Shown piece after piece: positions 1 through 64,000 of a DNA stretch of 64,000 nt. Location: positions 310,001-374,000 of the forward strand of contig JALIZF010001729.1 of the NCBI GenBank assembly GCA_029948255.1, given 5' to 3'. The position numbers and the translations under genes are program-made. Origin of the DNA: Telmatactis stephensoni (taxonomy: Eukaryota; Cnidaria; Anthozoa; Actiniaria; Isophelliidae). Numbering within the stretch: position 1 is the first letter of the stretch; every line of letters starts with the position of its first letter. The notes beneath the pieces are model-generated. The model searched no databases, had not been told where the DNA came from, and worked only from the letters and a program-made list of their open reading frames with translations.

Positions 1-240
1 AGTTGGTTAGTACACAGCCTTTGGTGCAAGAGGTCCCTAGTTCAATCCCAAGTCCTGACCTCGCATCCTTGTTTCAACTTTTTTCCATTCTGTGTAGCTT
101 TAATTAGCTTTGAATACTGTTAAAATGGAGCACTGATGGAGAGAGGGGGTACAATGAGTGCACTGTGGGCCTCAAGTTTATCAGCTGGTGTACAACTGTT
201 ACGAGCTTCTGATGTTAATTAAATAAGGTTGCTTTACCTT
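1..240 (+). repeat. tRNA-derived SINE (family A), 5' cut by window edge
   Basis: The first 60 bases look like the 3' half of a tRNA with a B-box-like AGTTCAATCCC, followed by a tail with the phrase GGAGCACTGATGGAGAG. The same head and tail occur on the minus strand at 13793-14060, so this is a dispersed SINE and not a tRNA gene. It lies in the last intron of the Deltex gene. Confidence 0.6.
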
Positions 241-308
241 TTAAAACATCCAACTGGCTGAAGTCTTAAATAGGAATTAGTTTTTTACATTCATTTATTC
301 TCTCTTAG

Positions 309-530
309 GTACTACGGTTGCTTCAGAAAGCATGGGATCGTAGACTTATTTTTACCATAGCAGTCTCAAACACAACAGGACAAGATGACACAGTTGTGTG
401 GAATGAAATTCATCATAAAACTGAAGCATTTTCCAATATCTCTGGTCATGGTTATCCAGATCCTAATTACCTGGATAATGTCTTGGCAGAACTGTCAGTA
501 CAAGGAGTAGATGATGATGACAATCAATAA
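309..530 (+). CDS. dtx: Deltex-type E3 ubiquitin ligase, terminal exon (DTC domain)
   Basis: The exon begins after the acceptor AG at 307-308 and encodes 73 residues, starting Val-Leu-Arg-Leu-Leu, and ends at TAA 528-530. Motifs [11 protein letters not shown] and [16 protein letters not shown] are hallmarks of the Deltex C-terminal (DTC) domain and are closest to the DTX1/2/4 subgroup. In this family a RING domain followed by DTC forms the E3 module; DTC binds NAD+/ADP-ribose and the protein modulates Notch signalling. Only the end of the DTC domain is present; the RING and WWE parts lie upstream of the window. The tail is acidic (VDDDDNQ). Family assignment is secure, the exact paralogue is not. 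Confidence 0.9.
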
Positions 531-1613
531 CTAATTACATGTTTTGGGCTCTGGAATTCATAAAGAGGAGATCATCTATTGGAGAAAGTATTATAGAGTG
601 AATAAAATGTCATCTATCAAAGTCATCAGTTGGATAAGGATTATCCCATACATTGTGAAACTGGAGCCAGTTGTGTGACATGTGCTACTGTGGCCACCCA
701 ACATAACTTATTTACAATTTAGCCAATCAAAGCAGTATTTCCTTTTGACACATTCTCATGTGCAAAGTAATAGTGACCTTTAATTTATTTTCATGTTTTT
801 CAAACTTTTTCTTGTCATAACAATAAGTAAAGTGTATACAAGACCTCCCAGGAGGCCTAAATTTGGAGGGATGTAGCATGAAATAATAATAATAATAATT
901 AATAATAATAATAAATTATTTGAAATCAACAGGCGTAACTTGTAAAGATAAATTATTGGGTGGTCACAGTTGGACATGTTGCACAGTAAAACATTAACAG
1001 TAACACAGGAACTTTTGATGATAGAATATATTTTTACTTGGTGTTCCATAGAGTATTATAATGTTTAACAAAGACTGGTAAAACTTAATAAATGTTACCG
1101 TTGTGGCTTGTCAATAAATTAAAACTGTTATTTTTTCTTTCAATATTATATGCATGAAGCTGGAAAATTACATTTTAGGTCTGAAATTAGGTAGGTCCAG
1201 TAAATGCTTCTTCCTCAGATTTCTGTGGATCCCTTGCCTTTTCAAGCTTCTAGAACATTATTCATGACTAAAATGGTTGTTATATGTGTAGTGTTAATAA
1301 AATTGAAGTAGAAGCACTTAGTCCATTATATATAGGCTTTGGACCTTCATTAAGGGCCAGACAAAATGACCAGCTAGTTAGTCATCTTGAAGTGGTTTAC
1401 TTTGTCTCATTCAACCATTGCTGGTGATGAAAAATCTTTGTCCCTTACTTATATGGTCATCTACTATTTCTGATTGCCCTTCCACTTCAAAACTTAATGA
1501 AAGCCCTCAGTTTGATAAGACAGAAAGCATACAGAGCAAACTGTGTCCCCTAGAAAATGATTTCTCTTATACTCCCATTCCATTGTTATAAGCCTACTAG
1601 CTTGGCTAATAAC
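531..1613 (+). other. Deltex 3' UTR and flanking sequence
   Basis: AT-rich non-coding DNA. Candidate poly(A) signals AATAAA lie at 1087-1092 and 1113-1118, so the UTR is probably about 0.6 kb. A short AATAAT microsatellite lies near 884-913. No other gene is seen. Confidence 0.5.
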
Positions 1614-1776
1614 AGGGACTGTGGAGCACCTTGAAAAAGTGGGGGGCTAGCATTTGAAAATAAAGAAGACTATCCAATCAATAAGTTTTTAATCAGAACA
1701 TTTGACTAGGTAGCATGGAAAGTGGGGGGCTTAGCCCCCCCTCCCCCCCCCCCCCCTGTCTCTGCAGTCCCTGAAT
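1614..1776. mobile_element. MITE, CAGGGAC-ended family, copy 1
   Basis: It starts CAGGGACTGTGGAGCACCTT and ends in the inverted CAGTCCCTG. The interior (GAAAATAAAGAAGACTATCC) matches, in inverted orientation, the element at 36791-36943. It contains a C homopolymer at about 1738-1756. Confidence 0.65.
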
Positions 1777-1825
1777 TAATACAAAATATAGGTTTTAAAT
1801 TCTCATCCCATACCATGCTTAATCC

Positions 1826-1912
1826 AATAACTGTGCAGGGTAGGATTGTCCTGCTAATGTTATCAAGGAAATTATTTCCCTGATAACAAGACTATCCCAC
1901 CCTGCACAGTTA
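1826..1912. repeat. Imperfect palindrome (foldback repeat)
   Basis: Arms beginning AACTGTGCAGGGTAGGAT and ending ATCCCACCCTGCACAGTT pair over about 38 bases with a few mismatches around a centre near 1875. Confidence 0.6.
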
Positions 1913-1947
1913 CTCCCAAGTCTTGTAGTGGGAACTTATTATAATGA

Positions 1948-2097
1948 GGTGGCATGGTTGGCCAAGTGGTGAGAGCACCGGCCTTTCACCGCTGTGATCC
2001 GGGTTCAGGTCCCAGCTCAGGGTATCGGATCATATGTGCATTGAGTTTGTTTGATGTGTTGTTCTCTACCATGCCATGATTCTCCATTTATGCTCGT
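1948..2097 (+). repeat. tRNA-derived SINE (family B)
   Basis: An A-box-like TGGCCAAGTGG (1959-1969) and a B-box-like GGTTCAGGTCCC flank CCTTTCACCGCTGTGATCC, resembling a tRNA-Glu/Asp. The tail CATATGTGCATTGAGTTTGT is typical of a SINE head common in cnidarian genomes. The acceptor stem does not pair, so it is not a functional tRNA. Confidence 0.65.
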
Positions 2098-2800
2098 CAT
2101 ATCTCTTAAGGCCCGCGCAAAAGACTTCAACATTTGTTTCAACATCCTTTCGATTTTGTTGAGAATCAATTTTGAAGTCATTTGGCACCCCCTTTCAACA
2201 ATTTTGAAGCGTGTTGAATCAATGTTGAATGAAGTTTAAAAGAGTTTAAACTTTGCTTCAACATTGCTTCAACATTTCTTTTGTTCTCTGAATGTTGAAT
2301 CAAAGTTGAAGTCGTTTGCCACCCTCTTTCAACATTGTTGGGTATGCGCTTGCGCTCTAATCCATCTTGTAGTGTTTCAACACTGTTGAAAGGGGGTGGC
2401 AAACAACTTCAACATTGCAATTCAACAAAATCGAACTGATGTTGAAACAAATATTGAAGTCGTTTGCGTGGGCCTTTAGGGGTAAAAATCAGCGATTTGG
2501 TGTCTTTTAGGGTGTTAAAATAATTTTAATCATTGAAGTTTAGAGTTTTAGCATTTTCTGGTCTCTCTTAGGTATCAAAAGAGCCCATCACTTATCATCT
2601 TGTTCTCAAATGGAAGAAATTTGCCCAACAAAAGCATAGTAAACCATTCAATTTTATGTTCATCATCATAATGTTCATTAGCATGTCATCACTGGTGTCT
2701 CTTAGGGGTTAAAAATCATCCTGCCACACCCTTCTTAAAAGATGGGATGCACTCTCTATGTCATTTTTAAAAGTGAGACAAAAAGGTTTTTATTTTTCAA
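2091..2800 (+). repeat. Dispersed repeat with TCTCTTAGGGG units, split by a MITE
   Basis: Sequence outside 2109-2478 is collinear with 22484-22830, including a 'tttagggtgttaaaat' phrase and the closing 'tatctcttagggg' motif. A MITE at 2109-2475 interrupts it. Function unknown. Confidence 0.6.
2109..2475. mobile_element. MITE with TTA target duplication (PIF/Harbinger-like)
   Basis: Terminal inverted repeats AGGCCCGCGCAAAAGACTTC and AGGCCCACGCAAACGACTTC (right end read in reverse) differ at two positions. TTA is duplicated at 2106-2108 and 2476-2478. The unoccupied site is seen in the related repeat at 22496-22506. The interior is rich in TTCAACATTGTTG palindromes. No transposase is encoded; class assignment rests only on the TSD. 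Confidence 0.85.
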
Positions 2801-2823
2801 TATTCAGTAGTTGACCTGTAATT

Positions 2824-3826
2824 CTAAGCTTGATTTAAAATAGGGCAAAATGTCTGTGTCAAGTTCGACCACTTTAAGTTTGAGAACACAAAATTAATAG
2901 CTTGTCTTTCAACAGCTGTTATTTCTGGATGCCATAAATCTAGAATCAATACAATCCTGTCGCCTTTATTGCCAGTATGCCAGACTTCATGTAAGAAGGA
3001 ATCATCAAATAATAATATTTTGTCCTCCTCCCACATCCGTTCTTCCTGGTCAACAATTATTTTACATCCATCTGGAATCTTTAATGGAATATGACATCTT
3101 ATTCTACAATTTGTAGGGCCATAGTGTGGTGTAATATGTGTTCCTGGTTCAACCAATGAGAATATAGCATTTCCAAAAGCGCAACCTCTCATAAATGCGC
3201 CAATACTTTCCACGAATTCCAGAGTTCTTGGACATGCACTGCAATTCCATTCCACCATTTCGCCTTGGTTAAAGAGGTGATAGACATACCAGCATCCCGT
3301 AGGAGAAGTGTTTCTTATCCAGCCGCGGGAGAGATCCTGGCTTATTTTTGAGACTTCAGTCTTTTATTTCACTAAGTTTCTTTAGAGTCAAAACTTTTTC
3401 CAGTTCAGAAGAGTATATGTGGTGCCATGATTGCGATGAGAGGCCTAGAACACCCAAAGTTGTTGGTCTTTGCCTCACACAGTCTGAGTTCTTATCGCCA
3501 TTAAGCAAGGACTCAAACAAGCGCTCAAGTGACTCGGGTTTAGAGTTCGTCTTTGCGATGAATTCATCTAGTTTATCGAGAAGAACATCCCTTTCCAGGA
3601 TGGAGGACCTACATCGAACGCACTTCGGCGACTTGCACGTGTCACTACTTGACGAGTCTGGATACTGTAAACGCTGCCTCAAGAATCCATTGAATAAGGC
3701 AAGAGAAAAGAAAACCACCACAGCTATAGCTCCATTGATAAGCAAATAGTAAAATATTGTACTTTCTTTGGAAATCGTCCCTAAAGTTCGAGATTCTTCT
3801 AGTGTTACATTGAGTTCTGCCGCCAT
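2824..3826 (-). CDS. ASPHD2: ASPHD2-like aspartate beta-hydroxylase-domain protein, single exon, one-base frameshift
   Basis: The start is ATG 3824-3826 (MAAELN, Kozak-like context); an in-frame ATG at 3860-3862 is an alternative. Residues about 25-46 form a membrane anchor (YYLLINGAIAVVVFFSLALF), so a type II membrane protein is expected. The C-terminal half is the aspartyl/asparaginyl beta-hydroxylase fold: HITPHYGPTN and FLHEVWHTGNKGDRIVLILD carry the predicted iron and 2-oxoglutarate ligands. The upstream frame ends at a stop at 3356-3358, while the hydroxylase frame (TEVSKISQDLSRGW...) is open in the next frame. Skipping one base in the T run at 3362-3365 (AAAA on the coding strand) joins the two halves with no residue lost. 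Joined length is about 333 residues, near vertebrate ASPHD2 (about 370). The break may be a homopolymer sequencing error, a real lesion or +1 frameshifting. A poly(A) signal for this strand lies at 2789-2794. Confidence 0.85.
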
Positions 3827-3885
3827 CTTTTTTGTTCTAGTACCCAGTCTCTTGCACGACATCAGGTGATGGATGGCATGACGCG

Positions 3886-3933
3886 TGACGTAAGCTAAGG
3901 CTTACGCCTTACTGTGACCCTTACGTGACGTAA
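3886..3933 (-). promoter_or_regulatory. Paired CRE-like sites upstream of ASPHD2-like gene
   Basis: TGACGTAA occurs at 3886-3893 and again at 3926-3933, exactly 40 bp apart, 60-107 bp upstream of the predicted start codon. This is the CREB/ATF-type half-palindrome. A role in transcription is inferred from position. Confidence 0.45.
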
Positions 3934-4353
3934 GTCTTAACAGGCGCCTGCACGTCGGCAGAGCAATTGCCTAAATTGCTTACATATCCGTGATGATCTC
4001 TCAATATTTCTAGAGCAACGTGATTTCAAAAAGAAATGATTGAGCGAATCTTAAACATGTAAACACTTATCGACGAGTGTTAAATGACAAAAGTCAGATG
4101 ATTAATAGAGCTGTATCTGTAACTTTCTAATGAAAAACCCTCTAAAAGGTCCAGGTTAGTCTCTGGTAGTCCAATAATATTTGAAACAGCCTAAAAGGTA
4201 CCAGAGTGCTGATTTTGACCCTAAAAGGTACGACGAGGCATCCCCCACCCTTATCCGGAATCCCCCCGTGCAGTCTTCATTTGATTTCACAGTCAACCAA
4301 AGAGGGCCGCAACAATGAATGTCTCAAAAGAACCTGACATTCACTGCTACTTG

Positions 4354-6036
4354 GGGACCGTTCAATTTTTATCGGGAGGGGGGGCTGGTGGTTTTTGAGG
4401 GGGGGGCGCCACCTGAAAAAAATGGCCATAAAATGGGGGGGCAAGCAAAAACTTCTTGGCTATCTGGGGAGGGGTCACGCAAAAAAATAGTTTATGCAGC
4501 ACCTTTTTGTTATCACATCATCAACCAAAACGGAGCCACCACGAAGTACTTTTCTTGCAAAATTTCTGTTGAGCGGCTCGCGCTTCGCGCTCGCAAAAGC
4601 CAATTACATTCTAAATTGTTACACTGCAGCCATATGCTACAAAGCCAAACACTACAAGCTAGTGTAGAGTGAGTTACATTGCATTGCATCAAGATCATTT
4701 CAAATCTCTTTAGGAAACAGTCTTTACGAACAATAGATTTACCTCAAAGTTTCTGCAAAGCAGCTCGCGCTTCGCGCTCGCACTTGTAGTTAGTGACTTG
4801 CACATTCCACCATAATGGTACGTGTTTCAAATCCTTTTACTAAGGAAGAAGTCTTTGTAAACTTATGTACTTAAATTCAGTTATTAATAGTAGATTTCTT
4901 TGCAGAGGGGGACATGGGGGGTTGCCAAAATCCGCAAATCCGCAAGAAAAATCGTTTGAAACCGCAAATCCGCTTGGAAAATTGATTAAAATCTGCATAC
5001 GTGATTTTTGTAATAAAAGCACTTGAAAACTACTATATTTGTAACCCGGGGGGCCCGGGATTTGTAAAAGGATATATGTTACAACAAGTCTTATATACAT
5101 TTGCGTGCCATGCTTTGATATAAAGACCCCTATAAAGTTTGTTCCGCAATGGAATATTGTTACAGAAAGCGATTTCTCTGACGCAGTACGTTACACATGT
5201 CCGCAAGTAGCATGGCCATATAAATAATAGTTTTTATCGGATCATTTATTCAAATCCGCGATTTTGACCACTGTGAATGAATCCGCATATCCGTTCTTAA
5301 AAATATCATTATCCGAGAATCCGCACGTAAAAGAATTAGGCTCAACCGCCGATCCGCAAACCCCCATGTGCCCCTCTTTGCACGTTGAGAAAATCCGGCT
5401 TTTGGGAATTAGTCTCTGTTAACATATACACCTCAAATTTCTGCCGAGCGACTCATGCTCGCATTTGAAATAAGTGACTTGCACATTTCATAAGATGATT
5501 TAAAATCCTTTTTGGAACTGATAGCCTCTTACCTAGCTGTGAACATATATATTTCAAATTTCTGCCGAGCGTCTCGCGCTTCGCGCTCGCATTTGTAAAT
5601 AAATGTAGTATTTCGCACATTGCACCATTACCATAAGAACATTTAAAATTCTTTTAGAAAATAGCCTCTGGAAACATCTTTACTTGAAATTTCAGGTGAG
5701 CAGCTCGCGCTTCGCGCTCACATATATATAATTCATGTAATAATTGCTACACATATGAGGATAACAGCAATGATGACTAATAATTCAATGTTATCCTAGT
5801 ACGTCTGCGATGATGAAAAGGCAAAAATACATATTCCGATCTCTTGATAACATACATTGCATAATTTTCAGTGGTGGTTGTGGTGTGTGTGGGGGAGGGG
5901 TCATGTAAATGAAACATGAACTAAAAGGGGGGGGCATTTAAAAAATTGTATGACAAAGAGGGGGGGGGCGGTCACTTTTTGGGGCAAAAATTCCAAAAAC
6001 CACCAGCCCCCCTCCTTATAAAAAATGAACGGTCCC
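4354..6036. mobile_element. Non-autonomous DNA transposon, 1.68 kb
   Basis: The ends are inverted copies starting GGGACCGTTCA and continuing into GGGGGGCTGGTGGTTTTT (4354-4396 and 5993-6036). TTG is duplicated at 4351-4353 and 6037-6039. Inside are five spaced copies of a 'GAGCGGCTCGCGCTTCGCGCTCGC' unit near 4567, 4752, 5446, 5566 and 5699, and a nested MITE at 4905-5376. No transposase coding is visible. Confidence 0.8.
4905..5376. mobile_element. Nested MITE, GAGGGG-ended, 6-bp TSD
   Basis: The left end GAGGGGGACATGGGGGGTTG pairs with the right end GAGGGGCACATGGGGGTTTG (reverse). TTTGCA is duplicated at 4899-4904 and 5377-5382. The interior consists largely of scattered AATCCGC motifs. It shares its end sequence with 24062-24466. 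Confidence 0.75.
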
Positions 6037-6080
6037 TTGGTCAGTTTGTATTTCAGATAGGTCAATCCCAACGTTCCTGA

Positions 6081-6298
6081 GGGTGGTGTTTACATGACAC
6101 TGGGATCATCCTAGCACTAGGATGATCCTATCAGGCGAATCATCCTACCTGTTATACATTTACTGCATTCTGTTTACATGGAAATTTGTGTCTTCACTTC
6201 GGGTACTTGTAGGATCATCCTAAACAGAATGCAGTGAATGTATAGCAGGTAGGATGATTCGCCTGCTAGGATGATCCTAGTGTCATGTAAACACCCCC
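6081..6298. mobile_element. Palindromic MITE (GTTTACATG family), copy 1
   Basis: The terminal GGTGTTTACATGACACT is repeated inverted at the right end, with internal GGATCATCCTAG palindromes. TGA is duplicated at 6078-6080 and 6299-6301. Copy 2 is at 20822-21044. Confidence 0.8.
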
Positions 6299-6327
6299 TG
6301 AGAGGGCCCTGGGAACGAAGTTTGGGT

Positions 6328-6405
6328 AGCCTGTGAACAGGCTCCCTCCTCTCCCCTTCTCCTTTCCCTTCCCTTCCCCTTCCCCAGAGCCTGTTCACAG
6401 GCTAA
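6328..6405. repeat. Foldback with CT-rich loop
   Basis: TAGCCTGTGAACAGGCTC and its inverse GAGCCTGTTCACAGGCTA flank a pyrimidine-rich centre. Confidence 0.6.
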
Positions 6406-6419
6406 GTTTGGGTCAATAA

Positions 6420-7766
6420 CATTTCTTGTCTGAACATGCCACTGGTAAGTTACAGTGGTATAAACTTGCCATGTGCTAAATAGATGACGTCTACCCAGGA
6501 ATCGAATCATTTAATATGCAAAAAGGCCTGGCGTAAATGAAACATCTTTTTAACACATCACTGTTATATTTTGTTTGCATATAAAGGATTTCTTGTGTGT
6601 ACGTTTTCTTGGAGATCAGTATAAAGCGCACTTCTAAAGCATAAAACAAAATTGCAAATTCCTGGATGGACGTCAGCTAATTAGCATGCATAAATTCTTG
6701 ATAACTCACGAGTATGGGTCGAGTATTAGTAAGTAAGTAAGTAAGTAAAGACTTTATTTATAGAGGGTAACACTTAAAAGTGATTGCACTTATAAACTTG
6801 TGGCCATTATAATGAGGAAATATTACACTAGACAAATGCTTACATGGAGTACAATCGTTACTGTAATTTTCAGATTTTGAAAATAAACCCATTGGCGTGT
6901 CATAGGCTATTTTTCAGGGGATTTACATTCGGGGATTATTTTCGAAATTTTACGTTTTGAAACGAATTACGATGTAATCCCCCTCCACTTTGTGCGACAA
7001 CACCTACGTCATACATGCAATATTTTTGTTAATATATTGTCACCACGAAAAGTTAACAAAAGCAAGAAAACAAGATAACGAACATCTAGAATTTTACATG
7101 CGATAAAACTGCAATATCTCATCCTTCGTTGTATAACAAAGATCCTCTATTACGATCCAGATACCTGCTAAAGGATGCATACCATCTGCATTATCTCAAA
7201 AGGATTTACTCTGAGCAGAACAAATCTTGTTAACCTGTTAACGGTTCATGCATTCTTTAAATACTTTAATTTTTGAGTACGTGAAAGAATTCTTCCACTT
7301 TTCAGTACGGTCAGCTAGTACGCGGTGCTTCAAATGAAGTTCAAGAGATTTAGAGGCACTAGTTCGAAAGTGGAGAATTTAAGTTGTTTTAAACAAGTGC
7401 AACTGTTGATGTTTATTGTCGAAAATTGTTGAACTTGGCAACAAATACTGCGATTTTCAAAGCGCAGACGCTACTTCGACTATCACTCCAATTATTATAA
7501 GGAGAACCTGTCGACATGTGTCGAGGACCTAAACATTTTTAACAGTGAGAAGAAGGTCAGCTATTTAATTTGTTTTGAATTCTTAGCTCAGCTAAGGGAC
7601 GGACCATTAGAAAAGTGATGGGGGGGATGGGGAGTTTGGGATTGGCATACTTTTTTTTGGCCACCAAAAGTGGAAATGAATGGGTTTTTTTTTTTCACTT
7701 TGTCAAGAATATTTTTTTAAAGAAAATGTCCCGGCAGGTTTTTTTTTTTTTCAAAATTTTTATTGG

Positions 7767-7804
<38 letters not shown>

Positions 7805-8135
7805 TTTTGCCCCATTCCCCCCATCACTTTTCTAATTGTCCGTCCCTAAGCTTCTGCTAAAAATATTTTCCAAGAGATATTGTAAGATAAGAAGGAGTTA
7901 ATTTACCGAAACCAGGCTTGAAAACGTACACAGATTAATTGCTATGTTGAGTTATGTGACCTTCCAGAATGTCTTCATTGAGTAGGACATAAATGATAGC
8001 CACGGCCCAGAGCGGGAACCTTTATCAGCAGGTAGAGTACGTGAGCACATCTCCCTAAGCCTCTTAATTTGATTATCGAGAATCTCAGCTCGTCAGAACG
8101 CGAATCAGTGACGTGCCGGCAAACAGCAGACTACC
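6420..8135. other. Intergenic, low-complexity patches
   Basis: No gene recognised. An AAGT tetranucleotide run at 6731-6750 followed by ACTTTATTTATAG looks like the 3' tail of a minus-strand retroelement. Poly-T/poly-A runs and an AT dinucleotide tract (about 7776-7802) follow. The last 700 bp should hold the promoter and 5' UTR of the GPCR, but I see no clear TATA box. Confidence 0.4.
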
Positions 8136-9446
8136 ATGATGACTCCATACAACAGTACGTATCACAATAGTTCTTTGCTGAACCGTAACGAACCAATGAA
8201 GCAATTTGTGGAGCCAGAACCTCTCCGTTGCTTTCGATTATTCGTGCTTGCCATCGTAATAGTTGGTTCTCTTGGTGGCAACACCGTGGTAATCAGAGCT
8301 GTAGTGCGAGCCAAAGGAGTTAAGTCAGCCACTTACTTTCTGATTTCTAACTTGGCCTTGGCAGAGATCATCAGCTCGTGTTGCCTCCCCTTTCTGCAAA
8401 GCTATGCGGAGCTACATAGTTGGCCTTTCCCAGAAGCTATGTGCCATCTCGTCAATCCCTTGCAAATGACAGCGGGAATGGTAGTCACCACCTCCATCGC
8501 TTCTATAGCAGTAGTCAGATGCCTTTTCGTGCAGCAAAGCCTGACATTTTATAGAAAGACTTGCTCTAACATCGTTGCTCAAGCAATGGGCGTTGCCATG
8601 TGGATTGCAGCCTTCATCTTTTTCCTCCCATACTTTCTGCACATGACCAAGATCCCTTCGTTCGCAAACGATGGCAAATTCTGGTGTCTGCTTCTGCTAC
8701 CTGGTGATGAGCTTGATGAAAGTTACCCTTCTCCACGTCAAAAAGGATACATCATCGCACAGCTCATTGTCAATTATGTTCTACCCTTAACAATAACACT
8801 AATTTGCTACGCTCTTGTTATCTCCAAATTCAGATCCTACAGGCTAGTGTCCGTTGTACGAAATTTAAAATTCAGCGACACCGAGGTAACACAAACCGAA
8901 GCAACTAGGATGGAAACTGAATCTGGCTGTGAAGTCAAAGACATACGAGATCCCGAGATGCTGACGCCCTCAACGAGTAATTCTGCCCAACGCGTACGTG
9001 TGTCCATCGTGCGAAATAGTAAATTCAGTGATACCGAAGTCACACAAACCGAAGCGACAGGGGTGGAAACTGAATCTGGATGTGACGTACAAGACAAACG
9101 AGATCCTGAGAAGCTAGTGACACACTCAACGGCTGCTGATTCTGCTGCCGAACCTAGATTAGTACTCGTCCAAGATGCTGACGAACTCAAAGAGTACGAG
9201 TCAGACCTGCTGAGAATGTTTTATGCCATCGTTTTAATCTTCGTATTGTGCTACATTCCATATCAGTGTTTCTTTGTGATGGAGTATATAGGCCGTCTGT
9301 CCTGGAACAATTGGAAGTATTTTGATGTTACACGCAGCTATCTATACTTGTTGACGTGCTTTCCCAGTGCTTTGCATCCCATATGCTATGGCGTAATGAG
9401 CAGATTTTACCGCAAGGCCTTCTCCAAGTTAATCCTTTGTAGATAA
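8136..9446 (+). CDS. Intronless rhodopsin-like (class A) GPCR with duplicated ICL3 segment
   Basis: A 436-residue seven-helix receptor. Helices are at about 34-56, 67-88, 103-128, 145-166, 205-230, 359-382 and 400-420. N-glycosylation sequons are N6 and N11; the ECL1/ECL2 disulfide would be C103-C184. Helix 1 has GGN with N49. Family switches are altered: helix 2 LALAE has Glu77 where D2.50 is usual, the DRY triad is V127-R128-C129, CWxP is C372-Y-I-P, and NPxxY is H414-P-I-C-Y418. The third intracellular loop is very long (231-358) and contains a 51-residue unit in tandem (238-288 and 289 to about 332). Overall it looks peptide- or amine-receptor-like; the ligand cannot be assigned. Single-exon class A receptors are common in cnidarians. 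The double Met start is unambiguous because the upstream frame is not open. Confidence 0.9.
   Translation: MMTPYNSTYHNSSLLNRNEPMKQFVEPEPLRCFRLFVLAIVIVGSLGGNTVVIRAVVRAKGVKSATYFLISNLALAEIISSCCLPFLQSYAELHSWPFPEAMCHLVNPLQMTAGMVVTTSIASIAVVRCLFVQQSLTFYRKTCSNIVAQAMGVAMWIAAFIFFLPYFLHMTKIPSFANDGKFWCLLLLPGDELDESYPSPRQKGYIIAQLIVNYVLPLTITLICYALVISKFRSYRLVSVVRNLKFSDTEVTQTEATRMETESGCEVKDIRDPEMLTPSTSNSAQRVRVSIVRNSKFSDTEVTQTEATGVETESGCDVQDKRDPEKLVTHSTAADSAAEPRLVLVQDADELKEYESDLLRMFYAIVLIFVLCYIPYQCFFVMEYIGRLSWNNWKYFDVTRSYLYLLTCFPSALHPICYGVMSRFYRKAFSKLILCR
8847..9130 (+). repeat. Coding tandem duplication, 153-bp period
   Basis: 8847-8999 and 9000 to about 9130 encode related ~50-residue units sharing KFSDTEVTQTEAT, ETESGC and RDPE. 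Copies differ at scattered codons, so it is not a very recent assembly artefact. Confidence 0.85.
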
Positions 9447-9845
9447 ACTCAACGCATGAAACTTTGTAGAAAAAGACAACTCGTGGGAATATATATATCG
9501 AAGAGCATCACAACTATACTCTCTTTAGTTGAGAGAAGATCAAATCAAGTTTTCCAAAAAGTCTTTTCCTCGCTCTACGTGTACATTACAGTTGAGTATT
9601 TTAGTGGATGATAATATCTTAATATTTTAAGTAGAATTACTATAAGCTAGTAAGCTAGTTAATTGCTATTACAAGTGAGTTCCATGCACTTGTTTATACC
9701 TTGAAGTGAGACACGTGAAGTTTTCTCACGTGTGTGTGCGCCTTAATCTTGAAAACGAGTGCAGCAGGTGACTGGACTTCATACGACTGGCCCATAACAT
9801 GGAAAAGCACATAAAATATGTTGTAGTTTAATTTTTTCACTGGGT

Positions 9846-10135
9846 GTATAGCGAATTGCACAAACATTGACCCTTTCAAAACATAGAAGCTGAGACCGAA
9901 ATGAACATCGGGAAATCATTTTATTCGTTGATTTTAAAGAAGCGCATGGACGTGGACGTTTCAAACAGCGACTAAGGCAATTCTCGGTGTTCCCATGAGA
10001 TGCGTTTATTCAGCGCATTCATAGATAGAACAAACGAAAATCCAAATATTACTAGTGTACCCAGGAGGCATTTTGGGCTCAGCTTCTAGGTTTGATGATT
10101 TGAAAGGGTCAATGTTTGTCCAAATAGCTATATAG
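9846..10135. mobile_element. MITE with ACAAACATTGACCCTTTCAA ends, copy 1
   Basis: Inverted arms of about 48 bp at 9846-9894 and 10077-10135 share ACAAACATTGACCCTTTCAA and AGAAGCTGAG. A relative is at 12932-13222. Confidence 0.65.
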
Positions 10136-10607
10136 AAAATGTTGATTTCACGATTAAAATTAAATGAGTTGCTATCATTTTCCTGTTTTGTTTGTTTGTT
10201 TTTTACGAAAAAAACTCCAAAAAAATTTGAATTGACTCAATTGGTTTTTCAGACTTTTTATGATATGCACATGATTTTTGTGAAATTTCATGTCCTTTAG
10301 AAGCATGTTTATCAGTAAGACTTTATCAAGCTACGTTCAAGCCATTTGTATATGTAATAGGACTCCATGCTGTATAATTTGAAAAAAATTGGACGAAAAA
10401 AATTCCGTTGTCAGATTAATTTTTTGAGTTCATTTTTTTCAAATTGGACAAGCATGGAGTCTTGTTACTTATTAATTATATAGCTGCCTCTAAATTCAAT
10501 ATTATGAGCACTTATATCTATTTTTTGGTAAACTGTCCAATTTCAAGTGTCCAACCAATTTATGAAAAATTGGACATTAACCAAAATTAAAGAAAAAATC
10601 TATCGTT

Positions 10608-10740
10608 TTGGTTTGAGTGAGAAACGTACCATGCTGTACCGTAACCGTGACCGTGATGTATATAAAAACATTCTAAATTCTTGTTGAACATTACCGTGTG
10701 GTGACCGTGTTGTTTTCCCAGTTGTACGAAATCGGGTCTA
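10608..10740. mobile_element. MITE, ACGGTACGG family, degraded copy
   Basis: The left end resembles the inverse of the CGTATGACTGGGAAAAC terminus and the right end reads GTTTTCCCAGTTGTACGAAA. The interior contains 'accgtgaccgtg' units. Confidence 0.5.
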
Positions 10741-12148
10741 TGCAGCATGACAAAGTCTGATAGCTTTGATTTAAGTTAATTTCGTAGTTTGGCACTGCGC
10801 ACACTTACCATGCATAACAATGCAAAATGCGATCACCGATGCATTTACGCCTAGATTAACTCTTTTACAAGACAATAGCGCAAAAACGAACACGAGGACC
10901 TATGTTATTTCTTTCTTCGAATCAACGAAAATAAGGTTTTCTAACATATATGTAATTACTGTCAAGATTCCATGTCAAGACATTTAGATATTTTCCAAAA
11001 CGCGTCGTTGAAAGCAGTTTTCAAGCTGCTACTGGGGTACATAGACGATATTACACGGTGCCGCGAAGCTTAAGATATAATTTATTTTCGAGTCGTGAAA
11101 ACAATATTTTACGAGCAAGAAAATAAAATTCATATCTTCAAGCCAACGTGTAATGTTCTTTTTATTACATGGACAAACTGGCATGGCGGGAATTTCTTTA
11201 GGACGCGCGCGTACATCCGGGACATTTGGTACATAACTTTTTCATATCTAGTGAAAATATGGAAAATACGAGTGTTTTAATTTCCTGTAAAACACTATTA
11301 TCCATATAATAATTTCTCATATGGCTCGCCCGCCAAGGGCCCATCATAAGATCCAGATCAGAAAAGAGCTATGCAATGATTCTTTGACGTCCCAAGTTGA
11401 CTAGAGCTAGATTATTTTATTTCCATTCCCGAGATTCCTCGTCACTATTGAGGAGGAATTCCTAGGATTCCTTCTTTGAACAATTGGGGTATCAAGTATA
11501 ACAACTCTTGAAATAACTCTTATTGTGGTGAAAATAGCAAATTTCAGCTGACCCTTGCCAAATTTGAACATTCAGTTATGACGAGAACGAAAAGGGCCGG
11601 TTAGTTTTTGAAAATAACCTGCATGTTTCAACAGCAAAATGCAAAGAAATAACGCGTAACTTCTATAGCCATCAAAACTAAGATCAGACGAGCTATAAAA
11701 TGTTTAGAATGATAATGAAAAATGAAAATGTTTAATATGCAGATAATGAAAAATCAGGGATCGGACTGATGCAGGAACTTTTGAGACATGCATCCTGAGT
11801 CTCCCGGTTTCTAAGCTTTTCAACAGAAATGCTTTGAATGTAGTAGTATGCTAAATTATGCCAAGGTTAATGCCAGATTACTCCCTTTTCAAGTCTCTGT
11901 CTCAACAGCTTCTTACACTTCTTGATATCTAAGGTACAAGTTCATTAGGTTGAAATTGTTCTATTCACGCCAACAATTTGTCAATAACCACTGGAATTCA
12001 TACTACGGACGAAATTTTCTCGTTGAAACAAGTTATTACTTTTTTTGGCCACATATGCAAACAGGCCTTTACAGCGCATGCTCAGCCAAGGAGGATCGAA
12101 CGCCCGCCGAGTAAACGTTCTTAGACGCATGCGCATAACCTGTCTTAA
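10741..12148. other. Intergenic, nothing recognised
   Basis: AT-rich DNA. Only short open frames with no recognisable motif; no RNA gene seen. Confidence 0.4.
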
Positions 12149-12284
12149 CGAGGGATTTCACGGCGGACATGTTTGTGGTCAAAATAATACTGATTTTATC
12201 CCAAGAGAAATAAAATCTTTTGTTATTCAAAAACTTTCTATTGTACTTGCCGGCCCACAAACATGGCTGCCATGAAATCCCTCG
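12149..12284. repeat. Inverted repeat element
   Basis: Arms CGAGGGATTTCACGGCGGAC and the matching CATGAAATCCCTCG end enclose about 80 bp. Confidence 0.5.
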
Positions 12285-12319
12285 AAAAAACAGAAAATAC
12301 GCCATTATTTGTCAGTCCA

Positions 12320-12678
12320 ATGAGCTTTTATCATGTAATTCCAAAAGTCACAGTACAGAAATATATAATTACCATAGCTGGAAAGAGCACGTCAAAATGA
12401 GTAAAACTGTGAAATTTGAATGAAGTAACTTTCAAACTCACGAGGATATAAATTTTCCGAAATCGAAATTTTGTATGAAAACATTCGCTGTTAGTCAAGA
12501 GATGCCTACCAGCAAAAGCTTCAGTTACAAATTCACACTTTTCAAAAATTCATATTCTCGCGAGTTTTGGATTTAATCCCTTCAAACTTCACTGTCTTGC
12601 TAATTTGCTCTTTCCAGCTATGGTAATTCTTTTGATTTTCTGTTTTACGAATTTAAAAATACTTGATGAAAGCTCATT
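12320..12678. mobile_element. MITE, ATGAGCTTTTATCA family, copy 1
   Basis: Both ends carry ATGAGCTTTTATCA in inverse, followed by 'ccatagctggaaagagca' and its inverse. The whole element matches 17990-18331 in inverted orientation; a core relative sits inside 37597-38033. Confidence 0.7.
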
Positions 12679-12882
12679 ATATATACATAAAAACACGCCG
12701 TTTGGACGGCGTATTGTTGGATGAATGACCCATCTACACGACTACGTTCGTCTACGTTTGACCTGAGTCAGACGAATCATTTGTTAGTTAATCAGACTAA
12801 CAAATACAAATTCTCAGTTTTAGGTCTAGATTTAGTTTGAAACGGGATAATCAATTGTAATGATTAATTCGTCTTGTCACCC

Positions 12883-12947
12883 AAATAGGCCGTATAAACT
12901 AAAGATGAATTATGGCATAATTCATCTTTAGTATATACGGCCTATTT
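12883..12947. repeat. Near-perfect 65-bp palindrome
   Basis: Two 32-base arms (AAATAGGCCGTATA... and its inverse) with one mismatch meet at a single central base. The right arm overlaps the left end of the MITE at 12932-13222. Confidence 0.75.
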
Positions 12948-13222
12948 GCACAAACATTGGCCCTTTCAAAATCATCGAACCTAGACTGAGCTTAGACTAT
13001 ATGTGGCTGCTGGATACACTATAGAAATATAAATGTGGTTTCACACGTTTTAACCATGAATTCGTTGAATAATCGTTTTTGAAATACCAAGAATTTGTCT
13101 CAGTCGCTGTTTGAAATGATCATGTCAACAAGCTTCTATAAAATCATGCATCCAATCAACAGATTTCCCGACGTTCATATCGGTCTCTTTTTGAAGGGTC
13201 AATGTTTGCGCAAATAGGTATA
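12932..13222. mobile_element. MITE with ACAAACATTGNCCCTTTCAA ends, copy 2
   Basis: Left terminus CCTATTTGCACAAACATTGG and right terminus TGTTTGCGCAAATAGG are inverse. Same family as 9846-10135. Confidence 0.6.
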
Positions 13223-13792
13223 AATTGAGGAAATTTTCCAACATGAAGCACATGTGTTAGACACCAACTTGTTCTGAAATGTTGCGCGCAACAAGATGTT
13301 TTGGGGATCTGTTGTCGCATGATTAAACTTTCTTTAAGCAGAGCCAAACATTATTAGTTTACAGGGTGTCTCAAAAAGTGCTGAATTGCCCCAATTTTCA
13401 GAATTTCTTTTATGTTATGTCTATTATTTGTGCGAGGAATTTGAGCAGCCTGTGTGACCTCGCTCCTTTATCTTTTATCATTTAAGTATAAACTGCTGTA
13501 TCAATTGTAATAACTCTTAGATTGACGAAAAACAAGAGAGCATAAGTATTTATGCTCTCTTGCGAAAAAAAATTCTTCCCAGCATTTTATTTCTCTTTGA
13601 CGGTCATTCCAGAAGATCTTGAGACACCGTGCCACTTATCTTAAGGGTTAACCTCAACGACAAGCTAAGACAAAGGCTGAAGCGCGCGCTCCAACCCACG
13701 ACTGTTTTGCACGCAATTTTCGTAGAGGTAAACTAGGAAAAATACACAATGCAATTGAGGGATGTAGGGCCGGGTATAAGGTAAGGGTGAAA

Positions 13793-14060
13793 GTTGCACC
13801 GTAAAGAAAATAAGGTAAAGGACCTTGTTCAACGTCCCCGGTAGTTCCTTTAACTTCAGCTGATCTTCCAGGAAGCCGACAATGCGCTCATTTTACCCCC
13901 CTCTCTCCATCAGTGCTCCGTTTTAAGGGTATTTAAAGCTGGTTAAAGCTGCACGGAAAAGAAAGAAGTCGAAACAATGATGTGAGATTACTGGGAATCG
14001 AACTCGGGATCTCTCGCACCGAAGGCCGCGCACTAATCAACTGTGCCGTCCTTGCTCCTT
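13793..14060 (-). repeat. tRNA-derived SINE (family A), full-length copy
   Basis: Read on the minus strand it begins GGAGCAAGGACGGCACAG, has the B-box GAGTTCGATTCCC and the same tail as 1-240 (GGAGCACTGATGGAGAG). Confidence 0.7.
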
Positions 14061-14248
14061 AAAGATCCATCGAGGGGCCATTGATACTGGAATGGGTACT
14101 TTGGGAAGAGGGAAGGAAAAGGGACATTGACCTCTTTACGACGTAAATGGCATGATGGTTAATCAGGGCAAGATAATGATGAGTACGGTCATTACATGTG
14201 TTCTCTTGTTCGCATAAAACAATCACTCAAACTGGTAGTCTGTTATAG

Positions 14249-14415
14249 TGGCGGAACCTCTCGGTACGGACACCTCTATAAAACGGACATCTCCATATTA
14301 TGGATAGACCTTTTTGTCCCGGCAAATTAAACCTCCATATATTGTATGGGCACCTCTATTACACGGACACTTTTCTCCGCCCCTTCGTTAATTATCCGTA
14401 TTAAAGAGGTTCCAC
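14249..14415. mobile_element. MITE, GTGGAACCTCT family
   Basis: GTGGCGGAACCTCTCGGTAC at the left is the inverse of GTATTAAAGAGGTTCCAC at the right. Internal 'acggacacctct' subrepeats are present. Confidence 0.6.
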
Positions 14416-15585
14416 TTTACTTAGACTTGCACTGAATCTTGTTGTTCATGCGGCTAGTATATGCGACTGAACAGTGAACAGTATGCCAATAAAATCAAAC
14501 TGCCCTGTAATAAAAAGTTGTGATTGCCTAACACCTAATGGTTCCTATTTAAATAAGATATGTACTGAATATGCAGATAACTAGTGTTCGTAAAGCGAGG
14601 TTAAAATTGTATCATTGAATTGATAATTTGTCAATCAGATTATGAATGCAAGAGAAAATGCCTGAGTTTTTCTGTACAACCCGTAATTAAAAGCTGTCCA
14701 CAATAAGTAGGTGCTCATATTAAGTGGGCGTACATAAAGTGGGGTGGTTTCACTGCATATTCTATAGAATTATATGAAAACTCTCTTTGGAATGAGCCTA
14801 TCCTCCTGATCTGCAGGCAACTCATTCCTCGGGCTTCCTGTGGTCCAAGAAAGCTGAGGGAAACTAGAGACTTACCCTCTCCTCAGTCCTCCTCATTCTT
14901 TTACACTTTTTCTACACAGGAAGCCCAGAATACTCTGCTGAGGAAGGCTAGAAACATTACTGGCTACTAGGACACCACAGCAAAATGTACTAGTGTGCAT
15001 GCTCGCCTTGTGAAAACTCCTCCCCAATGAAAAATTCGGTAGTGTAAACAAACAAAGCTTTGCCGGCGAAACTCAAACCACAGAAGAGAAACTCAGTCCT
15101 CAAAAAATTCAGGTTGAGGGCTTTGTAGTGAAATTCTATTGTCTAGTTGGTTCTCCTGTTGTAGATATCGAAGCTGATTATAATTCAAAATTTAACGTGC
15201 TATTCAAAACACAAGTTTGGTGGAAGGAGCTCGAGGGGGGGGGGGGAAGGTTTTTGTCAATAAAAACTTTAAGGGGGTATGCATGATTTTTGGCATTTCA
15301 TATTTGAGGTGGGTACACTTTTGAATTGCAATTTTTCATAATGTTCATTTACCACCACCACCACAGCCCCCTAAATAAATTTGAACAAATAGTTTTCAAG
15401 GCCTAGGAGTAACTCGTGAATTAAATTTAATGAGCCGTGAGCCAGCAATATAAACAATTTTACACGTATATTTTTAATTACCATTCAAATTACACAAAAT
15501 TAGTTCAGTTCAAAAAATATCGTGCAACCAAAATTCCTGCAACCACCCCATCAATTATGTAATGGTTAGTCCCTAACATTGGGCT
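14416..15585. other. Intergenic, repeat fragments only
   Basis: Contains fragments sharing GGGCTTCCTGTGG with repeats near 17779 and 35414 and a G homopolymer at 15236-15246. No gene seen. Confidence 0.35.
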
Positions 15586-15970
15586 TGCGGCTTGAACTCG
15601 AAAATAGATTTCACTCAGTCGAGTTCGAGTTACGTAACTCGATTTTAATTAATTTCAACGATGAGTGTCATAGCCTGATTATCATATCGGAATTGCACTT
15701 AGGGGAAAGGAAGTGTAACGAAACATCTCCGACCTTCTGGTAACCAGGCTGTGTTTATCATCGAGTTACGCAAGTGTAAAAGTGGGCTTTGTTTCAGCAA
15801 AATGGGTGTGTCCCAGCGAGTATCTTGAAGAGCGCCTGTGGGCAGGCTACGAAAAGCGCGTAGACTCGAAGTCCGATTCCCTTCCTAGCTCGAGACACAA
15901 TAGAGCTGATTTCGTATGACTGGGAAATCGGTACGGTCACTGCACGGTACGGTTACGGCAGAAATGGTCG
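15586..15970 (+). repeat. Direct duplicate, unit 1 (about 400 bp)
   Basis: It carries 'gtcgagttcgagttacgtaactcga', then 'aaaatgggtgtgtcc' and the start of an ACGGTACGG MITE. The same order occurs at 16495-16905, about 0.9 kb downstream, with moderate divergence. Confidence 0.7.
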
Positions 15971-16451
15971 GCCATTTGCACTAACAGATCACGTGACCTA
16001 TCTTCCCTAAATCAAGCAGCACCGTCAAAATGAACGCCAGAAATAGAAAAAGCACTTTGATATTAGTAAAAATGCAAAGTTTTTTCATAAGATATAATAC
16101 AGGAGAAATGACAGTAAAATTAAGACCTCAGGCCATCCAACGCTTTTTTCCAAACGAATCTTAAGTAAATATCTAATCTTAAATTTGCGCACATACTGTC
16201 ATACTATCTTCCCTAAATCAAGTTCTTACTATCTTATAAGCTGAAACATTGCTCTTTTACTAATATGGAGGTGCTCTTTCTATATTTCTGTCGCGTTCAT
16301 TTTGACGTTGCTGCTCGATTTAGGAGAGATAGGGTCACATAATCTTTTAGTGTAAATGGCCTCGAATGTTTTATGGACACTTCGTGCGGCACTGACACGG
16401 TCACGGTACACCACGGTATACGTAAGTTTCCCACTCATACGAAAACCGCTC
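15901..16451. mobile_element. ACGGTACGG-family MITE split by a second MITE
   Basis: Left end TAGAGCTGATTTCGTATGAC and right end CATACGAAAACCGCTC are inverse. The element is interrupted by 15970-16361. Intact relatives are at 35826-35979 and 49709-49857. Confidence 0.75.
15970..16361. mobile_element. Nested MITE, GGCCATTTGCAC ends
   Basis: GGCCATTTGCACTAACAGAT and the inverse of its right end AGTGTAAATGGCC pair over about 40 bp. TC flanks both sides (15968-15969, 16362-16363); comparison with uninterrupted host MITEs supports a short duplication. Confidence 0.7.
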
Positions 16452-16494
16452 GAGTGTAACTCGAAAAACATTTACAGCCGAGTTACGGAAACAA

Positions 16495-16905
16495 CGCGTA
16501 ACTCGAAAATAGATTTACTCTGTCGAGTTCGAGTTACGTAACTCGATTTCCATTTCGACGATGTTTATCATAGCCAGATTATCAGACAGTCGGGGATCGT
16601 TCGTTTCACTTAGGGAAGAGGAAGTGCAACGAACCATTTCCGACCATCTGATAATTAGGCTGTGTTTGTCATAAAGTTACGCAAGTGTCAAATTAACTGG
16701 GCTTTGTTTTAGCAAAATGGGTGTGTCCGTGCGCGTATCTTGAAGAACGCCTGTAGGCAAGCTACGAAAAGCGCGTAACACGAAGTTCGTAACTCGAAAA
16801 TCGTAACCCGAATTATTCCTTTCCTCGAGATACAATAGAGCAGATTTCGCATACTAAGGAAAACGGCACTGCACGGTACGGTTACGGTAGGAATTTCGAA
16901 TGTCT
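16495..16905 (+). repeat. Direct duplicate, unit 2
   Basis: Second copy of 15586-15970, including the beginning of another ACGGTACGG MITE. This suggests one segmental duplication that carried part of the MITE. Confidence 0.7.
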
Positions 16906-17407
16906 TTAAAGACACTACTTACGGCACTAACACTTTTAGACTTTTATTTATTTATATTCACACACATATAGATAAATTTACAATAATTACAAGTTATATA
17001 CTTAAGTTACTATTGAACATGTTTTACAAAATAACTCTTATATAACGCGCGCGCTCTGATTGGCTGAAAACCCGTGTGTGATGAGAGTATCAAACACGCT
17101 CACGTCAATTTGTTTTTTCGCCGGTGTTTTCTTTTTCCTTTTTTCTCCTATTTACGTATTTGTTATTTTATAAAAGAAATAAAAAACGGTCTGATCCGTT
17201 CCTGATCAAAACACGCGTGATGTTGGGAGAACATGGGAGAGCGTAGTGGGAGCACAAGCCGTACCCTTCATGTACAAATGAAATTAATTAAAAGAAAAAA
17301 GAGAAATTCAGTGATGTGTCAACCACGAAGAGGAATAAAATTAAAAGATTTTTTTCACTGTCACAGTACATCACGGTTAATTCCCCACTTATACAGAAAC
17401 CGCTCTA
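16836..17407. mobile_element. ACGGTACGG-family MITE with about 420-bp internal insertion
   Basis: The left half (16836 to about 16934) and right half (about 17355-17407, ending AGAAACCGCTCTA) are interrupted by AT-rich sequence with a TTTATTTATTTATA stretch. Confidence 0.55.
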
Positions 17408-17989
17408 TATCTGATGAGGTGCATTTTGTAAATACACCTCTGCAACACCCTATAAATGTACTTTATTGATAAATGTAAATCTACTTTATTGATGGATTAG
17501 AAGACCTTAAAGTACATTTAGACAATCATTGCATGCAAGCAACGCCCGATTTAAGCGGTATTTTTGGTTGGCATTAGATATTTGTATATTTGTATAAATG
17601 TATCGGTACCACAACCCCTCTGCAATCGAGTCCGATATATTTCATGAATTTCGATTTTTCTATCAATTCCCGCGTAAGGTCGACACTAAAAATAACTTGT
17701 GAAACGTAACACCAAGGAAAAAAGGGACCTTTACGCGTAAACAGTTTACGATTTAACAATTTTCCATTTTTGAATATTGGGCTTCCTGTGGCAGGAAGGA
17801 GACAAAAAGTCAAGGGGAGGGGAGGAGAGGGGTACACTAGAAATTAACCAAAAACGTAACGTGATCGTGACAGATTGTAACATCGAACCGTAATGATTTG
17901 AATTCTGCTTTATTCTGTATTTCTGCATGTTATAAATTGGATTGTGGCAAGAAAGCTCGTGCAATAATATCTCCAATGGCATACGTCTT

Positions 17990-18331
17990 AATGAGCTTTT
18001 ATCAGGTATATTTAAATTCGTAAAACCGAAAAAGAATTACTATAGCTGGAAAGAGCATGTTAAAATTAGCAAGACAGTGAAGTTTGAAGGAATTAAATCC
18101 AAAACTCGCGAGAATATGAATTTTTGAAAGAAAACCTTGCATCTCTTGCCTACCAGCGAATGTTTTCATATGGCAAAATTTCGATTTCGGAAAATTCATA
18201 TCTTGCTTGGTGAGTTTGAAAGTTACTTCATTCAAACTTCACAGTTTTACTAATTTTGATGTGCTCTTTCAAGCTATGGTAATTATATTTCTGTACTGCG
18301 ACTTTTGGAATTGCATGATAAAAGCTCATTA
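17990..18331. mobile_element. MITE, ATGAGCTTTTATCA family, copy 2 (inverted relative to copy 1)
   Basis: Ends ATGAGCTTTTATCA and TGATAAAAGCTCAT are exact inverses. Internal 'ctatagctggaaagagcatgt' and its inverse lie near each end. Confidence 0.7.
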
Positions 18332-19697
18332 TTAAAAGGAACTCGTAAATTTTCGTGTTGGTTAACGCGGTTTCGTGAATTTGGAAATTTATTGATTCCG
18401 TCCATGAAGGCTGCATTCTGGCAGTCTTCTTTCCTTTGATTCAGGAAAGAAGAGTAAAACTATTTCCTTAAAAATGACTAGAGGCATTGAAGGAATGAAA
18501 CAACCAGAAATCGCAATATTTAATTTCTAAGGTAAAGCTGTTTACTTTTTTTGGTCACGTGATATTTCTTTGAGTATTTGAATTTTGAGTGCATGAAATT
18601 GTACTAAACATAAATTGTACTAAATAGTACTAAATATGACGGAATCCTTTGCTTCTATTGTTTAATTAGTTCTGTTTTGCTCAATTTTGCAAAATTTAGT
18701 TTGTATTGTTTCATGTTTTGTGCCGTGCATGCACCACAAAACTGGCTTAGCCACAAATCATGTAAATTCGATAAGCTCTTAAATACGATTTTTGATGACA
18801 CGTAAACTGAAATGTCATATTAATTTTATTTTGTAATTGTATGTTGCAAAAAATTGTATTTTAGCCGCTTGCGAATTTATGTGATTTATAGCTTATATTG
18901 CAAAACAATGAGCTTGGGCTGCCTGTGGTGCATGCATGATTTGTAGCTTGATGAATGAGCTTGGGCTGCCTGTTAGAAACGTATATATTTTTTCCTGCAA
19001 CCTTTCTAAAGCTACATCTAACAGGCGGCAAGGGGTTTTCCCGTGAAGCCGTGAAGACCCTTTCTAATTGTTCGTAATCTGTGATCAGAGGGAAATAAAA
19101 GCAGTGCGTCAGCCCAACGCCGTAAAACAAAATATAAAAATTAATTTAAAAATTAATTTCCGTGAAACCTTTCTGCCCATTTTTAGAAACTCGTGAACTG
19201 TGCCGAGACCCCCCCCCCCCCCCCCCGCCTTTCCGCCCCTGATCTAAACACGATCAAGTTTCCCTTGACCAGAACCCCTTCCTCGTCCAGTAGAAGACAA
19301 AAAATTGCCAATTTTTCCTTGCTAAGGGAGGCTTTCTTAGTTCAATTGTTCACATCTAATGATTTTCAATTTATATATTCATTTTAATAATCATCTTGAT
19401 ATCTAACTAATTGGGGCGGGATAAAATACAAAACGAATTTGAACCACTAATGAAAAGATTTTCATGAGAAGAAACGGTCTGTTCGAATCCGGCGCAGTGG
19501 TAAACTCGCCGTTTCCGCGGCAAATATAGGAACGACTACAGTAGAATAAATATGCATCAAAACAGAGGGTAGTGAATGCAATATAGTGAAAGGTTACATC
19601 ATAAATAGGCCAAACATCCGGAATTCTCCGAAGTTTAAATCTTCGTTGTCTTACCGTCGTTTCTTCGCACTTTCCGATCTGTCTGAAAGTCACCTGG
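18332..19697. other. Intergenic, nothing recognised
   Basis: AT-rich with a C homopolymer at about 19209-19226 and a twice-used 'gagcttgggctgcctgt' phrase (18910, 18957). A minus-strand open frame at 19403-19780 has no recognisable motif. Confidence 0.35.
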
Positions 19698-19818
19698 CAC
19701 GTGGATGGAAGACATAGTATGAACGTGTATGCTTCAAAACGTGCCAAGTTACGTAATAAATACTTGGTCGTGTGCAGCAATCACGTGCACGTGCCAATTG
19801 GGTACTAGCCCTCACGTG
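19698..19818 (+). promoter_or_regulatory. E-box cluster plus D-box upstream of CIPC-like gene
   Basis: CACGTG occurs at 19698-19703, 19782-19787, 19788-19793 (the last two directly abutting) and 19813-19818. TTACGTAA, the PAR-bZIP D-box consensus, is at 19749-19756. All lie about 260-380 bp upstream of the inferred transcription start near 20080. CACGTG is the canonical CLOCK:BMAL1/CYCLE site. Clock control of this gene is inferred. Confidence 0.6.
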
Positions 19819-20047
19819 CTGGAAGTCCAAAAGCTGTTGTTCGACAGAAACCGAGACATTAAATTCAGTAATGCTGATATTTTTTCTTCAAAATACTAGT
19901 GTTAAGCGTGGGGATTACATTTAAAGAAGAAAGGTAGGCATAACTGAAGAATAATTGTCGTTTGTTTGCTATAAACTACACCTTTCATACCGACTTTTCG
20001 CCAATTTGATTCGAACGATTCTTTCAGAGTCGTGCAGCACGGGCGCG

Positions 20048-20095
20048 TATAAATTTAATTCGTCTCGTTCCTTTTTGGTCATTCAGATTTTATTG
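20048..20095 (+). promoter_or_regulatory. Predicted TATA box and non-coding first exon of CIPC-like gene
   Basis: TATAAATT at 20048-20055 is followed 25-30 bp later by an initiator-like GGTCATTC and then a strong splice donor, GTAAGT, at 20096. I infer a short 5' UTR exon (about 20080-20095) spliced to the acceptor at 21441-21442. Confidence 0.45.
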
Positions 20096-20821
20096 GTAAG
20101 TGGTGATTTTTTTCAATAATGCTGCCTTAGTTTTATGCTTTGTTTTAGAAACATTCTAAATAGATATAAGACTTAAGTGAATGTTGAACTCTGTCTTAAC
20201 TCCGGCACAATAATGACTAAATATTGCGATATTGATATTGAAATGGCGACGGGATGCGTCAAACCTTCGATCTTTAATACATTATGCTCTGCTCGATTTA
20301 GTTCATTTCTTAGTAGCAACCAAAACAACTAAGCGAAAACTTATTTTTGTGATTCTTAATGTTCATCGAGTCTATTTTTAAAGTATATAATAAGAATTAC
20401 ACTAAAAAATAGTTAAGCTTACGTAACTTTAAGTTTTAGGGCTTGTAATCGAGTGAACATCGCAGGGGAAATGCATTCACTCCAAATTTTTCCCAGTTAA
20501 CTCTTTTTAATTTTTGTCTAACGCATTCACAAAAGTTCTATGTGTTCTAAAATTCATTAGATCTGCATTGTCTGAAGTGTTGAATCCAAAAAATAGGCAG
20601 TTGTCAGAGAACTGCATGGGTTCCACTCTAGCCTCGAAAGGAAGAGCTAGCTGTAGTCTAGATCGACTCAACCAGTGGAAGTGCAGTATTTGGCAAAGCT
20701 TTAAAGTGTCGTTTTTATGGGAAAAAATATTTATTAAGTTTGATTCAAATGTACACTGAGCTGTACACTGTAGGAAGTTGTGAAAAGACAATGTAAGCAA
20801 ATCTTGCAGAGATTTCATTTA

Positions 20822-21044
20822 GGGGGTGTTTACATGGCACTAGGATCATCCTAGCGCTAGGATCATCCTACCTGCTATACATTTATTGCATTCGCTTTCG
20901 TAGGATCATCCTAGTAACCGAAGCAAAGACACAAATTTCCATGTAAACAGAATGCAGTAAATGTATACCAGATACATGTAGGATGATTTGCATGCTAGGA
21001 TGATCCTAGTGCTATGATAATCCTAGTGTCATGTAAACACCCCC
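20822..21044. mobile_element. Palindromic MITE (GTTTACATG family), copy 2
   Basis: GGGGGTGTTTACATGGCACT at left and AGTGTCATGTAAACACCCCC at right. TTA is duplicated at 20819-20821 and 21045-21047. It lies in the inferred 5' UTR intron of the CIPC-like gene. Confidence 0.85.
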
Positions 21045-21445
21045 TTAATACAATGTAAGCAGTGAATGGTCGGACACTGTAGGCTATGGTGACACTTATG
21101 TGTGTAATTTTGAAAATCCATCTCTTTTTTTGTTTTTGTTTTTGCCATTTAGACAAAAAATGTTTTATAGTATAGGCAGAAGGCATAGCAAATAACTTTG
21201 CAGAATTTGCAATCCACAAACGTGTAGCTTACCTGGAGAGTGTAGTGAAATTGGCTATAAAGTATGGAACAAAATGTGACGTCAGAGTATTGTTTTTCTT
21301 TTCAGGGTTCCAAAAAAATCAACCTTTCTGGTATATTATAAGTAATTATGGCTTTCTCAAGCCCCATACCAATCCCACAAAAATTGTGAGTAACAATTTG
21401 TTGCAACTTCAACTAATTTTTCCACTTTCATTTTTATTACAGAAT

Positions 21446-22274
21446 ATGTCAGAAGAATTTGCAGACATTGGCCAGGTGATCTAATAAATTAATGATATGT
21501 TAAGTAATTGTAGGGTTCCCCCAAGTGAAAATGTCCTTAGAAGTGTTTTTTCAAGATTTTTTAAAAAATGATTTAAAGTGATTGAAAATGGTGTCTTTGG
21601 GCTTCTATATGCCTAAATAGCAATACCCCTGGTGTTTTTTAGTGATAAACGTCAAGAAAGCCTGAAATTCTTGGCTAGCACCAGTCTTACCTTGCTTGAT
21701 AATTGATAATTTTTGTATGTCACCTTGAAAATAACATGGATGCTATGCTTTAAATATCTAGGCCCCAGTGATAGCATGCCAAAGGAATTTTTCATCAACA
21801 AATGGGCATGTAGACCACCTTGCCGAAACATCAGATGCTGGTATGAATGGCCATACAGATCTTGAACAAGATAATGGTTGGATACAAGTTGATGGATTTC
21901 CCAAAAGTTTCTCAAATGGTAGCTTTCAGAGCAATCATGATACAGCTTCGTCTTCTGGAATCAAAAGACATAAAAACAACCACCATGATCACTTGAAACA
22001 TCATCACAAACAATCCCATCATCGTCATCACAGAAGAACCAGCAATGGAAATTATAAAAAGGCTGAGCAGAAGCGCTTTTGTAGAACAGCTTCAGCTTTG
22101 AAACAGGCTGGTCTACTTGAACTGACACTTCAAACAGCTCAGCTCATCCAAGAAAATGAAACTCTCCAGAAAGAAATAGATTCTCTTCAACAACAAACTT
22201 TGGAGTTTAGTAAGTCCTTACAGGAACAGCTGGAAGAAAAAGTAAAAAGTGCAAAAGCTAATGGATATTCTTAA
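21446..22274 (+). CDS. CIPC: CIPC-like (CLOCK-interacting pacemaker domain) protein
   Basis: Two coding exons: 21446-21475 (ATG after acceptor AG 21441-21442; MSEEFADIGQ, phase 0 donor GTGATC at 21476) and 21762-22274 (acceptor AG 21760-21761; A-P-V-I-A-C-Q..., stop TAA). The product is 180 residues. A His-rich stretch spans about 83-102. The C-terminal 55 residues begin EQKRFCRTASALKQAGLLEL, followed by TLQTAQLIQENETLQKEIDS, a helical segment that matches the conserved C-terminal domain of vertebrate CIPC (pattern RF-x-x-T-x-x-x-L-x-x-x-GLL-x-x-TL-x-T-x-x-L-x-x-x-N). In mammals CIPC binds CLOCK and represses CLOCK:BMAL1. This protein is much shorter than human CIPC (about 400 residues); only the domain is recognisable. 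Function as a clock repressor is inferred. Confidence 0.72.
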
Positions 22275-22483
22275 GTGGTAGTTTCTGTATAATTTTTACT
22301 TTAGGAAACCAAACTGTTCTTTTATTAATTGTACAAAGATGTATATAACTTAAAAGATCCTGACCTTGTGAATTTAAAAAATGGGTTGTTCCATAGGTTA
22401 ACTATTTAGTCTACTGGAACATTTATATAGATCCATCATACGTGATAGTGCTTGGGGGGGGATCCATTGTAAAATGATCGGGT

Positions 22484-22830
22484 ATGCTTGTCGTATCTCT
22501 TAGGGGTAAAACTTAGTGATTTGGAATCTTTTAGGGTGTTAAAATTGAAGTTTAGAGTTTTAGCATTTCCTGGTATCTTTTGTGGTATCAAAAGAGGTCA
22601 TGCCATTGCTCATTATCATGTTTTCAAAACTGAAGAAATTTGCCAAACAAAAGCATGTCAACTGTCCAATTTTGTGTTTATAATGATAATATTAATTAGC
22701 TTGTTATCACTGGTATCTCTTAGGGGTAAAAAATCTTCCAGCCCCGCCCTTTTAAAAAGACTTCCAGTATCGTTTAGGAGTGTTTTTGAAAATGAGCATA
22801 CCCAATCCTCTTGCAATGAAGTCCCCCCCA
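22484..22830 (+). repeat. Dispersed repeat with TCTCTTAGGGG units (uninterrupted copy)
   Basis: Collinear with 2091-2108 plus 2479-2800 but lacking the MITE, so 22496-22506 is a natural empty site. It lies 210 bp downstream of the CIPC-like stop codon. Confidence 0.65.
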
Positions 22831-24055
22831 ACCGGATGATAGTGATCCATGACTCAGATTAAAATAATTTTGTTTTTGATAGCTGGGTTCATCATGTAAA
22901 ATGTGGATAGTCATAGTATTTGAAATTTTCATTCCACAGAGAATTTAGACAAAAATGTGGGTTATTTGTAGAAAAGTCACTGAATTTTAGATTTTTTGCA
23001 AAACATTTTTCAAGTTGACAATTAATAAGGCCTTTACTTTTTTGATGTGTCATATCTAAACTAGCACAATCCTTTTGAAATTCCTTTTCATATTTGTGAG
23101 AATACCAAGACAATAGTGAAAACTAGCATAATGAAAGAAGCTACTGAAAAGGATTCTGGAAGTGTAGGTATGAAATGTCATAAGGGAATAAGGGCAGAGC
23201 TCATGATTTATTGGTATCTGACCATTTGTTAGCCAGGTTCTGGTTGCGTGAAGGCAGGTTAGCACTAACCCAGAAGGCCTAAAGAAAACCTTTGGTTTTT
23301 ACCCTGGTTAGTGCAACCCAGGCCACCTTTGAGCAACCAGACCCAGGTGAGTAGCCTCACATAATATCTACATGTATTTAGTCCCCCATGTGAAATCACC
23401 AGAAACAAAGAAAACTATGTGACTGAATGGGTGTTCATTATTGAAAAACTGTACATAAGGTTCCTTAAAAAAGAATAGTTTCATAGAAGTATAAGTGCTT
23501 AAAGTATCTTATCTTTGGGGTTGTGCACTGCAGTTCCAGAAAATATTCATAACAAAGCAAGCAGGTAATTGGACATCCAGGTGAGGGGTCAGAGGAAGGG
23601 CAAAATTATGTTTGTTATGGAGGAATATTGGAAATTCCAGGGTGATATAGTTTAAATTCCCTCTGTGGAAGGAATGGGTATTTTCTGGAACCACAAATTT
23701 TACAATTTGAAACAGCAGTTGCAAATAAATTATTGTTATAAATTAATATGCTTGACTCACTGCTAATGCCAATGCCAAAGTACCTCTTTAAACAAAATCC
23801 ATCAATTGGATATAAAAATAAAATCTAGTAAATCTTATTGTAACATGGTGGTGTGTATTATTATCAGACAAACAACATTATTATTACCTCTCTGAATAAG
23901 GACTGGAATAGGACTTGACAATGGGTTGTTGAGTGGTTCTCCCCCCACCCCCAAACAGTATATGGTATAATTGATCTTGGAAAAAACCCAGTACCTGCTC
24001 TTTTGTCACTGCAACATCCCTGTGTTATGTAACTTCTCTAAGTTCACGACAAAGC
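22831..24055. other. Intergenic with one MITE
   Basis: AT-rich; only the inverted-repeat element at 23231-23346 stands out. No gene recognised. Confidence 0.35.
23231..23346. mobile_element. Short MITE
   Basis: GCCAGGTTCTGGTTGCGTG and GGTTAGCACTAACCCA on the left are inverse to TGGTTAGTGCAACCCA and GAGCAACCAGACCCAGG on the right. Confidence 0.6.
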
Positions 24056-24061
24056 AACGTT

Positions 24062-24466
24062 GAGGGGGACCTAGGGGTTTGCGGGATTGCGCATTTCTTT
24101 GTGCGGTATTGCGGTATTTTAGAAAAAAAATTGCGGTATTGCGGGCTCAAACCCTGCGGTATGCGGTATTTTCTTTTTTGAGCTGCGGTATTACGGGAAA
24201 AACGTTTTGAAATTGCGGTAATGCGGTATTTTTGAGCCCTGCGAGATGCGGGATTTTGCTTCTGGCGCTCGATAGAAAATTTCATGTTTCGGTGATTGTT
24301 GTTTTTGCGCGTGAGGTCCCGTGGGAGTGGTATTTCGAATTTTTCGTGTGGTGAGCGCTATTTTCGAATTTTTCATGCGGGTTGACTATTTTTTCGTGCG
24401 GGATTGCGGTATTTTCGAATTTTTCTTGCGGGATTGCGGTATTCGTAACCCCCCTAGGCCCCCCTC
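24062..24466. mobile_element. MITE, GAGGGG-ended, 6-bp TSD, copy 2
   Basis: Left GAGGGGGACCTAGGGGTTTG and right end (reverse) GAGGGGGGCCTAGGGGGGTT. AACGTT is duplicated at 24056-24061 and 24467-24472. The interior consists of dozens of TGCGGTATT/GCGGGATT motifs. Confidence 0.8.
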
Positions 24467-24894
24467 AACGTTCCCTAGTGTCTGCAAAACTTTACGATAT
24501 TTTAGAGACTGCAAGGTGGTTTGTTTTAATATCTAGTTAATTTCAGATTAATTCTTTAAGTTATCTAAACACATAACTTCATGCTAGTAAAAAACCCGAA
24601 TAGAACCGGAATGGAAGTGATTTAATAACAAAATCATCCTTCAATTAGTTGCCCCAGCCTGTAGTAATTTGCATTAACATAGCTTTTTACGGCCTTTTCT
24701 CTATATGCCTGCAGCGATATAAAAGTACAGTCAGCAAAGCAGGCTATTATGTGTTGAAACAGTTAAAGGCAATGGGTCAGAGTCAGCGGCCCCTCTACCC
24801 ATGCCACGCCTCCAAATCCTGACGTCATATTGTTGTGACCAAAACGTGCCGCAGTAGGGTATGTTTAGTTTGAATGTGACATGAACAAGTTAAC

Positions 24895-27800
24895 ATGGCG
24901 GGAAAGCTGTTCCCTCTTGTTCGAAATTATAAACATTTTAGGTTCAACCGTCTACTCAGCAGGTATGTTACTGTACGCTGGAAGTCAGTAGATCCTGTTA
25001 CGACATCCTACACTCAACGAAACGAAGACTTAAAAGCCGAAACGTCGGATCGCACGAAGATTACGTTCGATGATCCCAAGGAAGCGTTTGGTTCCAAGAC
25101 AACGCTCGAACTCATGCGAGCTTTGCTGGTCTTCAGGCTATGTTCTGTAGACTTCCTTGTAGAGAAAAACAAACAAGTAAGGTCTTAAAATAATTAAAAA
25201 TTGTGGGTCGGAGTTTGGGGTTTTCTTGTCTGTCAAGTAGACTTCCGTGTATAGTGAGCATGAAACTTGAGTGCATGTAAGTTATGTCATCGATCTCGCT
25301 CTAGAACGGAATCTCTTCGCTGATCTTACGCTGCTCAACAAGTGTTTTTCGTTTTATCTCCTAATGTGCACTTAGATGCTCATTATCTATATGATTTTAA
25401 TTGGTGAATTAGTATTAGAAGACGGGGAACTCGTCTTTTTTAGACGGCATGTCAAAGATCATTCAGGCAAGTTTCCCGTCCACTTATATTTTCATTTTTT
25501 TGAACCCCGGCCTTCGCCGGATTCATGTCAGAAGAGTTTTCCGTCAAAAGACGAGTTTCCAGTCCTAGACGAGTTCCCGTCACTAATATAAGCCTTACAT
25601 AATGCCTTTTCATTGTTTACACTCACTCAGTACACGTAACTTAAGCTTATATTGTACACGTGCATGATGTAGACAAATACATGTATAATGTTTATTCGTT
25701 TCTACGCTGTTGTAAAAACCACTTGAAACTTCTTCATAATATACAGATTATACTCTCCCTTGTTGAATAGAGTTGGTGCTAAGTAATTGCAGTTCCAAAT
25801 AATTTCTTCTTATGAAAATGTGTTATAAACTATACAGAAAGATGCGACGTTATGCAATGTTAACCCTGAGTATTAAGTGTTACCAGCTTATATATATTTC
25901 ATCTTTCACCATTCAATTGTTTATAAATTTTGTTCATGTTATAATGTAGGTTTCATGTTCACTTTCACTTTTGTTTTCAATTTCAATTTCACTATGTTAC
26001 GTATATGTTTTATCTGATGACAAAGAGTTATGTTATAAAAAAATGTTTCTTTTGTTTATTAAAAACCAAGCTGCAGTGCATGCATGTCGACCTTCATCAG
26101 TCATGCATGCATAATTATGACTATGAAAGTTTAATGATGCTTAAATCTTGGAAGCATTCTGGAGAATGAGAATTAATTATTAATTGGTTCTTTAGGTCCA
26201 AAATTAATTTGAATTGCTATATGGATACCAGCATTGTGTTAATGCATTCTGACTAATAGCCTGCATTTTTGCACAAATTATGCATTAATGGCCGTTTTTA
26301 TACTAGAGACGGCTAAGACGTCTAGATGACCTTAGAGTCCTAAGATGTCCTAAACTTTTAGTGTAAAATCAAGAAAAAATGCAGATGGCTCAGATGTCTG
26401 ACAGCTAATTAAAGGCATCAAAACAATGCCCTTATCGTCTACCTTATTTTGCCAGACGGCTTAAGTCGTCCAGTATAAAGACGAGATGACCAAAAACACC
26501 CTTGCTACATATATTTTCCCACGTAAATGTCATTCTTGTACTCAGATTCAAAGAATTCTCTTGTACCCAGACCTCTTTCCAAGAATATTCCATTAAAGGC
26601 ATAACCAAAGGTCGTCTCGTCTTTATAATAGACATCCTTAAAATTATGTGTTAAGGTCGTCTAGATGGCTTAGCCGTCTTCTAGTATAAAAATGGCGGAT
26701 CCAAAATGGCCATATGTTTTAATTCCTACTGTTGCAAATAAGATTATCCTGTGGTGCAATGTTGTGCCTGAATGCATTGGTTATGCATTTTAAGCAAAAC
26801 AAAAGAAAGATCATGAAAAAGAGAGCCTTCATCATGCATGAGAATGAAGCAAATGAAATCTTATATTTTGTCTTGTTGAATAGAGTTGGTGCTAAGTAAT
26901 TGCAGTTCCAAATAATTTCTTCTTATAAAAATGTGTTATAAACTATACAGAAAGATGCGACATTATGCAATGTTAACCCTTTATAGTATAAAGTATATAT
27001 ATTTCATCTGTCGTTGTTTATAAATTTTGTTCATGTTATAATATAGGTTTCACTTTCACTTTTGTTTTCAATTTCAATTTCACTATGTTACGTATCTGTT
27101 TTATCAGATGAAGGTTGTCTAGCCGTCCGTCTTCTAGTATAAAAATGGCCATGAGACGAAGCAAATGACATATTATATTTTGTCTCCAAATCAAAATGTC
27201 CCCTAATTTCATTGGCAGAGGGACTCTGCATTGTCCCACTCCAAGAATACCCTAGAATGTAATTTATATTATATACTAGGGTAATGAATACTGCTGTATA
27301 CATGTAATAGGATTATAAACCTTCCTGGGACAGAAGAGGCTAGGACTAGGGTATTTAAGCCAATAACATACTAGCTAGGAGATTTTAGATGCTTTTTGAA
27401 TATTAATTGGATTGAATTAATAATAATTTGCATTTATTTGCTGCATGCAAAATTCATTTACATATATTTTATTTAATGCATGCAAATTTGCTCATTGTCT
27501 CAAATTCATGAAAATTGATTATTCATGCAATTAATGCCTGCAAATTGCACCAATTAAATTGCATGCATTAATTTTGCATGCATTTTGTTGGTCAATTTTG
27601 CATGTTATTTGCATGCTTTGTTTGCATGCATGCAACTTCAAAATTGGGCCAATTTGCATACCTGCATGCAGGCATGCAATAGATGCCTGCTGCATGCATG
27701 AAAATTGCACACATGCAGCATGCATGCTCAGTTTGGAAGGGTGGTGGAGTGAAATTTTGATCATTGCCAATTTCCAAGGAATTTGATTGCCAATATATAT

Positions 27801-30800
27801 AGCCAATGGCACAATTGAAGTTTGATTGTTGCTGATCACCAATGAATTGGATCACCAATATCTGACCTGTCAGCTAGATATCAGTGATTTTGGTAGTTGC
27901 ACCCAGCGATCAAGATTGCTCTGGAAATTTGCCACTGCAGCAGACACACATGAGGATTTTCAGGCAATGATCAAAATTCACTCCTGACCAATATAAGCAA
28001 AAATCACTCAATGTGTCATTGGCTTTAGTGTTAGGATTAGGTTAATCCTCATAGTTTCCAATATACACACATGCATTTAGGACAGAATGAATTGCATTCC
28101 TTCCTTAATCCCTGGCAGTCAAAAATACAAAGAAATGTGTGACAACAACTCCCGCAATTCTTGTTATTACCGATACTAAATTATGGTCCCAAGGGTGTCC
28201 ACTATGTTCTAACCCTAAATTAGCTCGAGCATATCCACTGAGGCAAGATATATATTAATTTTAAAGCTCTAATGGTAATATTTACATGTAATAGATCAGT
28301 AGAAGAGAGTTTTCATATGACTGGTAAAATTGGCATCATAATGACCACGGCAAGAATTTTGATTGCATTTATAGATTACAAGGTTGCAGCAAACATCATC
28401 CATTTCACACTCATATGCTTTAAGAAGTAATTATACTTTTTATAATTTTGTTTTACTGTTCTTTCTGAAGCTGATGAAATTAGGCCAAAGAGTATGTGGT
28501 AAAAGAATATTTCGATGGTTAATGAAAGGATCTTTTTATGGACATTTTGTGGCTGGAGAAGACCAAGAGTCCATCAAACCAACAATTCACAAACTCAAAC
28601 TATATGGAGTAGGTTCAATTCTTGATTATTCAGTGGAAGAGGATCTTTCTGAAGAAGATGTTGAGAATTCCATGGGGTATGTTTTAAAACAATCAGTGGG
28701 ATTTTATAAAATTATAATGTTTCGATCATCTTGTAGCTCTGTTGACCATGCAGACAGGAATGTCTATTAAGCTGATTAATATTGATAAGGTGCTGAGTTG
28801 CAGAAGTCTTGGTTTTCTCTGAGTTGCAACTAGTAGAGAAAAATGGCAATCTAGCTCATGGGAGACATCAATGTTGTTGGTAAAAATGCTAGAAGCTGGT
28901 GCTTAATGTGGAGAACATTAATAATTTATCAATACAATCATGCTAAATCTTATGTGTTTGTTTTTCAGTGATGCTCCACAAGATGATTCTGCAAAAGTAG
29001 CTATTGATACAGGTACAATCCAATTAAAGTATATATTTAAAACTAGTTGAGCAGTATTTATATATAGAAGGAATTTCTAATGTTTTTACAGACAATATGG
29101 CACTGACACAATCATGTATTGATCAGCATGGTCCATCCATCCAAAAACTAATCTATTTAACAAATATTTGAAGATAGTTTTGAGTTGTCTGTCCTCTTAT
29201 TGACACACCCTTGATGTCATAGATTGTTCAAAACTCAAGTGGAATCATGAGCATAGCAAGTGATTTCACTGCAAAGTTTTGAACATCTTTATGGCATCAA
29301 GGGGGCAGACAACTAAAAACCATCTTCAATTCATTTTTTACAACAATTATTTGAGATAAAAGTTAAAAAATCCTTATCATATGGATCAATAAAACGCGCA
29401 TGCACACCCAAATGCATCAGAAGTGTATCTGTCCTCTTATTGATCGACACACTCTAATCAACCAATCGGATTATGAGATTAGTGTCAAGTGCTGTAAAAT
29501 ATCAAATCTTTTTAGCTTTAATTTTGCTGGCATTCACACAATTTAATCTCAAATTAATATTGACTTATGTGCAATTCAAGATCAAGAAGAGGATTTTCAG
29601 AAGTACAGACCTCATGTTGAGTTTGCTGACAGAAGAAAAGGTGTTTTCAGTGCACGTACATATTTCTATACTGGGGAACCTGAGTGTGACAAAAGAGTAG
29701 AGACATTTATGGACTGTATAGATGCTGCAAGTGGTGCCTCAGAGGATGGTTTTGCTGCTATTAAAGTCACTGCTCTTGGAAGACCACCCCTTTTGGTGAG
29801 TTTTTCCATAGTTAAGAAGTGGTAATTAGTCATCAAAAATGGCAACAATAATAAAGTTTAGCTCAGTTGCATGACGATTCCACTTGAAAAGTCAATCACG
29901 ATTTTGGATCATGAGTATACTCCTGAGTTACGGAAACACACTTTGTGAAATGAACCAACCTTTATGACCAACAACAAAAAAATTAGATTTTCAATGTGGG
30001 TTTATTAATTGCTTTAATATCCTAATCCTGCATGCATTTAAAAATTTGCATTTTGTTTCAGCTTAAAGTATCTGAAATCTTGAGTCAAGCTCAACATTTC
30101 TTTGACCAACTGGCCAAAGGCTCCTCAATCAGAAATAAAATAGGGTTAGCAGTTGCTAAAGATAAATTCTTTGAAGGACTTGATAGATTAGGGGTAAGTG
30201 ATCGATATACTGTTGAACCTGGTTGCAGATAAAAATGGCCTAAGTGACTTAATTAATAATTAATTAAGTCACTTAGGTAATTATTATTTAATTACACAAG
30301 AAATATACTGTTGAACCTGGTTGCAGATAAAAATGGCCTAAGTGACTTAATTAATAATTAATTAAGTCACTTAGGTAATTATTATTTAATTACACAAGAA
30401 ATTCCATGCTTTTGGAACATTTCAGAAAACTGGGAGTCAGAACTATAAAGCAGAAAATCAAAGTCACTTAAGCCATTTTTGTCAGAACCTCTTCAGTTCC
30501 CTTAACCTGTGAAGTGTGGTTTCAAAAGTTCTTTGCGAAGTTTCAAAGTTCACTTTGGAAGTTCACAACTGACTGAAATTTAATTTTTGAACATAAATGT
30601 TTTACAGGTTCATATTGATGAAGAGGAATCCAACCACATTTTTGATTTGATAGACACAGACAAGTCTGGGTATGTCATTTTTGATTGGATGCACTGACCT
30701 AGTTTGAGATGTGCCAAATATGCAAAATGAAAATGAGGCCAATATGCATACTATAAGAATTAGGGTCAGATTTAGGGGAGGGATGCAGGGGGCACGCATC

Positions 30801-33800
30801 CCTTTCTGAGACAACTTTGGATTCCTCTTTTCTTCTTGATACTTTTCCAAAGTGTCCTCTAGCTAGAATGTGTTCCCATTTCTATAAAATGTGCTCCCTG
30901 TTAAGGATAGTCCTGCATCCACCCCTGTTGCCTTGGAATTTTTAAAATTATTTTTTCTTGTCTTTTCTTTTCTTTTTTCTTTTTTTTCTTTTTTTTTTTC
31001 CATCAGAGATATTGATGTTATTGAATGGCATGAATTTTTAACACCTCAACTACAACTGTCACATCTCTTTACAGCTAAGCCACAGGGAAATGTAAGTATT
31101 TAATTCTTTGAGCCCACAACCCTTGACCCAACCCATCAAGGGTGTGGAAAAGGTCCTGCGCGATCTAGCAATATGCCAAAATTTAGCTTGTAATTTGGAA
31201 AATGGGCTATATTAGCACATGGCTCATGGATTAAAACTACATAGCCAATAAAATTTTACCTTTCTCAGAAAAGTTTGGCTTTAAGTTGAACTGGACCGGG
31301 TTGTTGGGAAAGGCAATCAAATCTAGTACAGGATTAGTTGTGAAGAAAACCACTCATTTTAACAACCTGGTCCAATATACTCTGTACAGTGAGCCTGTAT
31401 CATATATGACAATGTTGAACAGGAGACAGGAATTTAAAGTTGTGTGATCGACATTCTGATCCCCACCCCTCCCTCCATTAGTACATAAATGGTACATGTA
31501 AATCACTGACAGTACTATAGTCACTTTGAAATAACATTTTTTCTGAGCTTATTTATACCTGTCCAAGTTTGACACTAATTAAACCTGTTTGATGTATCTT
31601 TAGGAAAAAACTGGAAGTCCCCTTATCACAGTTCTCAATTCTGATGACCAGAGACAAATTCAAAATATGAGAGACAGGCTTTCAAAGCTTGCACATGTGA
31701 GTATTTTGACCCCGGGGTGGCCTCCTTTGGAAAACTCGGTTGAGTGCCCTCCTTCCACTTAATCAACTGAGTGACATCTTTTCAAATTAAAGTTGTCTTT
31801 GTTGTTTATCTAAAGCATGCAGAAAAGAAAGGCGTAAGGCTAATGATAGATGCAGAACAAACATACTTTCAACCAGCTATCAGAAGGCTAACCATAGATC
31901 TACAAAGGGAGATCAACAAAGACCGACCACTTGTGTTCAACACTTACCAATGCTACTTGAAGGTACGCCCATCCTTTAGAGCTTGTCTAAAGCCGGGTTC
32001 ACACTTACGTCGTAATCGCTAGAAGCTAATGGTCTGAAGTAATACTGAAGTAATGGTCCTTGTAAGAACGACAGCACTTTCTAATGTTCTGTAGCATATC
32101 GCTTTCCTAACATCACAATAATTTTGAGATTTTTCTATTGAGGATGTATCAACCTATGGAGAACACCACAGGTCACCCTGGCCGAGCCATCATTTCCCTG
32201 ATTTCTTAGTAAATCAATGTCAAGCGTTTACATTAGATACTTTACAGGAGTAAAGTGGAAGGGTTACCCTCTTTGCGAAACAGGGTAACTCCACTATCAG
32301 GGACAACTTTTTCCATGCAGTAAATGCTATAACCCTAGAGACAACTTTGGCCCTAGGATATAAGTTAGTTTTTGGTGATCATGCCATTGGAACTCAAACC
32401 GAGAGTTCACCCACGTATAGCAACCAATGATTTTCCCATGTAAACGCTCGGTAAAGTTAGCTCGGGTGGTAGGGTAACCCCTCTATGTAAACAGGCCCTC
32501 AATAAGAAAAGAAGATACGTGCTTCCTTACAAAACGTCTGTAAAATGTGTTAGGTATCAAGCCAGAGTCAACCAGTAAAATTTGTCAGAGTACTGGACAA
32601 AAGTAGTTCGTCTTAGAACGAGTTTTACCCGATTTTCGGTCGAGACCTTTTCTTGGAGACTTAGACAAAACTTCATGCTTTCCCTTATACATGAGTCCTG
32701 TCATGTTCACCCTGACATTAGTTCTTTCCTACCCAGAACTACAGTTATGTCTTGTCGTTCCGGGCTGACACTCGTTCCATGACGAAATCAGCCCGAGATG
32801 AAATCGTCCATGTTGCCCTACCCTTAGAAGTAAATAATTAGAAATGTAATGTACTTGAAATCAGGACGCCCACCGCCAAACCCAAGTTGACATGGAACTT
32901 GCAAGGCGTGAGGACTTCTGCTTTGCGGCTAAACTTGTACGGGGTGCGTACATGGAGCAAGAGCGATTGCGCGCTGCTTCATTTGGCTACAAAGATCCCA
33001 TCCATCCGAGTTATACTGCTACGAGTGAGTGTTTTGATGAAACTCTCAACGCCGTTCTGGAGGAGACAGCACGTGGGCGTGCTAATGTGATGGTGGCGTC
33101 GCATAATGAACACTCCATACAATTTGCTGTGCAAAGGTAATGTGGGTATTCTTGTCATGCCAGATCTTAAATAATCATTTTTGTAAGGGCTTGGGGTCAC
33201 GTGGTTCTCAGTGCAAGTCCCCTATTTTCTACAGAAAGAGCTATTTAGCGAGGATGGCAATGAAGTGTGTAAATGTGGCATAATGCAGATGTTATGTTAA
33301 TTAAGTTCAATCTCTTTGTTATTTCCCAGGATGGAGGAGCTGGGTATTACGACTGATTCAAAACGAGTGTTCTTTGGTCAGCTTCTGGGAATGTCCGACA
33401 ACATCTCGTTTACACTCGGTAAGTAAATCTTGTCCAAGAATTCGTCTCTCCTTGACGCGAAACATCGGCAATTTGTAGGTAGTCGACACAAGTATATGTG
33501 GTCACAGGAATGGAACTCGGGACATCTCCCTCTGGACTCCCCACTAACCAACTTCGCCAAACTTGCTCCTTCATAATCAGTAGCAAACGTAACTCGACAC
33601 AAATCTCTGGCACCCAGTGTATCTTGACTCCTTGTGACGTATTTCCTTATTGTTTCAGGTAAAGAAGGTCACTCGGTCTACAAATACGTCCCATATGGCC
33701 CAGTAGAAGACGTCTTACCCTATCTCTCTAGACGAGCTATGGAAAATAGAGGACTTTTGAAGGGTATTCTAAAGAAAGAGCCTTGCTGTGGGAAGAATTT

Positions 33801-33876
33801 CAACGCAGAAGACGAGAAAATCAACTGTTTCCACCAAACGCATCCATACAAAGCTAAGAGAGGTTGTATGCAATAA
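24895..33876 (+). CDS. PRODH: Proline dehydrogenase 1, mitochondrial (12 exons)
   Basis: Exons: 24895-25176, 28471-28676, 28969-29012, 29581-29795, 30062-30193, 30608-30669, 31007-31091, 31604-31696, 31816-31962, 32865-33136, 33330-33418, 33659-33876. All have AG/GT borders and matching phases; CDS is 1845 nt, 614 residues (human about 600). It catalyses FAD-dependent oxidation of proline to P5C on the inner mitochondrial membrane, passing electrons to the respiratory chain. The N-terminus ([20 protein letters not shown]) is basic and transit-peptide-like. Barrel motifs: [31 protein letters not shown] (about 383-393), [10 protein letters not shown] (443-452) and [19 protein letters not shown] (550-568), the last carrying the paired arginines that bind proline. 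Residues 309-320 are a full EF-hand loop (D-T-D-K-S-G-D-I-D-V-I-E), degenerate in human PRODH. Intron 1 (3.3 kb) holds several repeats. The nearest downstream AATAAA I see is 35229-35234. Confidence 0.95.
25409..25591. mobile_element. MITE in PRODH intron 1, GACGGGGAACTCGTC ends
   Basis: TTAGTATTAGAAGACGGGGA at left is inverse to CGAGTTCCCGTCACTAATATAA at right; internal AGACGAGTTT repeats. Confidence 0.6.
25763..26025 (+). repeat. Direct duplicate in PRODH intron 1, unit 1
   Basis: 'tgttgaatagagttggtgct' through 'cactatgttacgtatatg' is repeated at 26875-27112 with high identity and one indel near the middle. Confidence 0.8.
26290..26696. mobile_element. MITE in PRODH intron 1, GACGGCTAAG ends
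   Basis: GGCCGTTTTTATACTAGAGA and the inverse right end TCTAGTATAAAAATGGC pair over about 45 bp. A solo right-end fragment recurs at about 27113-27150, directly after the second duplicate. Confidence 0.7.
26875..27112 (+). repeat. Direct duplicate in PRODH intron 1, unit 2
   Basis: Second copy of 25763-26025, about 1.1 kb downstream; the MITE at 26290-26696 lies between the two. Confidence 0.8.
27442..27727 (+). repeat. TGCATG-rich cluster in PRODH intron 1
   Basis: I count about 12 TGCATG hexamers on the transcript strand in under 300 bp, several as TGCATGCATG. UGCAUG is the RBFOX binding motif. It may instead be a decayed simple repeat. Confidence 0.6.
30205..30400 (+). repeat. Two identical 98-bp tandem units with a palindrome (PRODH intron 5)
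   Basis: Units 30205-30302 and 30303-30400 look identical. Each contains CCTAAGTGACTTAATTAA and its exact inverse separated by TAA. The first unit starts 11 bp inside the splice donor of exon 5. Confidence 0.9.
33430..33590 (-). repeat. tRNA-derived SINE in PRODH intron 11
   Basis: On the minus strand: GGAGCAAGTTTGGCGAAGTT then a B-box-like GAGTTCCATTCC. The head resembles family A but the tail differs. Confidence 0.55.
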
Positions 33877-33934
33877 TTTGTCACTTGGCCGGTGTGGGTG
33901 GTAAGCGCCGAGCTATGCACGTGCCGAACTCTAA

Positions 33935-34350
33935 GATGCGGTAATAATGGCAACAAAATCATGCAGCATTTCGCGCAACATTGTTGTGTTGCAAGTTGTG
34001 AAGCAAATGTTGCTCGTTTACCACTCCGTGGGCAAAATATTCTTTGTTGAACAAAGTAGAAGCCCTCCGCGCTACTCTCAGCAACAAGGGAAATTTGTAG
34101 CACGCGGAATTGCTGGGTATCATCCATACCTTCGGGAATCAAAAGACAAAGAAGCAGTAGCCATGTTGGATGAACAAACAAGAGACACTAATGAGAAATC
34201 TTTTGGTAAAGCTCATCCAAGATGGCTGCCGTGACGTCACATGCACCCCAGTAATACTACTACGAGACTACGAGCAATCTTTACGGTGTAACTTGACGTG
34301 CAACAATACGCGAAATGTTGCAAGAGTTTATTGCTCGTATTACCACATCT
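33935..34350. mobile_element. MITE just after PRODH stop codon, TAA TSD
   Basis: GATGCGGTAATA at left and TATTACCACATC at right, with 'gcaacatt' inverted pairs further in. TAA is duplicated at 33932-33934 and 34351-34353. It starts 59 bp after the PRODH stop, so probably within the 3' UTR. Confidence 0.75.
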
Positions 34351-34584
34351 TAAAGGAGAGAAACGTCTCATTATAAAATTATGTTCGGCTGATGTGAATT
34401 ACAAAATTTATCAATTATAAATTAGATGATATTGATTTTTTTAAAAAGCAAATTTGCACTTAATTCTATATATGTTATTGGGGGCACTATTTTCTACATT
34501 TGTATGCAAAATAATGAATGAAAAATAACACGCGACTCGTATTTAATGAAAATGACTTCTTATTTTCAACTGCGCGTGTTTCAG

Positions 34585-34646
34585 TAGGCTCGATTTCCAG
34601 CCGCGAAGGGTTAACCGGAACCCTTCGCGGCTGGAAATCGAGCCCA
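34585..34646. mobile_element. 62-bp foldback with 9-bp target duplication
   Basis: Arms of 28 bp beginning TAGGCTCGATTTCC pair with the inverse arm (one mismatch) across a 6-base centre. GTGTTTCAG is duplicated exactly at 34576-34584 and 34647-34655. Confidence 0.85.
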
Positions 34647-34652
34647 GTGTTT

Positions 34653-34832
34653 CAGCTATTTTCGTTGCATCGCGACCCTAATTTTTCGTCAGTATTTCTG
34701 ACGTTTCTGATTCGTCCATGATCCCTGGGGGCGGAGCTATGTCGACTTGTCATTGGTTGAGTTGAAATAAGCAAAGATGATTGACAGATGAGAAAAGCTC
34801 ATTTGTTGGTCGCGATGCAACGAAAATAGCTG
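34653..34832. mobile_element. MITE, CAGCTATTTTCGTTGC ends
   Basis: CAGCTATTTTCGTTGCATCG and CGATGCAACGAAAATAGCTG are exact inverses at the two ends (arms 25 bp). Confidence 0.8.
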
Positions 34833-35371
34833 TAAAAATGAACTCTATATTCTAACCAATTTTTTTAAAAACCACATCCATAGTGAAGTCCAGGGTGTGT
34901 TCATATATTTAATTCGACATGTAAACAATCAGAAGAAAGTATTTTTTGTACTCTTTGCGATAACGAAAGACGTCACACTAATATCAAAGCTTGTATATAT
35001 TTATTTGCAAATTTGAATTTTTTGATATAGTTTAAGTGATCACTTATAAGAAGCAACGGGTTGAATGATATAAGTAATACGAATGGAAATCCAAATGTAA
35101 GGTTAATTGAGTTTTAAGGTTAATGATTTAATTCTGTGTAGGAATTGAATGTCGGCAGTGAAGGTTTTGAGGGTTTATTTAGAATTATTGGGACATATTG
35201 TTTTTGCAATCGGGGGAAAGCACTATTTAATAAAATATAAAGCATCCATCTAAATATTTATTTATTGTTTTTTAAAAAAGTATTTTGCACGGCCATTAAG
35301 ACCTGAAATATGGGTCAAAACAATCGTGGACAGGACTCGAGCGCTGTCCAGCACTGGACCCACTTGTTACA

Positions 35372-35571
35372 ATAATAGCCTCCTCCGCAGGTAACTCCTT
35401 TTATCTCTTGGGCTTCCTGTTGCAAAGAAGAGAGACTGGGAGCGAGCCAAAACAGATGGGGGGGGGGGGGGGAGGGAGGGTGTCAGGGGGAAAGACTTCG
35501 CAACACCAGCCCCAGCAGCGGCTTTTTTTCCGAAAACAATACGGTGTTGCCTGCGGAGGAGGCTATTACAA
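35372..35571. mobile_element. MITE, AGCCTCCTCCGCAGG ends
   Basis: TAATAGCCTCCTCCGCAGG and CCTGCGGAGGAGGCTATTA are exact inverses. TTACAA borders both sides with slight overlap. A G homopolymer lies at about 35459-35472. Confidence 0.75.
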
Positions 35572-35572
35572 G

Positions 35573-35821
35573 GGGCCGTTTACATGATTCCGGAATGAGT
35601 TTGATTCCGGAACGAGAATGAATTTCATACCGCGTTTACATGATACTGGTACGAAATGTCGTACCAGAATGAGCGTCTCGTTCCGGAATGAAAACCCGAA
35701 TGAACTCATTCCGGAATGAAATTTTACTCTGGTATCATGTAAACACATACAAAGAAATATATGGCAACCGGGATGAACTCGTTCAGGAATGAAACTCATT
35801 CCGGAATCATGTAAACGGCCC
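35573..35821. mobile_element. MITE, GGGCCGTTTACATGATTCC ends
   Basis: GGGCCGTTTACATGATTCCG and CGGAATCATGTAAACGGCCC are exact inverses; internal 'cattccggaatga' palindromes. No clear target duplication. Confidence 0.8.
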
Positions 35822-35825
35822 GAAA

Positions 35826-35979
35826 TAGAGTAGATTTCGTATGACTGTGAAAACGGCACCGCACGGTACGGTCACGGCACAATTACGGCAGGAATTTCGA
35901 ATGTTTTTATAAACAACACGGCACTGACACGGTCACGGCACGGCACGGTCCGTTTCACATTCATACGAAATCTGCTCTA
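35826..35979. mobile_element. MITE, ACGGTACGG family, intact copy
   Basis: TAGAGTAGATTTCGTATGAC at left, CATACGAAATCTGCTCTA at right; interior of 'cggcacggt' units. Confidence 0.8.
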
Positions 35980-36069
35980 ATGGCCGTGGTCACATTGTGT
36001 AAATAACCAGTGTTAAGAGTGGGTTAACTAAGTTAAATGTTCTGATGTGACCACTGCCATTAACAATTA

Positions 36070-36258
36070 GGCCTTGTCCACACGGTCTCCGTGTTTTGAT
36101 CTATCCTGTCCACACGAAAACAATGGCGTTTTCACTGTAAACGCTCATTTTTGAAAACGCCTTTCAAAGTCACTATTCGTAAACGCTCATCGATCGTTTT
36201 CGTGTGGACAGAAACCTTTTAGTCGTTTACATTCAATCGTTTACGTGTGGACGAGTCC
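36070..36258. mobile_element. MITE, GGCCTTGTCCACACG ends, TTA TSD
   Basis: GGCCTTGTCCACACGG at left and CGTGTGGACGAGTCC at right. TTA is duplicated at 36067-36069 and 36259-36261. Internal 'gtaaacg' and 'cgttttcgtgtggac' motifs. Confidence 0.8.
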
Positions 36259-36790
36259 TTAGAAGCGCGCACATAATCCAGCTCTTCTCTTTTGGTCATT
36301 ACCGCGCTAGTAGATAAAATTAGGTCCAGCTGTGGACTTAACCCTACGAGACAAGACTATATATTTTTTATCTTCTTGCATTTCCTCGAAGTCCAGTCTC
36401 GTAGTATTGAGTCCCCTTAAGCGATAAGATGTACATCTAGGCCGACTAGGCCGAGTTGTCAGGCTCTGGAATTTATATGAAACAATAAAGAATCTGGTTG
36501 TGAGTTGTCTATTATTATTAAACACCTTTACTGTTTTACACATTGAGGAATATATGTATATATTTGGGGAGGGAGTGATGGTGCTTGCGATCTTCTCGAA
36601 CAATCAGAGAGCGGATTTTATTGCCGTTAACCTTATTCTATCAAAGACTATCGAGTTCATTATCATAAACCAAAAATCGAAGCTGAACAATGATATTTCA
36701 ACTTGCTTCCTTGAATCCCATCTTACAAAAAACCCAGTCCTATGACTTTACAATACCAGGAATTAGGTTCAAATGGTCTCTTACATATGT

Positions 36791-36943
36791 AGGGACCGCG
36801 GAGACGGGGGGGGGGGCAAAGGGGGCTAAACCCCTCCACTTTCTGCGCTACCTAGTCGGGTTTAAAACATTTTTTGATTGGATAGTCTTCTTTATTTTCA
36901 AATGCTAGGCCCCCCAAGTTTTCAAGGTGCTCCACGGTCCCTG
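36791..36943. mobile_element. MITE, CAGGGAC-ended family, copy 2
   Basis: AGGGACCGCGG at left, CCACGGTCCCTG at right; ATATGT flanks both sides (36785-36790, 36944-36949). Inverse of the element at 1614-1776. Confidence 0.75.
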
Positions 36944-37139
36944 ATATGTATGTTCATTCCAATATATATTAAAATTGTTAATTAAAAAACGTCGAGGCAA
37001 GTTAGTCATATGTACGAGTGCAAGTGTAGTTCTTCAGATTCTCAACCTGTTTTACAGAGACAAGGTCGTTTACAGGGCAAGATCAGATTTCCTCCAACAC
37101 CTAAAAGAAGCAAGACGATCGATGGGTTAACATTTTTGT

Positions 37140-37463
37140 CCCTCAACAAAGGTGGAATGTTTGGAACGTCCTTCCACTGTTATTCAATGTTATTCTCATT
37201 TCTTCTAGGATTCCTTCTGTTTCATCCCATTCAACGATTTCTCTATTCATGGTTTTATATAGCAAATCAACATTTGATCTTCGGCCAGTTGTTGGAATTG
37301 TTGTCAGCATTGTTCGATTCCCAGTCCTCACGTGCTTCAAGTCTGCGTGGGACTCTGGGAACACAATGTCTTCTGTTCGAGGGGGACGGGGAATCTAACC
37401 GATTCCCTAATTTGTTTCATGAAATTAGGGACGAGTCTGTGATCGAGTGGAAAGTCTTCAACC
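37140..37463 (-). other. Possible last exon(s) of the VWA gene A; coding status uncertain
   Basis: After a good acceptor (ACTTTAG) at about 37470 the phase expected from gene A exon 4 opens as AKVEDFPLDHRLVPNFMKQI and runs to a stop near 37330. A neighbouring minus frame is open to a stop at 37143 (containing MNREIVEWDETEGILEEM). A one-base slip at the G run around 37380-37392 would join them. No family recognised; it may be unrelated to gene A. Confidence 0.25.
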
Positions 37464-37505
37464 TTTGCTAAAGTTTCATAAATTTTCATGATCAGTAGTA
37501 TAGAC

Positions 37506-37545
37506 CATGGATCTTAAAAAGACTGCCAGTCTTTTTAAGATCCAT
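37506..37545. mobile_element. 40-bp foldback with 8-bp target duplication
   Basis: ATGGATCTTAAAAAGACT and its exact inverse are separated by three bases. GTATAGAC is duplicated at 37498-37505 and 37546-37553. Confidence 0.8.
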
Positions 37546-37596
37546 GTATAGACAAGGCGCAAAACTGGAAAAGTTGATCGCAAAAAGTGTAGAAGG

Positions 37597-38033
37597 CATT
37601 TTAGGGTAGAAGCTGGTAACATAACTATTCTAAACTAATTTTTCATGCTTAATCCGAATATGACTGTTACCAAGACGTATTCTGCAATCTTATACGTGTA
37701 AATGACGTATTTTGTGAATTGCTACACAGTCATTTCATACTAACGGCTTTTTCATGTAATTCCAAAAGTTCCCAAACTTAAAAACAGCGACCATAGCTAG
37801 AAAGAGCATATCAAAATCAGTAAAATGGTGAAGTTTGAAGAATATGAGTTGAAAAAAGAGATACCAAAAAATTTCGATTTTTAAAAATTCGTATCTCCTT
37901 GATTTTTGCAATTCACAAAATACGTCATTTACACGTATAAGATTGCAGAATACGTCTTGGTAACAGTCATATTCGGATTCAGCATGAAAAATCATTTTAG
38001 AATACTTATGTTACCAGCCTCTACCCCAAAATG
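37597..38033. mobile_element. MITE with about 120-bp inverted arms, carrying another MITE core
   Basis: Arms run from 'attttagggtagaagctgg' to 'aaatgacgtattttgtgaattgc' and are repeated in inverse up to 38033. The centre contains the 'tagctagaaagagcatatcaa' core of the ATGAGCTTTTATCA family. It lies in the last inferred intron of gene A. Confidence 0.75.
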
Positions 38034-38200
38034 TCTCCAGGTGTCTGATTTTTCGAAAATGCGCCTAGTCTAGTATGTTTCCACCTAAATGCCGGAGTCG
38101 AGGTTCTAATGACGTTATAGTAGCAAGGGTATTCAATGTATAAGACAATGCATGACGCAATGAACGTTGTGGATCAGTTTTAAAATTTTAAATTCCTTAC

Positions 38201-40658
38201 CATGGCATATAGTCTTAATTATTTCCTTTCTCAGGTAAATCAACTTCTTAAAATCTCCAGTAAACACGTTGGTATTTACAGGACGAGACGCCATCTTGTT
38301 AAGTTGATGAATATCGAAATAGCGACCAACGCCAACAGATAGGACTGTCACTCCATCTTTTTTCAAAGATTTTGAAGCACCAATTATCGAGTCGTTGGAC
38401 CTAAAGATAAATACGGTAGCTTTTAGTAGGCAGAGTGTCGTGTCTAGATTGGATCCTTGCGAACAAGGTGAGCGGACAAAATACTTTGCGATTTTGTAGA
38501 TGACACTTGCTGTAAGAGAAATTGCATATTTGCTTGTAGCCGGTTATTCCAAAGTGCAGAACTTTCGACCTTTTTGTGTCAATGCTTTCGATCTGGAACT
38601 GTCATTCAACGGCCATCGTGGCTCGAGAATGTAGACCATACTCGTTTTTGATCCCTGTTTGGAACGATCTCATCTCGATCGCCACAATCTGTCCTTTTCG
38701 AAAAGCTTTTCGTTTCAGAAGTTGTACTTTCATTTACAACAAATTTTCGCCCATTTAATTTCCTAGGATAGGAACATCCAGGAAATTGTATTTCCCTATG
38801 ATAAGAACTGGACAAAATGTATAGGAAAATACATTTTTGGGGGAAATTTCCCAGGTATTTCCTACTATTTCATTTTACTGTGACATATCCAGTAGGAAAT
38901 GCACTGAATGGTAAGAAATATGTAGGAGAGTGTATTTTCCTATAGATTTCGTCCAGTTCTTATCATAGGAAAATGCGATTTCCTAGATATTTCCTGTCAT
39001 AGGAAATGAGCAGTGAGAACATTTCCAGTGATCCTGGTATTCCCAATGAAATGTTAAAAAATAGTGTGTATGAAAATATAGTTTACCTGCCATCTGTGAT
39101 TACTACAAGTACTTTATTGAAGCGTCTACTGTCTTTAAATAGTTTTCTCCTTGCGAATTTCAACGCTCGCCCGGTATTGGAGGTTCGATCACTGTATTTG
39201 GTGCTGATTCCTCTTTTTAATCCTTCTATTATTTTCCCTATACGCCTTATTATCGAGATAAAAAATGCGGAAAATTTTATAATGAAATTTCATGGCAGTA
39301 ATAATGGTGGATCGTGAGGTAGCGGGGAAGAAAACGGTGCGGCTGAAGAGCGTCAGGAATGCAAGTGAAATCAGATTCGGGTCACTGGAAACAGCAGAAC
39401 GCTTGACGTGCTTTTTTTGCGCCTGACGTTCTACGTGTGGCGTTTAAACATGCGCGCGAGGTGACTTCGTGTTTACGGCAAAGACAAAATAAACGGCGAT
39501 ACCAGACGCAAAAAAGCAGATCACGTGCCACCTCTCTGCCGTTTCCCAGAAGCTTAAACTCTATTTTGCTTCTGTGGCGGGCGTCTAATTGTCCCTGGGA
39601 TAAGTGAATACATCCAGTAATGCCCGTATGATGATTAAGGAATGGACTTGTTTAATATTAGTTAGCTTACTCTGTCATTCCAAATAGCAATGTAGGCTTA
39701 GAAGAAAACGTAACAAGACCAACACGTGCTCGGTCTTTTGAAAGTTTAAATTTGCGTGCAATCAGTCCAACGAAATGAATTAATCGGCGGAGATTACCAG
39801 GACCCACGCGGCCAAGACTGGTCGATGATTCCACAGCAAACCCAATATCGACTGTTGCTTCACATTCTTTTTGAGAAAAAGAAGAATTTTACAGTTGGAT
39901 AAAAACGATAGAATGAATGACCAAGAAAACAAAATTTATCATTTTATATCACCTGGTGTTTTTGATTTTCTTTTATAAGCTGTAAGGAGAAATAAAGAAT
40001 GAAAGCATTTGTAGTTTATCAATACAATAATGATAATAATCATTGAGAACTTATCATATTGTCGCAGTTTAATACTCGTTAATTAAAAGCTATTTCATTT
40101 CTCCAAGAGTCATACATGATCTTGACGCGTTGGGAAAAAAATCCAAAATCATTGATAAAAGGAATATGTATTTGAAAAAAATCACGATCGATAAGTGTCA
40201 TTGTTAAGTAACATTATTGCTTCTTAAAGACGTATCAAATTGTTTAAACCAAATCACCTTTATCCAATTGAACATTTTTTAGCAAAAAAATACAGAAATG
40301 GATACGATACTGAGATGTAGTGGGTTTCCAATTATAGCGTGATGCAAATCAAAAGCTTGTTTAATTAGTTTCTGTAGTCAGTTGACTGATCTTCCGTGAG
40401 GACGTCGAAGAAGTTTGACTGAAATAATCCCGAAATCAGTATTGGAAATCTGCCGCTTTAGTGAGTATGGTACTTACGACATGGTGGACATCCATTTTTG
40501 CCATCTTTATCAGGTTTTGCAGCTCCTTTAAATTTTGGAAACATCTTATCTGTAGCTGGAGGAATTTTCTGATTTTTCCACTTGTCAATATTGCTGTGAC
40601 ATCGAAGAATATTTACACTGACAAACAGTAAAAGAACATACGCTCTTATACAAGACAT
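38201..40658 (-). CDS. Secreted VWA-domain protein (gene A), 3' end unresolved
   Basis: Exons (minus order): 40658-40478 (ATG; MSCIRAYVLLLFVSVNIL signal peptide, then a Lys/Pro-rich linker ending CPPC), 39866-39671, 39245-39087, 38400-38201. Phases 1, 2, 2, 1 join without gaps. Exons 2-4 form a complete von Willebrand factor A fold: start CEATVDIGFAVESSTS, core SNTGRALKFARRKLF and VLVVITDGR, then LKKDGVTVLSVGVGRYFDIH, ending in KTIC. The MIDAS aspartate of DxSxS is Glu73 (E-S-S-T-S), while the Thr (SNTG) and Asp (TDG) loops remain, so metal binding may be altered. The domain is closest in wording to the VWA of gene C, including the flanking cysteines. Extracellular adhesion or matrix function is inferred. 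Exon 4 ends at donor GTAAGG; reading through adds 15 residues and a stop. Confidence 0.8.
38740..39033. mobile_element. Palindromic MITE, TTTCCTATGATAGGAA family (gene A intron)
   Basis: Dense TTTCCTANNATAGGAAAT palindromes with inverse outer ends. A cleaner copy is at 51594-51865 and a fragment near 63385-63420. Confidence 0.65.
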
Positions 40659-41192
40659 CTCCTATGACTTGAACTGAGATAAAATGAGGCCCAGGAGAAC
40701 CAATCAATTTTTTGAAGGAAATCAAAGAAACTGACAATTCCGTTGTTGAAAAGAATTGTTTTGAGAATTGTTTTGAATGTAGTCACATGTGTTTTCGGGA
40801 GGTTTTGCGGGTCGTTCAGTTGGATGGCAGTAGTTATAGGGCGAAAAGTCAAAATATTTGATGTTTCTCTAACAAGTTATTCTGATTGGATAGACTGGCT
40901 AAACATTTTTAATCACTATCAAATTGGTAATTGTCGAACGTCTGGGCAGACGTTCCATCCCCTTTGGGGATGAGGGGTGAGGTATCTTTTTGCACTGGTG
41001 CACACGGACTAATGTATGAAAAACTGTCTTTTGAAAGAGATATCGTTAGTATTTAAAAAGGGTACCTTTTTCCGCAAAGACATTGGGACATGTACTACAT
41101 GTACATGATGTGGAATTTGAGTTTTAAATGGATTTTATTTTACAAACAATTTACGTCCTCACAGCTCTTAAGGTTTTTATATTGTTTTATAT

Positions 41193-44100
41193 TCATCTTT
41201 TATCTTCCCATTCTTCTAAATTGTAAGGATCTTCACTTGGTGATGGTGTGGTCGTTGATGCTGCTGTCGACTGATGAATTGTTGTGTGACCTCTTGATGG
41301 TTTAGTGGTTGGATGACTCTTATCTCCAAGAGAAGTTTTAGCTGTAATTTTAAGGCTATGATTAGTGACTGAAGAAAATTCTTTTTATCTCTATAACATG
41401 AAAGTTCTTTCAGTGGTTTCAATATGAAGTTCGTGACGGAATCAAACCATTGTTTTTTTACTGGTTTATTTGGTCGATCAGTAAGTCGTTCTGTCGTTCT
41501 GTCGGTCGGTCGGTCGGTCGGTCGGTCGGTCGGTCGGTCGGTAAGTCGGCTAGTTGGTTGCAAGTATGCAAATGTGCAACTATGACATTTCTAGCTAAAC
41601 TGATCTTACTTACCACAGCCTTTTATCTTGATCGGCAAACGCAGGTTGAGCAATCTGAAGTCGATAGGATAACTGTGAATAAAGCCAATCTGCACCCCAA
41701 CTAATAATCTGATCTGAAAACATAAAAAACATTTTTTTTTTCAGTTGTGTACTGGGCTCAATTGTGTATTGGAGTCAACCCCTGGCTGTTCGACCCCTCC
41801 CTACAGCGGGGAACTAGAGGGCCGCAAGGCCATCTCTTTTGAGGGAGGCCTTTTTAGCCTGGAACCCAAGCAGTTGAAAAATTAGAATCTGTGGTTGACG
41901 ACTTCCTGGAAGGTTTTCTTGTCAAAACGCCTGAATACACAAGTAAAGGCGCTGTTACACTGTGCAATTTTTCCAGCAACTTGTCTCGCAACGGCGTTTC
42001 AAAACAAGTTGCAGAGAAAATTATGGCGCTGTTACACTGTGCAATTTTCCCCAGCAACTGGCCAAAAATATTGCAAGTTGCTAGGGAAAATTGCACAGTG
42101 TAACAGCGCCATAATTTTCTCTGCAACTTGTTTTAATTTGAAACGCCGTTGCGAGACAAGTTGCTGGAAAAATTGCACAGTGTAACAGCGCCTTAAGTCT
42201 TGACTCAAACAAGTTCGTGTCATTTTGAAATAACAATAATGATTGGTTTTATAGTATAGCACCTATTCCACTTACTTGAACATTAAGTTTTCCCCATTTT
42301 GATTTCAACAGTACCTCAAGAATTACCCCACCATTTATTCCACCAGCATTGCAACCAAACCCAGGGATTGGTAACATGACACCAGACTTAAATTTATGGT
42401 GCCACTTGATATTTAACATAGAGATCCTCACTTCAGCTGACAGCGTTATTGGACTTGCACATTTGTTAATTTTGAAGGACAGAAACACCGTTTGGCCGAC
42501 GAACTTTAGACTACAGTAGATATTCGTACAGTCTGGTGATATTGCACAAATTGAGGGAAGTTTGATTTTGGAACAAGGTCCTTGGTTATAAGTTTCCTTT
42601 TTCTTCTTCGTCTTCTCTACTTTTGCTTCAGAAATACAAAGAGGGCATTATTAAAAAATTGCAAATGAGGGTATAAGATCAAATAAACTGAAATTTCCAC
42701 TGTATAGACCCCCTTGCACGTGACGTCAGAGCAGCTCAATCTGGGGGACAAAACAAAAGACTTTTGCTCTCTTGAGAATAAATATTCATTTCTACCTTAC
42801 TGACGAAGTAATTTGCTCGTGGCAAATAAATTCTCAAGAGTTGGTGAGATATTTTGGAGCTAGCCAACATGGATCCTTGTGGTACGCCAACTGAAATACA
42901 TCATTTACACTCAAATAGACCCCTTGTAGCATGTTGAAATTCAGCTCAATCTGGCCAACTCTTAAGAGTTTATTTGCCATGAGCAAATTACTTCGTCAGT
43001 AAGATAGAACGGAACGACGATGTGGTCTAGACCAGAAGTATCTAGGGTTATATGAGAGTATCATCCACATAGATAATGAACAAAATGAAATCTAGAATAG
43101 ATCCCTGTGGCATGCCCTCTGGGGTTATGCACTCATCGGCTTTTACTTGGGATCATTGGCCTGAGAAAAAAATCAGCTCAGAAAGGTTGTTGATTGTGAC
43201 AGCTTCGACCTTGCCTCTTAGCTTATGGGTGTAAAGGTCATCAATTTCCAATATTTCTTTAAAATGAGTTTTGTTTCATTTGTCTTATTATTACTCACCA
43301 CATTTATTCGCTAGTGCGCTCGTTCTCACTTCAAGAAACTTTGTCTTGAAATTGTATTTATACTGTCTAGGAATGTTTCCAAATGTCGTCACAAAAACCT
43401 GTAATTGAATTGGTTGAATATATTCTATATTTAGGCTTGTAAAAACACCAAAACGTGCAAAACGTTGCACCGAATTCACGCATGGTTAAACATGAAGATA
43501 GTAATTTTCATTTTGAATAGTCACCTGAAATGCAACTTTGTTATCAACCTTCTTCATAACCGCTGCAAACTTCATTTGGAACTTCATGTTGCCAATTGTA
43601 TATCCAAACTCAGAAATGGTGGTTCCACGTGTAGATTTTCCAATTTTTAGGCGATAAACTTTATTGATTTTCTTCTTTGGTAGCTTGATTTTAACTTGAA
43701 CAGTCAGCTTCGGACCCTTTTTGCAAGGAAAGATGATTTTCATGTGTCCTTGGCTTTTCAACAGTGAAACACTGCAAAGGACGTTACAGCTGGGTAGAAG
43801 TTTACATTTTGATGGGAGTTTGTGTGCACTGCAAGTCCTTGTTTCGCCGCTACTCTTTTTTGATTTTTGCTTATCTAAAATGGAACAATAACTTTATCAT
43901 TGGATGCGTCTTAAAACTGAGGAATAATCAATTGTACGTATATATGTAGAAAAGGCGCAATATAAAGGCTAGAGTGCAATGTACATTGAGCTTAATTGAA
44001 TTGTTTACAAAGCGGATTTGGCAAAAGAATGGTTATTCTAAGCCGTTTTGATATAATGAAAGTCATATGGTTGAGGCATACAGTAGTTATTCTGTCGCGG

Positions 44101-44948
44101 TACAGTGAGGTATTTCTGGCCTGGATGCTGATCATTCGCTGTATTTTAACTATGTGTCTTTATAATTAGATGTCCATTGATTTAGTTTACCACAGGAATC
44201 CCATTTCACATTCTTGACAATCTTAGGCTACGTACAAGAAATTCTGGATGAATTTGAAACGCATCTTTTTTTCTCAAATTTCGCGATCTCACTGAAACGG
44301 TGTACGTAATTAAAGGAATGTGCTGTTCTAGCGAGAATGAAAGAGTTATAACAGGATAGCTGTGGACGTAGCCTTTAATTATGGTTTAGGGATTTTTAAC
44401 TAAAAGGTTCCGCGAGAGATGAATGCATGAGGGGGTGATGCAACGTATATTGAAAGAAGACGCTCATTTGAGCGTTCACTCGACGGGCGTTCCAAAAAGA
44501 AAAAGAACAAAAGAACAAAAGAACAAAAAGAACAAAAATCGCACATTCTGACAGACACCAAAACGTCCGTAGAGTAATCACTGATGAAAGCCACTTTGTT
44601 ATCATCACAAAAGTGTCTTAGAGATCAACACAACTAAAACTACGAAACATTCTTTTGAACATGAAGCTATATAGAATTATCATCTCTTCAGAGAATATTG
44701 ACCCAAGAAAGATGATTTCTAGTTTGCTTAAATAAAAGTTTCTTACCTTGTAGAAAATCAAAATTCGATGAATTTCTATTATCATAGGTTGGTCCACTGT
44801 TGAATATTTCTAATCCCTTCCATTTGGGATCATCAAAGTCTTCCACACTAAAAGAAAAGCTCTTTTGTCTCTTGGCTTCCTCACTTTCTGCAAGGGAAAG
44901 GTATATATTGGCTAGTAAGAGCAACAGTAGACATCGTGATGAAAACAT
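41193..44948 (-). CDS. Secreted cysteine-rich protein with exon-pair duplication (gene B), unknown family
   Basis: Six exons (minus order): 44948-44747, 43874-43525, 43398-43299, 42625-42276, 41713-41614, 41341-41193. CDS is 1251 nt, 416 residues, all phases close; stop TGA 41193-41195, poly(A) signal at 41134-41139. The signal peptide is MFSSRCLLLLLLANIYLSLA (an upstream ATG at 44994-44996 is an alternative start). An acidic/Ser segment follows, then two homologous modules of about 150 residues, each encoded by a 350-nt plus a 100-nt exon. Module 1 opens CSAHKLPSKCKLLPSC and ends SALANKC; module 2 opens CSKIKLPSICAISPDC and ends PIKIKGC. Both have alternating hydrophobic residues suggesting beta-strands. 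The tail is Thr/Ser/Pro-rich (TTIHQSTAASTTTPSPSEDP), likely O-glycosylated. I recognise no family. Neighbouring genes are also secreted proteins. Confidence 0.8.
41501..41542 (+). repeat. CGGT tetranucleotide microsatellite
   Basis: About ten GTCG/CGGT units in the last intron of gene B. Confidence 0.9.
41947..42193. mobile_element. Doubly palindromic MITE, TAA TSD
   Basis: Outer ends AGGCGCTGTTACACTGTGCA and its inverse; TAA is duplicated at 41944-41946 and 42194-42196. A second, complete inverted pair with the same end sequence lies inside at 42025-42110. In gene B intron 4. Confidence 0.85.
42790..43016. repeat. Inverted repeat, about 50-bp arms (gene B intron 3)
   Basis: CTTACTGACGAAGTAATTTG with GCAAATAAATTCTCAAGAGT is repeated inverse at 42955-43016. 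The interior is unrelated to other repeats in the window. Confidence 0.7.
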
Positions 44949-45208
44949 AATGAGTGTTTGTATTAGTACATAGATCAGCCCGGTTTTGCTTTGCAATTTA
45001 TAACTGGTTGTTATGATAGTGAAGGCACGAAATACCGTTGGGACTAACCGGTGGGAACTGGACTAATAAAAATATTTACAGGGTGTTTCAAAAATTTATT
45101 TGTTTCCCTGTTTTAAACTAAAATAGCTTTTAATTAACAGGCGTTGAACCTGGGCGCTGAACTACCCTAATTCTTAGGGTCTCTTTTATGTTATATCCAC
45201 TATTTATA

Positions 45209-45287
45209 TAGTCTCCTACGCAGCCGCAGTTTTGTTGTCAGGCTAAGCCCTAGCGTGACAACAAAACTGCGGCTGCGTAGGAGACTA
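45209..45287. mobile_element. 79-bp perfect foldback with 9-bp target duplication
   Basis: Two 32-bp arms beginning TAGTCTCCTACGCAGCCGC are perfect inverses around a 15-base loop. CTATTTATA is duplicated at 45200-45208 and 45288-45296. The terminus resembles the MITE at 35372-35571. Confidence 0.9.
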
Positions 45288-45834
45288 CTATTTATATATT
45301 ACCTGGGACTGCTGAAAATAAATCGGCCGACTTTCAAAGCTCTTAGCCAATCAGAGCGCGCGATTTGACCGAAAGTGCCATATTATAATACGATGATTGA
45401 CGATTGACAAAATATAATAGTCTATTTGTTAAAAACAAGAATCCGCACATTATCCGCAACAGTCCGCTTAGTCAGTAACCGACAGTCGCCTTTATAGTTT
45501 TAATTCAAACCTGGCTAGTTTTCTAGCCCTAGTCTATAGTAGCTTTTCAAACTTGCAGGTTAGTTTTCTTGCCTTTGGCAAGTTTTTAAGCCTGTCTAAT
45601 TTTCGATTCTAGTCCAAAATATCTTATATTTTTAATCAGTAGCTAGTTTTCTAGCCTTGGGCTAGTTTTCAAACTTGACTAGCTTCCTAGTCTTAATTTG
45701 GCTAGTTTTCTTTTCAAGGCTTTGTGCCATTTCTAGCCCGCTTCCCCCGTTTTCTCGCCATTTCTCTACTTTTCAAGCGTTTATCTATAGTAGTTTTCTA
45801 CCCTTTATCGAGATGATTTTGTTCTTATTCAACA

Positions 45835-45943
45835 GGGGCCCGTTCCTGACCGCCCGATTAACACTAATCCAGGATTACAATGAATGGTTTTCTTTAGAGT
45901 TAATCCTGGATTAGCATTAAAAGGGCTTTCAGGAACTCGGGCC
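45835..45943. mobile_element. Short MITE, GGGCCCGTTCCTGA ends
   Basis: GGCCCGTTCCTGACCGCCC and the inverse right end TTTCAGGAACTCGGGCC, with an internal AATCCAGGATT/AATCCTGGATT pair. Confidence 0.65.
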
Positions 45944-48900
45944 AGTAGTTGACAATGCAAACCCTGACCATATTGCAGGTACGTCCCGCAGTTACAATAG
46001 TTACAAGTTATTAGAATATGTTGCTTGGGTTATTTTCATTGAGCAAAAAGTTAATCCAGAAGAGTTTGACCAAGAGTACTGGCTATATAACACTAGTTAT
46101 AAAACTTGGATGGGACATTCTATCTAGAAATATGTTATTCAGCGTGCACCGAAACATACACTACATCAACTGATAAATTAACAGAGACGTCTGGCCATTA
46201 TTCTGGAGATATTCGATGAAAAACATACAAAATTCAGGATTTCACTGTCTGAGGTAAAATCCCTTAGGAAACGGAGGGTGCGCTTTGCTCCAGAGTAGTT
46301 CTGAAACTGCAATTCATTTCAGCTAGGGACAAAAAGACCATAATTTTGTCCACGGGTAGGAACTACTCATGTAAACACACCCTGAATTGTATTTCTCTTC
46401 ATATGTTGCATAGTCTAGGTGACAGGGCGGAAATTTAAACACGTTTTATGAGTACAGTTATTGTTTGATAAGCTCAATATTCTGTATACAAGCTGTTTTA
46501 GGGCCAAAGAACAAAATATCAAATGCTACTAAAATGAATGCCACTGTGAGATAAAATGCCCTCTATTTTGCAAGAGCTGACATTTTATTTGGTCAGCAGG
46601 AAAACAATCCTTTTCGTAAATATCTGCGAGAAGCTTTGCTTAACTTCATGCACAAGGTTTCGCCACATCGTTTGGCCAAAGACAGCGTAAACATAGCACT
46701 CACAGTTTTTGATGTATCGTTGCCAGTTAGTGAAAAAATAAATAAAACAGTAGCTTTGTAGTTTTTCCGCTGTCAGCCAGTCTAGAGAGTACAAAAAGAA
46801 GGAATTGTGGAGTAAGGGCAAAAATATAATAAAAACTAATTGTGTGTCCAATATAATATTATATATAAGGATGGACATATAGATATCGAAAAGAGAGATA
46901 AAAGTACATGTAGTAACAAAATCAAAGTTTATAAATGACAAGATAAAGAAGTGAAAGACGAAACTTAGCTTACAATAAACTCATTAATATTGTTTGAGTT
47001 CAAATTTTGAATTGTTGTTGCAGAACTTTTTTCCTGTATCCACTATAGATTATCTTTATCAATGCAAGAAACAATCGCTTTATGTTGAAAATGTATATTC
47101 TTAAGACGAAAATGATTTTCTTAAATTCAAAAATGATCTCACTATAAAGTTAATGATCTCAATTTTTAGAACAAAATATGATCTCACTTTTGGAAAAGAA
47201 AAAATATTAAAAAAGAGAAAGAAAAAAGTCATCCAAGAAAGAGTGCGGTCAGTCCTGAATAGTCTTTTCTGTGGAACAATGTTTCTTCAGTTAACTTTCA
47301 TTGAGATTAACCGCATAAAATGTCCCACCAGAGGAATATCATTGAATTAAGAAATAACAATGACCTCTTTCGAGAGTTTTGACAAAAATGGTCGAGTTTG
47401 TAGTTTCTGAAGTAGTTGCAGAGGGAGAACTAAAGAAACTTTGATTTTGAGATTTTTTTTACTATGATCTCCTCTAGAGAATTGCGTGACATTGAGAGGG
47501 AAGAGACTAGACAATGGACAATAAAACGAACAAGCCCTCCTATTATAAACCCAGTATACTAGTGACAACGTTGTCTAATTGCTAACTTGCAGTGTCAACA
47601 CGGTCACTGAAGCATAGCCCTTGAACGACAGGTAGTACTTTCAAAAATCCACCGAAAATCGCTTGATCTTTTACTCGATGATATTGTCAATGCCATAAGA
47701 TGATCATCTATTTTCTACCCCTATAAACTTAGGTAAGTACCTTAACTTCATTTTGTAGTCGTCTTCACTTGTGATTTGTTGTTCTAACAAGGAACTTAGT
47801 TGTAGGGGTCCTGATTTTCGAAATTTCACGCCCTTCGCTTTGACCTGACACAAACAACTCCGCAGGGCCTCTGACCTATTTCAGGATTAGAAAAAACAAA
47901 ACTTATTCACGCATTTATTTTATTGAAAATATTTTTATTTACTTGAAAATAAGAGATTCCTTGGTGATACCAACCAGGCTAATGTTGGGCGGAGGGATTA
48001 CACTAGATGGTTTTCGTGTTGTTGCGCCCTGTTCGATCATCAAGAACAACGTCTCCGCCCCTTTACAGAGTGTTCTTGGACAGGGAAAATTTTCCCCCTT
48101 TAGGCTCAAGTTGCTTCTTGTTACCAATTTATTTTCAACAATTTTAATTTCTTGCTCTTCAAATGCATAAGACATCCTCTTGGAATCGACATCCTCTTGG
48201 AATCGCTTTTGAAATTGAATTGAATTTGGGAAAGAGTGGAAATGAGAGTTCTTTCATTTTTGACTGGTTGTATACTGACCGCTTTTTGTTTGATTGTTTG
48301 TATGTTTGTTTTGCCATGTCTTGTTTTGCTTCGTTCTGTTTTGTTATTAAAAAGAAACAGAAGTTCCTTGGAATCAACACCTTTAAAAAAGGGAGAACAA
48401 GAAGGAGAACAAGTGAAGAAGAAAAAGACAAAGGCAACCGACATGTTTTTAAAAAATCCATGACAATTGATTAAGATCAACAAAAAGACAATTCTTAGGG
48501 CAAAAAATTGTTTCCATTGTTAATTTTGATATCATTTCGTTAACCAACAAAATAAAGTGTTTATCACTTTTCTCCTTTTTATTATTTTCATTAGATATTT
48601 CTTTTAAAAACTGGGATGATGCCCTCTAGATACCTGTGACATAATGTCATGCACTGCCGGTTGCGATCAACGAAAACAGTAGCGACACCGGCCTCTGTTG
48701 ATCTATAGGTTACGATGAGAAGGTATTAAGTTACAAACAGGGAAAGATGTATTTCCTTCTGTAGCAAACTAGCTAACTATCTTCGTATTTTGTAGCCGAG
48801 AATATACTTTGCTGGCGCACGAATCCTTTCGATGACTGAAATAGTACGTGTGTACTGACACCCCCTCTACACACCCCAATGTGATATAATTTAAATATAA

Positions 48901-49708
48901 ATATTTACAAGGATAACGAGCAATGTCCCATGCATCTAGACATTGTTCGTTTTGTTTACTTTCCAATTATCATACTAAGTTTCAATTGTTCTTGTTTTTC
49001 TAGATATATTTAAAAATGTTGAAATATATTAAAAAATTGGGTCATTTATTGGATCTTTCTTGGTGTTGCAGGATGTATTTTATTCTGGGTTAGAATTCTT
49101 AGAATATTGCCGGTAGGGTATTGTTTCCTTCCATTTTCTTTGTTCTCTGCTATTGTTATATTTTCTACATGCCTCAAGTGCCCTGAAACACCAAGAAAAA
49201 GAAATTTTGGCCGCTACGCAGGCTAAGAACGAGCCAAAATTGGGATCTCGTTGAACGTAACTTGATACTACTTAAGAGATTAATAATTTATCAATTAATG
49301 TATGGGCTTTTGGATCATTCGAAAACTTGAAGTCTTAAGTCATCTATTACATTCCTTCGAGGATGAGATATTGCTAAATATAATTACTGAGTTCCAAAGG
49401 TTCCGATATGTTCAAGTCGGTCTTCCGACAAGGTAATATTTCTACTTGCTTTCGCGTGTCATTGCGGCATTTGGTTTTGCCCTTTACGCCCAACTGACCT
49501 TAACTGGCTTCACACATAGTTGAATTGCAAACGTTGACTGAGATTGGATTGTGTATTTGGCCAACCGCCGCTCGCACCAACCAAAACCTAGTTTCAGTTG
49601 AACGTCAGAGAAGAATTTTGAAAATTTGTTTTCCACGCACGACAAGATGCTTTTGGCCAGTTGTTTTGTCTTGTGTTAGTATAAATCTTTTTAGAGCATG
49701 TTGAGCTT

Positions 49709-49857
49709 TAGAGCAGATTTCGTATGACTGGGAAAACGACACGGTCACTGCACGGTACGGTTACGACAGGAATTTCAAATGATTTTACACTACGTACGGC
49801 ACTGACACGGTCATGGTATGGCGCGGTAAGTTTCCCACTCATACGAAAACCGCTCTA
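49709..49857. mobile_element. MITE, ACGGTACGG family, intact copy
   Basis: TAGAGCAGATTTCGTATGAC at left, CATACGAAAACCGCTCTA at right. It ends 155 bp upstream of the gene C start codon. Confidence 0.8.
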
Positions 49858-50011
49858 ATCTACTTTTTTTACTTTGTTTCTACTTATATAATACTTTGTT
49901 TGTACTTGATGTAATTTTGTACAAGACTCAGTATACCTAACTTTTTGTCCTATAGGTTCATTATACAAACAGCAATAATGTTATGTTTTCTCTATTGATA
50001 GAATAACAAGA

Positions 50012-53000
50012 ATGATTTTGAGAAAGACTCATTTTTTCTGGCTTTGTGTTCTTGTCATCTGGTATACGACTGTGGTGCAGGTGTCTGCATCAAGACCTCA
50101 TCGTAACAAACCAAAAACAGGTAGAATGACGAAAGAGATAATGATGGAATTTTGATCTTTTATGACATGCATCTTTATCTCCAGAAAGACGTTCCAAACT
50201 AAATTGCCATTTTCCAGTTTCGAAGAATGTTCAGAAAGGCTTCAAAACGCCAATTTATACAGAGATGAATGAATATCGTTACGTTTGATACTCTTTCGAC
50301 ATAAGATCATGAGCCGCGAATCAAAATATTTTTCTACATCTCACCAGCCTTGGAGAACTGATGTAAATTTTTGGTTCGAAACTGGAAAAGTGCATGCACT
50401 TCAGTTTAGAAAGTGTTAGAGACATATGAACGGTCACTACATGGGTAGCCCAGCTAGCAATAGTCCGCATCATTTGATTTATAAACTAGAGGTCACTGCA
50501 CGGTACGGTCACGGCAGGATTAATTTCACACTCATACGAAAACCGCTCTAAAATGTTTTCGGTCCACACCAAAACCTGGTTCACATTAGCGTCGTAATCA
50601 CTTTAGACAAACGAAAACGATGTTTAGTATAGATCAAAGACTAACCATGTATAGAAAATAATATGCGTTTTCAAATGTATTCTGATTAGTGTGGCCGTTG
50701 TCTAAAACGCTCAGCCACCGTTTTCAAATTTGGCCACTTTGTTGGGCCTTTTAAAATAGGTACATTTTCTTGCCTAAATTGCCGTACTGGTGTGGACGGA
50801 AGGCTTAACCGTAGCAAAAACAGATGTGTTTTCAATTTATCAAAATTAGAAAGGATGTAGTCTAAAATAGAATGTCTTTTTTGTATAGAACATGATAAAA
50901 TAGTCCAGAAGAGGTCTTATTACTACGGCAAGAGTTTCTTAGCCCATAGACGATTTTTGCCTTATAAGGCTTTTAAAAAGATGGCTCATGTCCGGAGACC
51001 ATGGCCTCCTGTTCACGCAAGATCTCACGCAAGATCTCTGTATTCCTTGTACGATCTACCTCCGGTTTCTTACGTGTCAGCGTATCCGCAACCATCTTCT
51101 TCTCCATACTCTTATGGCAGCTCTTATCCAAGCTATTATCCAGTTCCTGCTCCTGCCCCTGTTCCTGCCCCTGTTGCCGCTGCTCCTCCGGTTGTGTATC
51201 TTTATACATCAGCTTACCCTGGTTCTCTAATACACCATATGGTACCAAATGAAGACACTCAGCCCAACCGTGATGAAATTTTTACTATCAAAAATGAAAG
51301 TAAGTAGAGCACATTTGATACAGGCAAGACATGCTAGCTATATATGTTTGTATAACACTTGATATGTTAAGCGCACTGTGATTGGTGGAGAACCGTGTGA
51401 TTATAATACACACGCACAGATGCCGTCACAGAATTTACGCAGGGTCTGATTGGTTGAAATATTTCGTTGAACATTATTGATATATACGACTCTTTAAAAT
51501 TAATATTCTTGGGTAGTCATGGTCAATTGTAATATATTTTGCCCACGAAATTCGCTTAACTATAAGTAGAAAAAGACATGAAGTATTAAAAATCACTGGA
51601 AATTTTTGCCTATTTCCTATGAGGAAATATGTAGGAAATTACATTTTCCTATGATAGGAACTGGACAAAATGTAGGAAATGCATTTTCCTAGATATTTCC
51701 TACCTTTTCATTTTCCTATGATAGGAAATATCTAGGAAAATACAATTTCCTATGATAGGAAATATGTAGGAATGTATTTTCCTATGTTTTGTCTAGTTCC
51801 TATCATAGGAATATGCAATTTCCTACATATTTCCTATTATAGAAAATAAACAAAAATTTCCAGTGAACAGTAACCTTATAAGTAGAAGTTCTAGTTCAAA
51901 TCGATGAATTCGATATCGATCTTTTATACGGATTATTATTTCAGAATTTAAAAGTATTGGGTGTTGGACCGACAACATGGCGGCCAGGGCCGTCGCCCCT
52001 CTTGAAGGAACACATCCATTATTAAAGGATTCCAACTACAAAGCAAGAACTAATGCCTTGATGAAGTGTGCCGAAGCAGCTTTGGATAAAAAATTCAAGC
52101 TATTTGCCTTACAAAATGGTGGCCAATGTTTTGGTCAAGGAGACCAATATGATTCGTACAAAAAATATGGACCGTCATATGGTTGCAAAGGTAACAAATG
52201 CAAGGAATACAACTCTTGTATATTTACAGTCCCAAACAAAACGCTTGGGACTTGTTCAGCCTGTTAGAATAATATTTTGTTTCGAGTAACTGGGCGCGCT
52301 CCCTTCCCCCTCCGCATGCAATATGCTAAGGTACTGAAAAGCGCAGATGGGATGCCAAGGTACATGTGGTACACGTTTTGAGAAATGTTAGAATATATTC
52401 TTCCAGAATCCCTGGCTCCCTGATTCCTAGAATCAGTTTCCTGGCACAGCCGTGTTTAAAGAGCATTGCGTGACGAGACTATTTTGTAGCTGATGTCGAC
52501 TAGGGAGAGGCTAGGAGAGAGTCTCCTATCGCCAACACTTTGTATGGGTGATGTAATTATTTATTGTTTCGGGGTTTGATTTTTTGAGTTTGGTTTCTTA
52601 GGTGATGGAGAAGGTGGATCACTTAGTAACGAAGTCTACAGGTAGGTGACATCACTCTGAATCTATGTTTTTTACCAACATAAAATAGAGATACCTTCGA
52701 CTTCATGGACTCAGAGCCCGTATACATGAAACCACGGTCACCCAAAAACTAGGCTAACTCTTTGGTTTTTACAATACGTGGACAAACCTCGATTTTTTGC
52801 CAATTCTGGAGGAAACAGTTGGGCTGCTGACCGTCTGTCTCTTCTAGGGAGTCTAGCAAGGGTAGATTTCGTACGTCTACGAATCGCTCAATGTAACGGT
52901 ACAAAAATACTGTGTATCATGCGCAACTAGCTCACTCCGCAGGCAATCCTTAGATTTGGGATTCCAGTGTAGAATTGAAGGGGGAGGGGGGGGGGGGGGG

Positions 53001-56000
53001 AGGATGGGGGAGGGGGAGAAGAGGCTGCGAACTCTCACCTATTCTTCTTTCCCTCATTTTGGTGCCAAGTCTTGTTGACCTCTGAATTTTTCCAGGAACC
53101 CAAGAAGCGAGAGTTTCCTGTGGTGGTTTAAGTGCAAATAATGTCCCCTCTTCCCTTTTTCTCCTTGCTGTCATCTACGATGTACGATATCTGTTCTAAG
53201 TAGAAGCGTTATGGATATTTCATTGATTAAATCTCTTATCTTTTTAGTTTCTTGAATGGCAACAAAACCGTCGTTCCCGATGAGCAAAACCAAAGTGGCA
53301 ACAGTTGGTCTTCCTGGTCACAGTGTGGTCAACCATGTGGTGGATACCAGGGAGTTCAGATGAGAAATCGTACATGTAACCTTGCACCTTGTTCTGGCTA
53401 TGAAACACGCGCATGCTCAATCACCATTTGTTTACGTGAGTGAATTTTAGTATCCCAAAATAAAAATGTTATAAAAATTGTGTGACTCAAAAACAAAACA
53501 AACAAGCAAAAGCAAAGTAAAACAAAATCAAAACTAAACAAAAAACAAAAAACAACAAACAAACAACAACAAACAACAACAACAATAACAACAACAATAT
53601 ATCCATACGCGTTTTGTTTTTACTTGTTTGTTTACTTGTCTGCTCGCTTTTTTGTTGGATTGATTCTTTGCTTCCTTATTTCACTAGGTTTTTTTAATTT
53701 AGATCCCATGTTATTTTATTTATTCCATTATGTTTTGCTTGTTTATTCGTTGTTTATTTATATATGGTGTGTGTATTTGTTCGTTCTCTCTTTTGTTCGT
53801 TCAGTCGTTTGTTCGCTTTTTCGTTCGTTTGTTCGTTCGTTCTTTTGTTACAATACAATACAATACAACACAACACAACACAACACAACACAACACAACA
53901 CAACACAACACAATACAATACAATACAATACAATACAATACAATACAATACAATACAATACAATACAATACAATACAATACAATACAATACAATACATTG
54001 CTTTATTTAAAGTGGACAAATGGATAATTTTGAAAGGATAATTTCTAGCTGTTCGTACTTCTGCATTCGACTTTAATGCTCCGAAAAACTTTGGGGAGAC
54101 TATATACGACTCTCTTTATGAGAGAGGTAGCCCTAAGCCAGGTTAAAACCGTAATTGAGGTCACTTCCGTCCAGCGGTTCGCGCATACTCGTCATGTTAT
54201 CACTTGCTGTTACTAAAATAACTAAATAAATAAATGGCTAAACTAAAAACTAGAAATATAGAATATATACATATATATGTATACTATAAATATATATGGG
54301 AAATTAATGGCAAAATATAAATATAAGGGAAATTAAAATAATGTAATCCTTTTTCTAAAATATAATATAAAAAATATATATATAAAGTATGGCTAAAAAT
54401 ATCTGTTTCAGATCTGCCACCTAAATCGTGGATTCTTATGACTCTATGTAAACACTATAATAAATGCTATAAAAAAGAATGAAAACATTGTATGGAATAA
54501 GTTTAATTACTAAACCCTAATTTAAGCAAAATTGTTTCTTCGTTCGTTCGTTATTTGTTTGTTTGTTTGTACTAGCTATTTTAAAAGTTTTTTATTATTC
54601 GTTTATTTCTTATTCATGAAACATACGCAATTTTTCTGCAGTTATTCTAATGGTATTTTCCGTAAAATTGCTTTTCAGCAAACGGACAAGTAGGTAAGCT
54701 GTAACTATACTGTAGTAAATCGTTAGATCGTTTTTAGACTAGAATGTAAGGCCCTTCCATAAGAAATAATAACAATAATGTGTAATAATAATAATAATAG
54801 TAGTATATTTACGGGATTCCAATTTGAACGGCTCTTCATCCGTAAAAACTAATATGGTCAGTATAAAAATATGAAAAATGTATATATATATCATTATAAA
54901 ATATTCAAGATATAACGCACGTGCTGATTGGCTGGCTAACATGTTTATATCAGAGGACCAGAGGACAGAGATGACTCGCACAAAAAACGTCTAAAATATT
55001 TTATAAAAGCAATATAAAACGATCGCTTATGTCTCTGTACTGTGATATAAACACTCTGGAAGATGTAGAGCACTCGAAAAGCAAGAGAAACACTCCGCTA
55101 CGCCTCGTATTCCTAATCTTGCTATACATCTTCCATCGTGTTTATATCACAGTATAGAGACATGCGCGCGCGTTTTATATTGCTTAAATATATACACCGT
55201 ATATAAAATGGTATAAAAACACACTCGTACTCACACATCAGACTGTAAAGATATTTACACAAATGAATAGCTAATTCAAAATTAGATGTTTACAAGTTTT
55301 GTGCAAATTTTCTTTGACAAATATGTTTTGCTCATGTGGATGAGAAAATTTGACCAAATTTCCTATGCCATATGTGTTTTGTAAATTGATACATTTAGAC
55401 GGGAAAATCCATAAAAAATTTGCTGCGAGAGCAGAGTTCAAAAGACTGCGCACCGCTCTCTCGACTACTGACGAACCCTTCCTCAACCATAAAACACAAT
55501 CACATTAACGATGACTGGCATAGTTTCGAAAAACACCTTCTTGTCAACAATGATGCATGAACCGTTACTTATCATCTAAATGACTTAAAGGAAGTAATCC
55601 TGTGCCTTGGATAACTGGATCAATCCTGCACTTGATAAAGAACTTTGTTCGGCAAAAGCCGTTGAAGAAATCTTTTGAAATCTTCGTCTAATTACTTGAA
55701 AGAAAAGTTTGAATACTTGCGAGCCAAAGTGAAACGTCTCCTTCGAGAAAGCTGAAATAATTTTTTTTGGCTCTGTTAAATCTATGTTAAACCTGGTCAT
55801 CAACGTCCAGTCTTGCCTTTATTTCAAACAAATGCAAATTACAGTTCATTACCAGGAAAACCAAGTCACGGGTTTTCACCGCTTATAAGTTATAACTCCT
55901 CACTTGTTTCCACCGAAACTGAGCGAGATCTTGGAATTTTGATGTGAAAAGACCTCACATGAAACAAACAAGTATACGAATAGTCTGTACGGGCCAACAA

Positions 56001-59000
56001 ACTTCTGGGCTACATAAGCTAAGAGGAACACATGGTGTATCAATAGTACCAACCTTAGACGCTTTATCTTCCTTTGGTACGTTCTCATTTTTGGCTATGC
56101 AATCAAACTTTGGTCACCACAGTCAGTTGAATTAAAAGCTAGACAGAATTCAAAGACTGACGCGGCCACCAAGTACATGGTGGAATGAGCGACATGTGGC
56201 ATGAGTATCTGGACATGGTGTTCTTCATGAGTGGCAAGTGGCATGAGTATCTGGGCAATCTTCAAGGTTACTCACAATTTGGTCAACTTGAAACCTTCTG
56301 TTCTTCCTGTCGTCAGCACTTCAAGACGAACACGAGCAAAAATCATTCTTTGTCAGCACTTGCAGAATTTGGAACACTTTGGCAGAAGAACTAAACTCTA
56401 ACTATGGATAACCTAAGCATGGATAAACTTCAAATCTGCCATTAATGGCGTATCATACATTGTCACTTTTCAATACGTATAAAGGCCGGCCGTTTAAACG
56501 AATCCCAAGCAACCGTAGACCGAGTGGGGCTTTGTTTCGATAACCTAACAATTTCATTGAACGTGAAAGGTTTTTGGTTTGTTTGCTTGCTTGTCGTTTT
56601 TTTACGCGAAAGTAATGCCAACTTGATGAAAACTCAGCAAAGTTTCAATAAGAAGACACAAGAACTACGCATGCACGCGTCCAAAATTCTTCGATGAAGT
56701 CGTTCAAACGAATCCAACATGTTGTGATGTGGTTGAAATGAAAAGTTTGACCAAATCAAACTTCATCCAACATCGTCCAGCAAGGTGTTCAAATGACCCA
56801 ACATTGTTGGACCAATGTTGGTCCAGCATGACTAGCATGTTTTTATCCGTTTGAACGGGGCTTTATATCTGTGAAGACTCACGGACATTCAATTCTGTAT
56901 GTCTGAAGTGTAATAACTTCAGAAATCGTACTCATACAATTAAATGCTGCATGTAATTTCTTTTTTATATGGGTTCGCAGTAATTGGCTAAAACTGTTGC
57001 GGTTAATCCAGTCATTACTAAATTATACATAATAAAATTTGTTATAGAAAATTTGCTCGTATAAAATTAAAGGGCCATTCACTATACAATTATAATAATT
57101 ATTTGTCTAAGAAAGCTTTCTTTTACAAACCGAAAGAGACAGACTGCATGTATATGTACAAATCTCAAGTTTTTCTCTATAGTTCCTGCACCAGCGCCTG
57201 CGACTAAACCATCAACTACACCACCGCCACCACAAAATACACCACCCCTACTACCACAACCACAACCATTACTACTACTACCACCACCACCACCACCACC
57301 ATCACCAATAACACTACTACCACCACCACCACCACCACCACCACCACCACCACTACCACCACCACCACCACCACCACCACCATTACTACAGCCACCACCA
57401 TCACCCCCTCAACCGCTACCACCGCCACCACCACCTCCACAAACTACACCAATGCCACCACAAACTACACAACCGCCACCACAAGCTACACAGCCACCAC
57501 AAAGAACTACACCACCGCCGCCGTCACAAACTACACCACCGCCATCAAAATCTACAACACCACCATCAAAATCTACAACACCACCATCAAAATCTACAAC
57601 ACCACCATCAAAATCTACAACACCACCTTCACAAACTACACCACCACCATCAAAAACTACTCCACCACCTTCACAAACTACACCACCACCTTCACAAACT
57701 ACACCACCGCCTTCACAAACTACACCACCATCAAAAACTACACCACCGCCTTCACAAACTACACCACCACCACCACAAACAACAACACCGCCTTCACCAT
57801 CTACACCACCACCATGACCTATCAACACCACCACCATGACCATCAACACCACCACCATGACCATCACCACCACCACCATGACCATCACAGCCACCACCAT
57901 GACCATCAACACCACCACCATGACTATCAACACCACCACCATGACCATCAACACCACCACCATGACCATCTACACCACCACCATGCACAAACTACACCAC
58001 CACCATCACAAACTACTCCACCGCCATCAAAAACTACACCACCGCCTTCACAAACTACTCCACCGCCATCAAAAACTACACCACCAACATCACAAACTAC
58101 ACCACCGCCTTCACAAACTACACCACCGCCTTCACAAACTACTCCACCGCCATCACAAACTACACCAGCGCCTTCAACAACTACACCACCACCATCAAAA
58201 TCTACACCACCGCCATCAAAATCTACACCACCACCATGACCATCTAACAACAATAACCCATGACCATCTACACCCACCATTGAACATCTACCACCACCAC
58301 CATCACAAACTACACCACCACCACCACAAACTACACCACCCCAACCACAACAACCATCACCACCACCGCCAACTATACCATCGCCACCAAGAACTACACA
58401 ACTGCCACCACGAACATCACCGTCACCACGAACTACACCAAAGCCACCACGAACTACACGACTGCCACTGCCAACCGGTACATGTAAAATCAAATCTTTA
58501 AAAATGACAGCTAAATATTTAGTGCTGTTTCATTAGTCACTATCTCAGGTTGAATTGTCTAAGAAAGTTTTCTTTCATGAGCAATAAGAGACTGCATATA
58601 TATATGTACAAATTTCAAGTTTTTTCTCTATGGCACCAACTACACCACCACCACCGCCACGGCTAACTATACCATTGCCATTGCCAACTGGTATACATCT
58701 TAAATCAAATATTTAGAAATGACAACCCACATGTTCAGTACTGTTTTATTAGTCACTATTTTAGGCTGAGTTTACTTTCAATCACCAAAAGAGACCGACT
58801 GCATGTATATGTACAAATATCAAGTTTTTTCTATAGCTCCAACTCAAGCACCTCTGACTACACCACCAACTACGCCATTAACGAAACCATCACCTACCCG
58901 ACAACCAAAGCCACTACGAACTACAAAAGCACCAATACCAACTACAAGCCCGCCACCAGGAATTACACGACCAACATCACTACGAACTACACGACCGCCA

Positions 59001-60025
59001 CCACGAACTACGCGACCGCCACCGTCCACTACACCACCACCAACTACACCATCACCGACACCACCAACAACAGCCGCCCAGACGACGGGACCTTCTTCTG
59101 CACTTCCAGCGACGGCAACACCGACTCCGGCACCATCAACAGCACCGTCGTCAACAGCACCATGGTCAACAGCGCAACCATCAACAGCACCACCGTCAAC
59201 GGCACCATCGTCAACAGCACCATGGTCAACAGTACCATCGTCAACAGCACCATCGTCAACAGCACCACCGTCAACAGCACCACCGTCAACGGCACCATCG
59301 TCACCAGCACCATGGTCAACAGCACCATCGTCACCAGCATCACCGTCACCAGCATCACCGTCACCAGCACCATCGTCAACGGCAACGATAACCAGCAGTC
59401 TACCAACTACATCACAAGTTACAACACCAGCTACACAACGAACAAAGCCACCACGAACTACACGAAAGCCACCTCGAACTACACGACCACCACAACGAAC
59501 CACAAGACCACCACCAGGAGCTACTCCATCGCCACCAACCACACCACCGATATCACCAACTACACCACCAATATCACCAACTACACCACCGCCATCACCA
59601 ACTACACGACGACCACCACGAACTACACGACGACCACCACAAACTACACGACGACCACCACGAACTACACGACCACCACCACGAACTACACGAACTATAA
59701 GACCACCACGAACCACACCACCGCCACTACGTACCACACGACCAACACAACCACGAACTTCACCGCCAACCGGTACATGCTCAATAAAATCTTTAAAAAT
59801 GACAGCTAATTAATTAGCACTGTTTTATTAGTCACTGTCTTATCACGTCTACATCTACATTATTGTGTAAGTAGAAACTATTTACAGTTATCACACTAAC
59901 TTAAAATATGTAATAATAGATTAAATAATTGTGATAAAAAATACTTATAAAAATTTAAAATTCGCATAAAAATATATAAATGCAAAAAATAAATATATCA
60001 ATTAATAAATAGATAGATAGATAGA

Positions 60026-60084
<59 letters not shown>

Positions 60085-63000
60085 ACAAATAAATAAAATA
60101 AATAAACAATAAATTATACAAATACCAAATCTTGATCTCTAAAATACTTCGACAACTTAGTTTTAAAAATCTAAAAAAAAATACCAGGAGGTAAACTATT
60201 CCACTCATTAATTGTTCTAAAAATTAAAAATCTTAGATTGAGTTGTCTAAGAACGTTTTCCTCCACATATCGATAGAGATAGACTGTATGTTTATGTACA
60301 AATCTTATTTTTCTATAGCTGCTACACAAGCACCTTCGACTACACCACCAACTACACCATCGACCCCATCAACTACACCAGCGCCACCACGAACTACACC
60401 ACCGCCACCACGAACTACACAACCACCACCACGAACTACACCACCGCCACCACGAACTACACCGCCACCACCCACTACACCACCGCCACCACCCACTACA
60501 CCACCGCCATCACCAACTCCACCACCGCCATCACCAACTCCACCACCGCCATCACCAACTCCACCACCGCCATCACCAACTACACCACCGCCATCACCAA
60601 GTACACCACCGCCACCAACCACACCACCACCGACACCACCAACAACAGCCGCTGCGACGACGGGACCTTCTTCTGCACTTCCAGCGACGGCAACACCGAC
60701 CCCTGCACCGTCAACAGCACCTTCGTCAACAGCACCGTCATCAACAGCACCACCGTCAACAGCAAGCCCAACGGCAGCAATAACAAGCCCTGTACCTTCA
60801 CCTACAAAGCAAGGTTAGAATACTCGTTTTTCACGTTGTGGGTTTAATCTACACTCATCTTGTTACATTACTCTGTGGGGGAGGGGATGCCAAAATGCCT
60901 ACTATATGTATATAGGTTCAAAGCACGCAAGAAAACTTGAAGCCAGGACAGACTTTTCTTGCAACATTTTCATGCAGACCAATGCGCGACAGAGTTACAT
61001 CGTGTGTCTAACCCTGGAACAGTTATAGGTTTAGGATTGAGTTCTACTCCCGCAACGTTTTCTGCAACGTTCCACGCAACATTGTAGTGATGGACACACG
61101 GTGCAACTGTGTTGCACGCAATATTGCAGGGGTGAACGTACAGTGCAACTGTAGTGCACACAATATTGCATCAAAAATGTTGATGAGTGAACACACGGTG
61201 CAACTGTTACATGCAATGTTGCATAAAACGTTGTATCATTTGTCTGGGCCTCGAGTGTTATAGGAGAATTATCCTATTTCATTATGACGTCACGGCTTGT
61301 TCACGATGGAAACAGAATCCTATAGAACACAGGAATTTGAAGAGTTGTCAAATAAACAGTATTTATTGCATTTGATGGCTGTTACCACTTTTCTTCGTTC
61401 TACAAACTGCATTTTTATATCAATTTTCTTTGTGTTGCTGCTGAGTTGCCCCCGTTACGACCAAGATTCTCAAAGTTTTTACTATAGATTGTTTTGATGT
61501 GACGTCATACTAAAATAGGACAATTAAGTTCATTACGGCGCGAGTACTTCTCAAAGCTTCTCGAGTCCTCGGTTTAATTAGCGTGACTGCTCTAAAACTG
61601 CACAAAGTACAACAGCGGAAGCCTTTTGTATCTCTTTCATAAAGTGCATTTAAGGCAAACTTATAACCTTCCATTTTGCAGTATCAGAAAAAAGTGAATG
61701 TGAATAAATATCTGTGTGCGCACGCGTGCATTGTGTTTTAATAGAGCATACGGCACATGACCAATCACCAATCGACCATTTGACCAATCACAATCACTTT
61801 CACATGCGGATGCAAAAAATATTTTTTTTAAAAATTATAAACGAACAATATAAATAACTAAGGGTTGACTTAATATTGTCCTGAAAGATACTGAAGCTGA
61901 TCTTTATCCTGATCGTTTTTTATGTATCGATATAGTTTGTAAAGCGAAAGTGGATCTAGGCTTCTTGATTGATGGTTCAGGAAGTATTGAGGCCCAAGGA
62001 ACTGGCAACTTTAGAAAAGTGAAAAACTTTGTCAAAGCCATGGTCAACGAGTTCGAAGTTTCACAACAAGGCACCCACATTGGAGTTGTTCTCTTTGACC
62101 ACCGAGCATCGGTTATCTTTGGCTTTGACAAGTTTTCTGACAAGAAAATTATCAACAGGGAGATTGATCGTATTAGATATCCCAGAGGAGGTACCATGAC
62201 TGGGCGTGCTCTTAGAATGGCAAATACTGGCCTGTACAAGGCAAGCTCAAGGAATGGCATACCTAAAATACTTATCGTCCTAACTGATGGACGGTCAAAA
62301 GACAAGATCGGCGGTCCTGCTCAACAGCTTCGTGATCTTGGCGTGACTATTTATGCAGTTGGAATTGGAAGAGCCTACAATGCAAGAGAATTGAACGAAA
62401 TGGCTACAGACCCAGATTCTGATCATGTTTTTACTGCCGGTTTTAATGAGTTGAAAGACATTGTTCAGGCCATTAAAGATAAAGCTTGTCAAGGTATGAG
62501 ACAGATGCATCTCTAATGGAATATTGCTTGAATCGGGCATTGCTTGCATGCAGTGATTGCCAAAATATAGTTTTAGTCCTTCTTAATCTCGAGGTATCAA
62601 AACAGTATATTTTGGGTGTTGTGAGCACTTATTTACAAATTGCATCTCATTAGAATAAATCGGATATTTGTATAAATATATACTACACCTTTTCTGCAAT
62701 CGGCTGTGTAAGTATATATATGAGTATGTGCACACTAATATAACTGGGGCCGGTTGAACGAGGGGTGAATAGCGCTATCCAGCGGTTAAATCCTTATCCA
62801 GCGGATAAAATCTATACAAAATCTATACGTGGATAACTCTTATCCGGTGGATAACTTTATCCAACCTTCGTACAACCGGGCCCAGGTGTACATATACTTA
62901 GGTATATCACTTTGAGAATAAGTGGTAACTGATCGTTTGATTCCAGGTGCTGGAGGAGTAACGGCTCCAACAACAGGAACAGGTAAATCTGTACTTTTAT

Positions 63001-63676
63001 AGCCATTTATAATAGATTTAAGTAATGGTCCGAGTAAGAAGTAGGCAAACAAACTACGAAAAATGCAAAAAAGTGTTAATGGTGATATTGTTCAAAACGT
63101 CCATTTTATTGGTTGAAACAGGAAAATCTGTCATAACTTCAAAAGTTAACGCATTTTTTTCTATTTTAATCCATTTCTGATTCCTTCTTCATAAAAGCTT
63201 GCCTGAGTTTGGTGTAGCAAATTATATGGGAACATGGCAAATTGGGCGCTTATGAGTGGACGAGATCTTTTAGTACAAAAGAAACATCGTTTCAAAACAG
63301 GATTCTTGCTCATTTTATTCAAAAAAGTCTTAACCATAGGTCAATATATTATCATTCTGAAAACCTGAAAACCATTCTTACACTGGAAATTTTTGCCCAT
63401 TTCCTATCGCGAAATCTGGTGCAGAAATTTGACCACGGTGTTGACTAAAAAGGGCGTCAGTTCACCTTGCCTTTTGAGTGGTAAAGAACTCCCTTCTTAT
63501 TTAACCACTTCGAATTTGCGTGCGACTAACAAGGATCCACTTTCTCTGATCAGTAAAGCAATTGTCCCAACTAGAAGCATAGGACTTAACTGAATTTATA
63601 TAGATATTTACTGCTTTTATACTTATTCCAGCACCTGCAACATCCCCAACAGCTCCAACTCCAACGACTGTAACTG
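50012..63676 (+). CDS. Secreted mosaic matrix protein (gene C): Cys domain, TSP1, mucin-like, VWA; continues past window
   Basis: Exons: 50012-50120 (signal peptide; FFWLCVLVIWYTTVVQV), 50889-51299 (Arg/Tyr/Pro/Ala-rich), 51945-52190 plus 52602-52641 (cysteine domain: GCWTDNMAARAVAPLEG, YKARTNALMKCAEAA, FALQNGGQCF, GDGEGGSLSNEVY), 53248-53435 (thrombospondin type 1 repeat: WSSWSQC, six Cys; CGQPCG lacks the Ser/Thr for O-fucosylation), 54679-54693 (15-nt microexon), 58837-59772 and 60319-60813 (Pro/Thr/Ser-rich, mucin-like), 61936-62493 (VWA with intact MIDAS: DGSGS, TMTGRAL, LTDGR), 62947-62982 and 63632-63676 (short Thr/Pro linkers). Every junction after exon 3 except 52641/53248 is phase 1, and all phases close. 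Broken cassettes at 57183-58477 and 58634-58690 are excluded. Architecture resembles coral coadhesin-like and skeletal-matrix proteins (inference). No stop is reached in the window. Confidence 0.82.
50490..50553. mobile_element. MITE, ACGGTACGG family, truncated
   Basis: Only the right portion is present: GGTCACTGCACGGTACGG to CATACGAAAACCGCTCTA. In gene C intron 1. Confidence 0.6.
51594..51865. mobile_element. Palindromic MITE, TTTCCTATGATAGGAA family (gene C intron 2)
   Basis: CACTGGAAATTTTTG at left is inverse to CAAAAATTTCCAGTG at right; the body is almost entirely inverted TTTCCTATNATAGGAA units. Confidence 0.8.
52191..52267 (+). other. Alternative 3' extension of gene C exon 3 (short isoform candidate)
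   Basis: If the donor GTAACA at 52191 is not used, the frame continues for 25 residues (NKCKEYNSC...TCSAC) to TAG 52265-52267, adding four cysteines and truncating the protein before TSP1. Confidence 0.35.
53851..53996 (+). repeat. CAATA/CAACA pentanucleotide microsatellite
   Basis: About 29 five-base units with an internal block of CAACA. All six frames are open, giving spurious proteins. Confidence 0.95.
55890..56180 (+). pseudogene. Decayed LINE reverse-transcriptase C-terminal fragment
   Basis: One forward frame, interrupted by about ten stops, keeps the order 'ERDLGIL', 'VRANKLLGYI', 'LYLPLVRSH' and 'SPQSVEL'-like words (partly in the next frame), typical of the thumb region after the RT domain of jockey/CR1-type non-LTR retrotransposons. 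It lies in gene C intron 6 and cannot be functional. Confidence 0.65.
56470..56875. repeat. Probable MITE rich in CCAACATTGTTGGACC
   Basis: 'ggccgtttaaacgaatccca' at left and 'tttttatccgtttgaacggggc' at right are loosely inverse; the interior has 'caacattgttggaccaatgttggtcc'-type palindromes. Confidence 0.45.
57183..58477 (+). pseudogene. Broken Pro/Thr-rich cassette exon (copy 1) of gene C
   Basis: Acceptor CTATAG (57177-57182) and donor G|GTACAT (58478) match the functional cassettes. The length (1295 nt) is not a multiple of three, and in-frame TGAs occur at 57815-57817, 58237-58239 and 58261-58263, each created by the CCATGACCAT motif. The insert is nearly free of G and T, so no internal splicing can rescue it. 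Probably skipped, unless the repeat is misassembled. Confidence 0.65.
57815..57990 (+). repeat. Minisatellite, CACCACCATGACCATCAA unit
   Basis: About nine 18-bp units with variants. One frame reads His/Asp-rich (HHHDHQ), another hits TGA in each unit. Confidence 0.9.
58634..58690 (+). pseudogene. Dead cassette exon (copy 2) of gene C, acceptor lost
   Basis: A 57-nt, phase 1-1 exon-like segment (APTTPPPPPRLTIPLPLPT) with the same upstream intron sequence as its sisters, but the acceptor reads CTATGG instead of CTATAG (A to G at 58632). The donor GTATAC at 58691 remains. Confidence 0.7.
60010..60108 (+). repeat. AAAT/AGAT tetranucleotide microsatellite
   Basis: AGAT units grade into about 20 AAAT units, in the intron before the second functional cassette of gene C. 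Confidence 0.95.
61022..61260. repeat. Repeat with ACACGGTGCAACTGT subunits
   Basis: Several approximate copies of 'acacggtgcaactgt...gcaatgttgca' spaced 50-60 bp apart, in the intron before the gene C VWA exon. Probably a MITE with internal subrepeats. Confidence 0.5.
62747..62884. mobile_element. Short MITE, GGGCCGGTTGAACGA ends
   Basis: GGGCCGGTTGAACGAGG at left, CCTTCGTACAACCGGGCCC at right, with internal TTATCCAGCGGATAA palindromes; immediately upstream of the 36-nt exon at 62947. Confidence 0.65.
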
Positions 63677-64000
63677 GTAAGTGCAGTTTCGCAGCTTGTA
63701 GACAAAATACGATAATTGAGTTTTTGAACATTGATTATTTTGTCACTCTTGTCCATTGCCTTTTACTCTGCTCATTATTGTTACATATGTTCAAGAGGTA
63801 AAAAGTTCATTCTAGATCATTCTATTATGCTCTAAATCACAAAGCTTCGCAAAAACCCTTATCGTTTAGATACCTGTCTTTTAAGAAAATCATCTATGCG
63901 TCCAATCTCATGCTTACTATATATCGAAATTACCGCATTTCGTAGAATAGTCACGCCTGCTCGAATAAACGCCTCCTCAAATAATCACTCATTGTTTCGC

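Follow-up and report, generated by a model that had tools for sequence, protein, structure and literature searches.

The genome of the sea anemone Telmatactis stephensoni carries a single gene of the CIPC family whose promoter holds a dense cluster of CACGTG E-boxes; CLOCK is encoded in the same genome, as is an exon of BMAL/CYCLE type. In mammals, CIPC acts as a brake on the circadian clock. The CIPC gene lies within a 64,000-nucleotide stretch of contig JALIZF010001729.1 (the window), and positions below are those of the window unless a genome locus is named. We consider it probable that the CACGTG cluster would give this one gene a CLOCK:CYCLE-driven rhythm and that the CIPC helix, acting on CLOCK, would form a negative loop independent of PER.

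The 180-residue product claimed in the original prediction is present at the expected coordinates, encoded on the plus strand by two coding exons (21446-21475 joined to 21762-22274) with the stop at 22274. The coding part of exon 2 (21446-21475, plus strand, acceptor ending at about 21442) supplies MSEEFADIGQ and is linked via GT-AG sites to the open frame 21762-22271; exon 3 (21762-22274, plus strand) supplies residues 11-180 and the stop, with a histidine-rich middle followed by the CIPC core at about residues 113-166. Alignment of the N-terminus, MSEE...GQAPV, with MSEE...GKAPV in the Exaiptasia protein supports both the start and the splice of this model. Further upstream, TATAAA at 20048 precedes a presumed initiator and a presumed non-coding exon 1 (20048-20095, plus strand); the TCA initiator near 20080-20086 and the GTAAGT donor at 20095/20096 were both read by eye, and the start site is a predicted one. 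Intron 1 contains an inverted-repeat element (20805-21061; 66-nt arms, 85% complementary, 125 nt spacer) resembling a small non-autonomous DNA transposon.

Few stop-to-stop frames of 90 aa or more lie just upstream of the gene, 15014-15283, 17749-18036, 18864-19145 and 19406-19780 being among them; a divergent gene may share the promoter. Elsewhere the window holds a minus-strand aspartyl/asparaginyl beta-hydroxylase exon (2827-3363, 1.8e-46), a rhodopsin-family receptor within a single open frame (8112-9443, 7.9e-33), and a proline dehydrogenase exon downstream of CIPC on the same, plus strand (32859-33137; PF01619, 5.2e-22). Long repetitive open frames rich in Pro and Thr, with a VWA domain after them (57071-62513; PF00092, 4.9e-43), perhaps encode one mucin-like extracellular protein.

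Membership of the product in the CIPC family is firm. The HMM search bore out the predicted CIPC domain, with the Pfam CiPC profile (PF15800) scoring 52.1 bits, nearly twice its curated cut-off of 27 (E 1.2e-13, profile positions 220-330 of 338), and the genomic exon alone scoring 50.4 bits. The whole 483.5-Mb genome gave one CiPC match, indicating a single copy. Profile positions 1-219, the N-terminal two thirds, found no match in the 180-aa protein; membership stands because the Pfam cut-off does not require them, and the Nematostella (profile 190-331) and Exaiptasia (251-331) proteins likewise lack the N-terminal part of PF15800. A single-sequence search retrieved 7 of 112 candidates, Exaiptasia and Nematostella included, and all seven carry PF15800. 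The profile built from those seven found 9 of the 8000 scored, the additions being one unnamed protein and a prawn protein called Cipc, and a cnidarian-crustacean profile then found 28 of the 7999 scored (27 with PF15800), including decapod CLOCK-interacting pacemaker proteins. This last profile also reaches P0029 and P0030, judged to be vertebrate-type CIPC because of their Pfam CiPC E-values (1.7e-61 and 2.1e-60), and profile-profile comparison of the cnidarian set with these two proteins gave E 5.9e-7 at a probability of 92.

Searching 177,635 distinct PDB sequences returned one significant match, the CIPC chain of 5vji and 5vjx (E-values of 6.1e-6 and 1.1e-6), with 18 of 47 positions identical and 33 of 47 similar (positive BLOSUM62) in a gap-free alignment. 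The partner chain in both entries is CLOCK exon 19. An exon 19 dimer of CLOCK pairs with one CIPC helix, and the 24 CLOCK and 12 CIPC chains that the entries hold are consistent with this arrangement. AlphaFold2 modeling of the main exon with 10 sequences predicted one helix over exon residues 97-115 and another over 118-166, with pLDDT values of 89-98 over blocks 101-160 (overall mean 65.7) and no regular structure up to exon residue 96. The protein is predicted to be mostly disordered apart from its conserved C-terminal helix, and alignment and model both indicate that the CLOCK-binding helix of 5vji/5vjx is probably present in the cnidarian protein.

Other cnidarian CIPC-like genes (Nematostella 245026/NVE4116, Exaiptasia, Acropora, Euphyllia) have the same short, histidine-rich layout. 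Seven relatives of 149-219 aa, with histidine-rich stretches seen by eye in the alignment, are identical to this protein at 37 to 45 of the 47 core positions; the Nematostella protein, at 219 aa, exceeds it in length and resembles it less closely (48% overall). Vertebrate CIPC (PF15800; 5vji, 5vjx) is about 400 aa long, and P0029, at 415 aa, looks to be of that type. It has the CLOCK-binding helix in common with the anemone protein, gap-free at the 18 of 47 identities given above, and differs from it in the remainder, the anemone protein having about 180 aa, a histidine-rich middle and nothing to match profile positions 1-219. The original prediction had called the short length and histidine-rich middle unlike vertebrate CIPC, and that difference is real, but it is no peculiarity of this gene, being ordinary among cnidarians. 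Crustacean Cipc proteins (P0008, P0010, P0012 and P0016, named Cipc or CLOCK-interacting pacemaker in databases) share the core pattern RF.RTA..L...GLL..T..TA.L and have a longer tail after it, and P0008 lacks the histidine-rich middle. One Exaiptasia diaphana protein, P0003, carries PF15800 although its source record gives the name 'polycomb group protein Pc', and searches by name would therefore overlook it. Two short histidine-rich CIPC proteins, P0022 and P0023, have a core, TATVLRHSGLLKLTLQIAQL, unlike that of the anthozoan set and come perhaps from another cnidarian class.

In the promoter, four CACGTG sites (two of them abutting) and TTACGTAA were found where they had been predicted, with TATAAA at 20048. 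The E-box cluster (19698-19818, no strand assigned) spans 121 bp upstream of the TATA box, with CACGTG at 19698, 19782, 19788 and 19813, the second and third directly abutting, and with E'-box-like AACGTG sites between them at 19722 and 19738. Three spans about the cluster were each put through 2000 dinucleotide shuffles; no shuffle contained four CACGTG, the largest number reached being 3. The window as a whole is rich in CACGTG (19 observed, 8.1 expected), and the E-box block has only two other matches inside it, of 18 and 21 bases. Genome-wide, there are 634 places with CACGTG triples whose gaps do not exceed 30, compared with 204 in a reversed control; minisatellites are numerous among the matches listed, and many of the listed triples are supplied by arrays like that at G000:C3:1450512-1451298, which has a unit of about 29 bp and one CACGTG per unit. 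The abutting E-box pair is not supported as an enriched signal, as CACGTGCACGTG occurs 61 times and its reversed control 97 times.

We also expressed CACGTG as a share of all E-boxes (CANNTG), roughly as in a study of Nematostella that gave 15.9% for pacemaker candidates vs 6.8% for non-rhythmic genes (PMC11093582). Of the 14 E-boxes within 5 kb upstream of the CIPC ATG, 5 were CACGTG, compared with 19 of 272 window-wide and 2 of 19 over the 4,544 bases that precede the CLOCK gene of the same genome. The frequency of CACGTG near the predicted start site exceeds chance, as it would at a CLOCK:CYCLE target, and the E-box density of the CIPC promoter is supported as unusual. The D-box fared less well: TTACGTAA, a D-box-like (PAR-bZIP) site at 19749-19756 (no strand assigned), occurs 4 times in the window vs 1.3 expected, and because 4 of 100 shuffles reach that count the site alone means little and was dropped as independent evidence.

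A CLOCK orthologue was identified at C107 with an open frame of 622 codons, its best PDB match being mammalian CLOCK (8.8e-65) and the next BMAL1 (6.1e-37). Residues 481-514 of this frame align gap-free with mouse exon 19, at a weak 10.4 bits with 11 of 33 positions identical in the block counted; positions 4-49 of the mouse sequence used match 5vji_A. When the tail (residues 381-622) was shuffled 2000 times, 1890 versions had a reportable score and none scored as high; 2000 shuffles restricted to the helix-rich stretch produced one score as high, and reversed sequences gave 3.4 and 5.8 bits, against 10.4 and 11.5 forward. The segment ranked first among all frames of the 9-kb CLOCK locus (E 0.012, with the next at E 3), and a PDB search with it returned no chain at E up to 10. 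These comparisons are suggestive of a segment in the CLOCK tail that resembles exon 19, the docking site of CIPC.

A PAS exon at C99 matched BMAL1 at 6.8e-17 and ARNT at 6.7e-16. By similarity it is likely to belong to CYCLE, an identity that is not proven because ARNT follows BMAL1 so closely. Mouse CLOCK also matched another bHLH-PAS gene, with identical scores at G000:C7:223987-239595 and G000:C492:92974-108996. The bHLH exon of this gene has BMAL1 as its closest match (2.6e-13), and the two copies may represent the two haplotypes of a single gene.

CIPC was first described, in the title of Zhao 2007, as a protein without invertebrate homologues. A 2025 review still says so (PMC12285964). 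In 2015, however, a homologue of CIPC whose expression peaks at night was reported from Nematostella and from Acropora larvae, together with named urchin and mollusc sequences (PMC4476465), and a fly orthologue is also known (PMC11078541). The original prediction's claim of novelty for an invertebrate or cnidarian CIPC is not upheld, since such genes have been in print since 2015 (PMC4476465) and the loop has been drawn (PMC11078541), and the gene described here is another cnidarian member rather than the first. In later work, Cipc is rhythmic in Nematostella (PMC10188108), in Euphyllia (PMC9481131), and in Acropora tenuis both in light/dark and in constant dark, and for A. tenuis the authors propose it to be a core clock gene (PMC11271600). 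The Nematostella rhythm is lost in constant dark (PMC11078541, PMC11093582), a condition in which candidate pacemaker genes of that species are arrhythmic, and NvCipc transcript is lower in an NvClk mutant (PMC11093582). These observations were made by others, on relatives of the present animal. A 2010 paper described E-boxes in front of NvClock and NvCry1a (PMC2943474), CIPC has been drawn as a predicted repressor (PMC7222589), and a commentary draws a feedback loop of E-box, CLOCK and CIPC (PMC11078541). In the literature searched, which included few subscription papers, we found no base-level account of the E-box cluster of this gene, no account of the exon-19-like CLOCK tail and no paper joining exon 19, CLOCK and Nematostella; among papers joining CIPC, exon 19 and CLOCK, none was by title on cnidarians.

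In the most likely mechanism, CLOCK:CYCLE bound at the E-box cluster would drive rhythmic Cipc transcription, the conserved C-terminal CIPC helix would pack against the CLOCK coiled coil that resembles exon 19, and docked CIPC would damp CLOCK:CYCLE output, closing a negative loop without PER. Binding of CIPC to CLOCK and repression of CLOCK:CYCLE are extrapolated from the mammalian complex, and CLOCK:CYCLE would be the factor that uses these four E-boxes. This mechanism is plausible and has already been proposed by others. The ancient negative-feedback arm of the original prediction keeps its CIPC family member and its dense E-box promoter, loses its novelty, and has CLOCK binding and repression as presumed steps. 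Points against the loop are the weak exon-19 match, the commonness of CACGTG triples, the narrow lead of BMAL1 over ARNT, the loss of the Nematostella Cipc rhythm in constant dark and the unmatched profile positions 1-219, to which a mouse knock-out adds another: by the title of the reference only, loss of mouse Cipc reportedly alters Per1 and not circadian rhythms.

That knock-out title would also fit a different account, which we regard as unlikely while giving it real weight, in which the protein is CIPC by descent, has a main role other than clock repression (for example as a general transcription co-factor), and is controlled through E-boxes that serve MITF/TFEB, USF, MYC or HES/HEY. CACGTG is bound by bHLH factors of several families, and the protein matches the Pfam profile only over its C-terminal third, although this third is the very part crystallised with CLOCK. 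CLOCK binding and circadian function of the Nematostella protein were called unknown in 2015 by Oren and co-authors, who nevertheless proposed that it binds CLOCK (PMC4476465). Daily cycling in relatives and the dependence of NvCipc on NvClk speak against a non-clock role, as does the enrichment of CACGTG in Nematostella pacemaker candidates and not in other rhythmic genes (PMC11093582).

Far less probable still is an unrelated histidine-rich protein with a chance coiled coil. Other coiled-coil families do match weakly, the best being Sec66 with E 0.052, below its cut-off, while the Pfam CiPC score is almost double the curated threshold. The RF.RTA..L...GLL..T..TA.L pattern lies partly N-terminal of the long coil and recurs in prawn Cipc, which argues against chance, and so do the reach of the cnidarian-crustacean profile to P0029/P0030 and the profile-profile result. 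This account was rejected on the Pfam score, the match to 5vji/5vjx and the profile links to P0029/P0030.

The presence of CIPC in cnidarians is not itself news. What the T. stephensoni genome offers for the clock loop is a small, directly testable module: a CACGTG cluster, a CIPC that is little beyond its CLOCK-binding helix, and a candidate docking segment on CLOCK. With the putative CIPC helix and the exon-19-like CLOCK segment in one genome, we tentatively suggest, as a possibility that we would not yet favor, that a CIPC-on-CLOCK brake fed by the CACGTG cluster in the Cipc promoter could be the ancestral cnidarian-bilaterian negative arm, and that it may be the chief repressor in PER-less cnidarians.
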